A stretch of 64,000 nt of DNA from contig VYDI01000020.1 in the NCBI GenBank assembly GCA_009843505.1, forward strand, positions 1-64,000, read 5' to 3'. Source of the DNA: Holophagales bacterium. Its GTDB lineage: Bacteria > Acidobacteriota > Thermoanaerobaculia > Multivoradales > Multivoraceae. This document shows positions 1-64,000 of the stretch, piece after piece. Both the position numbers and the translations under genes were made by a program. The notes under the pieces are model-generated. The model saw nothing but the letters and a program-made list of their open reading frames with translations. It was not told the origin of the DNA and did no database searches. Within the stretch, counting starts at the first letter, position 1. Every line of letters starts with the position of its first letter.

Positions 1-33
1 GGTTGGGGCGCCACGGTGGCTCGGCTGCGCTAG
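1..33 (+). CDS. C-terminal tail of an upstream gene (partial)
   Basis: The first 33 bases read in frame 1 as GWGATVARLR followed by TAG, and the next gene starts 21 bases later. The tail is loosely like the C-terminus of thiolase-fold ketoacyl-ACP synthase III enzymes, which often end in a Gly-x-x-Trp-Gly-Ala stretch. Ten residues cannot settle the family, so the product is left open. Confidence 0.3.
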   Translation, partial: GWGATVARLR

Positions 34-54
34 CAACCAGACACGGGGGCGGCG

Positions 55-927
55 ATGAAGAAGGCGATCGCGGCGGCGGTCCTCGTCGGCTTGCTCCTGG
101 TTCTGACGACCACGCGATTCGGCATCTTCATCGTCTTCGACGTTCTGGGAGACGTCGGCTCCGACAATCTGCCGACCGACCCCACCGCAGGACCCCTGGT
201 CCTTTCCGGCGCCCTGAGAGCGAAGGAGCGGATCCCGTTGCCGGAGTCGCTGGAGCAGGCTTCCGGGCTCCACGTCGACGGTCAACACATCTACGTCAGC
301 ACGGATCAGGCGGAGCTGTTCACGCTGTCGCATACGGGCGTCGAGGCTCGACCGGCGAGCCGCCTGCTGGGCGGCCCGTTGATCCTGCGGCAGGGACGTC
401 TGGAGGGCATTACCGTAGACCGGAACCGGCTCCTCGGCATCGGCGAGTTGGGAGCACTCAGGTCGTGGCGGTACGACGAGGAGCGGTGGCAACCCGGCGA
501 ATCAACGGCGTTGCCGGACGGTCTCGAGAACCTGGAGTTCACCGGAATCACCCGGTTCGGCACCGACCTCCTTGCCACCGCGGACGATGGTCTCGACATC
601 TGGAATCTCGGCACGGGCGATCGGCACCAACTCGATCTCGGCTCTTACCTGCGGCCCGGACGCAGCGCCGACGGCCTGCTGGTCTCCGGGATCACCGCGG
701 ACGCCTCGTCCGTCTACCTCGTAACCGAGAACTACGCCTCCATCCTTCGAGTCGATCCGATCGCCTGGCGGGTCCTGGACGTCTGGGGCATCGACGCCGG
801 AGAATCGTCTGATATCGCCGTGCTGGACGGTTCCGCCTACGTGACCGTCGATCACAACTACTTCGATCCGCGGCCGCCCCTCCTGGTCTACGAGCTGCCC
901 CGCTCACCGGATCGACCAGCCTGGTAG
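55..927 (+). CDS. Membrane-anchored beta-propeller protein, SdiA-regulated-like
   Basis: A 290-residue protein. Residues about 4-30 form a hydrophobic signal or anchor segment. The rest consists of repeating beta-rich units with phrases such as EQASGLHV, RLEGITVD and DSSDIAVL-type turns, consistent with a six-bladed propeller of the SdiA-regulated/YjiK type. These are exported or periplasmic proteins of unsettled role. No catalytic motif is visible. The 3' end overlaps the convergent membrane-protein gene by 40 bp. The family call rests on repeat pattern only; a generic NHL or esterase-like propeller is the alternative. Confidence 0.6.
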   Translation: MKKAIAAAVLVGLLLVLTTTRFGIFIVFDVLGDVGSDNLPTDPTAGPLVLSGALRAKERIPLPESLEQASGLHVDGQHIYVSTDQAELFTLSHTGVEARPASRLLGGPLILRQGRLEGITVDRNRLLGIGELGALRSWRYDEERWQPGESTALPDGLENLEFTGITRFGTDLLATADDGLDIWNLGTGDRHQLDLGSYLRPGRSADGLLVSGITADASSVYLVTENYASILRVDPIAWRVLDVWGIDAGESSDIAVLDGSAYVTVDHNYFDPRPPLLVYELPRSPDRPAW

Positions 928-1484
928 CGCGCCCACAGCATGCCGAGGCCGAACGCGATCAGCGGCGTCGCGATCAGCAGATCGGAGGGGCTCAGGGTGT
1001 ACACGGGCTCGGCCGCGAGGGCCTCGGTCAGGGTCTGGTCCGGGGACGGCACATCCGGCGTCTCGCCGCCAAGAACTCGAGTGACCGCCGCGCCCGCCTC
1101 GGGGCGCTCGGAGCGCAACTGGTAGGCGAGCCAGCCGCCGAGGGTTACGCCGGCGAGAAGGAACTGCGCGCTGGCCCGTCGCAACTGGGATTCGGCCTCG
1201 CGGTGCGCATGTTCCCGCTCGCCCGACGTGAGGTCGGGATCCTCCACGAGCTTCCACCGCTCAACGTCTATCTCGGCCCGGCGCCGGGTCGCCGCGATGC
1301 CGGACACGAAGCCGATCGCCGCCACCAGCACGTGCAGGACCCAGACCAGGCCGGGAACGTCTCTGGGGATGAGCTGGACCCCGACGATCGTCAGGATCGC
1401 CAGCCCCAGGAAGACCGCCGACCAGACGACGGCGATGCTCTGCAGTCGCCGCAAGTTCATCTGACGCCACATCCTACGCGCCAT
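888..1484 (-). CDS. Small membrane protein of unknown function
   Basis: About 198 residues from the ATG at 1484; further in-frame starts lie at 1523 (upstream), 1472 and 1460. Three likely membrane segments are visible: one near the N-terminus (AVVWSAVFLGLAILTIVGVQ), one directly after it, and a last one near the C-terminus (LLIATPLIAFGLGMLWARY). A charged, helical, probably cytosolic stretch rich in Arg and Glu lies between segments two and three. I do not recognise a family. The gene converges on the propeller gene with a 40-bp overlap. Confidence 0.5.
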   Translation of the reverse strand: MARRMWRQMNLRRLQSIAVVWSAVFLGLAILTIVGVQLIPRDVPGLVWVLHVLVAAIGFVSGIAATRRRAEIDVERWKLVEDPDLTSGEREHAHREAESQLRRASAQFLLAGVTLGGWLAYQLRSERPEAGAAVTRVLGGETPDVPSPDQTLTEALAAEPVYTLSPSDLLIATPLIAFGLGMLWARYQAGRSGERGSS

Positions 1485-1563
1485 GACTACGCATTTCGAC
1501 GATCTCCCGGTCCAGACCGCCATCGATCTGGGCGCGCCGTCCGTGAGCTACTCCCGGATGAAC
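1483..1563 (+). pseudogene. Possible N-terminal gene remnant
   Basis: An ATG at 1483 on the plus strand opens a reading frame starting MTTHFDDLPVQTAIDLG that continues for about 27 codons with strongly GC-ending codons, like resident genes. It then runs into the antisense of the metallo-hydrolase gene and stops near 1643. The ATG lies back to back with the reverse-strand ATG at 1484 within CATG. It may be the 5' stump of a divergent gene cut by arrival of the 1570-3919 cassette. The evidence is weak and it may be chance. Confidence 0.2.
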
Positions 1564-1569
1564 CGCTCG

Positions 1570-2649
1570 TCAGGCCGCGACGGCGTCAGCGAGCCGGCTC
1601 GCGGAACCGAACAACGCCACGCTCCAGCACGTGCCGCCGTCTAGTGGCCGGCGGAGCCGCACGACGCCATCCGACTCCCGATCCGCCCGAACTACTGCGC
1701 CGGACTCTCGAAGAGTCCGCTCTACTTCGCGGATTCCCTTCCACTTGCCCCCCGAACGCGGAGGCGCAGTGATGTACGCGTGCCTGGTGTGGTCGAGGAT
1801 TCGGTGGATGTCCTTCTCCGTGGGCAAGACGCGCCCCCCTCGCGTCCAAGGCGCAACGACCGCCATCGGACTCGGAGCCAGCAGTTTCTCCCACACCGCC
1901 GGGTCGTCGGCGCCTTTGGAGCCATGGTGAGGCACCTTGTAGGCCGATGCCACTCCCTCCGGTCTCGCCTTTCCTGCCACGATACGAGCCCAGCCGGCCC
2001 GCTCGAGGTCCGCCCCGAGAAGGACGACGATGTCGCCACCAGCCAGCCAGAGCACGACTGAGACCTCGTTCGGCGAAGGCTCCGAGAGCCTCCGTTTGGC
2101 TTGGCCGCTCTCGGGCGTCAGGCTGGCGAGCACCTGCAGGAACCTCTCGAACGTCGAATCGTCCGGTGACAGTGCCCACACTTCAGCAGTTGGCCATCGG
2201 TGAACTCGCCTATCGGCTAGGGCCCAAAGCGGCTGCCTCGAGCGGTCAAGGCGACTGAACACGCCGTGCATCTCCCTGACCCCGGAGCCCAGTTGAGACT
2301 GCCGCCGGCCTTCCAGCGTTCTCGCTGCCGCCAGGAACTCCCCCGTCCGCAGAGCGGCCGAGCAACAGAAACGGGCCCGGCCGCACCGCGCCACGACTTC
2401 CTCCATTCCACGAATGTGGTCGTCATGCCAGTGAGTCGCGACCACCAGACCGACGGACTCCGCCGGGTTGACGCCAATTTGCTCAAGGTACCGAAGTGGG
2501 CGAGGTTCACCCGTCGAGTCGACGCACGAATCAACGATCATCCACGCACCTCCGCCCAAGTGAACGACGACGCTCTCGCCGTAACCCGGTCCGATCAGCG
2601 TGACTTCGAGTTCGTTCGGGTCCGGCGCGCCGCCGAGACCTGCATTCAC
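1570..2649 (-). CDS. Metallo-beta-lactamase-fold hydrolase, ComEC-like (cassette gene 3)
   Basis: A 359-residue MBL-fold protein when started at the GTG at 2649, which overlaps the upstream stop codon by 4 bases (GTGA); an alternative GTG lies at 2682. Metal-site motifs are intact: an Asp after the second strand (IVDSC, about 40), HWHDDH at 73-78, an Asp in LLGADLE at about 214 and PHHGS at 240-244. This pattern matches the extracellular or competence (ComEC/Rec2) type of MBL domain rather than RNase Z or glyoxalase II. No signal peptide or membrane segment is present, so a cytosolic hydrolase is expected, perhaps a phosphodiesterase or nuclease. The substrate is unknown. It is the third gene of a tightly coupled operon. 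Confidence 0.8.
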   Translation of the reverse strand: MNAGLGGAPDPNELEVTLIGPGYGESVVVHLGGGAWMIVDSCVDSTGEPRPLRYLEQIGVNPAESVGLVVATHWHDDHIRGMEEVVARCGRARFCCSAALRTGEFLAAARTLEGRRQSQLGSGVREMHGVFSRLDRSRQPLWALADRRVHRWPTAEVWALSPDDSTFERFLQVLASLTPESGQAKRRLSEPSPNEVSVVLWLAGGDIVVLLGADLERAGWARIVAGKARPEGVASAYKVPHHGSKGADDPAVWEKLLAPSPMAVVAPWTRGGRVLPTEKDIHRILDHTRHAYITAPPRSGGKWKGIREVERTLRESGAVVRADRESDGVVRLRRPLDGGTCWSVALFGSASRLADAVAA

Positions 2650-3227
2650 AACTCGAACTTCTCCATGGTCTCTCGGGCCCACTCGCGACCAGCGCGAAGG
2701 TCGCTCTCCGTAACGACCGGGAGGTCCCGAACGTGGATCCGCGACACCCGCTGCGTCGTGCCGCCCGGCGTCCGTTCGTAGCCGATGACCCAGCGGAAGA
2801 TGCTGCCGACTTCCAATCGATCCCGGCCGTGAGAAATCTCGTTCAACGGAATCGAAGCGCTCTCCGTGTCGTAGAGGGCGCCGGCAGTCACATCGAGGAG
2901 ACGCGCCTCAAACGTCTCTTCACCGATCTCGACGACGCAGCCCTCCCACTCCTGGAGAGCGCAAAGCGTCGCCTGCGAGCTAGCTGTGTCGGCTCTGGCT
3001 GCGGGTACCCCTGCAAAGTCCACAGTCGTCACCCTTGCAGACGACGTGTCCAGGGAATCCTGCTCCGACTCAGCGCGTGTGCTCCCCGCGAGGTCTAGAG
3101 ACGAGGAGTCCTCGACAAGACGCATGATGGGCTCATGACGCAGGCTAGCGCCGAGACCACCCGGGGCGTTCCCGTCAACCGACCTCGATCCCAAAGGCAG
3201 CCGCTCCACGGCACTGGAAGCCGACAT
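2646..3227 (-). CDS. Unrecognised protein, cassette gene 2
   Basis: A 193-residue protein. The ATG at 3227 overlaps the stop of the preceding gene (ATGA), which fixes the start. Residues 1-90 are Ser/Ala/Glu-rich and probably disordered. Residues about 91-185 form a compact beta-rich domain beginning LQEWEGCVVEIGEETF, with further conserved-looking pieces FRWVIGYERTPGG and VSRIHVRDLP. The pattern suggests a small beta-barrel or SH3-like fold. No catalytic triad, membrane segment or nucleic-acid motif is obvious. It probably acts with its two neighbours. I do not recognise a named family. Confidence 0.65.
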   Translation of the reverse strand: MSASSAVERLPLGSRSVDGNAPGGLGASLRHEPIMRLVEDSSSLDLAGSTRAESEQDSLDTSSARVTTVDFAGVPAARADTASSQATLCALQEWEGCVVEIGEETFEARLLDVTAGALYDTESASIPLNEISHGRDRLEVGSIFRWVIGYERTPGGTTQRVSRIHVRDLPVVTESDLRAGREWARETMEKFEL

Positions 3228-3919
3228 CAGTGTTCCGCCTCCGCGAGGGACATGACCTGGTCGATCAAGGCTTCGCCCCGCCTTGTCGACTCCTCAAAGT
3301 CTCGTTCGAGCCTATCGACAAGAGCAGCGCCTCCTCCCTGGCCCTGCTCACCAGCGGTGTAGTGGTCGTTGACGCGCACATAGACTCCCCAGTGCTGGAG
3401 GCGCTCGGAAGGCTCCACTGTCACGTTGATCTGATCGTCTGAAGGACGATCGTCCGGTCGGTGCTGCCTCATGGTGAGAGAGATCATTCCCCCATGGTCC
3501 CCGTCCGGCTCCAATGAACAACCCCACTCGCCCCAAGGCGCGGTCGGCGCCAGCTTCCGGCCGATGCGGTCCCGCTCGGCCAGGCTCTGCACCCGAAAGT
3601 GGACTTCCCGGTTCATTCCGAGCGCCTTGATCGGCGTATGGGGCAGCTTCTCCCGGAACGTCCGCACGACGAGGTCACTCAGCCGGATCGTTGGCGCCTG
3701 CGAGGTCTCGACGACGAATTTGTCGGGCCGAACGCGCAGCTTCAACCATTCGGCATCGAACTGCGTGACGTTGGGGTGCGCCACGCCAAGCTCGGCACTC
3801 TCCACGGTTGTTCTGGGAAGGAGTCCCTCCAGGCCGAACCAGGCGGGAGTGAAGATCGCCGGATTGAAGGAACCAAGCAGCACAACGCTTACCGTGCTGA
3901 TGTCCGGCTCGATTCGCAC
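3227..3919 (-). CDS. Unrecognised protein, cassette gene 1
   Basis: A 230-residue protein starting at GTG 3919, with a GGAG ribosome-binding site about six bases upstream. Visible blocks are VVLLGSFNPAIFTPAWF (residues 12-28), LSDLVVRTFREKLPHTPIK (80-98), GMNREVHFRV (101-110) and VYVRVNDHY (179-187). A Glu/Arg-rich helix closes the protein. The dense motif-like blocks look like a conserved family, but I cannot name it. There is no signal peptide or membrane helix. It is the first gene of the cassette and sits next to an inverted repeat in the upstream gap. A sensor or scaffold role in a conflict-type system is speculation. Confidence 0.65.
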   Translation of the reverse strand: MRIEPDISTVSVVLLGSFNPAIFTPAWFGLEGLLPRTTVESAELGVAHPNVTQFDAEWLKLRVRPDKFVVETSQAPTIRLSDLVVRTFREKLPHTPIKALGMNREVHFRVQSLAERDRIGRKLAPTAPWGEWGCSLEPDGDHGGMISLTMRQHRPDDRPSDDQINVTVEPSERLQHWGVYVRVNDHYTAGEQGQGGGAALVDRLERDFEESTRRGEALIDQVMSLAEAEH

Positions 3920-3963
3920 GATGTCTCCGTCAGTGGTTCGGCCCTAGAACGAAGGGCTGCCTA

Positions 3964-4013
3964 CGGCATCAAGTAGCTCGGGGACGATACACGACCTCGC
4001 CCTCTTGATGCCG
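3964..4013. repeat. 10-bp inverted repeat upstream of the cassette
   Basis: A perfect pair of arms, CGGCATCAAG at 3964-3973 and its complement at 4004-4013, is separated by 30 bases in the 134-bp gap between the TRAP gene stop and the cassette start. It could be a binding site for a dimeric regulator of the cassette or a weak terminator for the transporter operon. The long spacer argues against a simple hairpin terminator. Confidence 0.45.
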
Positions 4014-4053
4014 AACGGGACTAAGGCTGCGCCCCAACCGCACCGCCCTTCGC

Positions 4054-5901
4054 CTACCTTCTGCCCAGCAGGTCGAGCAGGCCCAGGGTGAGCCCCGGCA
4101 CATACGTGATCAGCAGGACGCCGAAGCCGAGGATGACCAGCGCCGGCACGGCGGCCCGATAGACCGCGAGCAGCGGCCGTTCGAAGCGGTAGGACGCCAG
4201 GAACAGGTTGAGGCCCACCGGCGGCGTCAGGTAGCCGAGCTCCAGGTTGGCGACGAAGATGATCCCGAGATGGACCGGGTCAACCCCGAAGGCCAGGCCG
4301 AGCGGGATGATCAGCGGCACGACGACGACGGTGGCCGAGAAGATGTCCATCAGGCAGCCGACCAGCAGCAGGAAGACGTTGAGCGCAAGCAGGAAGACGA
4401 TCTTCGACTCGATGTTGTTCTGCACCAGTTCGACGAGAGCCTGAGCCGCCTGGGCGTCGACCAGCCAACTGGTAAGGCCCATGGCCGCCACCAGGATGAT
4501 CAGCACGCCGCCTACCAGCACGCCGCATTGCCGGAAGACGGCCAGGAGGGGCTTGCCCAGCTTCACGTCGCGGTGCACCAGGCACTGGACGACGAAGGCG
4601 TAGAGAGCCGCCAGGGCCGCGGTTTCGACCAGGGTCGCGTAGCCGCTGAAGAACGCGCCCAGGATCACGACAGGCAGCAGCAGCTCCCACTTGGCGGCCC
4701 AGAGCGCCCGCGCGATGCCGCCGCCGTCCTCCACCGTGGAGGCCCGGACCTTGCCGGTTCCACGGCGCAGACCCTCCCTCACTCCCCAGGCCGCGATGAG
4801 GGCGATCAACAGCAGGCCCGGCAGCAGGCCACCAATGAAGAGGTCCTCGATCGGCACCTCCGCCACGATGCCGAAGAGGATCAGCGGCAAAGCCATCGGC
4901 AGCAGAAGGCCGAGCGAACCGGAGGCGGTAAGCAGGCCGAGCGAAAAGCGTTCACGGTAGCCATCGGCCGAAAGGGCGGTGAAGAGCACGCCGCCCAGCG
5001 CCAGGATCGTGACTCCCGAACCGCCCGTGAAGACGGTGAAGAACGCGCAGACGACGGCGCAGACCACCGGAGTGCTGCCCGGCACCCAGCCGAACAGGGC
5101 CCGAAACACCCTGAGCAGCCTCTCCGACGCCCCGCCCTCGGCGAGCAGGAATCCGGTCAGCGTGAACAGCGGGATCGCCGCCAGGGTCGGCGACACGGCG
5201 AGCCGGTAGCTCTCCGCCGGGACCGCCGCGAGCGGCACGAAGTCGGAAAGGAACAGGAACACCGCCGCACCGCCCAGAGCAGCGAAGATCGGGCCGCCAA
5301 GGAGAGTCGAAGCCAGGATAAGCACCAACCACGGCGTGGCCGCTCGATCAGCGAAGGAGTCCGCGTTGGCGCCGATCCACAGACCGAGCACGATGCCGAA
5401 CCCGGCCAAAGCCCGGCCTGTCCACAGGTCCGACGATTTCCATGCTAGGCGCAGCGCAAGGATCGCGAAACCGACCGGCATGATCGCCTGGCCCGCCCAG
5501 ACCGGCACTCCGGCCGCCATCTCGATGCCGCCCTCGCGCTCGATCTGGACCAGGTCGAGACTGGCCGTGCCCAGCAGGGTGGCGACCATCGCGCTGACGC
5601 CGCCGGTAAACACCGCGGCAACGGCCCGAAACCTGCCTTCCGGCAGGAAGTTGCCCGTGGCCAGGGCGAGCAGGCGTCCTTCTCTCGCCGCCAGGCCCGC
5701 TCCCAGGAACGCGATCCACAGGGTCAGGTGCTGCTCGAACGGAAGCGCGCCCGGAATGCCGGTGCCGAGCTGCCGGACGACGATCTCCGCCAGGGGCAGG
5801 AGCACCATCGCGCCGAGCAGGACGATCGAGACACTGTCCTCCAGCCGGTGGAGGAAGCGCACCGGGGCCCAGGGACGGACCGCGGCGTCGCTCTCAGTCA
5901 A
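4054..5901 (-). CDS. TRAP transporter fused membrane subunits (DctQ-DctM)
   Basis: A 615-residue, almost entirely hydrophobic protein. Residues about 1-185 have the small-subunit (DctQ) pattern: four membrane segments with RQLGTGIPGALPFEQHLTLW-like features. Residues about 190-612 form the large DctM permease with roughly a dozen segments and typical glycine- and proline-rich loops (FTGGSGVTILALGG, LGYLTPPVGLNLFLASYRF). It should import a carboxylate or related solute using an ion gradient, fed by the DctP protein just upstream. Its ATG lies 8 bp inside the end of dctP, so the two are translationally coupled. Fused QM proteins are known in the family. The substrate cannot be read from sequence. 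Confidence 0.9.
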   Translation of the reverse strand: MTESDAAVRPWAPVRFLHRLEDSVSIVLLGAMVLLPLAEIVVRQLGTGIPGALPFEQHLTLWIAFLGAGLAAREGRLLALATGNFLPEGRFRAVAAVFTGGVSAMVATLLGTASLDLVQIEREGGIEMAAGVPVWAGQAIMPVGFAILALRLAWKSSDLWTGRALAGFGIVLGLWIGANADSFADRAATPWLVLILASTLLGGPIFAALGGAAVFLFLSDFVPLAAVPAESYRLAVSPTLAAIPLFTLTGFLLAEGGASERLLRVFRALFGWVPGSTPVVCAVVCAFFTVFTGGSGVTILALGGVLFTALSADGYRERFSLGLLTASGSLGLLLPMALPLILFGIVAEVPIEDLFIGGLLPGLLLIALIAAWGVREGLRRGTGKVRASTVEDGGGIARALWAAKWELLLPVVILGAFFSGYATLVETAALAALYAFVVQCLVHRDVKLGKPLLAVFRQCGVLVGGVLIILVAAMGLTSWLVDAQAAQALVELVQNNIESKIVFLLALNVFLLLVGCLMDIFSATVVVVPLIIPLGLAFGVDPVHLGIIFVANLELGYLTPPVGLNLFLASYRFERPLLAVYRAAVPALVILGFGVLLITYVPGLTLGLLDLLGRR

Positions 5902-6919
5902 CCGAAGACTGCCGGCGATAGGCGTCCCGAACCGCCGTGGCTCGGTCGAAGATCGCTTCCGGAACGGTGTTCCCCCGCATGCTGGCCGCGAAGTCGTTGG
6001 CGATCTCCACCCAGTCGTCCTCGACCTCGGTGCCCACGATCGGTACGACTTCCAGGCCCTGGCCGCCCATCAGCCCGACCGCCGTTTGCTCGATCGTGGG
6101 AATCGTCTCGAAGATCTGGTCCTCGGCCCGCTGACCGGCCTTGATCATCACCTTCCGGTCCTCTTCGGAGATCCGGTTCCATGCCCGCTTCGTGACGAGG
6201 ATCGCCCCCATCATGGGAATCAGCGGAATGTCGGCGAAGTACTTGGCTTGCTTGAAGAACTGGACCTGCATCGCGTAGATCGGCGGTACGGCGAGCGCGT
6301 CGATCATGCCGGTCTGGAGCCCGGTCATCATGTCTGTTGCCGCGAGCGAGACGGGCTTGAAGCCGCCCTCGCGCCACCAGTTCGCCATGGCCTCATCGCC
6401 GGTCCAGGTGAAGATCTTGAGCCGCTGCATCTCCTCGACCGTGCGCGCCAGCTCGTTCGTGAAGAAGTGGACCTGGCCCACGTAGCCCCAGCCGAGAAGC
6501 ACGAAGCCCTCCTCGTCCAGCGTCTCGCGCAGACCGGGGGTCAGCTCGCGCAGCACGTGGAACATCTCCTGTTCGTCGTGGAAGAACAGGGGGATCTCGA
6601 AGACGGTGAAGTCCTTCGAGATATCGGTCAGGCCACGGACGGACAGGGCGGCCGCGTGGTACTGGCCGATCTTCATCTTGCGCAGGATGTCCGGCTCGTC
6701 GCCCGCCACGCCGCCGGGGTAGATCGTGAGAGTGACCCGGCCGTCGGTACCGGTCTCCCAGTCCCTGCCCATCGTCTTGAAGAAGCCGTCCCAGGGCGAG
6801 CCGTCGGGCGAGAGCGTCGCCATCTTGATCGCGAAGCCGGCGCCGGCGACAGGCTGCGCGGCGAACGCCGCGATCAGGATCAGCGGCGCGAACCGGACGA
6901 ATGGCCTGGCAGTGTTCAC
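5894..6919 (-). CDS. dctP: TRAP transporter solute-binding protein DctP
   Basis: A 341-residue periplasmic binding protein. The GTG at 6919 was chosen because a clean signal peptide follows (RFAPLILIAAFAAQPVAGAG) and the mature protein begins IKMATLSPDGSPWDGFFKTM, the usual first strand of DctP. Later blocks fit the family, including YPGGVAGDEPDILRKMKIGQ and LQTGMIDALAVPPIYAMQVQ. A longer in-frame reading extends to 7546 but is antisense-like and overlaps another probable gene, so it is not used. The gene follows a 225-residue hypothetical by 14 bp and overlaps dctQM by 8 bp. Confidence 0.88.
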   Translation of the reverse strand: MNTARPFVRFAPLILIAAFAAQPVAGAGFAIKMATLSPDGSPWDGFFKTMGRDWETGTDGRVTLTIYPGGVAGDEPDILRKMKIGQYHAAALSVRGLTDISKDFTVFEIPLFFHDEQEMFHVLRELTPGLRETLDEEGFVLLGWGYVGQVHFFTNELARTVEEMQRLKIFTWTGDEAMANWWREGGFKPVSLAATDMMTGLQTGMIDALAVPPIYAMQVQFFKQAKYFADIPLIPMMGAILVTKRAWNRISEEDRKVMIKAGQRAEDQIFETIPTIEQTAVGLMGGQGLEVVPIVGTEVEDDWVEIANDFAASMRGNTVPEAIFDRATAVRDAYRRQSSVD

Positions 6920-6933
6920 CAGCCGGCACTGTA

Positions 6934-7611
6934 TCAACGGCCGATCTCGCGCTCCCCCACTACGCGGCGCTCGACGCCCCACGCCCGCCAACGGGCCGGC
7001 GGCGGTCTGACCTCGCCGTCGTCGTCCCCGTCGCCCGCGGCAACCAGAAGGAGGCGCAACCGGTCGAGCAGCCCCGCCGCCCTGCGATCCCGTCCACAGC
7101 TCCGCTCCACCACCGCCGCAGCGAGCGACCGCTCCTGCTCCGCGTCCACGAGCATCGTCGTCGGCCGGCACCAAAGCACCGAGCCCACCAGGGCCTGGCG
7201 GCTCGGTTCGAGAGCCAACACCGCCAGGTTCGCGCAGCACCAGTCGAGCCACAACCGCGCAAGACGAGCCGCCGGCGCCGCCGCTTCCGCTCCCGCCGGC
7301 GGCGTAACGACGACGATCTCCCGCGCCGAAAGATCGAGCGCGAGCAGACGGTCGAATGCGACGATCGCCTCCGTGGAGGCCGCAACGTGAAAGCAGAGTG
7401 CTTCCGGCGAAGACTCGGGCGCCGGAATGGCGCCGCCAGCCGGTCCTTCGCCACGCTCCAGCACGGCTCGCCAACGCTCGACTTCCGTCCATCCGCGCTC
7501 GAAGGACCACCAGCGCCAGTGGCCGTCCCGCGGGTAGAACAGCCACGGCTCGTGACCGCGGCGGCTACCGGCCGCGGCCGCGAGCGCCTCTCGCGCCTGT
7601 GACGCCGCCAC
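6934..7611 (-). CDS. Hypothetical protein upstream of the TRAP genes
   Basis: A 225-residue protein starting at GTG 7611. The Trp/Arg-rich N-terminal part (WLFYPRDGHWRWWSFERGW) and a central ALDLSAREIVVVTPPAG stretch look like real, structured protein, while the C-terminal third is Arg/Ala-rich. There is no signal peptide or clear membrane helix. I do not recognise a family. It ends 14 bp before dctP and probably shares its transcript. Two other reverse-strand frames are open across the same bases, so the coding status is less certain than for neighbours. Confidence 0.5.
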   Translation of the reverse strand: MAASQAREALAAAAGSRRGHEPWLFYPRDGHWRWWSFERGWTEVERWRAVLERGEGPAGGAIPAPESSPEALCFHVAASTEAIVAFDRLLALDLSAREIVVVTPPAGAEAAAPAARLARLWLDWCCANLAVLALEPSRQALVGSVLWCRPTTMLVDAEQERSLAAAVVERSCGRDRRAAGLLDRLRLLLVAAGDGDDDGEVRPPPARWRAWGVERRVVGEREIGR

Positions 7612-7639
7612 GGGGGTATCCTATGGCGTTGCGGGACCC

Positions 7640-7662
7640 GTGTGGCGCGTCTCGCGCCACAC
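7640..7662. promoter_or_regulatory. 10-bp perfect hairpin in a divergent gap
   Basis: Arms GTGTGGCGCG (7640-7649) and CGCGCCACAC (7653-7662) are separated by a 3-base loop. The element lies between the divergent hypothetical gene (start 7611) and the M48 gene (start 7730). No T-run follows on either strand, so an operator or a 5'-UTR hairpin is more likely than a terminator. Confidence 0.4.
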
Positions 7663-7729
7663 ACGAACCAGTCCGAGCGCCTGGGCTCTCGGATGGAATC
7701 TGCCGAGTTCCGCGCCCGTTGATCCCCCC

Positions 7730-9550
7730 ATGAAGCGCGCACACGAATCGTCCCGAACCGGCAGCGTGACGCGGTCCGCTACCGCCGTCGCGCTGGCCTT
7801 CATTCTGACCACGGCCAACGCCGCGCCGGCGGTCGAGATCGAGAATCCCGCCCTGTTCGAGAAGAGCGTGGCGGCCGCGGCGGAGGCCGTGAAGCAGTAC
7901 GGGCTCCTGGACGATGCGGACGTGCAGGAGCGGGTCAACCGAATCGGCTACGAGGTTGCGTACCACGCGGACTTCGACAGCTATCCCTTCACCTTCGCGG
8001 TCGTCGACACGCCGATCCCCAACGCCTTCGCCCTCCCGGCCGGCCAGATCTTCGTGACCAAGGGCATGCTCGACCTGGGCCTGTCCGACGACATGCTCGC
8101 CACCCTGCTCGGCCACGAGATCGCTCACGTCACCTCCGAGCACTTCCTGAAGCAGAAGAAGCGGGCGACGAGACTCAACCTCCTGAGTTCGCTTCTCGGA
8201 GTGGGGCTGATCGCGGCCAGTGCCTCCGACCGCGACGACGGGTACGTCGGGCCCTACGGCTACACGCGCGACCAGAGTCCGACCGAGGCGGCGGCCCAGG
8301 CCGCGCTGGTCGGCGGCATGGCCATCACCGAACTCGTCATGCGCAGCTACTCGCGCGAGCACGAGGACGAAAGCGACGAGGAGGGCCAGCGTTTCGCCGC
8401 GGCCGCAGGCTACGATCCGAACGCGCTCAGCCTGCTGATGGCCAGGATGGGCGAACGCATCCCGCAGTCGAAGGCGTACGGCTACTGGCAGACTCATCCC
8501 TTCTTCGACTCCAGGGTCCAGGCCGCCAGGGCCCGCGGCCGCTACCTCGCGACGCTCGAGGCGGCACCGGGAGAGGAGGTCGAGGCCTACCGTCAGGCGA
8601 CCCAGAAGAGCCTGCTCGACTTCGCGGCGAACCCGTCGAAACGGCTCGGCCGACCCGGCCCGCCGGAGTCGACGCGTGTGCCGCCGGCGCTGCGGTTCGT
8701 GAAGACCATGGCTCTCAACGCCTGGCCCGCCGGGCCGGCAGCCGAGTCGCTACGGCTGGAGACGCTGCACGAACTGCGCGGCCGGGAACTCGAACGGCTG
8801 GCAACGTCGAGGGATTACGGCAGCCTGACCGCCGCCTACCGCCAGGAGATGGAGACCGTTCGCGCCCTGGCCCCCGATTCGCCTTTCCTCGTCGTGCTCA
8901 CCCAGGAACTCGCCGAACTCCGTCGCCAGAGCGAGGAACTGTACGGCCAGTCGATCGGGATTCTCGACCGCGGTGTGTTCGAGACACCGTTCCTCGAGGC
9001 CTTCCTCTCGAACTACCCCGAGTCCCCGCGTGCACCCAAGGTGGCGCTGTTGCTAGGCACCGCATACAGCCGCCTCGGCCGCGAAACCGACGCCGTGGAG
9101 AACTTCCTCAAGGCCTGGGAATCGGAACCTGCCGCCGAGATCACGGAGGACGGAGACAGTCCCGCCGCCGCGGCCCAGCGCGGACTGCACAACCTGACGC
9201 CAGTGCTCACCCGCCTCGGCTCCCTGCAACATCTGGCCCTCCAGGAGCGCGACTCGGAACTGGGTGAGCGGGCCGAGGATCGCCTGCGCAAGCTGGCCGG
9301 CAGCTACGACGACATCACGAGCGGTTCGGAGTACCTCGAGCGCTTCCCCGAAGGGCCCCACGCCGAAGAGATCGAGGAGCGGCTGAACCAGCTGGCAGAC
9401 CTGCTCTACAAGGAGATGGTGATCTACCAGGACCTGGGCGACGCGGCGAAGGCGATTGCGCGCGCCAGTCAGATCCTCACCCACGCCCCCCTCTCGCCAA
9501 CCGCCCGACGGCTCAGTGACGAGCGGCTCGAAGAAGAGCTCGACGCCTAG
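7730..9550 (+). CDS. M48-family zinc metallopeptidase with C-terminal repeat region
   Basis: A 606-residue exported protein; the ATG at 7730 is followed by a basic N-terminus and a signal segment (SATAVALAFILTTANAAPA). The zinc motif HEIAH is at about 129-133, and the third ligand glutamate falls in REHEDESDEEG around 210. This is the M48 pattern shared with BepA, LoiP and YcaL, which act in outer-membrane protein quality control. Residues about 330-600 are helical and Glu/Leu-rich, probably TPR-like or a scaffold. The end overlaps the next gene by 35 bp, suggesting an operon of exported proteins. Confidence 0.88.
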   Translation: MKRAHESSRTGSVTRSATAVALAFILTTANAAPAVEIENPALFEKSVAAAAEAVKQYGLLDDADVQERVNRIGYEVAYHADFDSYPFTFAVVDTPIPNAFALPAGQIFVTKGMLDLGLSDDMLATLLGHEIAHVTSEHFLKQKKRATRLNLLSSLLGVGLIAASASDRDDGYVGPYGYTRDQSPTEAAAQAALVGGMAITELVMRSYSREHEDESDEEGQRFAAAAGYDPNALSLLMARMGERIPQSKAYGYWQTHPFFDSRVQAARARGRYLATLEAAPGEEVEAYRQATQKSLLDFAANPSKRLGRPGPPESTRVPPALRFVKTMALNAWPAGPAAESLRLETLHELRGRELERLATSRDYGSLTAAYRQEMETVRALAPDSPFLVVLTQELAELRRQSEELYGQSIGILDRGVFETPFLEAFLSNYPESPRAPKVALLLGTAYSRLGRETDAVENFLKAWESEPAAEITEDGDSPAAAAQRGLHNLTPVLTRLGSLQHLALQERDSELGERAEDRLRKLAGSYDDITSGSEYLERFPEGPHAEEIEERLNQLADLLYKEMVIYQDLGDAAKAIARASQILTHAPLSPTARRLSDERLEEELDA

Positions 9551-10841
9551 GAGCTTCCGGGCGGGGGCCGCCGTCGGCCTGACCCTGTTCGCAGCGGTCC
9601 TGCCGGCGCAGGACGAAGCCACCGAACGGGAAGCCACAGTACTCGTCGAGGCGGCTGTTGCCGCTGCCCGTGACGCGGCAAGCGTCGACGATCTCGCGCG
9701 GGCGCGCGAGCGCTTTCTGGAGGTGCCCCGGCGCTTCCCGCGAAGCGAACACCCCCGGCTCCAGCTCCGCGGCCGGGCGCTGGTTGAAGCTGCCGCGCTC
9801 GGCCGCCGCACCGGCGTCGAACGGCAAGCCGCCGGTGAGCTTCTGCGGGTGCTGGAGCGCGAAGCCGGGAGCGAGTGGACGCCGCGCGCCCACTTCGAAC
9901 TCGGCGACCTGCTGCTGATGCGAGGCGACTGGCAGAACGCCGCCCGGCACCTGCGGCTGGCCAGGGAAGGCGCGCTCGCCGGGATCGGCCCGCTCGGTGA
10001 CGTCGCCGGCGACGCTCTCGAACGGATGACCCTGATCCATCGCCTGATCCTGCGGCCACTCACAGGCAAGGAGCGCTGGCTCGACTCCCGCAGCTACCTG
10101 CCGGCTCGGGCCGGCATCGAGCGGCCCCGCGGCGTCGCCGCCGGGGCCGGCGGCCGGCTCATCGTCACGGACACGAACCGGGCGGCGATCCTCGACGCCG
10201 ACGGAGCACCGACCTCCGCCCGCGACCTCCGCGGCGCCGTCCGACCGAGCCACGCCGTCGCCGGCGCCCCCGGCGTCATCACCCCCGACGGCGTGACCGG
10301 GATCGAGGACCCCGGGACCGTCTCCTTCGACCGGATCGGCGGCGGGACTCTGGACCGCATCGTCGCCGCCCACCGCGACGACTTCGGCAACTGGACGGTG
10401 CTCTCGCGACGCTCATCCGAAGTGCTCCGCTACGACCCTCAGGGCCGGCCACTTGAGACCCTGCGCGTCGCCGCGCTGACCCAGCCCATCGACGTGGCGG
10501 TGGGCTGGGACGGCGCCATCCACGTGCTCGACGCCGGCGCCCGTTCGACACCGCCCTCGGTACTGAGATTCGCTGCCGACGGGCGTTTCGAGGAGGCCTT
10601 CCGGGCCGAGTGGAGGCGACCTGTAGCGCTCGACGTAGACGCGTTCGGCAATCGCTACGTGCTCGACGCCGGCACGCTGCAGGTCCTCGTCTACGATCCG
10701 TTCGCCACGCCGCTGGCCTCCCTCGGGCCCTTCCTGCCAGGGGGCCAGGAACTCCGAACCCCTGAAGACGTCGCGGTCGACAGTCAGGCGCGGATCTTCG
10801 TCGCCGACAGCCGGCTCGGTCAGGTTCTGGTCCTGGAGTAG
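9516..10841 (+). CDS. Exported NHL-repeat beta-propeller protein
   Basis: A 441-residue protein using the GTG at 9516, placed just before a basic stretch and signal-like segment (AGAAVGLTLFAAVLPAQ). Residues about 40-170 are helical and TPR-like (HFELGDLLLMRGDWQNAARH). From about 200 onward there are NHL-like blades with phrases RPRGVAAGAGGRLIVTD, QPIDVAVGWDGAIHVLD and PEDVAVDSQARIFVADS. This combination suggests a periplasmic scaffold or binding protein; no enzyme motif is visible. It lies between the M48 peptidase and the PEGA/PDZ protein in the same orientation. Confidence 0.72.
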   Translation: MTSGSKKSSTPRSFRAGAAVGLTLFAAVLPAQDEATEREATVLVEAAVAAARDAASVDDLARARERFLEVPRRFPRSEHPRLQLRGRALVEAAALGRRTGVERQAAGELLRVLEREAGSEWTPRAHFELGDLLLMRGDWQNAARHLRLAREGALAGIGPLGDVAGDALERMTLIHRLILRPLTGKERWLDSRSYLPARAGIERPRGVAAGAGGRLIVTDTNRAAILDADGAPTSARDLRGAVRPSHAVAGAPGVITPDGVTGIEDPGTVSFDRIGGGTLDRIVAAHRDDFGNWTVLSRRSSEVLRYDPQGRPLETLRVAALTQPIDVAVGWDGAIHVLDAGARSTPPSVLRFAADGRFEEAFRAEWRRPVALDVDAFGNRYVLDAGTLQVLVYDPFATPLASLGPFLPGGQELRTPEDVAVDSQARIFVADSRLGQVLVLE

Positions 10842-10847
10842 TTGAGG

Positions 10848-13274
10848 ATGTCCCGTCGCCTTCTCACCGTAGCGGCCCTTCTGACGGTCCTGGGCGGTTT
10901 CCGCGCCGCGGCGTCCGCGCAGCGAATCGGCGTCCAGGAGATCGGCCGAAGCGACCTCGAGATCGAGCGGTCGACACGACTGCCGCCCCAGGCCGCGGCC
11001 GCTCTCAGCGAGGCCGGCGACATCTACGCCGGCGGCGACTCGGAGGGAGCCGTTCCGCTACTGCGGGAGGTGATCGACACCCTTGAACCGCTTGCCGGCG
11101 ACGCCGGAGGAGGACAGAGCCTCGCCGACGACGACCCACGACTTTTTGAGACCCTGCGCACTGCCTGGCTCTACCTCGCAGCCGCGCTCTGGACACTGGA
11201 CGACCGGGAAGGCGCCGATCAGGCGCTCGATCGGATCATCCGGCTCGACCCGCTGTTCGAACTGGACGCGGAAACCGCCGGCAGGCAATTGACGGACCGG
11301 CTGCAGGGCCGGAAGGAGGAACTCGTCGGCAGGGTCTCCTTCCTGGTGACGCCGCTTGACGCGGAGATCCGCGTCGGCGACCTGGCGTTCGAGAACGCCT
11401 CGCCACCGCCCGAGCCGCCCCCCGGCGAGGAAGACGCGGCCGAAGACGGAGGCGCGGAGGAGGAGCTGTCCGTCGAAGGCGACGACCCCACTGTGTCCGA
11501 GGACGAACCCGAACCGTTCGTGCCGCCGGAGCCCACCGCGATGCTGGTCGGTTCCTACCTGGCGCAGGTGTCCCGCCCCGGCTATCTGCAAACCACCGCC
11601 GCCTTCGCCATCACGGGGGGACGGGACCTGGAAGTCGAGGTCGAACTGGAGCGCGACAGCGCGGTCGTCCGCCTGCGCACCGCCCCGACGGGCGCCGCCG
11701 TGCTGGTCAACGGAATCGAACGCGGACTGACCGAGGGCCAGGCCGAGCCCTGGTTCCGGCCGGAGGGGGCGGCCGTGAACCACCCGTCCGAGGATTTCTC
11801 GCGCGAACTGTGGCTCGACGATCTCCCGGCCGGCCGCTACCGGATCGACATCGAGAAAGACGGCTTCCGGAGCTTCCGCACCAGTCTTCAGCTCCCCGAC
11901 CTGGTGGACTACGAGCTGCCGCCGATCGTCCTGGAGCGCGAGGAAGCGGTAGTCGGCCTGGTCGGTCTGACCGAAGGCGCAAGTGTCCTCGGCAACGGTC
12001 GCGTGCTCAGGCCCGACTGGTCGAAGTCCCCGCCCCAGGTTCGCCTGCCGCCGGGTGCGTACGACCTGTCGGTGACCCACGGCACGCTCGGCTACTTCGA
12101 AACCTCGGTGGTCGCCGAGGACCGGCGCCGGGTCGACATCGAGATCCAGCTCCGGCCGGCGCTCGTCTACCTTGGCGTGCTCGGCGACGACCCCGCCGGC
12201 GTTCGCGCCGTCGAGCTCGCGCTCGACGCCTTCCGCGGCGCCGGCACATACACCGTCCTCGATCGGGGCGCCGAGGGGACGGGCCTGCTCGCCGATCTGG
12301 GCGTCGACGCCGACACGTTGCGTGCCCGGAGCGCGGCCCAACGAGAACTCGACTGGACCGCGATCCAGGGCCAGGTCCAGGCGAGGTTGCCGGCCGCGCT
12401 CTATGTCGCCGCCGTCCTGAACGACGACCTGGTCGCCGACGCGGTCGACCTGTGGTGGTGGCCGGCCGTCCCCGGACCGCCGTCTCCCGACGTACGGACT
12501 CTGCGGATCGAGAACCGGCGGCTCGAGCAGGGCGCGCTGCAGCGACTGGCAGCGGCCCTCGATCCGGACCTCGGGCGGAGGACGCCCCGGTTCGGCGCCA
12601 CACTCATCGACTCCGGAATTGGCATCGACTCCCGAGCTGGCATCGACTCCCAAGCCGGAGGCGGACCGATCGTGGCCACGGTCGAGCCGGGCGGTCCGGC
12701 CGCGGCGGCGGGCCTCGTGCCCGGCATGGAAGTCATCACGATCGCCGGCCAGCCGGCCTCCTCCACGATCCAGTTGACGAACGCCGTTGAACGCCTTGAA
12801 GCCGGCGATGCCATTGAACTCGCCACCCGCGGTGACGGCGAAGTCACGGTCCGCAGGGTCGAACCGGAGTGGGGCTGGACCCTGGTCGACGCGTTCGATC
12901 CCGACCTGCTGCCTGCGGCCGTCGCGGCCCGGCTGCACCAGGAGCTCGAGCGCGCCGGAGACATTCCGCGGTGGCTTCTGGAACTCGATCTGGCGAACCT
13001 GCTGCTGGCCGGCGGCGACCCGGCAGAGGCGGTCCGGCAACTCCGGACGATCGAGGCTCCCGGCCGCAGCGGACTCGGCCGCGACACGGTCCAGTACATG
13101 CTGGGACTCGCGCTGACCCTCCTCGCGGAGGAGGGACGGGACGAGTACCGGTCGCGGGCCCGCGACGTCTTCGATGCGCTCGCTTCCACCGATCGCGGGC
13201 GACTCCGATCCGACGCCGGGCCGGAGATCGCGCCGCGCGCCCGGTTGCACGCGGAAGCGCTGGCCGACAACTGA
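10848..13274 (+). CDS. Exported PEGA- and PDZ-domain protein
   Basis: An 808-residue protein starting at ATG 10848 with a signal peptide (LLTVAALLTVLGGFRAAASA). A TPR-like N-terminal part is followed by an acidic Pro/Glu linker at about 185-225. PEGA-type beta modules follow (LRTAPTGAAVLVNGIERG; PAGRYRIDIEKDGF). A PDZ domain lies near residues 605-675 (VEPGGPAAAAGLVPGMEVIT). Just before the PDZ there is a three-copy six-residue repeat beginning IDS. PEGA domains are usually surface or peptidoglycan-associated and PDZ domains bind C-termini, so an envelope scaffold is plausible. Its stop overlaps the next start (ATGA). Confidence 0.7.
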   Translation: MSRRLLTVAALLTVLGGFRAAASAQRIGVQEIGRSDLEIERSTRLPPQAAAALSEAGDIYAGGDSEGAVPLLREVIDTLEPLAGDAGGGQSLADDDPRLFETLRTAWLYLAAALWTLDDREGADQALDRIIRLDPLFELDAETAGRQLTDRLQGRKEELVGRVSFLVTPLDAEIRVGDLAFENASPPPEPPPGEEDAAEDGGAEEELSVEGDDPTVSEDEPEPFVPPEPTAMLVGSYLAQVSRPGYLQTTAAFAITGGRDLEVEVELERDSAVVRLRTAPTGAAVLVNGIERGLTEGQAEPWFRPEGAAVNHPSEDFSRELWLDDLPAGRYRIDIEKDGFRSFRTSLQLPDLVDYELPPIVLEREEAVVGLVGLTEGASVLGNGRVLRPDWSKSPPQVRLPPGAYDLSVTHGTLGYFETSVVAEDRRRVDIEIQLRPALVYLGVLGDDPAGVRAVELALDAFRGAGTYTVLDRGAEGTGLLADLGVDADTLRARSAAQRELDWTAIQGQVQARLPAALYVAAVLNDDLVADAVDLWWWPAVPGPPSPDVRTLRIENRRLEQGALQRLAAALDPDLGRRTPRFGATLIDSGIGIDSRAGIDSQAGGGPIVATVEPGGPAAAAGLVPGMEVITIAGQPASSTIQLTNAVERLEAGDAIELATRGDGEVTVRRVEPEWGWTLVDAFDPDLLPAAVAARLHQELERAGDIPRWLLELDLANLLLAGGDPAEAVRQLRTIEAPGRSGLGRDTVQYMLGLALTLLAEEGRDEYRSRARDVFDALASTDRGRLRSDAGPEIAPRARLHAEALADN
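12606..12659 (+). repeat. Three tandem 18-bp coding repeats
   Basis: Three consecutive 18-base units at 12606, 12624 and 12642, each beginning ATCGACTCC, encode IDSGIG, IDSRAG and IDSQAG in the linker before the PDZ domain. Units two and three are closest to each other. The whole-codon unit keeps the frame, as expected of a slippage-prone linker. Confidence 0.75.
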
Positions 13275-14416
13275 TGGCCCGGCGGGATGCCTCGACGCCG
13301 GGGCCCGATGTCCTCGTGGTCGGCGGCGGCCTGATCGGCCTGCTGAGCGCTCGCGAACTCGCGCTCGCGGGCGCCCGGGTCGAGGTCGTGGACGATCGGC
13401 AGGAAGGCGCGGCGTCCCCCAACGCGGCCGGCATGATCGCGCCGATCGCTGAGAGCATCGCCGACCAGGCGTTCGCCAGGATCTCGATTCGGTCACGCAA
13501 CCTCTGGCGCGATCTGGCGCCCGCGCTCGAACGGGAGAGCGGCATGTCGATCGACTACGACGACTCCGGCTCGCTCCTGCCGGTCCTCGATCCGGACGGT
13601 CGCAAGGTGCTCGACCGGATCAAGGCCCAAGCGCTTGGCCTGGGCGAAACGGCCCGGGATCTCGACCGGGCCGAGCTGCGCGAGCTGGTGCCCGATCTGC
13701 GCCCCGGGATCGAGGAAGCGCTGCTGCTGCCGGGGGAGCATCGGGTCGACAACCGGCTGGCTACGACGGCCGCGGCGGCGGCGCTGCGCCACCGGAACGT
13801 CGTCGTCCACCGCGCCACGGTCGAGCGCGTCGCCGAGGCCCCCGGCCAGGTCGTCGCGTCGGGTGACGGCTTCGAACGCGCTGCCGACGCCGTCGTCGTC
13901 TGCGGCGGCGCCTGGACTCCGCGGGTCCAGGGGCTTCCGGCCCTCCCCATCGTCCCCGTCAAGGGCCAGATGATCGCCTTTGACGGAATCGACTGGCCGT
14001 TCACCGGCGCCATCCGGACGCCGGCGTTCTATGCCGTGCGCCGGGCGGGCGGCCGCCTGCTGATCGGCGCCTCCGTCGAACACGCCGGTTTCGATCTCGG
14101 CCTGAGCGACGAGGTCGGCGCGGACCTGGCGGCGGGCGCCGCCGCGTTGTTGCCGGCGCTGAGGGACCGCAAGCCGGTCGAGCACTGGGCCGGCCTGCGG
14201 CCGGGTACGCCCGACCCCTGGCCCATCGTCGGCCGTTTGAGCCAGAGGCTGCACGTCGCTACCGGCCACTTCCGCAACGGCATCCTGCTGGCTCCGCTCA
14301 CCGCCAGGATGATCGCTCCGCTGGTGCTCGACGAGCAGCCCGACGACCCCTGGCTCGCGATCCCGGAAGTCATGCTCCCGGACCGCTTTTCGGGTGCCGG
14401 GCATCTTTCCCCCTGA
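13274..14416 (+). CDS. thiO: FAD-dependent glycine/D-amino-acid oxidase (ThiO-like)
   Basis: A 380-residue flavoprotein starting at ATG 13274, which overlaps the previous stop by one base. The N-terminal dinucleotide-binding motif is VLVVGGGLIGLLSARELALAG (about 13-32), and the family pattern continues with NAAGMIAPI. The C-terminal half has the DAO-type WAGLRPGTPDPWPIVG and GHFRNGILLAPLTA blocks that contact FAD. ThiO oxidises glycine to iminoacetate for thiazole synthesis. No other thi gene is nearby, so a broader D-amino-acid or sarcosine oxidase role is possible. Coupling to three envelope genes is probably only transcriptional. Confidence 0.82.
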   Translation: MARRDASTPGPDVLVVGGGLIGLLSARELALAGARVEVVDDRQEGAASPNAAGMIAPIAESIADQAFARISIRSRNLWRDLAPALERESGMSIDYDDSGSLLPVLDPDGRKVLDRIKAQALGLGETARDLDRAELRELVPDLRPGIEEALLLPGEHRVDNRLATTAAAAALRHRNVVVHRATVERVAEAPGQVVASGDGFERAADAVVVCGGAWTPRVQGLPALPIVPVKGQMIAFDGIDWPFTGAIRTPAFYAVRRAGGRLLIGASVEHAGFDLGLSDEVGADLAAGAAALLPALRDRKPVEHWAGLRPGTPDPWPIVGRLSQRLHVATGHFRNGILLAPLTARMIAPLVLDEQPDDPWLAIPEVMLPDRFSGAGHLSP

Positions 14417-14500
14417 AGGCGACTCTGTTACTGTCTGCCGCGTTTCAGGGCCGTCCAGGCAAGAGCCCGGGGCGGCGCGCGGCCCGCGAGGAAGAGTCCG

Positions 14501-14752
14501 ATGACCCACATCATCTTTGAACCATGTATCGGCGTGAAGGACACGTCTTGCGTCGATGTCTGCCCCGTCGACTGCATCTACGACGATGACGACTGGGAAC
14601 TGCTCTTGATTCACCCGGAGGAGTGCATCGACTGCGGCCTGTGCGTCGACGCCTGTCCGGTGCAGGCGATCCTGCCCGAGGAGGAAGTTCCCGAGGGCCA
14701 GGAGAAGTACATCGCGCTGAACTACACGGCGTTCGGTTTCGACCCGCCGTGA
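14501..14752 (+). CDS. fdxA: 7Fe ferredoxin (3Fe-4S / 4Fe-4S)
   Basis: An 83-residue electron carrier. Cysteines lie at 9, 17, 21, 25 and 42, 45, 48, 52. The C-x7-C-x3-C-x3-C first half and C-x2-C-x2-C-x3-C second half match the Azotobacter FdI type, in which one cluster is 3Fe-4S and the other 4Fe-4S. An acidic stretch (DDDDWE) lies between the halves. It is a cytosolic redox partner, possibly for the KorAB oxidoreductase encoded at 26559-29487, although the genes are 12 kb apart. It stands alone, followed by a strong hairpin. Confidence 0.9.
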   Translation: MTHIIFEPCIGVKDTSCVDVCPVDCIYDDDDWELLLIHPEECIDCGLCVDACPVQAILPEEEVPEGQEKYIALNYTAFGFDPP

Positions 14753-14779
14753 CGGACTGACCAGATCCACGCGAGTTCC

Positions 14780-14807
14780 GAAGGGCGCGACGCAGGTCGC
14801 GCCCTTC
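14780..14807. terminator. Strong hairpin after the ferredoxin gene
   Basis: A 12-bp perfect stem (14780-14791 with 14796-14807) carries a GCAG tetraloop, 27 bases after the ferredoxin stop. Partly matching outer arms at 14761-14771 and 14807-14817 extend it. No clear T-run follows, so termination may be factor-assisted. Confidence 0.6.
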
Positions 14808-14844
14808 GTGCGTCTGGACGAAGGAACGACGTCGAGTCTTCCAA

Positions 14845-14867
14845 AGTTGAGTCATCTAGACTAAACT
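14845..14867. promoter_or_regulatory. HAIR-like heat-shock operator (HspR type)
   Basis: AGTTGAGT and ACTAAACT flank a 7-base spacer, with arms complementary at 7 of 8 positions. The known HspR-associated inverted repeat is CTTGAGT-N7-ACTCAAG, so both spacing and half-site fit closely. It lies about 57 bases upstream of the J-domain/ClpB operon, the type of gene HspR represses in Actinobacteria. No hspR gene is present in the window. Confidence 0.55.
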
Positions 14868-14923
14868 ATCTGTCGAAGTTGGGTCCGGATCGCTCAGGCC
14901 CACGCTCAGAAACAGGGGAGCAA

Positions 14924-15892
14924 GTGGAGTACAAGGACTACTACCAGACGCTCGGCGTCGACAGGGAAGCGGCGGCCGCCGACATCCAGAAGGCGTACCG
15001 CAAGCTGGCGCGCCAGTTCCACCCGGACGTCAACAAGGATCCAGGCGCCGAAGCCCGCTTCAAGGACATCGGCGAGGCCTACGAGGTGCTGAAGGACCCG
15101 GACAAGCGCGGCAAGTACGACCAGTACGGCGCCGCCTGGAAGCAGGTCCAGACCGGAGGCGCGCCACCGCCCGGCTGGGAGGGCTTCCGGTTTGACTTCG
15201 GCGGCGGCGACAGTCGATTCGAGTTCCGGAGCCCCGGCGGCGGCTCCGGCTTCAGTTCGTTCTTCGACATGCTCTTCGGCGGCGCGGGACCGCAGGGCTT
15301 CCCAGGCGGCGGCCGGCAGTCGACCTGGTCGCCTCCCCGGCGGGGCCGGGACCACGAGGTCTCCCTGCCGCTCAGCCTCGAGAACCTGGCGGAAGGCGGT
15401 CCGCAGACGATCGAGTTTCTCGATCGTTCCAACGGCCGGACCCGGAGACTGGAGGTCCGGATCCCGAAGGGCGTGCTGCCGGGCCAGTCGATCCGGCTCG
15501 GCGGCCAGGGCGGAAAGGGCGCCGGCGGACCGGACGGCGACCTGCTGCTCCGGGTCGAAGCCCTGCCGCATCCAGTGTTCCGGCGCCACGAGCGCGACCT
15601 CCACTGCGATGTGCCGGTCGCACCGTGGACGGCGGCGCTCGGCGGCAAGGTTCGGATTCCGACGCTGGGCGGAACCGCAGAGGCGCGGCTCCCCGCCGGT
15701 TCCTCCACCGGGCGGAAGATGCGACTGCGGGGCCGCGGTCTGCCCAACCCGAAGGGACCCGACGGCGATCTGCTCGCCGAAGTCCAGGTCGTCGTTCCAA
15801 CCCAGTTGACCGACGAGGAGAAAGCCCTGTTCGAGCAGTTGGCCGAGACGTCGGCGTTCGAGCCGGCCTACGACGTTTCCGGGAGAACCTGA
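14924..15892 (+). CDS. J-domain co-chaperone, type II (CbpA/DnaJ without zinc finger)
   Basis: A 322-residue protein starting at GTG 14924, preceded by an AGGGGAG ribosome-binding site. The J domain is at residues 3-68 with HPD at 33-35. A Gly/Phe-rich linker follows (about 85-145), then the two C-terminal beta-sandwich substrate-binding domains (about 155-315). The zinc-finger CxxCxGxG repeats of type I DnaJ are absent, so this is CbpA-like. It stimulates DnaK ATPase and delivers unfolded clients. It is followed after 5 bp by clpB, which works with DnaK in disaggregation, and both sit behind the HAIR-like operator. Confidence 0.9.
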
Positions 15893-15897
15893 TCGAT

Positions 15898-18546
<2,649 letters not shown>

Positions 18547-18583
18547 AACAGCACCCCTCCACGCCCGTACTCCAGGAGCCGAC

Positions 18584-19840
18584 ATGAAGCTCTACGCCTT
18601 CCAGGGCTACCACTACAACTCCGCCGTGGTCGATGCCGCCGCGCAGGCGGCGCCTCCCTTCGACCAGATCGACGAGACCCTGCGCGACCGCCTGCACGCG
18701 CAGTCGCCGAACCAGTTCGCCCGGGTGACGAAGCCCGCCGGCGACCAAGGCAGGACACCGCACGAGAAGTCGGCGGCGCTTCATCGCGAGTGGCTCGAGC
18801 AGGGCGTCGTCACCAGGGACGAAGCGCCATCGGTCTATCCGTACGCGATCACCCAGCCTGACGGCTCGAGCCGTCTCGGCCTGTGCGCGCTGGTCGGCGT
18901 CGAGCCGGGACGCGAAAGAGACCTCTGGCCCCACGAGCAGACCGTCGCCAAGTCGATCGCCGAGCGCCTGGACCTGCTGCGGCTCACCCGGATCGACATC
19001 GAGCCCGTCTTCTACCTCGCCGAAGACGACGGCACCCTGGAACGCCTGCTCGCAGAGGACTGCGGCGGCACCGCGGGCGGCGCTCTGGTCAGCCACTGCG
19101 ATCCGTGGACCGGCGATGTCCACACGCTCTACCGGGTCACCGACCGCGGGCGGATCGCCGCCTACGCCGGCGCCCTCGCAGGCGCCCGCGCCGCCATCGC
19201 CGATGGCCACCACCGCACCCAGGTGGCCCAGACCTACGCCGCCGAAGAGGGCGCTGAAAGCGGCACCGCCGCGGCGTGCAAGATGGTCGTTCTGACCAGC
19301 CTGGCCTCCGCCAACCTGCGGATCGACCCCGTCCACCGCGGTATCCGTGTGGAGGTCGACCGCGAGGCGATGTCCGCCCTGCCGCTGGTCAGGGAGCCGC
19401 TGGAGGCGACGGCGGGAGACGAGATCGCCGCCCGCGTGGCAGCGGCCCCCCAGCCGGCGCTCGCCGTCTGGTTCCAGGGCGACGAGGCCCCCGAGCTCTG
19501 GACCCTCGACCCGGACGCCGCCCCAGCCGACACTCCCGGCCGCAAGGCGAACCTGCCCGCGGTCCTCCTCCACCATCACCTGCTGAAGACCACCGGCGTG
19601 CCGATCGAGTCCGCCACCGACGGCAGCATCGCCTACGAGGCCGACCCGGACGACATCATCGCCCTGCTCGAGCGGGCCGAGATCACCGCCGGCGTCTTCC
19701 TGCCGCCGATGACCCCGAAGCAGTTCGCACTGGCTACTGAAGACGGCGACCTGCTGCCGCCCAAATCGACCCGCTTCCTGCCGAAGCTGGTGTCAGGCCT
19801 GGTCTGGTGCGGGCACGACGCGCACATCGTGCCCGGCTGA
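18584..19840 (+). CDS. DUF1015 family protein
   Basis: A 418-residue soluble protein with a CAGGAG ribosome-binding site before ATG 18584. Family landmarks are NQFARVTKP near residue 45, VYPYAITQPDG, HEQTVAKSIAERLDLLRLT and the signature IADGHHRTQVAQTYA. A LHHHLLKTTGV-like stretch and DGSIAYEADPDDI occur late in the protein. DUF1015 proteins are widespread in bacteria and archaea, often near serine or phospholipid metabolism genes, but have no settled biochemical role. Its neighbours here (clpB, CDGSH gene) give no further hint. Confidence 0.85.
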   Translation: MKLYAFQGYHYNSAVVDAAAQAAPPFDQIDETLRDRLHAQSPNQFARVTKPAGDQGRTPHEKSAALHREWLEQGVVTRDEAPSVYPYAITQPDGSSRLGLCALVGVEPGRERDLWPHEQTVAKSIAERLDLLRLTRIDIEPVFYLAEDDGTLERLLAEDCGGTAGGALVSHCDPWTGDVHTLYRVTDRGRIAAYAGALAGARAAIADGHHRTQVAQTYAAEEGAESGTAAACKMVVLTSLASANLRIDPVHRGIRVEVDREAMSALPLVREPLEATAGDEIAARVAAAPQPALAVWFQGDEAPELWTLDPDAAPADTPGRKANLPAVLLHHHLLKTTGVPIESATDGSIAYEADPDDIIALLERAEITAGVFLPPMTPKQFALATEDGDLLPPKSTRFLPKLVSGLVWCGHDAHIVPG

Positions 19841-19845
19841 GCCGG

Positions 19846-20085
19846 TCAGTCCAGAAACCGGTGACTGCCGTCGCAGTGCGGCATCCTGTCGCTGCGCTTG
19901 CACTGACACAGGGCGACCCGGCGGTCCGCGTCCAGCGTCAGGCGCATCGGTTCGAATTCGGTGCCCCGGTGCGACCCGTCGCAGAACGGCTGGTTCTCCG
20001 ACCGGCCGCAGCGGCACCACCAGTACGTGCCGGCTTCCAGTTCGATCTTGGCAGGGACGCGGGCGGCGATTCGGGCTTCGCTCAT
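19846..20085 (-). CDS. CDGSH iron-sulfur domain protein (two motifs)
   Basis: A 79-residue protein from ATG 20085; an upstream GTG at 20109 is less likely. It carries two tandem CDGSH motifs: C24-x-C26-x8-C35-DGSH39 and C60-x-C62-x8-C71-DGSH75. Each should hold a 2Fe-2S cluster with three Cys and one His, as in mitoNEET-type proteins. The double-motif, single-chain arrangement is like the mitochondrial inner type (Miner2) and bacterial relatives. The role is redox or Fe-S handling. It converges on the DUF1015 gene with a 5-bp gap. Confidence 0.92.
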
Positions 20086-20187
20086 CGTGGTTCCCAAACG
20101 TCGGGGCACCGCCCGACGGGCCCGACAAGGCTAGCAGGCGCCCAGGCTGCGCCGACGCGAGCGATGTCGCCGCCATGCTGGGCGCGG

Positions 20188-20559
20188 CTACCTGGGGAAG
20201 TAGCGCACGCCCGGCAGCCCCTCGAAGTCCGCGTCCTGGGTCCATAGTTTCGCGTCCTCGGAGTAGGCAGTTGCGAGGATCGAGGCGTCGGCCATCGGAA
20301 GGGAGTACCTGAGGGACAACTGGGCTGCGTGGAGGGCGAGTTCGGCGGACAAAGCGACGACCCGGCCTTGCTGCATGGTCGCAATGGCCTTCAGGGCCTC
20401 GACCTCGGAACGCTGCCGGGACGTGACCCTGAACACCTCGTAGAGGCAGATCACTGGCACGAGGAGCCTTCTTGTGTCGAGGATGGGCTCCTCGTAAAGG
20501 TCCGCGCGCTCAGAGTCGGCGAGGAACTCGAGCCACGCAGACGAATCGACGACGTTCAC
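20188..20559 (-). CDS. vapC: VapC-type PIN-domain toxin
   Basis: A 123-residue PIN nuclease. Likely metal ligands are D5 (VDSSAW), E41 (LYEV), D91 (MADASILATA) and an Asp at 109-111 (TQDADFEG). VapC toxins cleave tRNA or rRNA. The ATG at 20559 overlaps the antitoxin stop by 4 bp, the classic arrangement. It belongs to the common chromosomal VapC group paired with AbrB-type antitoxins. The domain appears full-length and intact. Confidence 0.92.
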   Translation of the reverse strand: MNVVDSSAWLEFLADSERADLYEEPILDTRRLLVPVICLYEVFRVTSRQRSEVEALKAIATMQQGRVVALSAELALHAAQLSLRYSLPMADASILATAYSEDAKLWTQDADFEGLPGVRYFPR

Positions 20560-20762
20560 AGTCGATCAGGGTCACGGTCGACCGTCGTATCGATGCCCTT
20601 GAGAAGGCCCCGAGACTCGCGCATTGGCGTGACCGGGACCAGACTGATGGTCTTGCCCACGCGAAACGCCTGGATCTTCTGACCTGGCTCGAGCCGCAGA
20701 GCGGTGCGGATCTCAAGTGGGATGACGACCTGGTACTTGGGTGAGAGGGTTACTTGAGTCAT
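20556..20762 (-). CDS. vapB: AbrB/SpoVT-type VapB antitoxin
   Basis: A 68-residue protein starting at ATG 20762. The N-terminal 45 residues have the swapped-hairpin AbrB pattern (VTLSPKYQVVIPLEIR, then LRLEPGQKIQAF), which binds DNA as a dimer. The C-terminal tail (RGLLKGIDTTVDRD) should wrap and inhibit the toxin. Upstream frames extend to 20969 but lack protein-like character. It autoregulates with VapC in this type of locus; a 12-bp palindrome sits just upstream. Confidence 0.88.
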   Translation of the reverse strand: MTQVTLSPKYQVVIPLEIRTALRLEPGQKIQAFRVGKTISLVPVTPMRESRGLLKGIDTTVDRDPDRL

Positions 20763-20779
20763 GGCCGTACAACGGTACC

Positions 20780-20791
20780 ACGATCGATCGT
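20780..20791. promoter_or_regulatory. 12-bp palindrome upstream of vapB
   Basis: ACGATCGATCGT is a perfect palindrome starting 18 bases upstream of the vapB ATG. Two GTAC palindromes lie between it and the start codon. The position suits an autorepression operator for the VapB dimer. Short palindromes are frequent in GC-rich DNA, so this is tentative. Confidence 0.4.
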
Positions 20792-20844
20792 CCCATCGTA
20801 TGTCAGCGTGCAGCTCCGGACAGGCAGGTGCAACCGACGCGCCC

Positions 20845-22518
20845 CTACTCGCCAGCGACGGCGGCAAGCGCCGCCAGCCTCGCGGCTTCGAACTCGTCGC
20901 CGGGGCTCCAGGACGGGAGCTCGGGGTTCTCGGATATGGCGCGGGCGCAGGCGAGGCCGAGTTCGACATCGTCGACCATGCCGTCGAAGTTCCAGCCCTC
21001 GCCTTCCTCGTTCATCGGCTGGTACTCGTCGGACACCTGGTGGTAGATGTTCTCGGTCCAGGCCTGCAGCACCTCGCTACCCCAGCCCTCGGGCCGGTCG
21101 ATGAAGTCGGTGCCGTTGTCGAGGTAGATCGCCGGCACGCCCATCCGGGCGAAGTTCAACTGGTCCGAGCGGTAGAAGTAGCCGTTGGCGGGGAACTGGT
21201 CGGGCAGAACGGTGCGGCCCTGTTCGGCGGCGGCGGCCTCGACGACCGCGTCCAGGCTCGACTTGCCGTAGCCGATGTAGGTGACGTCGCGGGTCCGGCC
21301 CCACTGGTTGCCGCCGTCGTAGTTGATGTTGGCGGCCATCTTGCCGGGGGGCACGGTCGGGTGGGCCGCGTAGTACTCGGACCCGAGCAGGCCCTGCTCC
21401 TCGGCGCCGACGAGGGCGAACAGCATGGAGCGGCTCGGACCGGGGCTTTGCGACGCCAGCTTGCTGGCGATCGCGAGCACCTGGGCGACCCCGGCCGCGT
21501 TGTCGAGGGCGCCGTTGTAGATGCGGTCTTCGAGACTCTCGTCCGGCGAGACGCCTAGGTGGTCGTGGTGGGCTGTGAAGACGATCCACTCGTCAGAGAG
21601 TTCCGGGTCGCTGCCGGGCAGCGCGCCGAGCACGTTGGCCGTCTGCTCGCTGGTGACCGTGTTGGTCAGCGCCAGGCTCGTCGACAGGCCGAGGGATACG
21701 GGACGGAAGTCGGCGCTCCGGGCCGACTCCAGGGTCTCGTCGTAGTCGACGCCGGCCAGGTCGAACAGGCGGCGTGACGCCTCTTCCGTCAGCCAGGCGT
21801 TGATCTGGGTGCGGGGTTCACCCTCGTCGGGCAACTCGAACTGCGGACCCGTCCAGGAGGTCTGCACGACCTGGAACGGGTAACCGGCCGAAGGCGTCGT
21901 GTGGATGATGATCGCGCCGGCCGCGCCCTGGGCCGCGGCGCTCTCGTACTTGTAGGTCCAGCGACCGTAGTAGAGCCGAAGATCACCCTCGAACAGGTTC
22001 GGATCCCAGTCCGGGTCGTTGTTCAGCATGACCAGCACCTTGCCCGCGAGGTCCGCGTCGCCATAGTCGTCCCAGTCGTACTCGGGCGCCTGGATGCCGT
22101 AGCCGACGAAGACGACTTCCGCGTCCTCGATCGCGGCCTCATCCTCTTGCACGCCGCTGTGCGCGATGAACTCGTCCCAGAAGGCGAACTCGACGCTGTC
22201 GCCGCTGCCCGCACTGAAGGTCCAGGTTTCGGGCACCATGGCGTCGATGCTGACGATGTCGAACGGCTGCTCCCAGCCGCCGTCCGCGGCGGCGGGTTCG
22301 AGGCCCATCCCCGCCATCACGTCGGCGATGTACTGCCGCGCCATGACGTCACCGGCGGTACCCGGGCCGCGGCCCTCCATCGCGTCGTCGGACAGGTCGG
22401 CGATCCAGGTGGCGAGCTGGGTCGCGGTATCGGGCTGGGCGGTCGGCTGGGTGCAGGCGGCAAGGAGGAAGAGCAGGGGAAGCGGACAAAGGGCTACGGC
22501 AATGGTTCGTCTGGTCAT
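20845..22518 (-). CDS. M28-family zinc aminopeptidase, lipoprotein
   Basis: A 557-residue protein starting at ATG 22518. Lipobox LAAC places the lipidated Cys at about 22, so it is membrane-anchored outside the cytoplasm. A PA-like domain (about 130-260, GKVLVMLNNDPDW) is inserted before the catalytic core. Zinc-site motifs are intact: TAHHDHLG, NGALDNAAGVAQ, GAEEQGLLGSEYY and NINYDGGNQ. It probably trims N-terminal residues from peptides. It is unrelated in orientation to xerD, which starts about 110 bp away on the other strand. Confidence 0.9.
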   Translation of the reverse strand: MTRRTIAVALCPLPLLFLLAACTQPTAQPDTATQLATWIADLSDDAMEGRGPGTAGDVMARQYIADVMAGMGLEPAAADGGWEQPFDIVSIDAMVPETWTFSAGSGDSVEFAFWDEFIAHSGVQEDEAAIEDAEVVFVGYGIQAPEYDWDDYGDADLAGKVLVMLNNDPDWDPNLFEGDLRLYYGRWTYKYESAAAQGAAGAIIIHTTPSAGYPFQVVQTSWTGPQFELPDEGEPRTQINAWLTEEASRRLFDLAGVDYDETLESARSADFRPVSLGLSTSLALTNTVTSEQTANVLGALPGSDPELSDEWIVFTAHHDHLGVSPDESLEDRIYNGALDNAAGVAQVLAIASKLASQSPGPSRSMLFALVGAEEQGLLGSEYYAAHPTVPPGKMAANINYDGGNQWGRTRDVTYIGYGKSSLDAVVEAAAAEQGRTVLPDQFPANGYFYRSDQLNFARMGVPAIYLDNGTDFIDRPEGWGSEVLQAWTENIYHQVSDEYQPMNEEGEGWNFDGMVDDVELGLACARAISENPELPSWSPGDEFEAARLAALAAVAGE

Positions 22519-22542
22519 TGGCGAATCGTAACGCGGCGCAGT

Positions 22543-22603
22543 TCGGGCTCGCCGCAACGCGGCATCGCGCCTGATGCCGGCGGGGACGCCGGCGCACCCA
22601 GTG
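22543..22603. repeat. 61-bp repeat, copy 1 (left of xerD)
   Basis: The 61-base unit begins TCGGGCTCGCCGC and ends GCACCCAGTG. It matches copy 2 at 23572-23632 at about 56 of 61 positions, in direct orientation. The last 28 bases recur exactly at 46886-46913. The core contains two GCCGGC arms around GGGGAC, giving it a REP-like palindromic look. Confidence 0.85.
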
Positions 22604-22625
22604 TCTGACTGATAGATTGTTGGCT

Positions 22626-23558
22626 ATGGGAATGGCCGCTACGAAGACGCTCAGCAGGCCCGCCCACGTGTCCGAGAGCGAGCGGACGCTGGACCGCTAT
22701 CTCGACGGGCTGCTGGTGGAGCGCGGCCTCTCCCAGCACACGGTCGACGCCTATCGGCGTGACCTGGTGCGGCTCGCGGGCAACCTGGAGGACGCCGGCG
22801 GGAACCTGTTGACGGCATCGGTCGACCAGCTCGGACGGCACCTGCGGCGCCTCCGCCGGGAAGGGCTGTCGCCCCGCTCGGTGAGCCGCGCCCTGGTCTC
22901 GATGCGCCGGTTCTACGCCTTCCTGGTCAACGAGGGCGACCGGGGCGACAATCCGGCGGTCAACCTCTACCCGCCCAGGCTGCCGCGCCGGCTACCCAAG
23001 GTGTTGCGTGAGGACCAGGTCAAGGCGCTGCTCGACGCCCCGGACACGGGCCGGCCGGCGGGGGTCCGCGACCGTACGATGATCGAGCTGCTCTACGCCA
23101 CCGGCCTACGCGTCAGCGAGATGGTCAGCCTCGAACGCACCCAGCTTCAGCTCGACGCCGGCTACCTCATCGCGTTCGGCAAGGGGGCCAAGGAACGGGT
23201 CGTGCCGGTCGGCGAGTCGGCCGAGAACTGGCTCAACCGGTACCTGAAGGAAGTGCGGCCGACGATGGCGAAGGGCAGGCACGACGTCGTGTTCGTGAGC
23301 TATCGCGGCCAGGGTCTGACGCGACAGGGTTTCTGGAAGCTGCTCAGAAACTACGGCCTGGGGGCCGGCATACCCGATCTCTCCCCCCATGTGCTGCGCC
23401 ACAGTTTCGCCACCCATCTGCTGGAGCACGGCGCCGACCTGCGCGCCGTCCAGGTCATGCTCGGACACGCGAACATCACGACGACGCAGATCTACACGCA
23501 CATCCACGAGCACCGCCTGCGCACGCTGTACGACCAGTACCACCCGCGGGCGCGGTGA
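22626..23558 (+). CDS. xerD: Tyrosine recombinase XerD
   Basis: A 310-residue recombinase; ATG 22626 is preferred over a TTG at 22617. The N-terminal SAM-like core-binding domain (residues about 18-105) is followed by the catalytic domain. The full catalytic set is present: R162 (GLRVSE), K186 (GKGAKER), H255-x-x-R258 (HVLRHSF), H281 (LGH) and Y290 (IYTHI). With FtsK and a XerC partner it resolves chromosome dimers at dif. Length and HSFATHLLEHGADLRAVQ wording fit XerD better than phage integrases. It is unusual in being bracketed by 61-bp direct repeats. Confidence 0.92.
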   Translation: MGMAATKTLSRPAHVSESERTLDRYLDGLLVERGLSQHTVDAYRRDLVRLAGNLEDAGGNLLTASVDQLGRHLRRLRREGLSPRSVSRALVSMRRFYAFLVNEGDRGDNPAVNLYPPRLPRRLPKVLREDQVKALLDAPDTGRPAGVRDRTMIELLYATGLRVSEMVSLERTQLQLDAGYLIAFGKGAKERVVPVGESAENWLNRYLKEVRPTMAKGRHDVVFVSYRGQGLTRQGFWKLLRNYGLGAGIPDLSPHVLRHSFATHLLEHGADLRAVQVMLGHANITTTQIYTHIHEHRLRTLYDQYHPRAR

Positions 23559-23571
23559 AGGCGCGAGTAGC

Positions 23572-23632
23572 TCGGGCTCGCCGCTTCGCGGCATCGCGCT
23601 TGCTGCCGGCGGGGACGCCGGCGTACCCAGTG
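23572..23632. repeat. 61-bp repeat, copy 2 (right of xerD)
   Basis: This begins 13 bases after the xerD stop and is in the same orientation as copy 1. Differences from copy 1 are five scattered substitutions with no indels. Being intergenic, it may also act as a 3' hairpin element for xerD and the convergent transglycosylase gene. Confidence 0.85.
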
Positions 23633-23654
23633 TGTGACCACCGACTGGTGACGG

Positions 23655-24347
23655 CTACAGGCCGAGGAAGCCGTAGACGCGGCCGATGAAGGTCACGGTC
23701 TCGCGGTAGGGCGGCACGCCGTCGTGGGCGTCGACGGCGCCTTCACCGGCGTTGTAGCCGGCGAGCACGCGCGGCAGATCGTCCTCGAAGCGGCGGCGGA
23801 GCCAGCTCAGGTAGCGGGCCGCCGCCAGGACGTTCCGGGCCGGGTCGTGAAGCTCCCGCGGCGACACGCCGAACCGTTCGGCGGTCGCCGGCATCAACTG
23901 AAGCAGCCCGCGGGCGCCCTTGGAGGACACGGCGCCCGGGTCGTAGTTCGATTCGGCCCTCGCCAGGGCGGCCAGCAGATCGGGATTCAGTTCGTGCTCG
24001 CGGCCAACCTCGAGGAAGAGTTCCCCGTATGGCGTCGCCGGCGCCGTCTGGCCGGGCCGGTAGTCGAAGGTGAAGCCGGGTTCGGCAGGGGAAGCCGGCG
24101 GCGGCTCCTCGACGATCTCGTCATCGACGATGCGCTCGACCTGGATCAGCGGGAGAGTCACCGTCCCACCGCCCTCGAGGATCAGCCGGATCCGCTCCGC
24201 GCCCACGACCTCACCGCGGTGCTGAACTTCCCAGTCAGTCACCTTGTAGCGATGGCCGTTGGTGAGAATCGCTAGTTCGGCGCCGGCCGCCGCCGCGACG
24301 GCCAGCAGAACCGAGGCCGCCAGGGCGACCCGGACGACGACGCGCAC
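23655..24347 (-). CDS. Lytic transglycosylase, SLT domain
   Basis: A 230-residue exported protein with a signal peptide (ALAASVLLAVAAAAGA). Residues about 25-80 form a small beta domain like the DUF4124/SH3-like units often fused to these enzymes. The SLT domain covers about 103-225, with catalytic E132 in ARAESNYDPGAVS, then KGARGLLQLMPATAERFG and LAGYNAGEGAV. It cleaves peptidoglycan between MurNAc and GlcNAc with anhydro-ring formation. It ends 10 bp before the start of the phosphatase operon on the same strand and may be co-transcribed. Confidence 0.92.
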   Translation of the reverse strand: MRVVVRVALAASVLLAVAAAAGAELAILTNGHRYKVTDWEVQHRGEVVGAERIRLILEGGGTVTLPLIQVERIVDDEIVEEPPPASPAEPGFTFDYRPGQTAPATPYGELFLEVGREHELNPDLLAALARAESNYDPGAVSSKGARGLLQLMPATAERFGVSPRELHDPARNVLAAARYLSWLRRRFEDDLPRVLAGYNAGEGAVDAHDGVPPYRETVTFIGRVYGFLGL

Positions 24348-24356
24348 CGCTTCTCC

Positions 24357-26420
24357 TCAGCCGCCGGCCGCCCGCAGCAGCTCCTGGTCGACTGGCGTCT
24401 CGGAGGTCGCCGCCTCCGGCTGGTAACGCATCACGACCAGAGTCAGATCGTCCTCGGCGCCCACGCCTTCCGTGTAGCGGCGGATGTCACCGAGAATGCG
24501 GTCCCGCACTTCCATCGCGCTGTCGGCCGAGCCCTTGAGGGAGCCGATCGTGCGCTCGTAGCCGAAGACCTCGCCGTCGGCGTCCGCGGCCTCGATGAAG
24601 CCGTCCGAGAGCCAGACCATGACGTCGCCGGGCTCGAGTTCGAACCGCCGGAAGCCGTAGTCCGCTCCGAGCGCGCCGAGCGGAGAGCCGGATAGCAGGA
24701 TTTCTTCGATCTCGCCGTTCCGCAGCAGGTAGGCGGGAGGATGGCCGGCGTTCGTCATCTCGACCACCCCGGTCGACACGTCGATCAGGGAGAGGCTCGC
24801 CGTGACGAACACACGGTCGCTTGCCTTGCGCACCAGGCCGTCCAGAGCGGGAAGCAACTGCCGCGCCGGCTTGCCCTCCTCCACCAGAGTGAGCAGTCCG
24901 GCCTTGAGCATCGCCATGCGAAGACCGGCCGAGAGGCCGTGGCCGGCCACATCCGCGATGACCACGCCAAGCCGGCCCCTGTCCCCTTCCCACTCACCGG
25001 GAAGCTTGAGAATGTCGAAGTAGTCGCCCCCGATCGCGGCCGAGGGCTCGAAGAAGGTGGCGAACTCGACCCCCTCCACCTGCAGTCCCTGGCCCGGAAT
25101 CAGGTTCTTCTGAACCTCGCGGGCGAACTCGAGTTCCTGCTCCAGGGCGCGCCGGGCCGTGCGTTCGGCGATCAGGCGCTCGAGGCCCGCCGCCATCTCG
25201 TTGAACGACCGCTGCAGAGCGCCGAGCTGATCCTTGCGCCGCACCGGGATGCGGGCCGAGAAGTCTCCGGCCTGCACGGCCCCGGTGGCCGCGCTCAACC
25301 GGTTCACCGCCCGGCTGAGCCCGAGGATCATGAACATGGCCATGATCGTCGCCGCGATGAAGACGTCGAAGAGCAGGAAGGCGGGGATGACGAACGCCAT
25401 CAAGCCCAGCGTATCCACCTGGTTCGAGGCCGAGAAAAGATGGCGGAAGACGATTGGCTGGGTCGCCGCCAACGACACCGAGACCGACGGCGAGACCGGC
25501 GCGCCGTCGGCGAACGCATGGAGCGGCCCGGCCATCTCGACACTGACGATGCTGAGCGGAGAACTGGCGTTCAGGGACTCGAAGAACGCCTCCCGCTCCT
25601 CGCCGCCCCCGGTCCGCGCCAGCGGCTGCAGCACGAACTGCGTGCCCCCGCCGATCTGGACCGTCCAGCCCGCGCCGTCCGTCTCGCCGGGGCCGCGGAG
25701 CAAGGTCCAGACGTCGCTTCGCCGGCTCAGCTCCCGTTCCAGTAGCCCCCTGGCCGCCGGGTCGTAGAACGCAACGACTCCCGAGGGCCCCCGGCGAAAG
25801 ACCGCTGCAAGGGTGGCCGCACCGTCGGGCAGCACGACGAGTGGCGGAATCCTGCTCCGCCGCCGTTGCCCATCGGTTGCCTCGTCCGTCTCCAGCCATG
25901 CCGGAAAGGACGCCGGCGCACGCGGATCCCCGCCCGCCCGGATGCCGTCCCGGTAGTACGCCAACGCGGCGCCACCCTGCGCGGCAGGCAGTGCGGAGGG
26001 ATCCAGAAGCCCCATTTCCAGAGGCTGGAGAAGGAATCCGGACACCGCCTCGAGTTCCTCGTGGAGACCGATCGCCGCCTCGCGGTAGAGATGGCCGAGG
26101 AAGAAGCCGGACAGCAGATAGGCGGCGACGATGACCAGCACCAGACTGAGCAGGAACGGCAGCAGACCTAACAGCACGTAGCTGAAGGCGAGTCGCCGGC
26201 CCACCCGCCACAGCAACCGTCGCTGCAGCCAGACCAGGAGCGTCCAGCCGACTGCACCGCCGACGATCGTGATCAGGGTCCACGCGAGCAACTTGAGCGC
26301 CAGCGGCGCGGCAAGCGACACCGTGACGATCGAGAGCGCCAGAGCGAGAGCCGCCCCGAACAGCCAGGCGGCTCGCCGCCATGGCCTGCTTCGGCTCGCT
26401 TTTTTCTCGCGACTGGGCAC
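24357..26420 (-). CDS. Membrane HAMP-SpoIIE protein serine/threonine phosphatase
   Basis: A 687-residue signalling protein. Hydrophobic segments lie at about 18-38, 42-66 and 79-108. A periplasmic region covers 110-335, with another helix at 337-368, HAMP at about 369-420 and a SpoIIE/RsbU-type PP2C domain at 436-668. Metal-binding acidic motifs are present: GGDYFD (464-469), IADVAGHG (488-495), LSDGF (604-608) and EDD (656-658). Such proteins dephosphorylate anti-sigma antagonists in partner-switching cascades; no partner genes are nearby. The gene is divergent from korA across a 138-bp gap. Confidence 0.9.
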   Translation of the reverse strand: MPSREKKASRSRPWRRAAWLFGAALALALSIVTVSLAAPLALKLLAWTLITIVGGAVGWTLLVWLQRRLLWRVGRRLAFSYVLLGLLPFLLSLVLVIVAAYLLSGFFLGHLYREAAIGLHEELEAVSGFLLQPLEMGLLDPSALPAAQGGAALAYYRDGIRAGGDPRAPASFPAWLETDEATDGQRRRSRIPPLVVLPDGAATLAAVFRRGPSGVVAFYDPAARGLLERELSRRSDVWTLLRGPGETDGAGWTVQIGGGTQFVLQPLARTGGGEEREAFFESLNASSPLSIVSVEMAGPLHAFADGAPVSPSVSVSLAATQPIVFRHLFSASNQVDTLGLMAFVIPAFLLFDVFIAATIMAMFMILGLSRAVNRLSAATGAVQAGDFSARIPVRRKDQLGALQRSFNEMAAGLERLIAERTARRALEQELEFAREVQKNLIPGQGLQVEGVEFATFFEPSAAIGGDYFDILKLPGEWEGDRGRLGVVIADVAGHGLSAGLRMAMLKAGLLTLVEEGKPARQLLPALDGLVRKASDRVFVTASLSLIDVSTGVVEMTNAGHPPAYLLRNGEIEEILLSGSPLGALGADYGFRRFELEPGDVMVWLSDGFIEAADADGEVFGYERTIGSLKGSADSAMEVRDRILGDIRRYTEGVGAEDDLTLVVMRYQPEAATSETPVDQELLRAAGG

Positions 26421-26558
26421 CTGGGGTTCTCGCCGATGTGCGGGGCAGCGTCATGGTACTATCTGCCTCCAGACTGTCCCGCGGACAGGCCCGCAGGCGC
26501 GGCGGCGGGCAGAAGTTCCGTCCCGATAGCGCCCGGCTGCCACATCCCAAGAACCACC

Positions 26559-28424
26559 ATGACGCTCCCGATCGCAGGGCAGACGGATGCCGGCAAGGCC
26601 GCTGAAGCAACCGTCTCCGATGTCGTCATTCGCTTCGCCGGCGATTCGGGCGACGGCATGCAGCTCACCGGCACCCAGTTCACGAACACGTCGGCGCTGA
26701 TCGGCAACGACCTCTCCACGCTGCCCGACTTCCCGGCCGAAATCCGGGCGCCGGCCGGGACGCTGCCTGGCGTTTCCGCCTTCCAGGTCCGGATCGCCGA
26801 CCACGACATCCACACTCCCGGCGACGCGCCGGACGTGCTCGTCGCGATGAACCCGGCGGCGCTCAAGGCGAACCTCCGCGACCTGCGCGACAACGGCGTG
26901 ATCATCGTCAACACGGACGAGTTCACGCCGCGCAACCTGAAGCGCGCCGGCTACGAGTCGAACCCGCTCGAGGACGACAGCCTGAACGCCTTCCGGCTGT
27001 ACCAGGTCGCCCTCACGACGATGACCCGGCGGGCGCTGGAGGAGAGCGAACTCGACGTCCGTTCCAAGGACAGGTGCAAGAACTTCCTCGCCCTGGGGAT
27101 GATCTACTGGCTGTTCAGCCGGCCCCTCGAACCGACGATCGACTGGCTGCGGGTCAAGTTCCGCCGCCGGCCCGAGATTGCCGAGGCGAACGTCAAGGTG
27201 ATGAAGGCGGGCTGGAACTTCTGCGACATCACCGATGCCTTCCAGGTGCGGTACGACGTCGAGCCGGCCAAGCTCGAGCCCGGCACCTACCGCAGCATCC
27301 ACGGTAACTCGGCGCTGGCAATCGGTCTGGTCGCCGCGAGCCGCAGGAGCGGCCTGCCCCTGTTCCTCGGTGCCTACCCGATCACGCCGGCGAGCGATGT
27401 CCTCCACGAGCTGGCGACCTACAAGCACTTCGGCGTCACCACCTACCAGGCCGAGGACGAGATCGCCGCGGTCTGCTCCGCGATCGGTGCGTCCTTCGGC
27501 GGGGCGCTCGGCGTCAGCTGCTCGAGCGGACCCGGCATCGCGCTCAAGGCCGAGGGCATCAACCTCGCGGTGATGGTCGAGCTGCCGCTCGTGATCTGCG
27601 ACATTCAGCGCGGCGGACCGTCGACCGGTCTGCCGACGAAGACGGAGCAGGCCGACCTGCTGCAGGTCATGTTCGGTCGCAACAACGAGTCGCCGGTGCC
27701 GGTGATTGCCGCGTCCTCGCCCGCCGACTGTTTCGACACGGCCCTCGAGGCGGTGCGCCTGGCGACCACGTACATGACCCCGGTCGTCCTGCTTTCGGAC
27801 GGCTACATCGCGAACGGCGCCGAACCCTGGCGCATCCCCGAAGTCGAGGACCTCCCAGACCTCCGGGTCGATTTCCACCAGGAGGCCGACGGCTTCATGC
27901 CCTACATGCGAAACCAGGAAACCCTGGCCCGCCCCTGGGCGATCCCGGGCACTCCGGGGCTCGAGCACCGGATCGGCGGTCTCGAGAAGGAAGACGTCAC
28001 CGGAAACGTGAACTACGAACCGGAGAACCACGACCACATGGTGCGGCTCCGCGCCGAGAAGGTCGCCCGGATCGCGAACGAGATTCCCGAGATCGAGATC
28101 GAAGGACCGCAGAGCGGCAAGCTCCTCGTCCTCGGCTGGGGCAGCACACTCGGCGCCATCACCGGCGCCGTGAACCAGGCATGGGCCGACGGCCTCACGG
28201 TCAGTCGCGCCCACCTGAAGCACCTCAACCCGTTCCCGCGCAACCTGGGCGACGTGCTCGATCGCTTCGAGCGCGTCCTCGTGCCCGAGATGAACCTGGG
28301 CCAGTTGGCCCTGCTGCTGCGCGCCCGCTACCTGAAAGACATCGAGACCTACTCCAAGGTCGAAGGCAAACCCTTCACGCGGGACGAGATCCTCCATCGG
28401 ATCCAGCAGATGGCCGGAGCTTGA
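26559..28424 (+). CDS. korA: 2-oxoacid:ferredoxin oxidoreductase, fused gamma-alpha subunit
   Basis: A 621-residue protein from ATG 26559; the longer frame upstream is not protein-like. Residues about 20-200 form the gamma domain, starting VVIRFAGDSGDGMQLTG, and about 245-620 the alpha/pyrimidine-binding domain (GAYPITPASDVLHELA, QAEDEIAAVCSAIGASFGG, SSGPGIALK). With KorB it oxidatively decarboxylates 2-oxoglutarate or a related 2-oxoacid to the acyl-CoA and reduces ferredoxin. The gamma-alpha fusion without separate delta subunit is the two-subunit Kor type known from Mycobacterium and many others. korB follows after 4 bp. Confidence 0.93.
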   Translation: MTLPIAGQTDAGKAAEATVSDVVIRFAGDSGDGMQLTGTQFTNTSALIGNDLSTLPDFPAEIRAPAGTLPGVSAFQVRIADHDIHTPGDAPDVLVAMNPAALKANLRDLRDNGVIIVNTDEFTPRNLKRAGYESNPLEDDSLNAFRLYQVALTTMTRRALEESELDVRSKDRCKNFLALGMIYWLFSRPLEPTIDWLRVKFRRRPEIAEANVKVMKAGWNFCDITDAFQVRYDVEPAKLEPGTYRSIHGNSALAIGLVAASRRSGLPLFLGAYPITPASDVLHELATYKHFGVTTYQAEDEIAAVCSAIGASFGGALGVSCSSGPGIALKAEGINLAVMVELPLVICDIQRGGPSTGLPTKTEQADLLQVMFGRNNESPVPVIAASSPADCFDTALEAVRLATTYMTPVVLLSDGYIANGAEPWRIPEVEDLPDLRVDFHQEADGFMPYMRNQETLARPWAIPGTPGLEHRIGGLEKEDVTGNVNYEPENHDHMVRLRAEKVARIANEIPEIEIEGPQSGKLLVLGWGSTLGAITGAVNQAWADGLTVSRAHLKHLNPFPRNLGDVLDRFERVLVPEMNLGQLALLLRARYLKDIETYSKVEGKPFTRDEILHRIQQMAGA

Positions 28425-28428
28425 AGCA

Positions 28429-29487
<1,059 letters not shown>

Positions 29488-29506
29488 AGGCGGGCGGCGG
29501 ACCTCT

Positions 29507-31222
29507 GTGAAGTCCCGGCGAACCCTCCCGGTCGCCTGGCTTCTCGCGGTCTTCGTGTGGGAGGCTGCGCCGGCACCGGGCCAGGAGGTGGAGATCCCGG
29601 AGGTGTTCTCGGAGACGATCGACGTGCGCGTCGTGAACGTCGAGGTGGTCGTTACCGACCGTCAGGGGAACCGCGTCCAGGGCCTGAAACCGCCGGACTT
29701 CGAACTCCTGGTCGACGGCAAGCCAACACCGATCGACTACTTCACTGAGATCGAGGACGGCCTCGCCCTGGGGGCCCGGAATGGCGATATGGCCGCGGTG
29801 CCGAGCGTGGACCCGAACGCGCCGGTGGGCACGAACTTCCTGATCTTCATCGACGACCTGTTCTCGATCGAGCGGGACCGGAACAGGGTGCTCGACCGCC
29901 TGGCGAACGACATTGGCGAACTCGGTCCAGCAGACCGGATCGCCGCGGTTGCCTACGACGGCCAGACCGTGGAAACGCTAACGGCCTGGACGAAGTCGGC
30001 AGGCCAGTTCAAAGACGCGATGGACCGGGCCCGCTCCCGGCCAGCCCACGGTCTGCAGCAACTCTCGGCACGGAACCAGGTCGTACAAGACCAGCAACTG
30101 ATGGCCGAACACGAAGCAGGCAGGGATCAGAGCGGCCTACTCGAATCCGGGCAGCAGGTCTCATCGGGCTTGAGCGGCGACAACTCCAGACTAGGCCTTT
30201 CGTACCGGGAAAAGACGAGCAACCAGTTGGAGAGTTCCGTGCTCGCGGCAATGGCCACCATGCGCCAGTTCGCCAACCGGTCCGGCCGCAAGGTGATGCT
30301 GGTACTCGCCGGAGGCTGGCCGAGATCGGTCGAGATCTTCGCCAGGGAGCGCTTGCCCGGCAGTACCCTCCCCGTCGACCGCAGAGTGATGAGCGAGCAC
30401 GAGCTGTACGGTCCGCTGGTGTCTACCGCGAACCTGATCGGCTTCTCGCTCTACCCGGTGGATCTGCCGGGCCTCACCAGAGACTTCTTCGGCGACGCGT
30501 CGAGAGGGTTCGGCGCCAACGCTCAGCCCGACGGCACGGGAGCGGCGCCGGGAACTCTCGAGAAGGAAGACACCATCCACAGCGCCCTGCACCTGTTGGC
30601 CTCCTCGACAGGAGGCGTGCCGCTGATGAACGCGCGCCGCGACCTGGCCCTGGCCAGCGTGGTGGCGGACACCCGCTCGTACTACTGGCTCGGTTTCGAA
30701 CCCCAACGACGCGAGAACAACAGGTTCCACGAGATCGAGGTACGCCTCGTAGGCCGAGCCGACCTCAACGCCCGCACACGCGAGGGCTACGTGGACATGT
30801 CGCGCGACCACGAACTCGACATGACCGCGAAGGCGGCTCTGCTGTTCGGCGACCCGCCCGAGGCCCTGCCGCTCCAGGTGCACTTCTCCGAACCGGTACG
30901 CGCCGGCCGCCGCAGGATGTCCGTGCACGTCGAGGTGGCGATCCCCCTCGACGAAATCCAGCTCCTGCCCGTCGCCGGCGAGTGGCTGAGCGTGGTGGAG
31001 ATTCGCGTGACCGCGATGGACGGCGCCGGCAACCGCTCCGAAGTGTCCTTCGAGAAGGTCCCGATCGCCGGCTCCCAGGAACCGCAGCCGGGCCAGATCT
31101 TCTACTACGAGACGGATCTGGAGCTCCGCCGCCGCGAACACTCGTACGTGATCACGGTGCACGACCCCTTGACGGGGACGAACCTGACCTCGACCGGGAA
31201 GCTCGGTCCGAAGTCGATCTAG
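29507..31222 (+). CDS. Acidobacterial VWFA-related domain protein
   Basis: A 571-residue exported protein starting at GTG 29507 after a GGCGGA ribosome-binding site. A signal peptide (LPVAWLLAVFVWEAAPAPGQ) is followed by a characteristic opening: VRVVNVEVVVTDRQG and LKPPDFELLVDGKPTPIDYF. The VWA-like region begins at LIFIDDLFSI (about 107-116), a modified MIDAS. This layout matches the VWFA-related family that is greatly expanded in Acidobacteria. The C-terminal part (about 445-565) is a separate beta domain. The function is unknown, probably surface adhesion or assembly. It follows korB by 19 bp but is likely unrelated. Confidence 0.85.
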   Translation: MKSRRTLPVAWLLAVFVWEAAPAPGQEVEIPEVFSETIDVRVVNVEVVVTDRQGNRVQGLKPPDFELLVDGKPTPIDYFTEIEDGLALGARNGDMAAVPSVDPNAPVGTNFLIFIDDLFSIERDRNRVLDRLANDIGELGPADRIAAVAYDGQTVETLTAWTKSAGQFKDAMDRARSRPAHGLQQLSARNQVVQDQQLMAEHEAGRDQSGLLESGQQVSSGLSGDNSRLGLSYREKTSNQLESSVLAAMATMRQFANRSGRKVMLVLAGGWPRSVEIFARERLPGSTLPVDRRVMSEHELYGPLVSTANLIGFSLYPVDLPGLTRDFFGDASRGFGANAQPDGTGAAPGTLEKEDTIHSALHLLASSTGGVPLMNARRDLALASVVADTRSYYWLGFEPQRRENNRFHEIEVRLVGRADLNARTREGYVDMSRDHELDMTAKAALLFGDPPEALPLQVHFSEPVRAGRRRMSVHVEVAIPLDEIQLLPVAGEWLSVVEIRVTAMDGAGNRSEVSFEKVPIAGSQEPQPGQIFYYETDLELRRREHSYVITVHDPLTGTNLTSTGKLGPKSI

Positions 31223-31271
31223 GAGCCTGCGCCGCAAGACGCAGCGAAGCGAGTCTCGGGGCGCAGGCTCC
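31222..31271. terminator. Hairpin between convergent VWA and coaD genes
   Basis: A 12-bp perfect inverted repeat (31222-31233 with 31260-31271) starts on the last base of the VWA stop codon. A second, smaller pair (CCGAAAC 31291-31297, GTTTCGG 31314-31320) follows. Together they fill the 131-bp convergent gap and probably act as a bidirectional terminator, although no T-run is seen. Confidence 0.55.
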
Positions 31272-31353
31272 GCCGTGCGGACGGGATGGGCCGAAACACC
31301 GAGCCCGCGAGGGGTTTCGGGGCGCTAGGGGCCTCGGAGGGCCGCGCGCCGTC

Positions 31354-31836
31354 TCAGCCCAGCTTCCGCCGTAGCGCCTCCAGCACCACCGGCGGCACGA
31401 CGCCCGACAGGTTGCCGTCGAGGCTGCCGACCTCCTTGGTCAGCCGGCTCGAAAGGTAGATCCACTCGGGCGCCGGGAGCAGGAAGATCGTGTCGATGCC
31501 CGGGGCGAGGCGGCGGTTCATCAGGGTCATCGGCAGTTCGTAGTCGAAGTCGGCGCCGGAGCGGAGGCCGCGGACGACCGCGGTAGCGTTCCGTTCGCGG
31601 GCATAGTCGACGAGGAGGCCACTGAAGCTCTCGACCCGGCAATCGCCGGAGTCGCCGACCAGGTCGCGTAGCAGATCGATCCGCTCCTCCACCGAGAACA
31701 GGGCCTGCTTCTGCTCGTTGTAGAGGACGGCGATGTAGAGCACATCGAAGAGCCGGCGGGCGCGCTCGATCAGGTCGACGTGGCCGTTGTGGACCGGGTC
31801 GAAGGAACCCGGGAAGACACCGATTCTCTGGGTCAC
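31354..31836 (-). CDS. coaD: Phosphopantetheine adenylyltransferase
   Basis: A 160-residue enzyme from GTG 31836, which overlaps the preceding stop (GTGA). The nucleotidyltransferase signature GSFDPVHNGH lies at 10-19. Further conserved pieces are VVRGLRSGADFDYELPMTLMN and a C-terminal YLSSRLTKEVGSLDGNLSG, where the usual ISSTRIKE is modified. It catalyses ATP plus 4'-phosphopantetheine to dephospho-CoA, the penultimate step of CoA synthesis. Its place at the end of an envelope-protein operon is unusual but the enzyme looks complete. Confidence 0.95.
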   Translation of the reverse strand: MTQRIGVFPGSFDPVHNGHVDLIERARRLFDVLYIAVLYNEQKQALFSVEERIDLLRDLVGDSGDCRVESFSGLLVDYARERNATAVVRGLRSGADFDYELPMTLMNRRLAPGIDTIFLLPAPEWIYLSSRLTKEVGSLDGNLSGVVPPVVLEALRRKLG

Positions 31837-34124
31837 TGGCCGCTCCCGAGCTGATCTGAGAGGTCGATCGTGGTCACGTTGTGGGCGGCGTCGGTCAGCC
31901 GCAGGAGCAGCAGCCGGGCGCCCTCCAGAGCCGTGACGGAGAGCGTCTCGCGTTGGCTGTCGAGGAGGCCGTCCTCGACCCGGACGGAACGCCACTCGTC
32001 GGCGTCGACGCTGATCACCGCTTCGCGCAGCGGGCTCCAGGCGTCCTCGACCACCGCGGTCACCCGGTCGCCGTCGCGAGTCGCGGAGACGAGCCGGGCC
32101 GGGCTGTGGTCGACCACCACCGCGGCCGATATCTCCTCCGCCTCCAGCGCCTCACCGGCGACGTTGTCGAGCCGGTCGCTGGCTTCCACACGGAAGCGGT
32201 AGACGCCGTCCGGCAGCACCGTGGCATCGAAGCTGAAGAACGTCGCCTTCAGGTCGTCCGCCACTTCGAGCCACAGCGCCTCCGGGTCGCCCGCCTCTTC
32301 TCCGGACGCGGCCAGCGCCGCCTCGCGGGCGAACGAGAGCCGGTACCGGAGACGATCCTTGTTCGGATCCTCGGCCTCCCAGCGCAGGGTCCGGTAGCCG
32401 AGCTTCCAGAGGGCCTTGGTGGAGCCTCTCTGGGTCTGTGCCGGGTCGCCGACGACGGTGAAGATGCGGTCGCGGTTCGGGTGGGCCGGTTCGTAGGCCT
32501 GGTTCGAGGGGTTGAAGTTCGTCGGTACCAGGATCGTGCCCGCAGGCAGTACGTCCAGCTTCTTGATCTCCGGCTTGCGGTTGTGCTGGCGGTAGGTGAC
32601 CTCGACCGCCACGACCTCGGGGGTCCGGTCGCCGCTGCCGCGAAGTTCGGCCCGCCACTGCAGGTACCGACCCGGCGGCAGGTCGGAGAGCGGCGCCTCC
32701 CGCGTCGCGGAGGCCGTGGTCCACCCGGACCAGGTCTCGTCCGGCGTCGAGCTCATGCCGCTGCGGGCGGAGAGCGCGACCTCGACTCCGTCGGCGGCGC
32801 GACCGCGCCAGCGGATCGAGCCGAAGCTCGCCACCGACGACGCGTCGAGCGGCTTCGCGGTGACTGTGCCCCGCTCCGCCAGCCCGGCGGACCCGCCGCC
32901 GACGAAACCGTAGACGGCAGCCGCGTTCGTGCTGGCGAAGACGGGACCTGCCGGCCCCTCCGCAAGTCCGACGATCTGGCCCTGGTCGAGGTCCTTCTCC
33001 AGCACCATCTGCTCGTTCTGGTAGCTGAACAGCTTGCCTTCCTGGCCGGTGGCGACCCAAAGCCTGCCCTGCTGGTAGCTCAGGGCATACACCGTCTCGG
33101 CCTCGAACTTCCAGATCGACTCGACCGAGCCGCTCCCGTCGATTCGCAGCACCTCGGAACGAGGTCCCTTGAACGAAGCGGCGCGGCTGCCGACCGAGAT
33201 TGCCCCTGCCTGGGCCGTGACCTGTGTCGTCTGGTCGTTCGATTCCGTTGGACTGCCGCCGTTACCCCCCGTGCGGCTGGTGGCCCCGCTCGACGAGCCG
33301 CTCGAAGAGGATCGCCGCGCGCTGCTCAGGTCGACGAAGCTCGCCTCGGACGCCAGGGCGGTCGCGTAGAAGGCGCCTTCCTCGGCCGGAACGATCGCCA
33401 GCACCTCCGGCCCGGCCGCGTCGTAGAGGGTGCGGGCCGCTCCCTCGGTGTCGATCTCCAGCAGGAGACCCTCGCCAGCCGTGCCGGCGAACAGCGTGCC
33501 GTCCGCGCGCCGGGCGAGCGAGCGGATGTGCAGATCCGTGCTGTCGTAGAGCAACGTCGACTCGCCACTTCCCAGGTCGACACGATGAAGCTTGCCCTCC
33601 GGGCCGGTGCCCACCAGCAGACCGCCGTCACCGTCGCCCAGAAGCGCCCAGATGTACTTCGCCTCCGGATCGAACACGACCTCGACTTCCCCGTCCGGGC
33701 GCTTGCGGTACACCTTGCCGTCCGGCGACGAACCAGCGTAGACGACACCGTCGCCGTCGACCCAGACCGCGAAGATCTCCGGTTCCTCGGCCACGAAGAG
33801 CTCCGCAACCGAGCCGGCGTTGCTATCGGCGGTGATCTCGAGCACCTTGCCCGAGTTGCCGGTCCCGGCCGCGAAGCGGCCGTTCGCGCCGGCGAAGGAG
33901 AACAGGAAAGGCTCGGAGAGGGTGGCGAACTGCTCCGCGCGCTGCGCCAGCCTCAGGACTCCCAGGCGATCGACGCTGACGTCGACGAGTTCGCCGGCAA
34001 GGAAGGCGGCCTGACTGTCGGCGCGCCAGATCTGGACCTCCGAGGCGGCGACAGTCCCGCCGGCGGCGAGCAGCAGGATCCCGACCGCGGCCATCGCCGC
34101 GGCGCCCCCGTGTCTGCTTCTCAC
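31833..34124 (-). CDS. Exported beta-propeller protein with C-terminal Fn3-like region
   Basis: A 763-residue protein starting at GTG 34124, overlapping the upstream stop by 4 bp. A signal peptide (AAVGILLLAAGGTVAASE) is followed by about 430 residues of WD/NHL-like blades (GRFAAGTGNSGKVLEI, GDGGLLVGTGPEGKLHRVD, GTLFAGTAGEGLLLEID). A low-complexity Ser/Gly/Thr linker lies at about 280-320. The second half has Fn3-like features (LQWRAELRGSGDRTPEVVAV, GVYRFRVEASDRLDN). No enzyme motif is present. Its tight coupling to the S55 peptidase-like gene suggests they work together at the envelope. Confidence 0.75.
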   Translation of the reverse strand: MRSRHGGAAAMAAVGILLLAAGGTVAASEVQIWRADSQAAFLAGELVDVSVDRLGVLRLAQRAEQFATLSEPFLFSFAGANGRFAAGTGNSGKVLEITADSNAGSVAELFVAEEPEIFAVWVDGDGVVYAGSSPDGKVYRKRPDGEVEVVFDPEAKYIWALLGDGDGGLLVGTGPEGKLHRVDLGSGESTLLYDSTDLHIRSLARRADGTLFAGTAGEGLLLEIDTEGAARTLYDAAGPEVLAIVPAEEGAFYATALASEASFVDLSSARRSSSSGSSSGATSRTGGNGGSPTESNDQTTQVTAQAGAISVGSRAASFKGPRSEVLRIDGSGSVESIWKFEAETVYALSYQQGRLWVATGQEGKLFSYQNEQMVLEKDLDQGQIVGLAEGPAGPVFASTNAAAVYGFVGGGSAGLAERGTVTAKPLDASSVASFGSIRWRGRAADGVEVALSARSGMSSTPDETWSGWTTASATREAPLSDLPPGRYLQWRAELRGSGDRTPEVVAVEVTYRQHNRKPEIKKLDVLPAGTILVPTNFNPSNQAYEPAHPNRDRIFTVVGDPAQTQRGSTKALWKLGYRTLRWEAEDPNKDRLRYRLSFAREAALAASGEEAGDPEALWLEVADDLKATFFSFDATVLPDGVYRFRVEASDRLDNVAGEALEAEEISAAVVVDHSPARLVSATRDGDRVTAVVEDAWSPLREAVISVDADEWRSVRVEDGLLDSQRETLSVTALEGARLLLLRLTDAAHNVTTIDLSDQLGSGQ

Positions 34125-35998
34125 GGCGTGGTACCTGGCAGGATCTGGAGGTCGATCCGGAACAGACCGTCGAGCGGAGTGCCGAGATCGCGACCGTCTT
34201 CGCTGACGATCGCCAAGTTCAGGGCCCTCGGCTCCCCCTGCAGCGGCGACGCCTGCCATATCGACCGCACGGTAGCCGGCAGGTCCGGCATCGGCCGACC
34301 TTCGACGATCAGTCCGCGCGCCGGTACCACGCCGAGCGCGGCGAGCCGGCTCTGCGACTTGAAGGACCGCAGCAGTTTCAGCTCGTCCTCGAGAGAGGAG
34401 GCCTTGCCTGGCTGAAGCTGGAGCCGGGCGGCGTCGATGCTGACGCCGTCGCCCACGAACAGGTAGTAGCGGCCGGGTCGACGGTCCTCGGGCACGACCA
34501 CGTCCAGCGTCTCCTGGAAGCGGTCGCCGCGGTGCCGGCGCAGGTCGAAGACGACCTGGACCGTATCGCCCGCGCGGACACGGCTGGACGATGCCTGGGC
34601 CCGCTCGATCGTGATCGTGCGCGGGGCGTGACCCTGGCTCAGTGTCAGGTCGATGCCCTCGACCTCCACCGCCTCGTAATCCGAGTGGACGAGGGCGCCC
34701 ACCAGGGCGATGAGGTAGAAGGCGGCGCGCGTGCCGGGGTTCGAGCCGTCGAAGACCTGACGCAGCGGCACGTCGGCGTGGCCTCGCAGCCGCAAGGTAC
34801 CGGTCATGTCGAGACTGCTCTCGCCGGCGCCGTACGAAGCCGAATCGAGCGCCTGCATGGTCGGGATGCCGACCAGAGACGGCAACATGATGGGCAGGTC
34901 GGCGAGCCGGAGGTCGAAGCGCCGAGACTCGCCGTTCGGCGTCTCGACGTCGATCGTCATCGGGATCGTCCGTGCCTCGGCCCCGAGCGTGCCCCTGAGC
35001 CCGGCGAAGCGGTCCTGGTCGAAGGCGCCGACCACCGGACCGATGTTGCTGAGCCGGGTCGAGCTGCTGAGCCGGGAGACGACGCCCACCACCTCGACCG
35101 TCGCCATCGGCACCCCCAGGGGCCCCACTCCAAGATAGGGATGGCCCATGGCCAGCACTTCACCATCCTCCACCCGGGTAACCGTGCCGCCGACGGCGAG
35201 CTTCAGATCGCCGTCGATCAGGACGCCCGCTACCGCGCTGCCCGCGCCCAGGTCGGGTGCGTCGGAGCCCTCGGCGCGCCCGGCGGGAGCGGCGGCGAGC
35301 ATCCGACGCACGGGCTCGCCGAAGCCGAACGTGGCGATCGAGGCTCCGCGGCCGCCCCAGTCGGACGGCGCCAGCAGAGCCCCAAGCTGCTCCGCCACGA
35401 CTTCGCGGACTGCCCCGGCCACGTCTTCCGGAGGTTCTAGGATCTGCCGCACCGAGCGCTCGAACGGCGCGGGCGTTCCCGGAGCCGACAGGCCGAGCGA
35501 GCCGCCGGCCGCATCGCCTGGATCGAGCGTGCTCAACTGCCGCATCGCGGCGATCGGCGTGATCAACGCCAGGGCCTCGCTGGTGAACGCCCAGGAGTAG
35601 GCCACGGCGCCGGCCAGGCGGTCGTCGATGTAGACCGGGCTGCCGCTCATTCCGGCCACCACGCCCGACTCCTCGAGCCCCTTGCCACTCAGACGGGCGA
35701 CGATGAAGCTCGTGCCGGGGTCCATCTCGCGCAGGACGCCGACGATCTCCACACCGAAGCGCTCCGGCTCGGAGCCTGCGAACACGGACAGACCGTAGCC
35801 GGTCTGGCCGCGCGAGACCTCGTCGACCCCGATCTCGTCGCCGGCCAGGTCGACCGCGGGCGCCCCGTCGGTAAGCGAAGCGGCGAGAGGCTCCTGAGCC
35901 TGAATCGGAGCTGCTGCCCGGAGCAGCAACCAGACGCCGAAGAAACCGGCAAGGGAGGCGGCGAAACGGCTCACGGTCTTGGGTGTCCTGGACCTCAC
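34121..35998 (-). CDS. SpoIVB (S55) peptidase-like exported protein
   Basis: A 625-residue protein from GTG 35998 with a signal peptide (FFGVWLLLRAAAPIQAQE). Residues about 55-160 carry the SpoIVB S55 pattern: SRGQTGYGLSVFAGSEPERF, then GMSGSPVYIDDRLAGAVAYS with the likely nucleophile Ser at about 120. The remaining 450 residues are beta-rich and unique to this long form. SpoIVB in Bacillus cleaves SpoIVFA during sporulation, but no sporulation genes are here; long S55-like proteins occur in non-sporulating Acidobacteria and relatives. The role is probably an envelope protease or a secreted serine protease. Confidence 0.82.
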   Translation of the reverse strand: MRSRTPKTVSRFAASLAGFFGVWLLLRAAAPIQAQEPLAASLTDGAPAVDLAGDEIGVDEVSRGQTGYGLSVFAGSEPERFGVEIVGVLREMDPGTSFIVARLSGKGLEESGVVAGMSGSPVYIDDRLAGAVAYSWAFTSEALALITPIAAMRQLSTLDPGDAAGGSLGLSAPGTPAPFERSVRQILEPPEDVAGAVREVVAEQLGALLAPSDWGGRGASIATFGFGEPVRRMLAAAPAGRAEGSDAPDLGAGSAVAGVLIDGDLKLAVGGTVTRVEDGEVLAMGHPYLGVGPLGVPMATVEVVGVVSRLSSSTRLSNIGPVVGAFDQDRFAGLRGTLGAEARTIPMTIDVETPNGESRRFDLRLADLPIMLPSLVGIPTMQALDSASYGAGESSLDMTGTLRLRGHADVPLRQVFDGSNPGTRAAFYLIALVGALVHSDYEAVEVEGIDLTLSQGHAPRTITIERAQASSSRVRAGDTVQVVFDLRRHRGDRFQETLDVVVPEDRRPGRYYLFVGDGVSIDAARLQLQPGKASSLEDELKLLRSFKSQSRLAALGVVPARGLIVEGRPMPDLPATVRSIWQASPLQGEPRALNLAIVSEDGRDLGTPLDGLFRIDLQILPGTTP

Positions 35999-36019
35999 GA
36001 CTGCGCCGGCCGCGGGTGT

Positions 36020-36607
36020 CTAGATCTGGAAGCGCCCGCGGCGCAACACCCGCAAACCGGCGGAAGTCCAAGATACCACGGTGGATGCCAGCCCCCCGGG
36101 GGTCCGCTCGCCGCCAAGCACCAGCGCGCCGGCGGCGTGGAGGATCGGTTCGAGGTCCGCCAGGTCACACGCGGGCGGCTCGCCGCTCCGGTTCGCGCTG
36201 GTCGCGGTCAGCGGATGACCAAGAGTCTGAAGAAGTGCACGGAGTCGGTCGTGGTCCGGCACCCGCACCGCCAGCGTGTCTCCCCCGGCCGCCGCCGGCA
36301 CGGACAGGCCGGCGCGAAGCGGTGCCACCACGGTGAGGGGCGCCGGCCAGTGTGCTTCGGCAAGACGGATCGACTCGTTCGGTTCGAGGCCGAGGTCGAT
36401 GGCCTGTTCAAGGCTGGCCACCACGACCGGCAGCGGCTTGCCGCGTTCACGCTCCTTGAGGCGGTAGATGGCCTCGACGCCGCTTGCGGAAAGGGGATCC
36501 ACGGCCAGACCGTAGGAGGATTCAGTCGGGATCGCCAGAATCCGCCCTTGGGAGAGAGCGTCCTTCACCTCGTTCAGGTTGCCGTCCCAGGGCCATACGT
36601 CCAACAC
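36020..36607 (-). CDS. Threonylcarbamoyl-AMP synthase (Sua5/YciO/TsaC family)
   Basis: A 195-residue YrdC-domain protein starting at GTG 36607. Substrate-binding pieces are PTESSYGLAVDPLSASGVE near residue 27, YRLKERERGKPLPVVVA and TATSANRSGEPPA near 134. It should make threonylcarbamoyl-AMP from threonine, bicarbonate and ATP for the t6A37 tRNA modification. Length matches the short TsaC form, without the Sua5 C-terminal domain; YciO is the paralog that could be confused with it. It lies 10 bp after recN on the same strand. Confidence 0.88.
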   Translation of the reverse strand: MLDVWPWDGNLNEVKDALSQGRILAIPTESSYGLAVDPLSASGVEAIYRLKERERGKPLPVVVASLEQAIDLGLEPNESIRLAEAHWPAPLTVVAPLRAGLSVPAAAGGDTLAVRVPDHDRLRALLQTLGHPLTATSANRSGEPPACDLADLEPILHAAGALVLGGERTPGGLASTVVSWTSAGLRVLRRGRFQI

Positions 36608-36617
36608 TAGAGCCCGC

Positions 36618-38333
36618 CTACTCGGCGCCAGCGGCGAGCAGTTCCGCGGCGGCGGAGCGGGAGGCGTCCGTGACGTGTTCGCCGGCGAGCATGCGGGCGA
36701 CTTCTTCGACGCGGTGTTCGTGGTCGAGGCGGTGGACGTCGACTCGGGTGCGCCCGGCCCGGACCTCCTTCTTCACTTCGAGGTGGAGGCTGCCGCGGGA
36801 TGCCACTTGAGGAAGGTGGGTCACCGCGAGGATCTGGCCGCCGTTGGCGAGACGCTGGAGCTTGCGGCCGACGATCGCCGCCTCGGCGCCGCCAACGCCG
36901 GAGTCCACTTCGTCGAACACGAGGGTCGAACCCTCGGCCGGACCACCGCCCCGAACCGCGGTCTGGAGCGCCAGGAAGAGGCGCGCCAGCTCGCCGCCCG
37001 ACGCGACCCGCGACAGGGGCCGCAGATCCTCGCCCGGATTCGCACTGAACCGGTAGACAACGCTGTCGACGCCCTGGGCGTCGAAAGCAACCCGCTCGCC
37101 ATCGAGTTCGAGCGGGCTGCCGTCGCGCAGCTCCCGGGTGATCTCGACCTCGAACGCAGCCCGCTCGAAAGCCAGGTCCAACAGGTGACCGAGGACCTCG
37201 CGCTCGAGGGCGCCGGCCCGTTCGCGCCGGGCAGCTGAAAGCGCCTCGGCCCGGCCGGCGTACTCCGCGAGGCGTGCAGCGGCTTCCTGCTCCACCTCCT
37301 CCCGGCGAACATCCGCGGTCTCCAGCTCGAAGAGTTCCTCCGACAGGCGGCGGCCGTGCTCCAGGACGTCCGCGCTGCTGCCCCCGTGCTTGCGGGTCAG
37401 ACGCTCGATCACACTCAACCGCTCCTCGATCTGGTTCAGACGAGTCGGGTCCGATTCGCAAGCGGCCGCCCGGCTCCGCAACTCCTGGGCAAGGTCGTTC
37501 ACGCTCGCGCCGACCCCGGACAGGATCTCGACCCAGGACTCGGCCTCCGGCTGCCAGCGTGAAATGTCCGAGAGCGCGTTTCCGGCCTGCGCGACCCGGC
37601 CGTCGACCGCCAGTTCGTCGTCGCTGAGCAGGGCGATCGCGTGGTGGAGCGCGCCTGCGATCGCCTCGGCGTGGCGGAGCACTTCGCGCTCGGCCCGCAG
37701 CTCTTCGTCCTCGCCGGGCAGCAGACGCGCGGCGTCGATCTCCGAGGTCTGGAACTTCAGGAGGTCGATCCGTTCCTGACGGAGCTGGTCGTCCAGGGAG
37801 AGCCGCGCGAGCCGGTCGGCGGTCTCGCGGTAGGCGCCGTAGGCCTCGCGGCATGAATCGACCAGTGCCGTCAGCGAGTCGCCGCCGGAGCGGTCGAGCC
37901 AGGCGCGCTGGAGGTCGGCCGACAGCATGCCGAGTTCGTCCCGCTGGCCAAAGATGCGGATCAGACCGTGGGCGACGGTCGAGAGCAGCCTCGCCGTCAC
38001 CGGGTGGTCGTTGACGAAGACCCGGTTGCGTCCCTCCCGGGTGACCTCCCGGCGCACCAGGAGATCGTCGCCGTCCGCCGGCACACCGGCCTCTTCGAGC
38101 TGACAGCGCCATGCGGCGCCCGGGGGCTCGAAGACGCCGCTGACCGCCAGCGTGCCGGCGCCCGTGCGGATCATCTCCGAACTCGCGCGCCCCCCCGCGA
38201 GCAGCGAAAGCGAGTCGACGACCAGGGACTTGCCCGCTCCCGTCTCGCCAGTGACCACGTTCAGGCCGGGCCCAAACTCGAGCTCCGCCCGTTCGATCAC
38301 GGCCAGGTTCCGGACGTGCAGGGAGCGAAGCAC
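36618..38333 (-). CDS. recN: DNA repair ATPase RecN
   Basis: A 571-residue SMC-like protein starting at GTG 38333. Walker A GETGAGKS is at 29-36 after the usual LRNLAVIE-type start (VRNLAVIERAELEF). Long coiled coils fill about 155-380 with the short hinge typical of RecN. The signature FSANPGEDLRPLSRVASGGE and Walker B LVFDEVDSGVGG lie near 430-495. It acts early in double-strand-break repair with RecA and is commonly SOS-induced. lexA is also in the window (61466-62089), but I see no clear LexA box upstream of recN. Confidence 0.95.
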   Translation of the reverse strand: MLRSLHVRNLAVIERAELEFGPGLNVVTGETGAGKSLVVDSLSLLAGGRASSEMIRTGAGTLAVSGVFEPPGAAWRCQLEEAGVPADGDDLLVRREVTREGRNRVFVNDHPVTARLLSTVAHGLIRIFGQRDELGMLSADLQRAWLDRSGGDSLTALVDSCREAYGAYRETADRLARLSLDDQLRQERIDLLKFQTSEIDAARLLPGEDEELRAEREVLRHAEAIAGALHHAIALLSDDELAVDGRVAQAGNALSDISRWQPEAESWVEILSGVGASVNDLAQELRSRAAACESDPTRLNQIEERLSVIERLTRKHGGSSADVLEHGRRLSEELFELETADVRREEVEQEAAARLAEYAGRAEALSAARRERAGALEREVLGHLLDLAFERAAFEVEITRELRDGSPLELDGERVAFDAQGVDSVVYRFSANPGEDLRPLSRVASGGELARLFLALQTAVRGGGPAEGSTLVFDEVDSGVGGAEAAIVGRKLQRLANGGQILAVTHLPQVASRGSLHLEVKKEVRAGRTRVDVHRLDHEHRVEEVARMLAGEHVTDASRSAAAELLAAGAE

Positions 38334-38341
38334 TGCCGCCC

Positions 38342-39190
38342 CTACTCGTCGGGCACCAGTTCGCGGGCGCGCGCTGCCGCCTCGATGATCGCCTTGATCA
38401 GCGTCACCCGGAGGCCACCCTCCTCCAGGCGCAGAATGCCGTCCACGGTACAGCCCGCCGGCGTGGTCACCTCGTCCTTGAGCAGGGCAGGGTGCCGGTC
38501 CGTGTCGATCACCATCTTGCCGGCCCCGAGGCAGGTCTGAGCCGCGAGCTCGATCGCCATCTTCCGCGGCAACCCGGCCTTCACGCCGCCTTCGGCCAGC
38601 GCCTCGATCACGATGTAGAGGAACGCCGGGCCCGAAGCCGACAGCCCGGTGATCGCGTCCATGTGTTTCTCGTCGGCGACGACCGTGCGGCCCAGTGGCC
38701 GAAACAGCAGCTCTGCCTGCGCCACGTGGTCGGCGGACGCGAACCGGCCCGGCGACAGAGCGGTCATGCCGGCGGCGACCCGACTCGGCGTGTTCGGCAT
38801 CGCGCGCACGACCGGAACCTCGGCCGGTACGCGATCCTCGATGTAGGACGTTCGGACCGAAGCGAGAATGGAGACGAGCACCTGGCCCGGATGCAGCAGG
38901 TCGCCGATCTCCTGAAGCACCTCGTCCGCCGTCTGCGGCTTGACCGCCAGCAGAACGATGTCGCCGAACTCCGCCGCGCGGCGGTTGTCCACCGCGCCCT
39001 CGATCCCGAACCGCTCGCCCACGGCCGCGATCCGCTCCTCGTGTCCGGCGGTCGCGAAGATGGACCCGGCGGCGACGGCGCCGGCGTCCAGCCAGCCGCT
39101 GATCAGCGTCCGGCCCATCTCGCCCGCGCCGATCACGGCGACGCGGGTTTCGCCGCTCCGGGCAGCGTCCCTGTCGATACTCGCAGTCAC
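38342..39190 (-). CDS. proC: Pyrroline-5-carboxylate reductase
   Basis: A 282-residue enzyme with the Rossmann motif VIGAGEMGRTL (19-29) and the family signature near the C-terminus (ASGPAFLYIVIEALAEGG; TTPAGCTVDGILRLEEGG). It reduces pyrroline-5-carboxylate to proline with NAD(P)H, the last step of proline synthesis. It starts at GTG 39190 and lies 64 bp downstream of the proline dehydrogenase gene on the same strand. Pairing a synthetic with a degradative proline enzyme is unusual and could form a proline/P5C cycle. recN follows after 8 bp. Confidence 0.95.
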   Translation of the reverse strand: MTASIDRDAARSGETRVAVIGAGEMGRTLISGWLDAGAVAAGSIFATAGHEERIAAVGERFGIEGAVDNRRAAEFGDIVLLAVKPQTADEVLQEIGDLLHPGQVLVSILASVRTSYIEDRVPAEVPVVRAMPNTPSRVAAGMTALSPGRFASADHVAQAELLFRPLGRTVVADEKHMDAITGLSASGPAFLYIVIEALAEGGVKAGLPRKMAIELAAQTCLGAGKMVIDTDRHPALLKDEVTTPAGCTVDGILRLEEGGLRVTLIKAIIEAAARARELVPDE

Positions 39191-39254
39191 CTTCTCGTCT
39201 CCCTCTGAGATGAACCGCGGAACAGGCGCGCCCGCGGAAGGCGACGATTCTGCC

Positions 39255-40232
39255 CTACTTGCCCCAGTCAGCGCCCGTCTGCCCGCGCATCAGGCGCAGG
39301 AAGAACGCCCGCGCCACGTGGCCGGCGATGCTCGGGTTCTCACGCAGGCGGCGCGTCGAGTACGCGTACCACTGCCGGCCGTAGGGCACGTAGATCCGCA
39401 CGCGGTGCCCGGCCCTCGCCAGCCGGTCGCGACGCTCCTCGGTCACCCCGAGCAGCATCTGGAACTCGTAACGGTCACCCCCCAGGTCGCGGCGCTCGAC
39501 CATCGCCGCCGATTCCCGCAGCAGGTAGTCGTCGTGGGTGGCGATGCCGACGTACGCGCCGCGGTCGAACAGGGCCTCGAGGGCCGCCAGGAAGTTCCTG
39601 CGCACCCTGCCGTAATCCTGGATCGCCACGCTTGGCGGCTCGACGTAGATGCCCTTGCACAGGCGCACGTTGGCGCGCTCGGGCAGCGCCGCGATGTCGG
39701 CGAGCGTGCGGTGCAGGTAGGCCTGGAGCACGACGCCGACCGCGTCGCCACCGGCGCCGGAACCGGTCGGTCCTCCGACCGCGGCACGCGTTCGCGAAGC
39801 GGCCACAGCCTCCCGATAGAGGTCCAGCGTGGCCGTGGTGCAGGTGTGGTCCTCCATGTCGATTCGGACGAAGCTGCCACGGGCCTCGGCCCGCGTCACG
39901 AGCTCGAAAAGGTGATCGCGGCAGAGGGAGCGGGAGACCTTGAGGCCCAGGAGCGTGAGCTTTACCGACACGTTGCAGTCGAGACCGCGATCCGCGAGCG
40001 CGTCGACCAGGTCGATGTAGAGGCCCGTCCCTTCGGTGGCGAGTTCCGGGCTGTCGATCTCTTCGCCCAGCAGCGCCAGGGTACCGGCGAGTCCGCGGCG
40101 GTTGAGCGCGGCGGCGCAGTCGAGGGCGTCCGCCGGCTCGTCGCCGGCCACGTAAGGCGCGGCCGCCCAGCGCACCAGCGGCGGCGGCATCAGCGGCAGG
40201 GACCAGCCGACGACCCTTGAGAAGACCGTCAC
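39255..40232 (-). CDS. Proline dehydrogenase (single-domain)
   Basis: A 325-residue flavoenzyme started at GTG 40232, just after lipA. It has the beta/alpha-barrel pattern of PRODH with NVSVKLTLLGLKVS, FVRIDMEDHT, VRLCKGIYVEPPS and YVGIATHDDYLL. Late Arg-containing FAD and substrate contacts are in RVRIYVPYGRQWYAYSTRRLREN. It oxidises proline to pyrroline-5-carboxylate, passing electrons to quinone. No P5C dehydrogenase domain is fused, so it is the short, monofunctional type and not full PutA. Confidence 0.92.
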   Translation of the reverse strand: MTVFSRVVGWSLPLMPPPLVRWAAAPYVAGDEPADALDCAAALNRRGLAGTLALLGEEIDSPELATEGTGLYIDLVDALADRGLDCNVSVKLTLLGLKVSRSLCRDHLFELVTRAEARGSFVRIDMEDHTCTTATLDLYREAVAASRTRAAVGGPTGSGAGGDAVGVVLQAYLHRTLADIAALPERANVRLCKGIYVEPPSVAIQDYGRVRRNFLAALEALFDRGAYVGIATHDDYLLRESAAMVERRDLGGDRYEFQMLLGVTEERRDRLARAGHRVRIYVPYGRQWYAYSTRRLRENPSIAGHVARAFFLRLMRGQTGADWGK

Positions 40233-40242
40233 GGGGTTTCCA

Positions 40243-41175
40243 TCAGGGGCTGGCGGGCGGAGCGCCGACGTGTTCGTGGGCGTGATAGCTGCTGCGCACG
40301 AGCGGACCCGATTCGCAGTGGCCATAGCCCAGGCAGAGAGCGAAGCCGCGCAAGCGGGCGAACTCGTCCGGATGCACGTAGCGGTCGACCGGCAGGTGGT
40401 CGCGGGACGGCTGCAGATACTGACCGATCGTCAGGATCTCGGTTCCCGCCGACCGGATGTCCCGGATCGTCGCTTCGAGTTCGGCCGTCGTCTCGCCGAG
40501 GCCGACCATCAGACCGGTCTTCACCCTCCCCTCGTAGCCGCCACTGTCGCGCCTCGCCGCCGCCTCCGCCAGCAGCGCCAGGCTTCGCTCGTAGCTGCTG
40601 CCGGGCCGCGCCTGCCGGTACAGCCGGGGAACTGTCTCCATGTTGTGCGAGAAGACATCGGGGCGCTCGGCGAGCACGACGTCCAGCGCATCCTCCACGC
40701 CCCGAAAGTCCGGGGTCAACACCTCGACCGCGGCCTCCGGAAGCTGGTCCCGGATCGCACGGATCGTGTCAGCGAAGTGCCCGGCGCCGCCGTCCGGAAG
40801 GTCATCCCGATCCACCGAGGTGACAACGACATGCCGGAGGCCCATGGCGGTTGCGGCTTCCGCCACCCGGGCCGGCTCGCCCGCGTCGACACCGGCAGCC
40901 GGTCGGCCCGTGTGGACCGCGCAGAACCCGCAACGGCGCGTGCAGGTGTCGCCCAGGATCATGAACGTCGCCGTGCCGTGCTCACCCCAGCACTCGTAGA
41001 TGTTCGGACAGCGCGCCTCCTCGCACACCGTGTTCAGGTTCAGGCCTTCCATCAGCCGGCGGACGCGCTGGTACGGCTCCGGCGTGCTTAGCCGGATGCG
41101 CAGCCAGTCCGGCCGCGGCAGCCGGGCGACGCCGCCGCCGGACGGCGGAACGCCGATGGAAACGAGTTCGTCCAT
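40243..41175 (-). CDS. lipA: Lipoyl synthase
   Basis: A 310-residue radical SAM enzyme. The auxiliary cluster motif is C51-x4-C56-x5-C62 (CEEARCPNIYEC) and the SAM cluster motif is C78-x3-C82-x2-C85 (CTRRCGFC). Later blocks are VVVTSVDRDDLPDGGA, FSHNMETVPRLY and KTGLMVGLGE. It inserts sulfur into protein-bound octanoate to make the lipoyl group. The Ser near the C-terminus that ligates the auxiliary cluster is expected in VRSSYHA. lipB lies 5 bp upstream, giving a complete endogenous lipoylation pair. Confidence 0.97.
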   Translation of the reverse strand: MDELVSIGVPPSGGGVARLPRPDWLRIRLSTPEPYQRVRRLMEGLNLNTVCEEARCPNIYECWGEHGTATFMILGDTCTRRCGFCAVHTGRPAAGVDAGEPARVAEAATAMGLRHVVVTSVDRDDLPDGGAGHFADTIRAIRDQLPEAAVEVLTPDFRGVEDALDVVLAERPDVFSHNMETVPRLYRQARPGSSYERSLALLAEAAARRDSGGYEGRVKTGLMVGLGETTAELEATIRDIRSAGTEILTIGQYLQPSRDHLPVDRYVHPDEFARLRGFALCLGYGHCESGPLVRSSYHAHEHVGAPPASP

Positions 41176-41180
41176 GCCCG

Positions 41181-41948
41181 TTACGACCCAGGCGACCGAC
41201 TCTCAAGCGGCCGCGTATCGTCCCGGATCCTAGCCGCGCGCAACGCCGGCTCGAAGCCGATCCCGGCCGGCTCTACCGGAGTGAGACGGCGCTCGAAGAC
41301 ACGCGCGAAGTTCTCCGCGCAGCACCCGGCGACGTCTTGCAGACCAAGCCGGCGACCGGTGAGCTCCTTGATCGAAGTCATCACACCGGCATCGAAGCCG
41401 CAGGAGAGGATGCCGGCGAAGTCGTCAAGGTCCGTGCAGACATTCAGCGCAAAGCCATGCGTGGTGACCCAGCGCCGCAGGTGAATGCCGATCGAGGCAA
41501 TCTTCCGGCGACCGACCCACACGCCGATCCGCTCCCGCTCTTCGCCGCCCACCGCGGCGACGCCGAACGTCGCCAACGTGCGGACCAGGACCTCCTGAAG
41601 GTCCCGGACATAGCCGCGGACGTTTCGTCGATCCGCCCTCAGATCGAGGACCGGGTAGCCGACGAGTTGTCCCGGGCCATGGTAGGTCGCGCGCCCACCG
41701 CGGTCACACTCCGCGACGGCGATTCCCCGCTGGCGGAGCCAGTCGGGGTCCGCCAGGACATCGCTCCGGTCGCAGTTCCGGCCGACGGTGTAGGTCGGCG
41801 GATGCTCGAGCAGGAGCAAGGTGTCCGAGGCATCGGGTTCGCCGTCCAGGAGCTGCCGCCGGAGCCGGTGCTGCAGCTCGACACCGGCCTCATAGCTCAC
41901 TCGCCCCAGATAGAGGGAGCGGATCGTTGCACCGTTGCCCAGTTCCAT
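41181..41948 (-). CDS. lipB: Octanoyltransferase
   Basis: A 255-residue protein. Family motifs are LLLLEHPPTYTVGRN (about 43-57), CDRGGRATYHGPGQLVGYP with the RGG substrate loop, and KIASIGIHLRRWVTTHGFALNV including the conserved Lys. A Cys in GILSCGFDAGVMTS completes the Cys/Lys dyad. It moves octanoate from acyl carrier protein to lipoyl domains. The extra roughly 40 residues at the C-terminus are Arg-rich and not part of the core. lipA follows after 5 bp. Confidence 0.96.
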   Translation of the reverse strand: MELGNGATIRSLYLGRVSYEAGVELQHRLRRQLLDGEPDASDTLLLLEHPPTYTVGRNCDRSDVLADPDWLRQRGIAVAECDRGGRATYHGPGQLVGYPVLDLRADRRNVRGYVRDLQEVLVRTLATFGVAAVGGEERERIGVWVGRRKIASIGIHLRRWVTTHGFALNVCTDLDDFAGILSCGFDAGVMTSIKELTGRRLGLQDVAGCCAENFARVFERRLTPVEPAGIGFEPALRAARIRDDTRPLESRSPGS

Positions 41949-42060
41949 CGTCGGTCAGCTCGTTCTGGTCCAGTCCGGCAGCGCGTGCTCCAACGTCAGT
42001 TCCACTGCTTCCATTCCTATCACCGGGGGTGCCACTTCCGCCGTCGGTCTTCTCCGGACG

Positions 42061-42089
42061 TTGACATGTTCTCCACATGAAATTACTGT
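42061..42089 (+). promoter_or_regulatory. Near-consensus sigma-70 promoter with CATGT-N5-ACATG operator
   Basis: TTGACA at 42061-42066 is a perfect -35. After exactly 17 bases comes TACTGT at 42084-42089, a fair -10. CATGT (42065-42069) and ACATG (42075-42079) form an inverted repeat overlapping the -35 and spacer, well placed for autorepression. The expected transcription start falls at or next to the antitoxin ATG at 42097, so the mRNA may be leaderless. Confidence 0.6.
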
Positions 42090-42096
42090 CTGAGTC

Positions 42097-42333
42097 ATGT
42101 CCAAGATGCTCCAGATTCGGAACGTCCCCGAGGAGACCCACCGCCTTCTGAAGAGCCGCGCCGCGCTGGAAGGAGTCTCCATGTCCCACTTCGTGCTGCG
42201 CGAGATCGAGCGGATCGTCCGCCGGCCAAGCCGCCGGGAAGTACTGGACGCCATTCGCAGCGAACCCCCCGTGGCGCTCGACAAGACCCCGGCTGATGTC
42301 GTGAGGGAGGCCAGAGAATCCCGCCGGTGGTAA
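42097..42333 (+). CDS. Ribbon-helix-helix antitoxin (FitA-like)
   Basis: A 78-residue protein. Residues 3-40 (LQIRNVPEETHRLLKSRAAL, then GVSMSHFVLREIE) have the FitA-type RHH pattern that binds operator DNA as a dimer. The Arg-rich C-terminal tail (VREARESRRW) is the type that inserts into the toxin active site. The stop overlaps the PIN toxin start by 7 bp. It probably represses its own promoter through the adjacent CATGT inverted repeat. Confidence 0.88.
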   Translation: MSKMLQIRNVPEETHRLLKSRAALEGVSMSHFVLREIERIVRRPSRREVLDAIRSEPPVALDKTPADVVREARESRRW

Positions 42334-42716
42334 TCGACGCCTCCGCGGCCGTCGAGATGCTGCTGGACACCGCGCCCGGCCGCCGCCTGAGCTCGAGACT
42401 CGCGGCCGAGTCGGTCGAGATCCACGTTCCTCACGTCGTGGACCTGGAGATCGCGCACGCGCTTCGGCGCTACGTGCGCCAAGGTGCCTTCGACGCCGCC
42501 CGGGGGACCCGAGCCCTGCGGCGCTGGCGCCACCTTCGGGCGGAACGCTACGAGCATCGTCGATTCCTGGACCGCATCTGGGCACTCCGCCACAACGTCT
42601 CGGCGTACGACGCGGTGTACGTCGCCCTGGCCGAAGCCCTCTCCACCACCCTGTTGACTGCGGATCGGAGGCTTGCCGGTGCTCCGGGGCTCGAAGGCCG
42701 CATCGAACTGATCTGA
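42327..42716 (+). CDS. PIN-domain toxin (VapC/FitB-like)
   Basis: A 129-residue PIN nuclease starting at GTG 42327. Predicted metal ligands are D4 (VIDASAAVE), E41 (DLEIAHALRRY), D95 (SAYDAVYVALAEAL) and D113 (LTADRRLA). It is intact and in tandem with the RHH antitoxin, forming a type II toxin-antitoxin pair. It is distinct in sequence from the PIN toxin at 20188, which has an AbrB-type antitoxin. The window therefore holds two unrelated PIN modules. Confidence 0.92.
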   Translation: MVIDASAAVEMLLDTAPGRRLSSRLAAESVEIHVPHVVDLEIAHALRRYVRQGAFDAARGTRALRRWRHLRAERYEHRRFLDRIWALRHNVSAYDAVYVALAEALSTTLLTADRRLAGAPGLEGRIELI

Positions 42717-42753
42717 ACGAGGCTGCCGGAGAGCAGGATCGAGGGCTGAGCGC

Positions 42754-43965
42754 GTGCCGCTGCCAACACGAGAAACACCCGAGCGCCAGCCCGCCGGCAG
42801 CGGCCGCGGCAACGACAACGGGAAGCCCCGAATCGGCCTCGTCCTCACCGGCGGCGGGGCGCGGGCGGCCTACCAGGTCGGGCTGGTCCGGCACCTGGCG
42901 AAGCGGCTTCCGGAGTTCCACTTCGACGTCCTGACCGGCGTTTCGGCCGGCGCGATCAACGCCTCCTTCCTCGCCTCGAACACGGGAAGCGCCGAGGACG
43001 CGACCGAGGAGCTCATGAACACCTGGCTCGATCTGACGCCCGATCACGTGTTCCGGGACGACGGCTGGTCGCTGGGGAAGATGGTCCTTCGCTGGCTGCT
43101 GAACCTGGCTTCGGGCGGCCTGCGCTACCGGCCCCAGGTCCGCGGTCTGGTCGACACCTCACCGCTCGGCAATCACCTCGCCAACGTCCTCGGCGTCGAG
43201 GCGGCGAACGGCCGCGTCCTGCCGGGCATCGCGCAGAACCTGGCCCGCGGCCGGCTGGACGCCGTCGCCGTGACCACCGTCGAGTGGTCGACGGGACAGA
43301 CCGTGACCTGGGTTCAGGGCCACGACATCGAGACCTGGGAACGGCCGAAGCGCCGCTCGGAGCGAGCGCTGCTCACGCTCGACCATGTCCTCGCCTCCGC
43401 CTCGCTGCCGCTGATCTTCCCAGCGGTGCGGATCGGCGACGCCTGGCATGGAGATGGCGGCGTGCGTTTGACCTCACCACTGTCGCCGGCCCTGCACCTG
43501 GGCTGCGATCGCCTGATCGCCGTGTCCACGCGCCATGAGCCCCTGGCGCCCAGGACGGCAGCAGCCGCCTACCCGCCGCCGGCGCAGTTCGCGGGCGTGC
43601 TCCTGAACGCCGTGTTCCTGGATCAACTCGACCAGGACGCGAACCGGATGGAACTCGTCAACGGCCTGCTGGCGCGGCTGCCGGCGTCCGAACGAGGTCC
43701 GCTCCGCCTCGTCGACCTGGTCCTGCTGCGGCCCTCCGAGGACCTGGGGAGGCTCGCCAGCCGTTTCGAGCCCCGTTTGCCGAAGGCGTTCCGCTTCATG
43801 ACCCGCGGCCTCGGCACCCGCGACACGAAGAGCCCGGACCTGCTCAGTCTCCTGATGTTCCAGCCCGATTACATCCGGGCCTTGATCGACGTGGGAGAAA
43901 GGGACGCCGAAGCGCGCCACGGCGAGATCGCTGCCCTGCTGAGCGGGGCGCCTACGCGATCGTGA
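42754..43965 (+). CDS. Patatin-like phospholipase
   Basis: A 403-residue protein starting at GTG 42754. The oxyanion loop [11 protein letters not shown] (about 31-41), the nucleophile elbow GVSAG (about 63-67) and the dyad Asp in HGDGGV (about 231-236) are all present. It should hydrolyse phospholipid or neutral lipid acyl esters. No signal peptide is seen, so it is likely cytosolic or membrane-peripheral. The C-terminal region (about 290-400) is extra to the catalytic domain. Its last 14 bases overlap the convergent aldolase gene. Confidence 0.92.
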
Positions 43966-45013
43966 TGTCGTCGCAGAGGTAGACGTCCTGAATGTGGTTC
44001 AGGAGTTCCACCCCCTCCGCCATCGGCCGCTGGAACGCCTTGCGACCGGAGATCAGTCCCTGACCGCCGGCGCGGCGGTTGATGACCGCCGTCCGTACCG
44101 CGGCCGCCAGATCGCCGGCGCCGCCGGAGGAACCGCCGGAGTTGATCAGCCCGACCCGGCCCATGTAACAGTTCGCGACCTGCCAGCGCACCAGGTCGAC
44201 CGGGTGGTCGGAGACCAGGTCGCTGTAGACCAGGTCGTGGGTCTTGCCGAAGCCCACTGCAGGGTAGCCACCGTTCTTCGTCGCCTGTTTCTGTTTGACG
44301 ATGTCCGCCTCGATCGTCACGCCGAGGTGGTTCGCCTGCCCGGTCAGGTCGGCCGAGTCGTGGTAGTCGACGCCGTCGACGACGAACGCGCTGTTGCGGA
44401 GGTAGCACCAGAGGATGCAGGCCATGCCGAGTTCGTGGGCCTGCTGGAAGCACTCGGCGATCTCGACGAGTTCCTCGCGGCAGACGTCGGCGCCGAAGTA
44501 CACCGTGGCACCCACCGCGGTGGCGCCCAGATCCCATGCCTGCTCGACCTGCGAAAAGAGAACCTGGTGGTACGTGTGGGGATAGGTCAGGCTCTCGTTG
44601 TGGTTGATCTTGACGATGAAGGGAATCCGGTGCGCGTAGCGCCGGCCGATGCTGCCGAGCACACCCAGGGTCGACGCGACGCCGTTGCAGCCGCCCTCGA
44701 TCGCCAGCCGGATGATGTTCTCGGGATCGAAGTAGATCGGGTTCGGCGCGAACGAGGCCGCACCGGAGTGCTCGATTCCCTGGTCCACGGGCAGGATCGA
44801 GACGTAGCCGGTGCCACCGAGACGGCCGTGCCCAAGCAGCCGTTCCAGGCTCGCCAGGGTGCGGTTGTTCCGGTCGGAGGGCCCGAACGCCCGGTCGACG
44901 ATGTCGGGTCCCGGCACCGTCAGGTGATCCTTCGGGATTCCGGTGCAGACGTGTCCGAGGAGGCTCTCCGCCTCACTGCCCAGCAGTTCTTCGATGCGCG
45001 CGATTTCGGCCAT
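43952..45013 (-). CDS. fbaB: Class I fructose-bisphosphate aldolase (FbaB/DhnA type)
   Basis: A 353-residue Schiff-base aldolase with a GGGGAG ribosome-binding site before ATG 45013. Landmarks are [25 protein letters not shown], a Lys-bearing [13 protein letters not shown] segment, and the phosphate-binding loop [10 protein letters not shown] near residue 300. It cleaves fructose-1,6-bisphosphate to GAP and DHAP in glycolysis or gluconeogenesis. It belongs to the bacterial/archaeal DhnA type, not the metal-dependent class II family. No regulator is seen upstream. Confidence 0.93.
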
Positions 45014-45093
45014 GGTTCTCCCCTGGTTCAGAGACTCGGCGGGTCGGATCGAGCGGATTCTAGGAGCTTGGGCCGTTGAAGGCTATGGGTGAG

Positions 45094-45672
45094 TCAGTTC
45101 AGGCTGCCGGCCTGCTGCTCCCGCGCTGCTTCGGGGCGCTCCAGCCGTTCCAGGAGCTGGAGCAGCACGTCGAGGGCCGGCCCCCACAAGCGGTGCCGTC
45201 CAAGGTGATAGACGGCGAGCGGTACAGGCTGCCCCTCGATCTCGAACGTCCGCTCCTCCACCAGCCGGGGGTGCTTAAGCGCCGAAAGCGGGAGCCGTAC
45301 GCTCGGCGCCTCCGTGTTGCTGCCATCGTCCTCGGGCGACGGAACCGCAACCACGCACGCCCGCAGCCGGAAGCCGCCGCTGCCGCCAACCTCGTCCAGC
45401 TCACCGAGCCGGAGAATCCGCGACGGGTCGACACCGAGACCGACGTTTCCGAGCCGAGCCACGGTCGGCCAGGGGTCGTCGCCCTCGAAGGCGGCCGCCG
45501 GGAAGCTGAGCGGAGGCGACTCGTTCGGCTCCTCCCGCAGCAAGGTCCAGAGCTCCGCCGACTCGACGTACAGAGGCACGACGACGGCGACGCTTGCGCC
45601 TTCGCCATCTGGTGCCGCGGGTAGCCGCTTCGAGAGCTCGAGCCGACGCTGAACCTGGAGAATCCAACTCAC
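45094..45672 (-). CDS. Degenerate Nudix (NudL-like) protein
   Basis: A 192-residue protein starting at GTG 45672, overlapping the upstream stop (GTGA). The order of elements resembles CoA pyrophosphatases of the Nudix family: ASVAVVVPLY, PLSFPAAAFEGDDPW where SFPGG-E-D is expected, GELDEVGGSGGFRLRACVVA, and YHLGRHRLWGPALDVLLQLL near the end. The Nudix box is lost: there is no RE-x2-EE-x-G, and the expected GG before it reads AA. It is therefore probably catalytically dead, a pseudoenzyme or a binding module. The alternative is an unrelated protein with a chance likeness. Confidence 0.55.
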   Translation of the reverse strand: MSWILQVQRRLELSKRLPAAPDGEGASVAVVVPLYVESAELWTLLREEPNESPPLSFPAAAFEGDDPWPTVARLGNVGLGVDPSRILRLGELDEVGGSGGFRLRACVVAVPSPEDDGSNTEAPSVRLPLSALKHPRLVEERTFEIEGQPVPLAVYHLGRHRLWGPALDVLLQLLERLERPEAAREQQAGSLN

Positions 45673-47495
45673 GGAACCGACCCTATCCCCAGCACATGGT
45701 GCGAGGTCGGATCCTCGGCTCCGTCCAGGGTCAGGCCCAGTCGAAACACGTCGACGGACCCACTCGACCACCACATCCGGTGACGCGCTACCGGCGGGTC
45801 CAGGAGCAGACGCACCGATGTTCCCCCTGACGGAAGCGGGCTGCTCTCCTCGACTTCGCCGCCCAGGATCTCCAGGGCCGTTTCCTCCCGCTCCAGAAGA
45901 ATCCGGAGCCGCGACCGGCGCACTTGGCGACCTGCTTCCAGGCTGCCGGCTACGTCCGGTTCCCACCCAACGAGAAACTCCGCCGACCCGCCTTCGATCA
46001 GGAGTCCCGACTCGCCGAACGGAGTGATCCGGCCCGCGACGGGCCGCAGCCAGACTTCACCGGCAAACAGGTCCGACGGCTCTCCCGCTCGCGGACGCTG
46101 GCCGGTCTCGAGCGGCAGGAACCGGTGCAAGGCGCCCTCGGGCGCCGGTGAAGGCCCGAACGCCTCGGCGGGCCGCAACCAGAGCGGGTACAGGAACAGC
46201 GCCGAAGATGCCGCCACCGCTACAAGCCGCGCCGGGCCCAGCCGGCCGGAGAGGAACCAGAACATCGGAACGACGGCGCCGACGCCGCCGGGTCCGACGA
46301 GCACGGACTCATCGCCGAGATCGAACGGGAAGAAGACGACGCGCGCGACGACCGACGCGACCGCGCCAAGCAGCAGCGCCCGGCGCCAACCGGCGGCGAA
46401 CAGGCCCCCGACCGCCGCCCACACTAGTGGCGCGCAGTACGGCGCGATCCCGATCGTTCGGCCGACGATCGCATGGAGAAGGGTCTCGAGATCCAGCGCG
46501 GGACGGGCCGGCAGTGTTTGCGCGGATGTCGGATCGGAGCGCCACTCCTCCGCTTCGAAGTCGACGGCCGGAAAGCCGGTCGAAGGATCGAAGACCGCTC
46601 GCTCCACCTCCGTGAAGCCTCCGCGCACCAGTGCGGAGGCCCCGAAAGACGCTCCGGCGGTCAGCACCGCCGCCACCGTGAAAGCGAGGAAGGCAGTCCC
46701 CCGGCGCGGATTCCGCAGGGCGAGCCAGGCCGCCGCCGCAAGCGCCGGCAACAAGCTCAGACCGTCGACCGAAGCGACCGTGGCCAGGGCGAGCAGGAAG
46801 CCGACGAGAGACCAGCGAGACGCTTCGCCCCGAAGCGGCCGCCGGCCTTGCGGCCGGCGCGGACTGTCCGCCGCCTGCGGCGGCAGCCGGCGGGGACGCC
46901 GGCGCACCCAGTGGGAAGCGCCCCGCCAAGGACGGCGCTCGCCGTCCGCGGCCGGGATCACGTGAAGGACGAGCGCCCATGCCAGAGCCGACGTCGCGAG
47001 GCGGAACATCCCGGGCGACGGCAGCGGCAGCACCGTGAAGGCCGTCGTGCCGGCGATGAACACGGCGATCCAGGCCGGCGCCCAGGGACCGATGCGACGC
47101 TCGAGCACCAGGGCCGAGCCGGCCGCCGCCACCGCCAGCAGCAGCCAGTTCAGCAACGCCGGTCCCCGCCGCGGAGACATGCGGACGAAGGGCGCCGCCG
47201 CCACCGCGTATGCCGGCGGCCGCGCGAAACCGATCCGGGCGCCCCCGGTGCTGCTTTCCAGGGCGATGGCCTCGGGCTCCTCCCCGAACAGCCGGACGTA
47301 GCGGTCGTAGTCGGCGCGACCGTAGGTCAGGTCGCCATCCCAGGCCAGGCTCAGCGCCGCCATCCGGAACGTGGTTTCCCGCTCCCCGGCAACAACGGCA
47401 TCCGATCGCATCGTCGCGGCGAACAGGGCAAGCAGCAGCCCGGCGAGCAGGATCCAGGACCATCGCCGCGCGACCGTACCGGGGCTGGAGATCAC
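45669..47495 (-). CDS. Polytopic membrane protein, glycosyltransferase-like
   Basis: A 608-residue protein starting at GTG 47495, overlapping the glycosyltransferase stop (GTGA). About ten membrane helices fill residues 10-430, with a periplasmic-type loop after helix 1 containing a WDGDLTYGRADYDRY motif like the catalytic Asp loop of GT-C enzymes. The C-terminal about 150 residues are soluble and beta-rich. It fits a lipid-linked-sugar mannosyl- or arabinosyltransferase, but no family can be fixed. Residues about 193-225 are an Arg/Pro-rich insert encoded by a repeat cluster, not conserved-looking protein. Confidence 0.65.
   Translation of the reverse strand: MISSPGTVARRWSWILLAGLLLALFAATMRSDAVVAGERETTFRMAALSLAWDGDLTYGRADYDRYVRLFGEEPEAIALESSTGGARIGFARPPAYAVAAAPFVRMSPRRGPALLNWLLLAVAAAGSALVLERRIGPWAPAWIAVFIAGTTAFTVLPLPSPGMFRLATSALAWALVLHVIPAADGERRPWRGASHWVRRRPRRLPPQAADSPRRPQGRRPLRGEASRWSLVGFLLALATVASVDGLSLLPALAAAAWLALRNPRRGTAFLAFTVAAVLTAGASFGASALVRGGFTEVERAVFDPSTGFPAVDFEAEEWRSDPTSAQTLPARPALDLETLLHAIVGRTIGIAPYCAPLVWAAVGGLFAAGWRRALLLGAVASVVARVVFFPFDLGDESVLVGPGGVGAVVPMFWFLSGRLGPARLVAVAASSALFLYPLWLRPAEAFGPSPAPEGALHRFLPLETGQRPRAGEPSDLFAGEVWLRPVAGRITPFGESGLLIEGGSAEFLVGWEPDVAGSLEAGRQVRRSRLRILLEREETALEILGGEVEESSPLPSGGTSVRLLLDPPVARHRMWWSSGSVDVFRLGLTLDGAEDPTSHHVLGIGSVP
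46841..46913. repeat. REP-like palindromic repeat cluster inside a coding region
   Basis: Three neighbouring GC-rich elements: a 7-bp hairpin with 4-base loop (46841-46858), a second 7-bp hairpin with 2-base loop (46868-46883), and a 28-base core (46886-46913) identical to the end of the repeat at 22576-22603. They lie in frame within the membrane-protein gene and add an Arg/Pro-rich loop. Confidence 0.75.
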
Positions 47496-49126
47496 AGTTC
47501 GCTGTCGAAGGCGGTCGCGCCGCAGAGCGTCATCGAGCCACCGCCGAAGAGGTGCGGCTCGAACCGGAGCCGCGCCCGGCCGATCGGTCGCCGGAGCTTG
47601 AGCGGGATCCGGCACGCGTCGCCCGGCGGCAAGTCTCGCGGCAGCGGAATCCACGGCCTGCCCCGGAACAGGTCCCGCCCACCACTCCAGAGCTGGGGCT
47701 CGAGCACCACGCCGCCGTCCTGGTTCCGGCCAGAAAGCCAGGTCGCGAAGCCGGTGTTCGAAACGACGAGTTGGATCGAACGGCGCTCGCCATCCGGCCA
47801 GGGCGAGTCACAGCCCTCGACCTCGATCCGCCCCGGCAGCCAGCCCCAGGTCAACGACGTGGGGGCCGGAGGCCGCGGCGCTCGCAGCGGCGGCGGCTCT
47901 CCGGCCGGCACCCGCGACCACTCGTCCAGAGCCTCGAAGACCGCCCGCGCCGCCGACGCCGGCCCGTGCTCGCGCTCGATGAAGGCCCGCGCCGCTGCGC
48001 CCATCCCGACCAGCCGGTCCGGCGCGCCAAGCAGGTCCCGTAGCAAGCCCGCGAGCGCGCCGGCCTCCGCGCCCGGATCGTCCTTGAGCGGAGCCTTGAC
48101 CACGATGTCGTCCGGCAGTTCAACGAACTGGGCGTAGTCGGAGGCCACCGCCGCCCGGCCCAGAGCGAGGATGCGCAGCAGCGAGGCCGAAGTTTCGCCG
48201 GCGCTCGGGTAGCGCAGGTTGAGACACAGGTCGCAGGCGGCGATGGCGGTCGGGAAGGCGGCCGGGTCGAGGAAGCCGGTCATCGTGACCCGGTCCTGGA
48301 CTCCCAGATCCCGGGCCAGGGCGACGAGATCGAGCTCCGGCGCGACATCTCCTACCACCAGCGCATGCACCTCCTCCATTCCCGGCTCGGCGAGAATGCG
48401 CAGGAGCACGTCCGTGCGCTTGATCGGGGTCTGGAAGCCGAAAGAGCCGATCAGGACGGCCGACCGACGAATGCCGGTTCGCTGCCGAAAGGCCGCCGCC
48501 TGCTCGGGCTCGGGCAGGGCGGGCGCCGGCATCGGCATCGGCACCTGGCGCATCGGCGGCAGCCAGCCATCGGCCCACTCCGCGAGCTCCTCCTCCAGAA
48601 ACCGGAGACCCCAGTGGCTATGGGTCAGGAGGCCGCGCTGCCGGAGCAGAAGGGACCGGTGCGCCGGCATCTCGAACAGCCGCGCCCGGCCGTGGCCGCC
48701 CCAACGGATCGACAGCGCCGCCGCGGCGCCCTCCCAGCCGTGCTCCTCGCCGAGGCCGCTGACGTAGGAGTCGAGGTCGCCCGAGGCCAGGGTCGACTCG
48801 ACCAGCAGGTGGTGCAGGCGAAGGTCGTGCACGGTCACGACCCCCGGTGAATCCAGGGCCAGCCGGCGGACACCCTCGTGGTAGACGTTGTTGCCCATCT
48901 GGTAGAAGGGCAATCGTCCACCCGGGTCCAAGGCCGCGGCGTCGACCACCCGATAGCGGTCCATGACCCCGGACGCGACCTCCTGTCCTGGAAGCCGGAT
49001 CAGGCGCAGGTCGCACAGGGGTGCGAGCTCGTCGAGCAGGTCGACGCTGTAGTCCGCGATCCCCGACCTGACCGGAGGCAGCGGCGACACGAAGTCGACT
49101 GCCAGAGCGCTACGTCTGGCCGCCAT
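47492..49126 (-). CDS. GT4-type glycosyltransferase with C-terminal beta domain
   Basis: A 544-residue protein from ATG 49126. Residues about 5-410 have the two-Rossmann GT-B pattern of family 4: SPLPPVRSGIADYSVDLL at the start, then IGSFGFQTPIKRTDVLL, and CDLCLNLRYPSAGETSASLL with the nucleotide-sugar Glu motif. Residues about 425-544 form an added beta-sandwich (RIEVEGCDSPW, VVSNTGFATW), perhaps a carbohydrate-binding domain. It transfers a sugar, likely to a lipid or surface polymer. It overlaps prfB by 17 bp and the membrane-protein gene by 4 bp. Confidence 0.85.
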   Translation of the reverse strand: MAARRSALAVDFVSPLPPVRSGIADYSVDLLDELAPLCDLRLIRLPGQEVASGVMDRYRVVDAAALDPGGRLPFYQMGNNVYHEGVRRLALDSPGVVTVHDLRLHHLLVESTLASGDLDSYVSGLGEEHGWEGAAAALSIRWGGHGRARLFEMPAHRSLLLRQRGLLTHSHWGLRFLEEELAEWADGWLPPMRQVPMPMPAPALPEPEQAAAFRQRTGIRRSAVLIGSFGFQTPIKRTDVLLRILAEPGMEEVHALVVGDVAPELDLVALARDLGVQDRVTMTGFLDPAAFPTAIAACDLCLNLRYPSAGETSASLLRILALGRAAVASDYAQFVELPDDIVVKAPLKDDPGAEAGALAGLLRDLLGAPDRLVGMGAAARAFIEREHGPASAARAVFEALDEWSRVPAGEPPPLRAPRPPAPTSLTWGWLPGRIEVEGCDSPWPDGERRSIQLVVSNTGFATWLSGRNQDGGVVLEPQLWSGGRDLFRGRPWIPLPRDLPPGDACRIPLKLRRPIGRARLRFEPHLFGGGSMTLCGATAFDSEL

Positions 49127-50235
49127 CGGAAGCTTCGAGCTGCTGGCCCAACCAGGCGTCGATGAAGGGATCGAGGTCGCCGTCGAGCACCTTCTCGACC
49201 GCCGATACCTCAAGCCTGGTCCGGTGATCCTTGACCATGCGGTACGGGTGCAGCACATAGCTGCGGATCTGGGACCCGAAGCCGATCTCCATCTTCTGTC
49301 CCTCGCGCTCCGCCTGCTCCTCGCGCCGCTTCTGCACTTCCCTGTCGTAGAGCCTCGCCTTCAGGATCTTCATCGCCATCGACCGGTTCTTGATCTGGCT
49401 GCGCTCGTTCTGGCAGCTGACCACGATGCCGGTCGGCATGTGCGTGATCCGCACCGCGGAGTCCGTCACGTTCACGTGCTGGCCACCAGCCCCGGACGAC
49501 CGGAAGGTGTCGATACGGATGTCCTTGTCCTCGACCTCGACGTCGATGTCGTCTTCGACCTCGGGGTAGGCGTAGACGGAAGCGAACGAGGTGTGGCGTC
49601 GCTTCGCCGCGTCGAACGGCGAGATGCGCACCAGCCGATGGACTCCGCTCTCGCCTCGCAAACGGCCAAAGGCGTACTCGCCCCGAACCGCAACGGTCGC
49701 GCTCTTGAGCCCCGCTTCTTCGCCATCGAGCCGCTCCAGCAACGTGACGTCGAAGCCGCTCTGCTCGGCCCATCGCAAGTACATCCGCAGGAGGATCTCC
49801 GCCCAGTCCTGGGAATCCGTGCCGCCCTCGCCCGGATGGATGGCTAGCAGGGCGCTGCGGTCGTCGTCTTCCCCCGAGAGCTTGAGTTCCAGGTCGAGGG
49901 CCGCCGACTCGCTCCCGACCCGCTCGATGAAGGAGTCGAGCTCGGCGTCGTCCTCGGCGCCCAGAGCGTCCTCGGCCAGCAGTTCGAGCCAGGCCTCGAT
50001 CTCGTCCCGGTCGGCCTTCAGCCGTTCCAGGGTCCTCCGCCGGCGTTCGAGAGCTCGGCGACGGCGCAGCAGCGGCGCACTCTTCCTCGGCTCGTCCCAG
50101 AAGCCGGGCTGCTGCATCTCGTGATCGAGAGCCGCTAGCTGTTCCTCGACCTCCGCCGGGTCAAAGATACCTCCGCAGGCCGTCCAGACGGATCCTCAGA
50201 TCGGAGAGCGAGCGGTTCGCGTCGGCCGCAATCAT
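49110..50235 (-). CDS. prfB: Peptide chain release factor 2 (programmed +1 frameshift)
   Basis: RF2 encoded in two frames. The first 24 codons run from ATG 50235 to CTT (50164-50166), followed in frame by TGA at 50161-50163. A +1 shift at CTT-TGA-C joins the downstream frame at GAC (50162-50160), giving 374 residues in total. The upstream CGGAGG (50170-50175) is the usual internal Shine-Dalgarno stimulator, three bases from CTT. The joined protein has the RF2 helical domain, an SPF-type stop-recognition motif (RISPFDAAK) and the GGQ loop (SGAGGQHVN). It terminates at UGA and UAA and autoregulates through this frameshift. Its ATG overlaps the Lnt stop (ATGA). Confidence 0.96.
50161..50175 (-). 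promoter_or_regulatory. prfB +1 frameshift site
   Basis: Reading the reverse strand, CGGAGG-TAT-CTT-TGA-C is the classic prfB recoding signal, with Shine-Dalgarno-like hexamer, slippery CTT and in-frame TGA with C at +4. Low RF2 favours the shift and so more RF2. Confidence 0.95.
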
Positions 50236-51824
50236 CGGCGCAGTATGGCAAAGCCGGCAAGGGCCACGCAAAGCAGAGGCACCAGCAGCGGCGCCCGGGT
50301 AAAGGGAGTCATGCCGCGGCGGGGAATGATCTGCGCCTTCATGACCAAGGCCTCGTCGATCGGCGAGTCGGCCAGCACCCGACCCCGCCGGTCGATCACG
50401 GCCGAGATGCCGGTGATCGCCGCCCGGACGAGCGGCCGCCCGTTCTCGGCCGCGCGGAAACGGGCGGGTCGCAGGTGCTGGTGAGGCGCCCACGTTCGGC
50501 CGTACCAGGAGTCGTTCGTGATCGTGACCAGGAGATTCGCTCCGCGCCGCACCCGCGCCGCAACCTGTTCCGGAAAAACGATCTCGAAGCAGATGGACAC
50601 CCCCAGCCGAGCGGCGTCCACGTCGAGGAGGCGCACTTCGTCGCCGGGAGAGAAACCGCCGGCCTGGCGCGCCAACTGACGGACCACGGGCAGCAGGCCG
50701 CCGAACGGCACGTACTCGCCGAACGGAACGAGATGCATCTTGTCGTAGGTCTGGCGCCGGGCGCGGGCAAGACCGGGCGTCAGAAGATAAGCCGCGTTGA
50801 ACGCTCGCGCCTCCTTTCCGGACCTGGCCTCCTGGCCCGACCGGTCCCAGCGCGCGCTGTTGAGCAGCAGGGAGCAGCCCCCGGCAACGACTCTTTCGAG
50901 ATCGGCGGCGAAGCGCTCGTCCCGTTCCAGCTGGTACGGCCAGCCGGCGCTCTCGGGCCAGACGACGAGTCGCCCGGGTTCACAGGCCTCGCGGCTGAGC
51001 GCGAAGAGCCGCTCATAGTTCGAGGCGAGGTCGGCGAACTGCTCGTCCGGTCCTCCGTCGACCATCTCCGCGGTCGCCATGTGGATGTTCGGCTGCACAA
51101 CCGCCACGTCCAGGCGGCGTCCATCCCCGGGCCGCCGATCCAGGTTGGTCCAGCGCGCGGTCGAGAGCAGGGCCGCGACCGCGACCAGTGCGGCCACGGC
51201 CCCGCGGCGGCTCTCCCGACCAACGAGGCGAAACAGGGCGAGCCCGGTGGCGGCAACAAGAAACGAGAGGCCGTGACTCCCGATCCAGCGGGTCACGTCG
51301 AGAGCCCCGGGGACGTCCACCCACGCGTACGCCAGCAGGTTCCACGGGAACCCCGAAGGTCCGAGTCCCCGAACCCACTCCAGTGCGACCCAGACGGTCG
51401 GCACGAGCAGCAGGGCCGGCACATCGCCACGAGCGAGCAGCCGGCCCGCGAGCCAGCAGAACAAGCCGTGGTAGAGCCCCAGGTAGAGGGCCAGCAGCCC
51501 CAGGAGCAACGCCGACGCGATGCCGGGCACACCACCGTACGTTTCCAACGTGCCGACGATCCACGGTATCGCGACCAGCCACGCCACGGTGCCGTGCAGC
51601 CAGCCCAGCCACAGCCGTCGCCACGCGCTGCCCGGTACCGCGGCGACCGCGAACAGGGGCGCCGCCGCGGCAAGCGGCAACAGCAACCCGGGCCGCTGAT
51701 CGAAGCAGAACGCCCACCAGACCCCACCGCCCGCGCTCAGGGCGAGTTGGAACCAGAGGAATCGGAGCGGCGACGGCCGGCCTGCCTGCGGAACCCCCCG
51801 CGGTTCGACCGGGTCGCTGTTCAG
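50232..51824 (-). CDS. lnt: Apolipoprotein N-acyltransferase
   Basis: About 530 residues if started at CTG 51824; a TTG at 51686 would give 484. The upstream extension is in frame, has no ATG/GTG/TTG, and supplies the first membrane helix (RFLWFQLALSAGGGVWWAF) expected for Lnt, so the longer form is preferred. The CTG would overlap the SPOR gene stop as CTGA. About eight membrane helices are followed by the nitrilase domain with the triad Glu in VVWPESAG, Lys in YDKMHLVPFGEY and Cys in VSICFEIVF. It N-acylates lipoproteins in the inner membrane, implying a diderm envelope. Confidence 0.9.
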   Translation of the reverse strand: MNSDPVEPRGVPQAGRPSPLRFLWFQLALSAGGGVWWAFCFDQRPGLLLPLAAAAPLFAVAAVPGSAWRRLWLGWLHGTVAWLVAIPWIVGTLETYGGVPGIASALLLGLLALYLGLYHGLFCWLAGRLLARGDVPALLLVPTVWVALEWVRGLGPSGFPWNLLAYAWVDVPGALDVTRWIGSHGLSFLVAATGLALFRLVGRESRRGAVAALVAVAALLSTARWTNLDRRPGDGRRLDVAVVQPNIHMATAEMVDGGPDEQFADLASNYERLFALSREACEPGRLVVWPESAGWPYQLERDERFAADLERVVAGGCSLLLNSARWDRSGQEARSGKEARAFNAAYLLTPGLARARRQTYDKMHLVPFGEYVPFGGLLPVVRQLARQAGGFSPGDEVRLLDVDAARLGVSICFEIVFPEQVAARVRRGANLLVTITNDSWYGRTWAPHQHLRPARFRAAENGRPLVRAAITGISAVIDRRGRVLADSPIDEALVMKAQIIPRRGMTPFTRAPLLVPLLCVALAGFAILRR

Positions 51825-52357
51825 TTGTTCGGGGTGATCCAGGTCTCGAGTCCGTACTGCTTCGCGAGTTGCTCCGCCGCGGCCGCCGCGGCGGTCTGGT
51901 CGTCGAACGGTCCCACCCGTACCCGCTGCATCACCTGACCGTCCAGCGTCTGCGGCGACACGAACGCGCTGTGGCCGTCCGCCCGCAGCTTCTGCTCCAC
52001 CGAAACCGCCTGCTCGACGTCCGCGCTCGAGAACACCTGGACGACCAGGGCGGTTCCCACAGCCTGACTCGGAGCATCGGCGGTGCCGGCGTCTTCCTCG
52101 TTGGCCGCTCCGAAGAACCGGACGACCTCGGCCGGCTCTGCTTCAGCCGCGACGGCAGGCGGTTCCGCCGGCGGCAGGGCCGGCTCGGAGGCGACGGGTT
52201 CCTCCTGCACTCCGGCGACGTCCGTGGCGTTCGACTGACCCCACCACGCTCCCGCCGCGAAGGCGCCCACGATCGCCAGGACCAGAAGCGCTACGAACGC
52301 CGCAATCTGGGTGTTGCTGAGGGTGACCTCATACGGTTCGTAGGCTTCGCGGCTCAC
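51821..52357 (-). CDS. SPOR-domain membrane protein
   Basis: A 178-residue protein. A short cytosolic N-terminus, one membrane helix (about 18-42, [20 protein letters not shown]), a Pro/Ala/Glu-rich periplasmic linker and a SPOR domain at about 100-175 ([33 protein letters not shown]). SPOR domains bind denuded septal peptidoglycan. It overlaps the slipin gene by 4 bp upstream and the Lnt gene downstream. A division-site or envelope-assembly role is likely, with no specific partner visible. Confidence 0.85.
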
Positions 52358-53133
52358 TCTTTGGGTTCTTGCGGCGGTCCGCCCATGAAGGAGCCGAAGG
52401 CCCTCAGCAGCTCGAGCGGCAACGGGAAGAGGATCGTCGAGTTCCGCTCCGTCGCGATGTCCGAGAGGGTCTGGAGGTATCGCAGCTGCAGGGTGACCGG
52501 ATTCGCGCTGATCGCGTTGGCCGCCTGGGCGAGGGACTCGGAGGCCTGGAGCTCACCACTCGCGTGAATCACCTTGGCGCGCTTCTCACGCTCCGCCTCG
52601 GCCTGCTTGGCCATCGCGCGCTGCATTTCCTGCGGCAGGTCGACGTGCTTGACCTCGACCATGGAGACCTTGATGCCCCAGGGGTCGGTCTGCTGGTCGA
52701 TCACCGTCTGGAGCTGGTCGTTCAAAGTCTCCCGCTCGCTCAGCAACTGATCGAGCTCAGTCTGGCCAAGGATCGAGCGCAGCGTGGTTTGCGCCAACTG
52801 ACTGGTCGCGAACAGGAAGTTCTCGACTTCCACGATCGCCTTGGTCGGTTCCAGCACGCGGAAGTAGACGACCGCGTTCACCTTCACGGAAACGTTGTCC
52901 TTGGTGATGATGTCCTGGGGCGGCACGTCGAGCACCACCGTGCGAAGCGAGACCTTGACCATGCGGTCGATCGGCCAGAGGATGAGCACCAGGCCGGGGC
53001 CCTTCGGCTTTTCCAGGATCCGGCCCAAACGGAACACGACGGCACGCTCGTACTCGGCCATGATGTTGATCCACCGGGTGAGCAGGAAGAGGCCCGCCAC
53101 GACGAGGAAGCCAATGAACGGAAGGGTGGTCAT
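52354..53133 (-). CDS. SPFH/slipin (stomatin-like) membrane protein
   Basis: A 259-residue protein. The N-terminal membrane segment ([18 protein letters not shown]) is followed by the SPFH domain ([43 protein letters not shown]) and a coiled-coil C-terminal part. This is the prokaryotic slipin (PH1511) type, and the neighbouring NfeD protein is its usual partner; the pair is thought to form a membrane protease assembly in which NfeD cleaves slipin-type proteins. It starts 28 bp after the NfeD stop and overlaps the SPOR gene. Confidence 0.93.
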
Positions 53134-53161
53134 ACGGGTTCAGGTCCTTTCAAGAGTGTGA

Positions 53162-54592
53162 TCAGGTGTCCCCGACCGGTTCGACGCGCAGGGTCATCCC
53201 GTCCACCCGGACGACCCGAACGCGGTCGCCCTCGGCGACCGCCACATCCGCTTCCGCGTTCCAGATCTCGCCGTGCAACCGGACCTTTCCCGGCGCGCCG
53301 ACGGGGATGCCGGTGCTCACAAGGCCCAGTTCGTTGAGCAGGCCTTCGCTGCCGGTCGCCACCCGTCTGAACTGCGCCTTGAGCGCCAGACGGCCGAGGC
53401 CGAGCGTCACGAGCCCGACCGTGATGCCGATCGCCACGATCAGGTTCAGGCTCGCCCGCAGCGCCGGATCGGCGTCCCGGAACAGCATCATCGCCCCGAG
53501 ACAGAACGAGATCGCGCCGGCCAGTGTGAGCATGCCGAAGCTGGGGATCTTGATCTCCAGCACCCAGAGAACGCCCGCCAGCAGGAGCAGTGCCAGTCCG
53601 GCGTAGTTGATCGGCAGCACGGACATCGCCCAGAGTCCCAGGATCAGGCAGATGGCGCCAACCACGCCCGGGAAGATCGCACCCGGGTGGGTGATCTCGA
53701 AGATGAGACCGATCGAGCCCAGGGACATCAGCAGGATGGCGATGTTCGGGTGCGCGATCGTCGAACGGATCCGCTGGAAGACGGACATCTCGACACGGCG
53801 AACCGTGGCGTCGCGGGTCCTGAGTGTCGTCTCCTCGCCGCGCTTCTCGACCACGCGGCCGTCGAGTTCGACCAGCAACGACTGCAGGCTGGGGGCAACC
53901 AGATCGACGAGGCCGGCTTCCAGCGCCTCCTCGGCCGAGAACGATCTGCTCTCGGTGACCGCCTCCTCGGCGAGCTTTTGGTCGCGGCCGCGGCGGGCCG
54001 CGAGCGAACGGGCGGTCGCCGCCGCGTCCTGGGTCACCTTGTCGCCCATCGCGCCCGGAATGTCGCCGCCGCCGCCGGCCACGGGATGGGCGGCGCCCGT
54101 GTTCGTGCCGGGCGCCATCGCGGCAAGGTCGGCGCCGAGCAGAATGAAGAAACCGGCCGACGCCGCCTGTGCGCCGCTCGGCGAGACGTACACGACGACC
54201 GGCGTGTCGGCCTCCAGAAACGCTGTGAACACTGCTCGCATCGCCTGCATCTCGCCGCCCGGCGTCGACAGTTCCACGACCAGCGCCTCGGCGCCGGCCA
54301 GGTCAGCCTCCGCGGTGACCTGCTCCATGAACTCGGCAACGACGACCTGGATCGCCGAGTCGATCCTCGCGACGATGACCTCCGGCCCGGCCTCCGCATC
54401 GAGATCGGAGACGTTGGCCGCGTCGCCGTCGGGCGGCGCTACGGCCTCCGAGTCCGCCCCTGCTTCCGGTTCGACCGGACCGCCCTCCTCTCCTTCCGGC
54501 GCCGGTCCGGCGGCGAGCAGCGCCAGCGGGAGGAGGATCAGGGTGAAGGCGAGGATCAGCCGCGCCGAACCTGCCAGTTTCGGAGCGTTCAT
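53162..54592 (-). CDS. NfeD family membrane serine protease (ClpP-like plus NfeD)
   Basis: A 476-residue protein from ATG 54592. Signal peptide (LILAFTLILLPLALLAA), Glu/Gly-rich linker, ClpP/SppA-like domain at about 70-260 (ELSTPGGEMQAM; SGAQAASAGFFILLGAD with the likely Ser), four or five membrane helices at about 280-400 and a C-terminal OB-fold NfeD domain (GKVRLHGEIWNAEADVAV). This is the long NfeD1b form found beside slipins. It should cleave membrane partners. It is the first gene of an eight-gene reverse-strand chain. Confidence 0.93.
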   Translation of the reverse strand: MNAPKLAGSARLILAFTLILLPLALLAAGPAPEGEEGGPVEPEAGADSEAVAPPDGDAANVSDLDAEAGPEVIVARIDSAIQVVVAEFMEQVTAEADLAGAEALVVELSTPGGEMQAMRAVFTAFLEADTPVVVYVSPSGAQAASAGFFILLGADLAAMAPGTNTGAAHPVAGGGGDIPGAMGDKVTQDAAATARSLAARRGRDQKLAEEAVTESRSFSAEEALEAGLVDLVAPSLQSLLVELDGRVVEKRGEETTLRTRDATVRRVEMSVFQRIRSTIAHPNIAILLMSLGSIGLIFEITHPGAIFPGVVGAICLILGLWAMSVLPINYAGLALLLLAGVLWVLEIKIPSFGMLTLAGAISFCLGAMMLFRDADPALRASLNLIVAIGITVGLVTLGLGRLALKAQFRRVATGSEGLLNELGLVSTGIPVGAPGKVRLHGEIWNAEADVAVAEGDRVRVVRVDGMTLRVEPVGDT

Positions 54593-54629
54593 CGCCAACA
54601 GTCTACTTGACGGCAAGCGGCAAGATGCC

Positions 54630-54706
54630 TGGTCGGGGCGAGAGGATTTGAACCTCCGGCCTCACGGTCCCGAACCGTGCGCTCTACCAGGCTGAGCTAC
54701 GCCCCG
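54630..54706 (-). tRNA. tRNA-Pro (CGG)
   Basis: A full cloverleaf of 77 bases including an encoded CCA. Acceptor CGGGGCG pairs with CGCCCCG. The D-arm GCTC/GAGC, anticodon stem CACGG/CCGTG with loop TTCGGGA (anticodon CGG at 54670-54672) and T-arm with TTCAAAT are all present. The discriminator is A, as for bacterial tRNA-Pro. It reads CCG codons. Confidence 0.97.
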
Positions 54707-54716
54707 CCGCACCGAA

Positions 54717-54778
54717 CGCGAATGGCGCGGCCGCGCCATTCGCGCCCCAGTCCGTGCGTCCGTCATCGAGCGCACGGA
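54717..54778. repeat. 28-bp perfect palindrome and second hairpin beside tRNA-Pro
   Basis: A 28-base perfect palindrome at 54717-54744 (14-bp arms, GGCC centre) lies 10 bases upstream of the tRNA 5' end. An 8-bp hairpin follows at 54751-54758 with 54771-54778. They probably terminate the rodZ transcript or shape the tRNA precursor. No T-run is present. Confidence 0.6.
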
Positions 54779-54844
54779 TGGAACGCCGCAGAATACGGTT
54801 ACCAAGCCCGGAAGTCCAGCGTTCCGCGCCCAGCCAGGGAGACT

Positions 54845-55621
54845 CTACGGAGTGGGGTCCTGCCGCGGAACCGAAATCACGATCTCCTCGTCGTCGCCCG
54901 TTCCGTGCTCGAAGGGCTCGCCGTTTACTTCGATTGTCGTCACGGCCACGCTGCTCAGGGTGAGTCGCACCTCCTCGTCGGCCGCGACGGTCAGGGACTC
55001 CCCCTGAACCCGCAGCTCGCTGACCGTACGATCGCCGTCAGCGTAGACGTCGACCCAGCTCGTTCCCTGGAACTCCATCGTGACACGCAGGGCGCGCGCC
55101 GGCAGCGGCTCGGCCGGCGGAAGTTCCGGCACCGGCTCGGTCACCGGGGGCGCCATCGTTTCCACGTCCTCGCCGGGATCCCGATCCATGGCGGCAAACC
55201 AGACGATCGCGGCCGCGACCACCGCCAGCCCGACCAGCACCGCAACCGTTCGGCCGACCTGCCAGGTCGACGCCGAGCTGCCGGCTGCTTCGGTCGACCG
55301 GTCATACTCGCCACCCGCCGAGGCGACGAGATAGAAGTTCAGGACTTCGTCCGGATCGAGACCGACAATCCGGGCGTACTCCCTCAGGAAACCCCGGACG
55401 AAGATGGAGGCGGGCAGGAGGTCGAAGCGGTCCTCCTCGAGCAACTCGAGGTAGCGGATGTTGATCTTGCTGGACTGCGCGATCGTCTCCAGATCGACGC
55501 GGCGGACCTCGCGCTGGCTGCGAAGCCAGGAGCCGAAAGACTCCCGTTCGTACCCGGCCCCGGGCGCCTGGCCCTGCTCGGACGCCTGAAGTTCCTCAGG
55601 CGCCGGATTCTGCTCGCTCAT
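54845..55621 (-). CDS. RodZ-like cytoskeletal membrane protein
   Basis: A 258-residue protein. An acidic N-terminal tail precedes a Xre-like helix-turn-helix at about 29-90 (SFGSWLRSQREVRRVDLETI; ASIFVRGFLREYARIVGLD). One membrane helix lies at about 123-144 and a periplasmic DUF4115 beta domain at about 170-250. In RodZ the HTH docks on MreB rather than DNA. No mre genes are in the window. It is divergent from the Gre fusion gene across 139 bp. Confidence 0.85.
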   Translation of the reverse strand: MSEQNPAPEELQASEQGQAPGAGYERESFGSWLRSQREVRRVDLETIAQSSKINIRYLELLEEDRFDLLPASIFVRGFLREYARIVGLDPDEVLNFYLVASAGGEYDRSTEAAGSSASTWQVGRTVAVLVGLAVVAAAIVWFAAMDRDPGEDVETMAPPVTEPVPELPPAEPLPARALRVTMEFQGTSWVDVYADGDRTVSELRVQGESLTVAADEEVRLTLSSVAVTTIEVNGEPFEHGTGDDEEIVISVPRQDPTP

Positions 55622-55760
55622 CTCGCCGCCTCTGCCCAGCGTGGCATTCGCTCTACGCCATTGTACTCCTCTTCACACCCGCCCGCGGCTGATACGATCA
55701 CCGGTCCTGTTGACACACCATCGCCGCGGACGCGCTCCCGCAGGCCGCGCCGGCTACCGC

Positions 55761-57824
55761 ATGAGGATCCCGCAAAGCACTCAAGACAGTCTGGCGCGCG
55801 GTGACATCGACGCAGTAGAAGCGGACTGGCTGGTCGCGATCGAAGGCGATATCGAGGTCGAGCAGTTCCTCGTCATCACCAAGGGCCTGGTCCGACTGGG
55901 CGAAGAGGATCGTGTGGGCACGCTCCTCGAACTACTCGACGATCAACTCCGGGAACGCGGCATGTGGGCCGCGCGCCTGGATCTCGTCCGCGGCGCCGCG
56001 CACTACTTCGTGCGTAGCGGACAGGTCTACGACACCGTTCTCGACACCCTGCACGAGCTCTACCGCGACCGCGAGTCCGACCTGAACGGCCTGCTCCAGG
56101 AGTTGAACCTCGATCAGGGACGAGGGCACGCGAACAAGCTCTGGGACAAAGTGGACCGGCTCCGCAACCTCCTCGCATTCCGGCCTGGCGACATCGTGGA
56201 GATGGAAGGCCGGGGCGCTGGCCGAATCGCCGAGGTCAACATGCCGCTCCACGTCTTCAAGGTGGACCTGGAGACGGCGAAGGGGGTGTCGGTCGGCTTT
56301 CGGGCAGCCGGCAAGATGCTCAGACTGCTGCCCGAAGGGCACGTGCTCCGCCAGAAGCTGGAAGAACCGGAGCAGCTCGAGGGACTCAAGCCCACCGAAC
56401 TGCTGGAAAAGACCCTCAAGAGCTACGACCGACCACTGACCGGCGCCGAAGTCAAGGTCATCGTAGTCGGACTCATCCCCGAGCGCCGGTGGTCGAGCTG
56501 GTGGACCAGCGCGCGGAAACAGCCGCAGGTGCTGTCGTCCGGCGGTCCCCGGCAGACTTACCAGTGGCTCGAGGCAACGGACGCGGAGGAATCGCTGTGG
56601 CGCGAGTTCGAGACCGCACCGAACCGGGAGAAAGTCGGACTCCTGCGGCGGGCGGCCAACCAGTCGCAGGAACTCCGAGGCCGGATGGCGAAGGCGCTCG
56701 ATCGCATCAGCCGCACGCTGATGGACGCTCAGCCCGCGCTCGCCTTCGAAATCCGCTACGCGCTTGAGCGCTTCGGCGCCGAGCCCTCCTGGCCGGCCGA
56801 GAATCTGCTGGGGAACCTGGCGGATCCGTTGGAGTTCTTCGCGTCACTGGAACAGCGCGCCGCCCGCGAACAGGGCTACGCGCTGCTCCCGACCTGCCGG
56901 GACGACTGGCTCGAAGTGCTCGAACGACGCTTCCTGCTGGAATCCGACACGAAGGCGATCGACGCGATCGCCACGGTGCTGGACGAGGAGACGCTAAGCC
57001 GCTGCGCCGCTCGCGCCCAGGTCCAGCCTCACCGGACCCCCGCGGCCTTTACCTGGCTGGTCGAGCGGGCCGCCTCCGAAGCATCGCTGCGGCAAGGTCG
57101 TCAGAGCCGCCTGCTGAACCTGCTCATCCAGGCACTGCGGCACGATGCCTTCGCACCCTTCCGGGCCCGGATCAAGGCCCTGTTCGACTCCGGCGGCACG
57201 GCGCCCAGGCTTCTTCCGGAGTTGACGCTCGACGAGGCCCGCCAGGCCGACGTCGCGATCCGCCACGCAGCGCTCGAGGACTACCGGCGGGAACCGCTGC
57301 TGGCAGCTCTCCACCTCAAGTTCCCCGACCTTCAGGCGGACCAGGACGACGACAGCGACGACCTCTACGCGCTGCCGGCATCGATCGAAGCGCAGCGCGA
57401 GAAGTTGCGGGAGCTGGTCGAGGAGGAGATTCCGGCCAATCGCAAGGCGATCGAGGAGGCGCGCGCCCTCGGCGATCTGCGCGAGAACTTCGAGTACAAG
57501 TCCGCGCGGCAACGCCACGAGTACCTCACCGCCCTCGCGACCCAACTGCAGCAGGATCTGCAGCGGTCGACGCCGATCGACGTCGCGAGCGCGGCCTGTG
57601 ACCGACTGCGGATCGGCAACCGCGCGACACTGGAGTCGGACAGCGGGGAACAGCGCACCCTTGCCATCCTCGGTCCCTGGGAGAGCGCACCGGAACGGGG
57701 CATCATCTCGTACGAGTCGGACCTCGCCGGCCGTCTGCTGGGGTCGGAGCCCGGAGCACGTGTAGAGCTGGACGGCGAGACGTTCACCCTGCGCGCGATC
57801 GAAACGCTTCCAGCCGGCGGTTAG
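55761..57824 (+). CDS. Long Gre-type transcription elongation factor fusion
   Basis: A 687-residue protein starting at ATG 55761. Only the C-terminal about 150 residues are Gre factor: coiled coil at about 540-606 with the tip acidic pair in ALGDLRENFEYKSA, then the FKBP-like domain with SYESDLAGRLLG. The acidic tip enters the RNA polymerase channel to trigger transcript cleavage. The N-terminal about 530 residues are helical, with a small KOW-like beta unit near 150-195 (GDIVEMEGRGAGRIAEVNM). A similar long fusion is known in Chlamydiae and some other phyla. gatC follows after 61 bp. Confidence 0.88.
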   Translation: MRIPQSTQDSLARGDIDAVEADWLVAIEGDIEVEQFLVITKGLVRLGEEDRVGTLLELLDDQLRERGMWAARLDLVRGAAHYFVRSGQVYDTVLDTLHELYRDRESDLNGLLQELNLDQGRGHANKLWDKVDRLRNLLAFRPGDIVEMEGRGAGRIAEVNMPLHVFKVDLETAKGVSVGFRAAGKMLRLLPEGHVLRQKLEEPEQLEGLKPTELLEKTLKSYDRPLTGAEVKVIVVGLIPERRWSSWWTSARKQPQVLSSGGPRQTYQWLEATDAEESLWREFETAPNREKVGLLRRAANQSQELRGRMAKALDRISRTLMDAQPALAFEIRYALERFGAEPSWPAENLLGNLADPLEFFASLEQRAAREQGYALLPTCRDDWLEVLERRFLLESDTKAIDAIATVLDEETLSRCAARAQVQPHRTPAAFTWLVERAASEASLRQGRQSRLLNLLIQALRHDAFAPFRARIKALFDSGGTAPRLLPELTLDEARQADVAIRHAALEDYRREPLLAALHLKFPDLQADQDDDSDDLYALPASIEAQREKLRELVEEEIPANRKAIEEARALGDLRENFEYKSARQRHEYLTALATQLQQDLQRSTPIDVASAACDRLRIGNRATLESDSGEQRTLAILGPWESAPERGIISYESDLAGRLLGSEPGARVELDGETFTLRAIETLPAGG

Positions 57825-57885
57825 GAGCCGCCCAACCCGCACCGGGCCGGTTCCAGGTACCGGTCAATGCTAGACTTATAGCGAA

Positions 57886-58203
57886 GTGTCTCTAGGCGTG
57901 GAGGAGGTGCGGCGGATTGCCGAGCTGGCGAGACTGCGGATCTCGGCCCGCGAAGAAACGACCTTCGCGAGTCAGCTTTCCGAGATCGTCGACTACATCG
58001 ATCAGCTCCGGGAGTTCGATGACGGCACGGCCTCCCTCGAGGAGGCCGAGGTAGCCAGTGACGCCACCGACAACGACCTCCCCCGCCCGACGGACCTTGA
58101 AGACAGTGCGTTGCTCGACCAGTTCCTGGACAACGCGCCCGCCTCCCTCGACCGTTTTCTGCTCGTCCCGCAGGTCAAGGCGACGCCGGGCGGCGACGAC
58201 TGA
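57886..58203 (+). CDS. gatC: Aspartyl/glutamyl-tRNA amidotransferase subunit C
   Basis: A 105-residue protein starting at GTG 57886; the reading MSLGVEEVRRIAELARLRIS matches the usual GatC N-terminus, which rules out the later GTG. The two N-terminal helices and the C-terminal wrapping strand (FLLVPQVKA) are present. GatC clamps GatA to GatB. Its stop overlaps gatA by one base. gatB is not in the window, so the operon is split. Confidence 0.95.
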   Translation: MSLGVEEVRRIAELARLRISAREETTFASQLSEIVDYIDQLREFDDGTASLEEAEVASDATDNDLPRPTDLEDSALLDQFLDNAPASLDRFLLVPQVKATPGGDD

Positions 58204-59660
58204 TGCAACCGACCACCGCGGAGGAACTGGCAGCCACGATCCGTTCTGGGGAGCGGAATGCGGTCGACACCGTCGACGCAGCGTTCGCCCGCATCGACGA
58301 GGTCGACGGCTCCGTTGGCGCCTTTCTCGAACTCTGGAGAGATGAAGCGACCGAGCGGGCCGCCGAGATCGACAGCCGGCGGGACGAAGGACTGCACCTC
58401 GGTCCACTCGCCGGCGTACCGACTGCCCTGAAGGACAACCTGTCCCTGGCAGGGCACGAACTGAACTGCGGCTCGCGCATTCTGGCCGGCTACCGCGCGC
58501 CCTACACGGCCGGCGCCGTCGAGCGCCTGGTGGCTGCCGACGCCGTACCCATCGGTCGCGTGAACATGGACGAGTTCGCCATGGGCTCGTCGTGCGAGAA
58601 CTCGGCCCTGGCCACGACGCGCAATCCCTGGAACCTGGCCATGGCGCCCGGCGGCTCGAGCGGCGGCTCGGCGGCCGCGGTCGCGGCGGCCGAGGTGCCC
58701 CTCGCGCTGGGCTCGGACACCGGCGGCTCGATCCGGCAACCGGCCGCCTTCTGTGGCGTTGTCGGCGTCAAGCCGACCTACGGCCGGGTCTCGCGCTACG
58801 GTCTCGTCGCCTTCGCCTCCTCGCTCGACCAGATCGGACCGCTCGGCCGCAATGTGCGCGACGCGGCCCTTGCGCTCGGAGCCATCGCCGGACCCGACGC
58901 GCGGGACTCCACCTGCAGCGAAGAGCCCGTCTGTGACTTCCTGAAACCGATCGAGGACGGCATCGAGGGGCTGAAGGTCGGCACCATCCGCGAGGTCAGG
59001 ACCTCGGCGCTGGAGGGCGACGCGGCGCGCGGCTTCGAACAGGCGCTCGAGGCACTCGCCCGCTGCGGCGCCGAGCTGGTCGAAGTCAGCGTCCCACTGA
59101 TCGAAACGGCGGTCGCCACCTACTATGTACTCGCCAACAGCGAGGCCAGCGCGAATCTCGCCCGGTTCGACGGCAGCCGCTACGGCCACCGTGCCGCCAA
59201 CGCCCGTTCGCTCGGCGAAATGTACACCGGCAGCCGCAGCGAAGGCTTCGGCCCGGAGGTCAAGCGCCGGATCATTCTCGGGACCTTCGCCCTGTCCTCG
59301 GGCTACTACGATGCCTACTACGGGCGCGCCGCGCGGATCGCCGGCGCCCTGCGACAGCAGTTCGCCGAGGCCTTCGAGCAGGCCGAACTCCTGGTGACGC
59401 CGACCAGTCCCAGCGGCGCCTTCAAGCTGGGTGAACGGGTCGACGATCCGCTGGCGATGTACCTCTCGGACGTGTTCACGACGCCGACCAGTCTGGCCGG
59501 CATACCGGGCATCTCGGTCCCCTGCGGCCTCGACAGCCGTGGCCTTCCCCTCGGGCTTCAGATCCTGGCGCGTCCGTTCGCCGACGCCACGGCGCTGCGG
59601 GCGGCCCGGGCGTTCGAACGGGAAACGGGTTTCGAGTGCCGGCCGGAGCCAGTTCAATGA
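58203..59660 (+). CDS. gatA: Aspartyl/glutamyl-tRNA amidotransferase subunit A
   Basis: A 485-residue amidase-signature enzyme. The catalytic triad is in place: K77 (TALKDNL), cis-Ser 152 (GGSSGGS) and nucleophile Ser 176 (SDTGGSIRQPA). It hydrolyses glutamine and supplies ammonia to amidate Glu-tRNA(Gln) and/or Asp-tRNA(Asn). Later family blocks include KPTYGRVSRYGLVAFASS and KRRIILGTFALSSGYYDAYY. It overlaps the next gene by 4 bp (ATGA). Confidence 0.97.
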   Translation: MQPTTAEELAATIRSGERNAVDTVDAAFARIDEVDGSVGAFLELWRDEATERAAEIDSRRDEGLHLGPLAGVPTALKDNLSLAGHELNCGSRILAGYRAPYTAGAVERLVAADAVPIGRVNMDEFAMGSSCENSALATTRNPWNLAMAPGGSSGGSAAAVAAAEVPLALGSDTGGSIRQPAAFCGVVGVKPTYGRVSRYGLVAFASSLDQIGPLGRNVRDAALALGAIAGPDARDSTCSEEPVCDFLKPIEDGIEGLKVGTIREVRTSALEGDAARGFEQALEALARCGAELVEVSVPLIETAVATYYVLANSEASANLARFDGSRYGHRAANARSLGEMYTGSRSEGFGPEVKRRIILGTFALSSGYYDAYYGRAARIAGALRQQFAEAFEQAELLVTPTSPSGAFKLGERVDDPLAMYLSDVFTTPTSLAGIPGISVPCGLDSRGLPLGLQILARPFADATALRAARAFERETGFECRPEPVQ

Positions 59661-61432
59661 GCGTGCGCGCTTCCCTCGCCTTCGCCGTCGTCCTTGCCGC
59701 GCTCCTGCCCTCGGCGAGCGACGCCGCCACGCGGCGCATGGCCGTGCCGGAGATCGGATCGCCGAGTCCGGTCGCGGTGCTGGCCGCCTCCGGGAAGATC
59801 CACATCGAGGCGAAGCCCCGGCGAAACGAAGGTCTGCTGGCGTTCGCTGAGCGGCTCTGCGGCAGCTCACGGCACGCCTCCGCCGTGAGCCGGGCGAACG
59901 GAGGCGTCCAGCGACTCCGTCGCGGCGTCCGGTACAAGGTGCCCTTCGATCTGCTGCCGGCCCGGCACCGGCAAGCCGTCATTCGGGCGCTGCTGCCGAG
60001 AGACCAGGCCACCCCCGAAGGCTGGCGGCACCGCGTCGCCTCCTCCTCCCGGGGTGCCAGGTCGGAGAGCCTGTGGAGCATCGCGGAGTGGTTCACGGGC
60101 TCGGGCGAGAACCACGGGACGCTGCGGCGGGCAAACAGCCTGACCAGCAACGTCATCCGACCCGGTCAGGTCATTCTGATCCCGCGCGAGATGCTCTCGG
60201 AGCCCTACGCCGGCATGCTGCCTGCAGCTCCGACCCGCCAGGTGGCGGCGGCCGACTCCTTCACTGGCGATGGGCCCTTCGTCCGCTACGGCTCGGACGG
60301 GCAGGGCGACTACGCCAGCTACCGCCTGAAGGCCGGCGAAGCCCTCTATTCCAGCGTCGTCATGCGATTCACCGGCCGGCTCCTGGCCAGCGACGTGAAC
60401 GAACTGGTCGACCAGATCAGGGAGCGCAACGCGATCCGCGACGTGCGCGACCTCCCCGTCGGCTACGAGGTCAAGATCCCGCTCGACCTGCTCTCGGCCC
60501 GTTATCTGCCACCCGATCATCCGCAGCGCCAGGAGTGGGAAGCGCAGCGCTCCGCCTCCGAGCAGATCGAGAACGAGCTGCTGGCCCTCGATCTCGACGG
60601 GGTCACGGTGGTGCTCGACGCCGGCCACGGCGGCCGCGACACCGGGGCGCCCGTCGGTGGCATCTGGGAGAGCGCCTACGTCTACGACATCATGCTGCGG
60701 ACCAAGCGGCTGCTGGAGAGCCGCACGGCCGCCACCGTCGTGCCGACCACGCGTGATGGCGCCACGTTCCGGATCCAGGACAGCGACGTGCTGCCGCATT
60801 CCCGTGGGCACGCCGTGCTCACGGACCCCCCATACCGCATCGACAACGCGGCGGTGGCGACGAACTTCCGGTGGTACCTGTCGAACTCGATCTACCGGCA
60901 AAGCCGCCAGGCCGGCGCCGAGCCCCGTCAGGTCATCTTCATCTCGATTCACGCGGATTCTCTCCACCCGTCGCTGAACGGCGCCATGGTCTACATTCCG
61001 GGTCTGGTCGGCATCACCAACAACTACGGAAAGTCGGGCAGGGTGTACAACGCGCGCCGCGAAGTCCGGGCCGAACCCCGCGTCTCCTTCACCCGGACCG
61101 AACGGACGACCAGCAAGGGCCTGTCGCGCGATCTCGCCGAACACCTGCTGGACGGCTTCCAACGCGCCGGCCTGGGCGTTCATCACAACAACCCGATCCG
61201 CGATCGGATCTGGCGCGGACGCCGCGTCTACGTGCCGGCGCAACTCCGCTTCAACGCGATACCGGCCAAGGTCCTCCTCGAGGTCTGCAACCTGAGCAAC
61301 GATCAGGACCGCCGCCTGATCAAGACCCGCGCCTACCGCCAGCGGGTCGCCGAGGCGATCGTGAACGGCATCCTGTCCTACTACGGCGTGCCCGGCGCCA
61401 GAGCCGAGCGCAGCGTCGCCGCCGGCAGTTGA
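59657..61432 (+). CDS. N-acetylmuramoyl-L-alanine amidase (Amidase_3) with LysM-like region
   Basis: A 591-residue exported enzyme starting at ATG 59657 with a signal peptide (AFAVVLAALLPSASDA). A LysM-like unit lies at about 136-177 (SLWSIAEWFTGSGEN to VIRPGQVILIP), with further tandem-type repeats to about 285. The zinc amidase domain covers about 316-585: DAGHGGRDTGAPVG, GIWESAYVYDI (catalytic Glu), ISIHADSLHPS and LLEVCNLSND. It cleaves the bond between muramic acid and the stem peptide. Translational coupling to gatA is unusual and probably incidental. Confidence 0.92.
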   Translation: MSVRASLAFAVVLAALLPSASDAATRRMAVPEIGSPSPVAVLAASGKIHIEAKPRRNEGLLAFAERLCGSSRHASAVSRANGGVQRLRRGVRYKVPFDLLPARHRQAVIRALLPRDQATPEGWRHRVASSSRGARSESLWSIAEWFTGSGENHGTLRRANSLTSNVIRPGQVILIPREMLSEPYAGMLPAAPTRQVAAADSFTGDGPFVRYGSDGQGDYASYRLKAGEALYSSVVMRFTGRLLASDVNELVDQIRERNAIRDVRDLPVGYEVKIPLDLLSARYLPPDHPQRQEWEAQRSASEQIENELLALDLDGVTVVLDAGHGGRDTGAPVGGIWESAYVYDIMLRTKRLLESRTAATVVPTTRDGATFRIQDSDVLPHSRGHAVLTDPPYRIDNAAVATNFRWYLSNSIYRQSRQAGAEPRQVIFISIHADSLHPSLNGAMVYIPGLVGITNNYGKSGRVYNARREVRAEPRVSFTRTERTTSKGLSRDLAEHLLDGFQRAGLGVHHNNPIRDRIWRGRRVYVPAQLRFNAIPAKVLLEVCNLSNDQDRRLIKTRAYRQRVAEAIVNGILSYYGVPGARAERSVAAGS

Positions 61433-61465
61433 GGTCGCCGCGCAGCTACTGCACCACTGCAGCTA

Positions 61466-62089
61466 TCAGTAGCGGCGCATCAGCCCGACCACGATCCCCT
61501 GGATGCGGAGTCGATCCGCGGCGACGTAGAGCGGCTCCATCTCCCGGTTCGCCGGCTGCAGCCGGATGGAATCGCCTTCGGGGAAGTAGCGCTTGAGCGT
61601 TGCCTCGTCGTCGATCAGGGCGACGACTACCTGTCCCGACCGGGCTTGATCCTGCTCGGCGATCACCACCAGATCGCCGTCGCAGATGCCATCGTCGATC
61701 ATCGAGTCCCCCTCCACCTCGAGGACGTAGTGCCGCCCGGCCGGGCCGCGCTCTAGCAGGTGCTCCGGCACCGGCAGGTCGTCAACGCCCGGCACTGCCT
61801 CGATCGGCCTGCCTGCGGCGATCCGGCCGTGAAAGGGAACGGAGTTCTCGGCCGGACGCCGGCCGCGCAGCGTCTTCTCCGTCAGTTCCAGGCCGCGCTT
61901 CTGATTCCAGCCGCCGCGCAGGTAGCCCTTCTGCCTCAGGAGCTTCAGGTGCTTGTGGACGGTGCCGTAGGACCGGTAGCCGAAGCGGCGGCGGATCTCC
62001 AGGTGGGTGGGCGCGATACCCCGCATCTGGTGGAATTCGCAGACGAAGTCGAGAATCTGCTTCTGTCGCTCGGTCAGGAAGTCGTCCAT
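61466..62089 (-). CDS. lexA: SOS-response repressor LexA
   Basis: A 207-residue protein from ATG 62089. It has an N-terminal winged helix (residues 1-65, LTERQKQILDFVCEF; GTVHKHLKLLRQKGYL), the cleavage site A92-G93 (IAAGRPI), catalytic S129 (EGDSMIDDGI) and K166 (DDEATLKRYF). RecA-stimulated self-cleavage derepresses DNA-repair genes. I do not see a clear palindromic LexA box in the 95 bp upstream, so the operator of this lineage is probably non-canonical. A candidate regulon member, recN, is at 36618. Confidence 0.96.
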   Translation of the reverse strand: MDDFLTERQKQILDFVCEFHQMRGIAPTHLEIRRRFGYRSYGTVHKHLKLLRQKGYLRGGWNQKRGLELTEKTLRGRRPAENSVPFHGRIAAGRPIEAVPGVDDLPVPEHLLERGPAGRHYVLEVEGDSMIDDGICDGDLVVIAEQDQARSGQVVVALIDDEATLKRYFPEGDSIRLQPANREMEPLYVAADRLRIQGIVVGLMRRY

Positions 62090-62184
62090 CGAGTGCTCGA
62101 TTCTAGACGCAAACCCAGCGTAAGACAACCGGCGGCGCCCCTCGCCGGCGGCGCCCGGGCCCGGCCGCATACACTACGCGGCCG

Positions 62185-63477
62185 ATGTCAGAGCACCTCG
62201 AGCAACACGAACTGGACAACGGCATGCGGGTCGTTCTCCATGAGGACCCGCGGCTGCCCCTGGCGGCCGTGAACGTCTGGTACCACGTCGGCTCGAAGAA
62301 CGAAGAGACGGGCCGTACCGGTCTGGCGCATCTCTTCGAGCACATGCTGTTCCAGGGGTCGGCGAACGTCTCGGAGAACGGCCACTTCGAGCACATACAG
62401 AAGGTCGGCGGCGTCGCCAACGGCTCGACCTGGTACGACCGCACGAACTACTACGAGACCCTGCCCGCGAACCACCTGGAGCTCGGCCTCTGGCTGGAGT
62501 CCGACCGCATGGGCTTCCTGCTCGAGGCCCTCACCGAGGAGAAGTTCGAAAACCAGCGCTCGGTGGTCATGAACGAGCGCCTGCAGCGCGTCAACAACCA
62601 GCCGTACGGCCTGGCCGGGGAACGTCTGAGCGAACTCCTCTACCGGCGCCCGAACGGCGCCAATCACCCCTACGCCTGGCCGGTGATCGGCTACATGGAC
62701 GATCTGGAGGCCGTTACCCTCGGCAGTGTCGAGGACTTCTTCCGGACCTGGTACCGGCCCAACAACGCGGTCCTCACCCTGGCCGGAGACATCGACGGCG
62801 AAGCCGCTCTCGAGCAGGTCCTCCGCTACTTCGGGGAGATACCGTCCGGACCCTTGCCGCCGCCGCCTGCCGTCGAGCCGGCGAGCGAGATCGGTCCTCG
62901 CGGAGCTTCGCGGGAGATCCTCGAGGACTCGATCGAACTGCCCCGCTGCTACTCCGCCTGGTGCGTCGACGGCTACGGGAGCGACGACTGGTACGCCGGC
63001 GAGCTGCTGGCGATGATCCTCGCCTCCGGGAAGATGAGCCGCCTCCATCGCGACCTCGTCTACGAACGCCAGATCGCGCAGTCCGTCTCCACGGTCATCC
63101 TGCCCACCGAGATCTGCGCAACGTTCGCCATCGTCGCCACCTGCCAGAACCGCGAGCCGGACCCTCTGGCGAACGCCGAGACCCTGGAAGGAGCGGTGCT
63201 CGAGCACGTCGAGGAGATCCGGTCGGCCGGTCCGACCGCCGAGGAACTCGAGCGAGCGCGGCGGAGCCTGCTGCTCGCGCACCACGACAGCCGGCAGGAT
63301 CTGGCCCTGTGCGCCGACCGCCTTTCCTGCGCGGCGACCTACTTCGACGACCCGTCCAGAATCTTCTCCGAACCCGCGCGCCTGCTCCGGGTCGACCGTG
63401 AACAGGTGCGGGACCTGGCCCGGCGCGCCCTCGCCGCGGAACGACGTGCCGCCATCATCGTGGTGCCGAAGTCGTGA
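62185..63477 (+). CDS. M16-family zinc peptidase (catalytic subunit)
   Basis: A 430-residue protein without signal peptide. The inverse zinc motif HxxEH is at 49-53 (HLFEH) and the distal Glu is expected at about 131 (VVMNERLQ). The R/Y pair-containing C-terminal half (LERARRSLLLAHHD) is typical of M16B enzymes. It should degrade or process peptides as a heterodimer with the next gene, which overlaps it by 4 bp (GTGA). Lack of a signal peptide suggests a cytosolic enzyme. Confidence 0.94.
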   Translation: MSEHLEQHELDNGMRVVLHEDPRLPLAAVNVWYHVGSKNEETGRTGLAHLFEHMLFQGSANVSENGHFEHIQKVGGVANGSTWYDRTNYYETLPANHLELGLWLESDRMGFLLEALTEEKFENQRSVVMNERLQRVNNQPYGLAGERLSELLYRRPNGANHPYAWPVIGYMDDLEAVTLGSVEDFFRTWYRPNNAVLTLAGDIDGEAALEQVLRYFGEIPSGPLPPPPAVEPASEIGPRGASREILEDSIELPRCYSAWCVDGYGSDDWYAGELLAMILASGKMSRLHRDLVYERQIAQSVSTVILPTEICATFAIVATCQNREPDPLANAETLEGAVLEHVEEIRSAGPTAEELERARRSLLLAHHDSRQDLALCADRLSCAATYFDDPSRIFSEPARLLRVDREQVRDLARRALAAERRAAIIVVPKS

Positions 63478-64000
63478 CCGCGAAGAGACAAGCCGCACTG
63501 GACCGCGGCCGGCCGCCGATCCCCGGCCCCAGCAAGAGCTGCTCCTTCCCGAACTTCGAGGCCGAAGAACTCGAGTCCGGGGCGCGGCTTTGGACCCTCG
63601 ACGTTCAGGACTGCGGCCTGGTCACCGTCGTGCTGCTCATGCCCGGCGGCAGCGAACTCGACACTCCCGAGCGCGCCGGCCTGGCTTCGTTCACGGCCGG
63701 ACTTCGCGGCGCCGGCACCAGGGGGCGCGACGCGCTCGAGTTCGCCGCCGCCGCGGAGGACCTCGGAACCGCCATCTCGACTTCCTGCGGCTGGGAGAAC
63801 GCGGCCGTCGGCACGACGATCGGGGCCGACGATGTCGCCGCCGGCCTGGAGCTGGTCTCCGAAGCGGCCGCGGAACCAGCCTTCAAGGGCGAAGAAGTCG
63901 AGCGCCGGCGGCGGCGGCGCCTGGCCGAGATCGAGCGGCGTCGAAGCGACCCGGCCGCGCAGGCGAGGATCGCCTTTGCCCGCGCCATCTACGGCGACAC
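63474..64000 (+). CDS. M16-family protein, non-catalytic partner (partial)
   Basis: The frame opens at GTG 63474, overlapping the previous stop, and runs without a stop past the window end; 175 codons are visible. The start reads MTAKRQAALDRGRPP, and the M16 core begins at about residue 28 (FEAEELESGARLWTLDVQDC). Where the active subunit has HLFEH, this one reads SFTAGL, so zinc binding is lost. This is the usual inactive half of a two-gene M16B heterodimer. The remaining half lies beyond the window. Confidence 0.85.
   Translation, partial: MTAKRQAALDRGRPPIPGPSKSCSFPNFEAEELESGARLWTLDVQDCGLVTVVLLMPGGSELDTPERAGLASFTAGLRGAGTRGRDALEFAAAAEDLGTAISTSCGWENAAVGTTIGADDVAAGLELVSEAAAEPAFKGEEVERRRRRRLAEIERRRSDPAAQARIAFARAIYGD

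What the first reader, a model, noticed from the sequence alone, without database searches (positions are those of the whole stretch)
1570..3919. Compact three-gene cassette of unrecognised proteins plus an MBL hydrolase
Three reverse-strand genes are joined by an ATGA overlap (3227) and a GTGA overlap (2649). The first two proteins have dense, motif-like blocks (LLGSFNPAIFTPAWF and HTPIK; LQEWEG and FRWVIGYE) but no family I can name. The third is an intact ComEC-type metallo-hydrolase with HWHDDH and PHHGS. By eye the region looks less GC-rich than its neighbours and sits between unrelated genes, as an acquired module would. A sensor/adaptor/nuclease conflict system is a hypothesis only.
Basis: partly seen in the sequence, partly recalled or inferred. 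Interest (0 to 1): 0.75.

Follow-up and report, generated by a model that had tools for sequence, protein, structure and literature searches.

The report
Three-gene nuclease cassette beside restriction systems
Three genes that travel together in bacteria labelled as many different phyla, and that in several genomes sit beside or inside clusters of restriction-modification genes, are predicted to form a new kind of phage-defence cassette: the last protein would cut DNA, and its two unnamed partners would likely sense infection and hold the cutter in check.

Summary
A (3227-3919), B (2646-3227) and C (1570-2682), all reverse strand, form a compact unit at 64.9% GC against 68.9% for the window. 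A and B match no Pfam, NCBIfam or PADLOC family. C is a ComEC-type metallo-beta-lactamase-fold (MBL) protein whose HxHxDH, D and HHG motifs are invariant in 40 of 40 aligned homologues.

The trio recurs far beyond this genome: same order and strand at 53 of 56 fetched loci, labelled as many bacterial phyla plus one archaeal MAG, and on a Bacteroidota plasmid. The genes co-diverge (r 0.92-0.93). In 30 trio-bearing genomes no free-standing complete B or C was found.

In its own genus it is a mobile insert: 15 of 21 genomes have an empty site, 4 carry the trio there. The site also holds type II and IIG restriction genes, and the window keeps an 82-base relic of a type IIG gene. Elsewhere the trio lies within Hma (BREX-related) gene clusters.

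I conclude it is likely a defence cassette with a nuclease effector. A is probably the trigger and B the restraint or sensor. Nuclease activity, phage defence and the roles of A and B are inferred, not shown.

The parts
3227..3919 (-). Gene A, 230 aa, unnamed family; predicted alpha/beta sandwich; likely trigger/sensor
   Evidence: ORF; 550 database relatives at E<=0.01; no Pfam/NCBIfam/PADLOC match; AlphaFold2 pLDDT 92.1; G101 N103 H107 L123 W129 G144 P170 S171 N184 H186 identical in 90 of 90
2646..3227 (-). Gene B, 193 aa, unnamed family; variable, low-confidence N-terminal ~85 residues plus a C-terminal small beta-barrel; likely restraint and sensor
   Evidence: ORF; 790 database relatives at E<=0.01; AlphaFold2: residues 1-80 mostly pLDDT<60, residues 91-170 mostly >90; barrel in one open frame in 54 of 54 loci where its place is held
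2718..2969 (-). Beta-barrel of B (residues 87-170), OB/cold-shock/aIF5A-like arrangement
1570..2682 (-). Gene C, 370 aa (359 aa if the GTG at 2649 is the start), ComEC-type MBL-fold hydrolase, likely nuclease effector
   Evidence: Lactamase_B above its Pfam cutoff; profile of 40 homologues matches the ComEC MBL domain, E 3.8e-11; motif residues invariant
2416..2433 (-). HWHDDH metal-binding motif of C (residues 84-89)
   Evidence: H84 H86 D88 H89 invariant in 40 of 40
1921..1929 (-). HHG motif of C (residues 252-254); partner D225 at 2008-2010
   Evidence: invariant in 40 of 40
1464..4058 (.). Extent of the inserted segment relative to the empty site of same-genus genomes
   Evidence: L125 (G003) matches window 5999-4059 and then 1463-825 with 21 bases between
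1483..1564 (+). Relic of a type IIG restriction-methyltransferase gene: its first ~19 codons joined to an interior stretch
   Evidence: 37-base match of 1528-1564 inside the gene of L119, and 1483-1539 matches its start; translation compared; the gene identified

Best explanation
The three genes form a self-contained, horizontally moving cassette that is predicted to be a phage-defence module: C would be a ComEC-like DNA-cutting effector, and A and B would likely be the trigger and the restraint that decide when it fires. Shown: the trio is inherited as one unit, it inserts into an otherwise empty site, C keeps its metal-binding motifs, and the trio shares sites or gene clusters with restriction-modification and Hma (BREX-related) genes in several genomes. 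Inferred, in order: C degrades DNA once released; B's conserved barrel binds C or nucleic acid and keeps C inactive, while B's variable N-terminus samples the cell; A converts the signal into release of C; the result is destruction of invader DNA or of the infected cell's DNA when the neighbouring restriction system is overcome. It thus works like the gated MBL pro-nucleases HamM and CanC, but without a recognisable protease.
For: Unit: A-B-C at 53 of 56 loci; distance matrices of A, B and C correlate at r 0.92-0.93, 0 of 2,000 permutations as high, using 43 of 57 loci (14 dropped as cut, broken, fused or below threshold). In 30 genomes reached through A, B occurs 31 times (the extra one in a decayed second trio) and C in 29 of 30, with no free-standing complete copy. 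Mobility: empty site in 15 of 21 genus genomes, trio there in 4, restriction genes plus a B remnant in 1, rearranged in 1; G009 carries the trio plus a type IIG gene at another place; plasmid copy in Adhaeribacter. Effector: ComEC profile match E 3.8e-11; motifs 40 of 40. Context: type IIG enzyme beside the trio or its remnant in L002, L119 and L120, with a relic in the window; HmaB directly downstream of C in L009 (4-base overlap), L014 and L020, HmaC 0.5-4 kb upstream in L012, L020 and L041; MTase_III in L024, E1-E2/JAB in L035. Matched flanks: 180 PADLOC families among 83 proteins against 33 among 98 control proteins. Decay: A broken in 7 of 56 loci, C in 8 of 54, B in 0 of 54; C open with A broken in L051 and L053, as expected if A activates and B restrains.
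Against: No activity was measured and no phage link is direct: 0 of 50,697 phage records encode A. Of 19 hand-picked neighbour proteins, 11 had no PADLOC match at 1e-10. Control flanks also hold defence genes (Argonaute, AbiEi, type II enzymes), and one protein can match many PADLOC families, so 180 against 33 overstates the difference. Between HmaC and the trio other ORFs intervene in L012 and L020, one of them on the opposite strand in L020, so a shared operon is supported only on the HmaB side. C scores far below the cutoffs of named defence MBL families. A and B have no assigned biochemical function. The decay pattern rests on 11 loci, some with frameshifts that could be sequencing errors in MAGs.
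Confidence: 0.5

Rival explanations
1. The trio is a toxin-antitoxin-like addiction module of mobile DNA: C would be the toxin, B the antidote, A a regulator, maintained by post-segregational killing rather than by stopping phages.
For: Mobile, patchy (5 of 21 in the genus; 5 of 396 in the phylum sample), one plasmid copy; B is never broken while A and C are; orphan B barrels remain in G022 and G073.
Against: Rare on plasmids: 1 of 72,556 plasmid records. Three conserved genes rather than two. C with a broken A persists (L051, L053). In several loci the setting is restriction genes.
Confidence: 0.2
2. The trio is a general DNA-entry barrier or degrader acting on plasmids and transforming DNA, an opposite number of the ComEC uptake nuclease, and not infection-triggered.
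For: The closest solved relatives of C are ComEC nuclease domains; it lies beside restriction genes.
Against: C does not reach the full-length ComEC model (370 aa; TIGR00361 21.7 bits against a cutoff of 190.05, matched only at 202-259). It has two extra partners kept in strict linkage, which suggests regulation.
Confidence: 0.12
3. It is a metabolic or stress operon: C hydrolyses a small molecule, and A is a ligand-binding or kinase-like enzyme of the arginine-kinase or AdoMet-decarboxylase type of fold.
Confidence: 0.13

Closest known systems
Trypsin-MBL pairs of Hachiman, AVAST, Lamassu and DRT (HamM gated pro-nuclease; PMC12799240, passages and sections 5, 8, 9 read)
   Same: A ComEC-like MBL protein of similar size (HamM 42 kDa; C 370 aa) encoded with partners. 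C has about 40 more profile positions than ComEC between the HxHxDH region and the next conserved block, and about 45 more at the C-end, so gating insertions are possible.
   Different: No trypsin-like domain found in A or B; not fused to HamA, Avs or LmuA; no cleavage site tested.
Canu (caspase-CanB-CanC; PMC12799240 section 8)
   Same: Three genes with an MBL nuclease, and a partner (CanB) of partly unknown role.
   Different: No caspase domain found in A or B; A and B match no family in the libraries searched.
Auxiliary/backup nuclease modules of BREX and DUF499-centred BR (Hma) systems (PMC12839542; outline, passages, sections 29 and 35 read)
   Same: The trio lies directly beside, or within about 4 kb of, Hma genes in five loci.
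   Different: Section 35 lists REase, HNH, HKD, TOPRIM/OLD, HEPN, PIN and Schlafen effectors; a search of the main text for MBL and lactamase found 0. Its supplements were not seen.
6A-MBL (NCBIfam NF058524) and AVAST type 1 MBL (NF041809)
   Same: Weak MBL-domain similarity.
   Different: 16.1 bits against a cutoff of 220, and 14.2 against 420; no paper naming 6A-MBL in the library.

Membership tests
MBL-fold hydrolase superfamily | Lactamase_B domain with HxHxDH metal site | tested here: met
   PF00753 26.2 bits, cutoff 22.7; motif invariant in 40 of 40
ComEC/Rec2 | Full-length ComEC score | tested here: not met
   TIGR00361 21.7 bits, cutoff 190.05, matched only at 202-259
ComEC-like MBL nuclease domain | Sequence relation to the ComEC MBL domain, including the HHG motif | tested here: met
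   profile of 40 homologues against 9ic4, E 3.8e-11, over both halves of the domain
Trypsin-MBL defence pair (HamM type) | Partner with a trypsin-like protease domain | tested here: not met
   no Pfam family in A or B at E<=1; only seven single-member chance-level families in 33 divergent A and B proteins at E<=10
Trypsin-MBL defence pair (HamM type) | Active-site-blocking insertions in the nuclease | tested here: inconclusive
   extra residues relative to ComEC at two places, but no structure of C was predicted (both jobs went to A and B)
Canu | Caspase-family protease partner | tested here: not met
6A-MBL; AVAST type 1 MBL | NCBIfam equivalog cutoffs 220 and 420 bits | tested here: not met
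   16.1 and 14.2 bits
Guanidino kinase / McsB (for A) | Sequence-profile relation to PF00217 | tested here: not met
   hhalign probability 0.4%, E 0.15, with four McsB proteins; no PF00217 hit
Guanidino kinase / McsB (for A) | Shared fold | tested here: inconclusive
Backup effector of Hma/BR systems | Located within or immediately beside the core genes | tested here: met
   in 3 of 56 loci: L009, L014 and L020, HmaB within 41 bases of or overlapping C; L020 also HmaC about 4 kb upstream and a helicase after HmaB
Backup effector of Hma/BR systems | Nuclease activity that adds to phage restriction | not testable with these tools
   needs assay
Any anti-phage system | Reduces phage plating | not testable with these tools
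   needs phage challenge

The most novel reading that the evidence does not exclude
A protease-free way to switch a ComEC-type pro-nuclease: B's conserved barrel locks C, B's fast-changing N-terminus is a swappable bait, and A springs the lock when the bait or the neighbouring restriction system is attacked. In one alphaproteobacterial MAG contig (L031) the bait region has been replaced by an FtsZ GTPase domain fused in frame to B, as if the module guarded cell division against phage inhibitors of FtsZ. After decay, solitary B barrels joined to A's first codons may persist as immunity genes.
Probability: 0.25. Interest if true: 0.86.

Novelty: new variant of a known kind. Interest (0 to 1): 0.63.

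Why it matters
Two protein families with more than 500 database relatives each and no name turn out to be standing partners of a ComEC-like MBL protein, in a cassette that moves between bacteria of many labelled phyla. If it is a defence system, it adds a new effector module to restriction and BREX-related systems. It would also show that MBL pro-nucleases, in the published cases I read released by trypsin-like or caspase proteases, can be controlled by something else. Open-frame copies exist in genomes of named strains (Streptomyces geranii, Kribbella antiqua, Jiangella ureilytica, Reyranella massiliensis, a Kitasatospora) and on a complete Adhaeribacter swui plasmid, so the idea can be tested directly.

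Tried and rejected
A as a guanidino (McsB-like) kinase: suggested by the fold comparison and by a motif resemblance that I recalled; rejected as a membership claim because profile comparison with four McsB proteins gave 0.4% (negative control against the MBL profile 0.1%). My first PF00217 search found none in 60 genomes and rang in no control genome, so the McsB proteins came (4 of 16 genomes).

A fourth constant partner: clustering neighbour ORFs of 90 aa or more gave no cluster in more than 5 loci, so the trio looks self-contained.

Phage-borne system: 0 of 50,697 phage records; 1 locus in the viral-contig collection.

Naming through literature (listings seen, full texts only where said): searches for 6A-MBL, MBL three-gene anti-phage, trypsin-MBL, defence islands with MBL and sponge symbionts, TIGR04255, effector-associated domains, Hma/DUF499, and MBL-fold with ComEC listed no paper that I could recognise as describing this trio. 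Two eLife conflict-system papers searched by terms (PMC8195603, PMC7159879; passages only) have no 'MBL' or 'lactamase'.

Solved structures: the A profile gave only chance-like hits, as did B. TIGR04255 as a relative of A was a recalled lead; NCBIfam gave nothing for the window's A. The plain Foldseek search of the PDB could not be run.

Full report
WHAT IS THERE. The finding is confirmed in the sequence. Three reverse-strand genes lie head to tail: A (3227-3919, 230 aa), B (2646-3227, 193 aa) and C (1570-2682, 370 aa, or 359 aa from the GTG at 2649). A and B overlap by one base (TGATG); B and C overlap by four bases if C starts at 2649. GC is 64.9% against 68.9% for the window; 3 of 247 windows of equal size are lower.

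NO KNOWN FAMILY FOR A AND B. Neither matches Pfam, NCBIfam or PADLOC at E<=1. Thirty-three divergent A and B proteins gave only seven single-member, chance-level Pfam families at E<=10. Database searches give 550 relatives of A and 790 of B at E<=0.01, none with a precomputed Pfam domain in the 120 rows listed for each. A divergent actinomycete A finds 39 relatives, called only 'hypothetical protein' where a name is given.

C IS A COMEC-TYPE MBL PROTEIN. Lactamase_B is above its cutoff (26.2 against 22.7 bits). A profile of 40 C proteins matches the ComEC MBL domain of 9ic4 at 3.8e-11 over both halves. H84, H86, D88, H89, D225 and H252-H253-G254 are identical in 40 of 40. Relative to ComEC there are about 40 extra profile positions between the HxHxDH region and the next conserved block (103 against 63), and about 45 more at the end (102 against 57) (my arithmetic from the alignment). 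C is far below the cutoffs of ComEC/Rec2, 6A-MBL and AVAST type 1.

THE TRIO IS A UNIT. A scan of one genome per species for A found 55 loci; one more came from the viral contigs, one from 72,556 plasmid records and none from 50,697 phage records. Record titles name Acidobacteria, Nitrospirales/Nitrospira, Latescibacteria, Gemmatimonadota, Alpha-, Gamma- and Deltaproteobacteria, Nitrospinae, Entotheonella, Binatia, Rhodothermales, Flavobacteriales, the SAR202 cluster, actinomycetes and a Thermoplasmata archaeon. Many are MAGs, but named strains and chromosome-level records are among them. All three genes stand in the same order and strand at 53 of 56 loci; L021 and L038 end before B, and L032 lost C. 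Pairwise distances of A, B and C correlate at r 0.923, 0.931 and 0.931, with 0 of 2,000 permutations as high (43 of 57 loci used). In 30 genomes reached through A hits, B was found 31 times (the extra one in a decayed second trio of G408), and C in 29 of 30 at 1e-20 with no free-standing complete copy; the further rows are pieces of split, cut or decayed copies, one of them (G432) on another contig. No neighbour cluster occurs in more than 5 loci.

IT IS A MOBILE INSERT IN ITS OWN GENUS. A is found in 5 of 21 same-genus genomes and in 5 of 396 of a phylum sample in which only a few candidates per genome were scored; B is found in 7 of 295 relatives. The transporter gene and the 211-aa gene that flank the trio are adjacent (within about 110 bases) in 15 of 21 genomes, separated by the trio in 4 (G000, G015, G020, G021), by other genes in 1 (G022), and rearranged in 1 (G006). 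In G003 the 2,595 bases of window 1464-4058 are replaced by 21 bases. G022 holds at this site a B barrel alone, then a cytosine methyltransferase, a GHKL ATPase that PADLOC calls a type II restriction enzyme, and a 1,393-aa type IIG restriction-methyltransferase. G015 holds the trio with broken A and C plus a 923-aa piece of the same type IIG protein. G009 carries trio and type IIG gene at another place, while its usual site is empty. The window itself keeps a relic at 1483-1564: the first codons of the type IIG gene joined to an interior stretch. So an ancestor of this locus probably had that restriction gene next to the trio.

DEFENCE SURROUNDINGS ELSEWHERE. All 5 proteins scanned from L002, L119 and L120 match restriction or methyltransferase models. 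An HmaB (DUF1156) methyltransferase lies directly downstream of C in L009 (overlapping by 4 bases), L014 (41 bases) and L020 (39 bases; HmaB matches 3 members of the set, and L020 clusters with the other two); in L020 an SF2 helicase follows. An HmaC (DUF499) ATPase lies upstream in L041 (about 0.5 kb), L012 (about 2.7 kb) and L020 (about 4 kb), with other ORFs between in the last two. L041 also has an HmaB-clustered fragment 39 bases downstream. L024 has a type III methyltransferase and L035 an E1-E2/JAB protein. Of 19 neighbour proteins picked by hand matched and 11 did not. For a matched control I took 23 loci and a stretch 30 kb or more away on the same contigs: 83 trio-flank proteins hit 180 PADLOC families at 1e-10, and 98 control proteins hit 33. 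One protein can hit many families, at least two pairs of loci are close relatives, and control flanks also hold Argonaute, AbiEi and type II genes, so I read this as support, not proof.

DECAY PATTERN. Reading each locus as stop-to-stop frames, A is broken or internally deleted in 7 of 56 loci (L004, L021, L032, L033, L049, L051, L053; L003, with a stop a few residues before the end, is not counted), C is broken or lost in 8 of 54 (L004, L006, L013 by a 3.4-kb insert with a transposase-like ORF, L023, L032, L033, L044, L049), and B in 0 of 54 (in L053 the match ends about ten positions early). If breaks fell by gene length, 0 of 15 in B would have a chance near 1% (my arithmetic; the breaks are not all independent, and some MAG frameshifts may be sequencing errors). 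C stays open where A is broken in L051 and L053, so C is probably not lethal without A. Orphan B barrels stand in G022 (L119, 108 aa) and G073 (L171, 125 aa, where the frame runs from A-like first codons straight into the barrel and the last ~76 codons of C follow). This favours A as trigger and B as restraint; it is an inference.

A POSSIBLE BAIT SWAP. In L031 the B frame is 569 aa: residues 5-335 match FtsZ (2vam, E 4.9e-98), fused in frame to B from about position 38 of the B profile, with the FtsZ start at the A stop. The FtsZ stretch has GC of about 63-69%, near the contig flanks; A and B around it have about 49-57%, C 57-66%. It is one short MAG contig and could be an assembly chimera, but two gene-precise junctions make that less likely. 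If real, it suggests that B's N-terminus is a replaceable sensor region.

MECHANISM AND COMPARISON. In Hachiman and AVAST an MBL protein is a gated pro-nuclease opened by a trypsin-like partner, and in Canu by a caspase complex (PMC12799240; passages and sections 5, 8 and 9 read). The present trio shares the effector type and, by inference, the logic of a silent nuclease with partners, but no protease was recognised in A or B, so I do not file it under those systems. A 2026 survey of BREX and DUF499-centred BR (Hma) systems lists many backup nucleases; its main text does not contain 'MBL' or 'lactamase' (PMC12839542; outline, passages, sections 29 and 35; supplements not seen). My reading is that the trio is a new module of this backup kind, probability about 0.5. 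The rest is spread over addiction-like, anti-DNA-entry and metabolic readings.

Noticed in passing
L031:1321-3030: An FtsZ GTPase domain fused in frame to the B barrel inside a trio, with GC nearer the contig flanks than A and B around it.
   Followed up: partly
window 1483-1564 (+): Relic of a type IIG restriction gene: start codons joined to an interior stretch at a short shared sequence.
   Followed up: yes
window 1464-1523 (-): The first 20 codons of the 211-aa ORF (888-1523) come from the insert; in 18 of the 20 other genus genomes the best match starts at residue 19-23, so the start at 1523 is probably too far upstream.
   Followed up: partly
L119:885-1211 and L171:4606-4983: Solitary B barrels whose frame begins like A's first codons, without A and with no or only a tail of C.
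   Followed up: partly
L013:9780-13236: Gene C split by an insert carrying a 312-aa ORF that looks like an IS1595/ISXO2-type transposase (recalled resemblance).
   Followed up: no
L032:10320-11264: C lost; a Fic-like ORF (HPFDDGNGR motif, recalled) begins with what look like C's first codons; PADLOC SoFic matched 2 of 72 members of the set that includes it, members not named.
   Followed up: no
L123 (G006:C5:218200-222300): The flanking transporter gene is inverted relative to the 211-aa gene in G006, a rearrangement at the same site.
   Followed up: no
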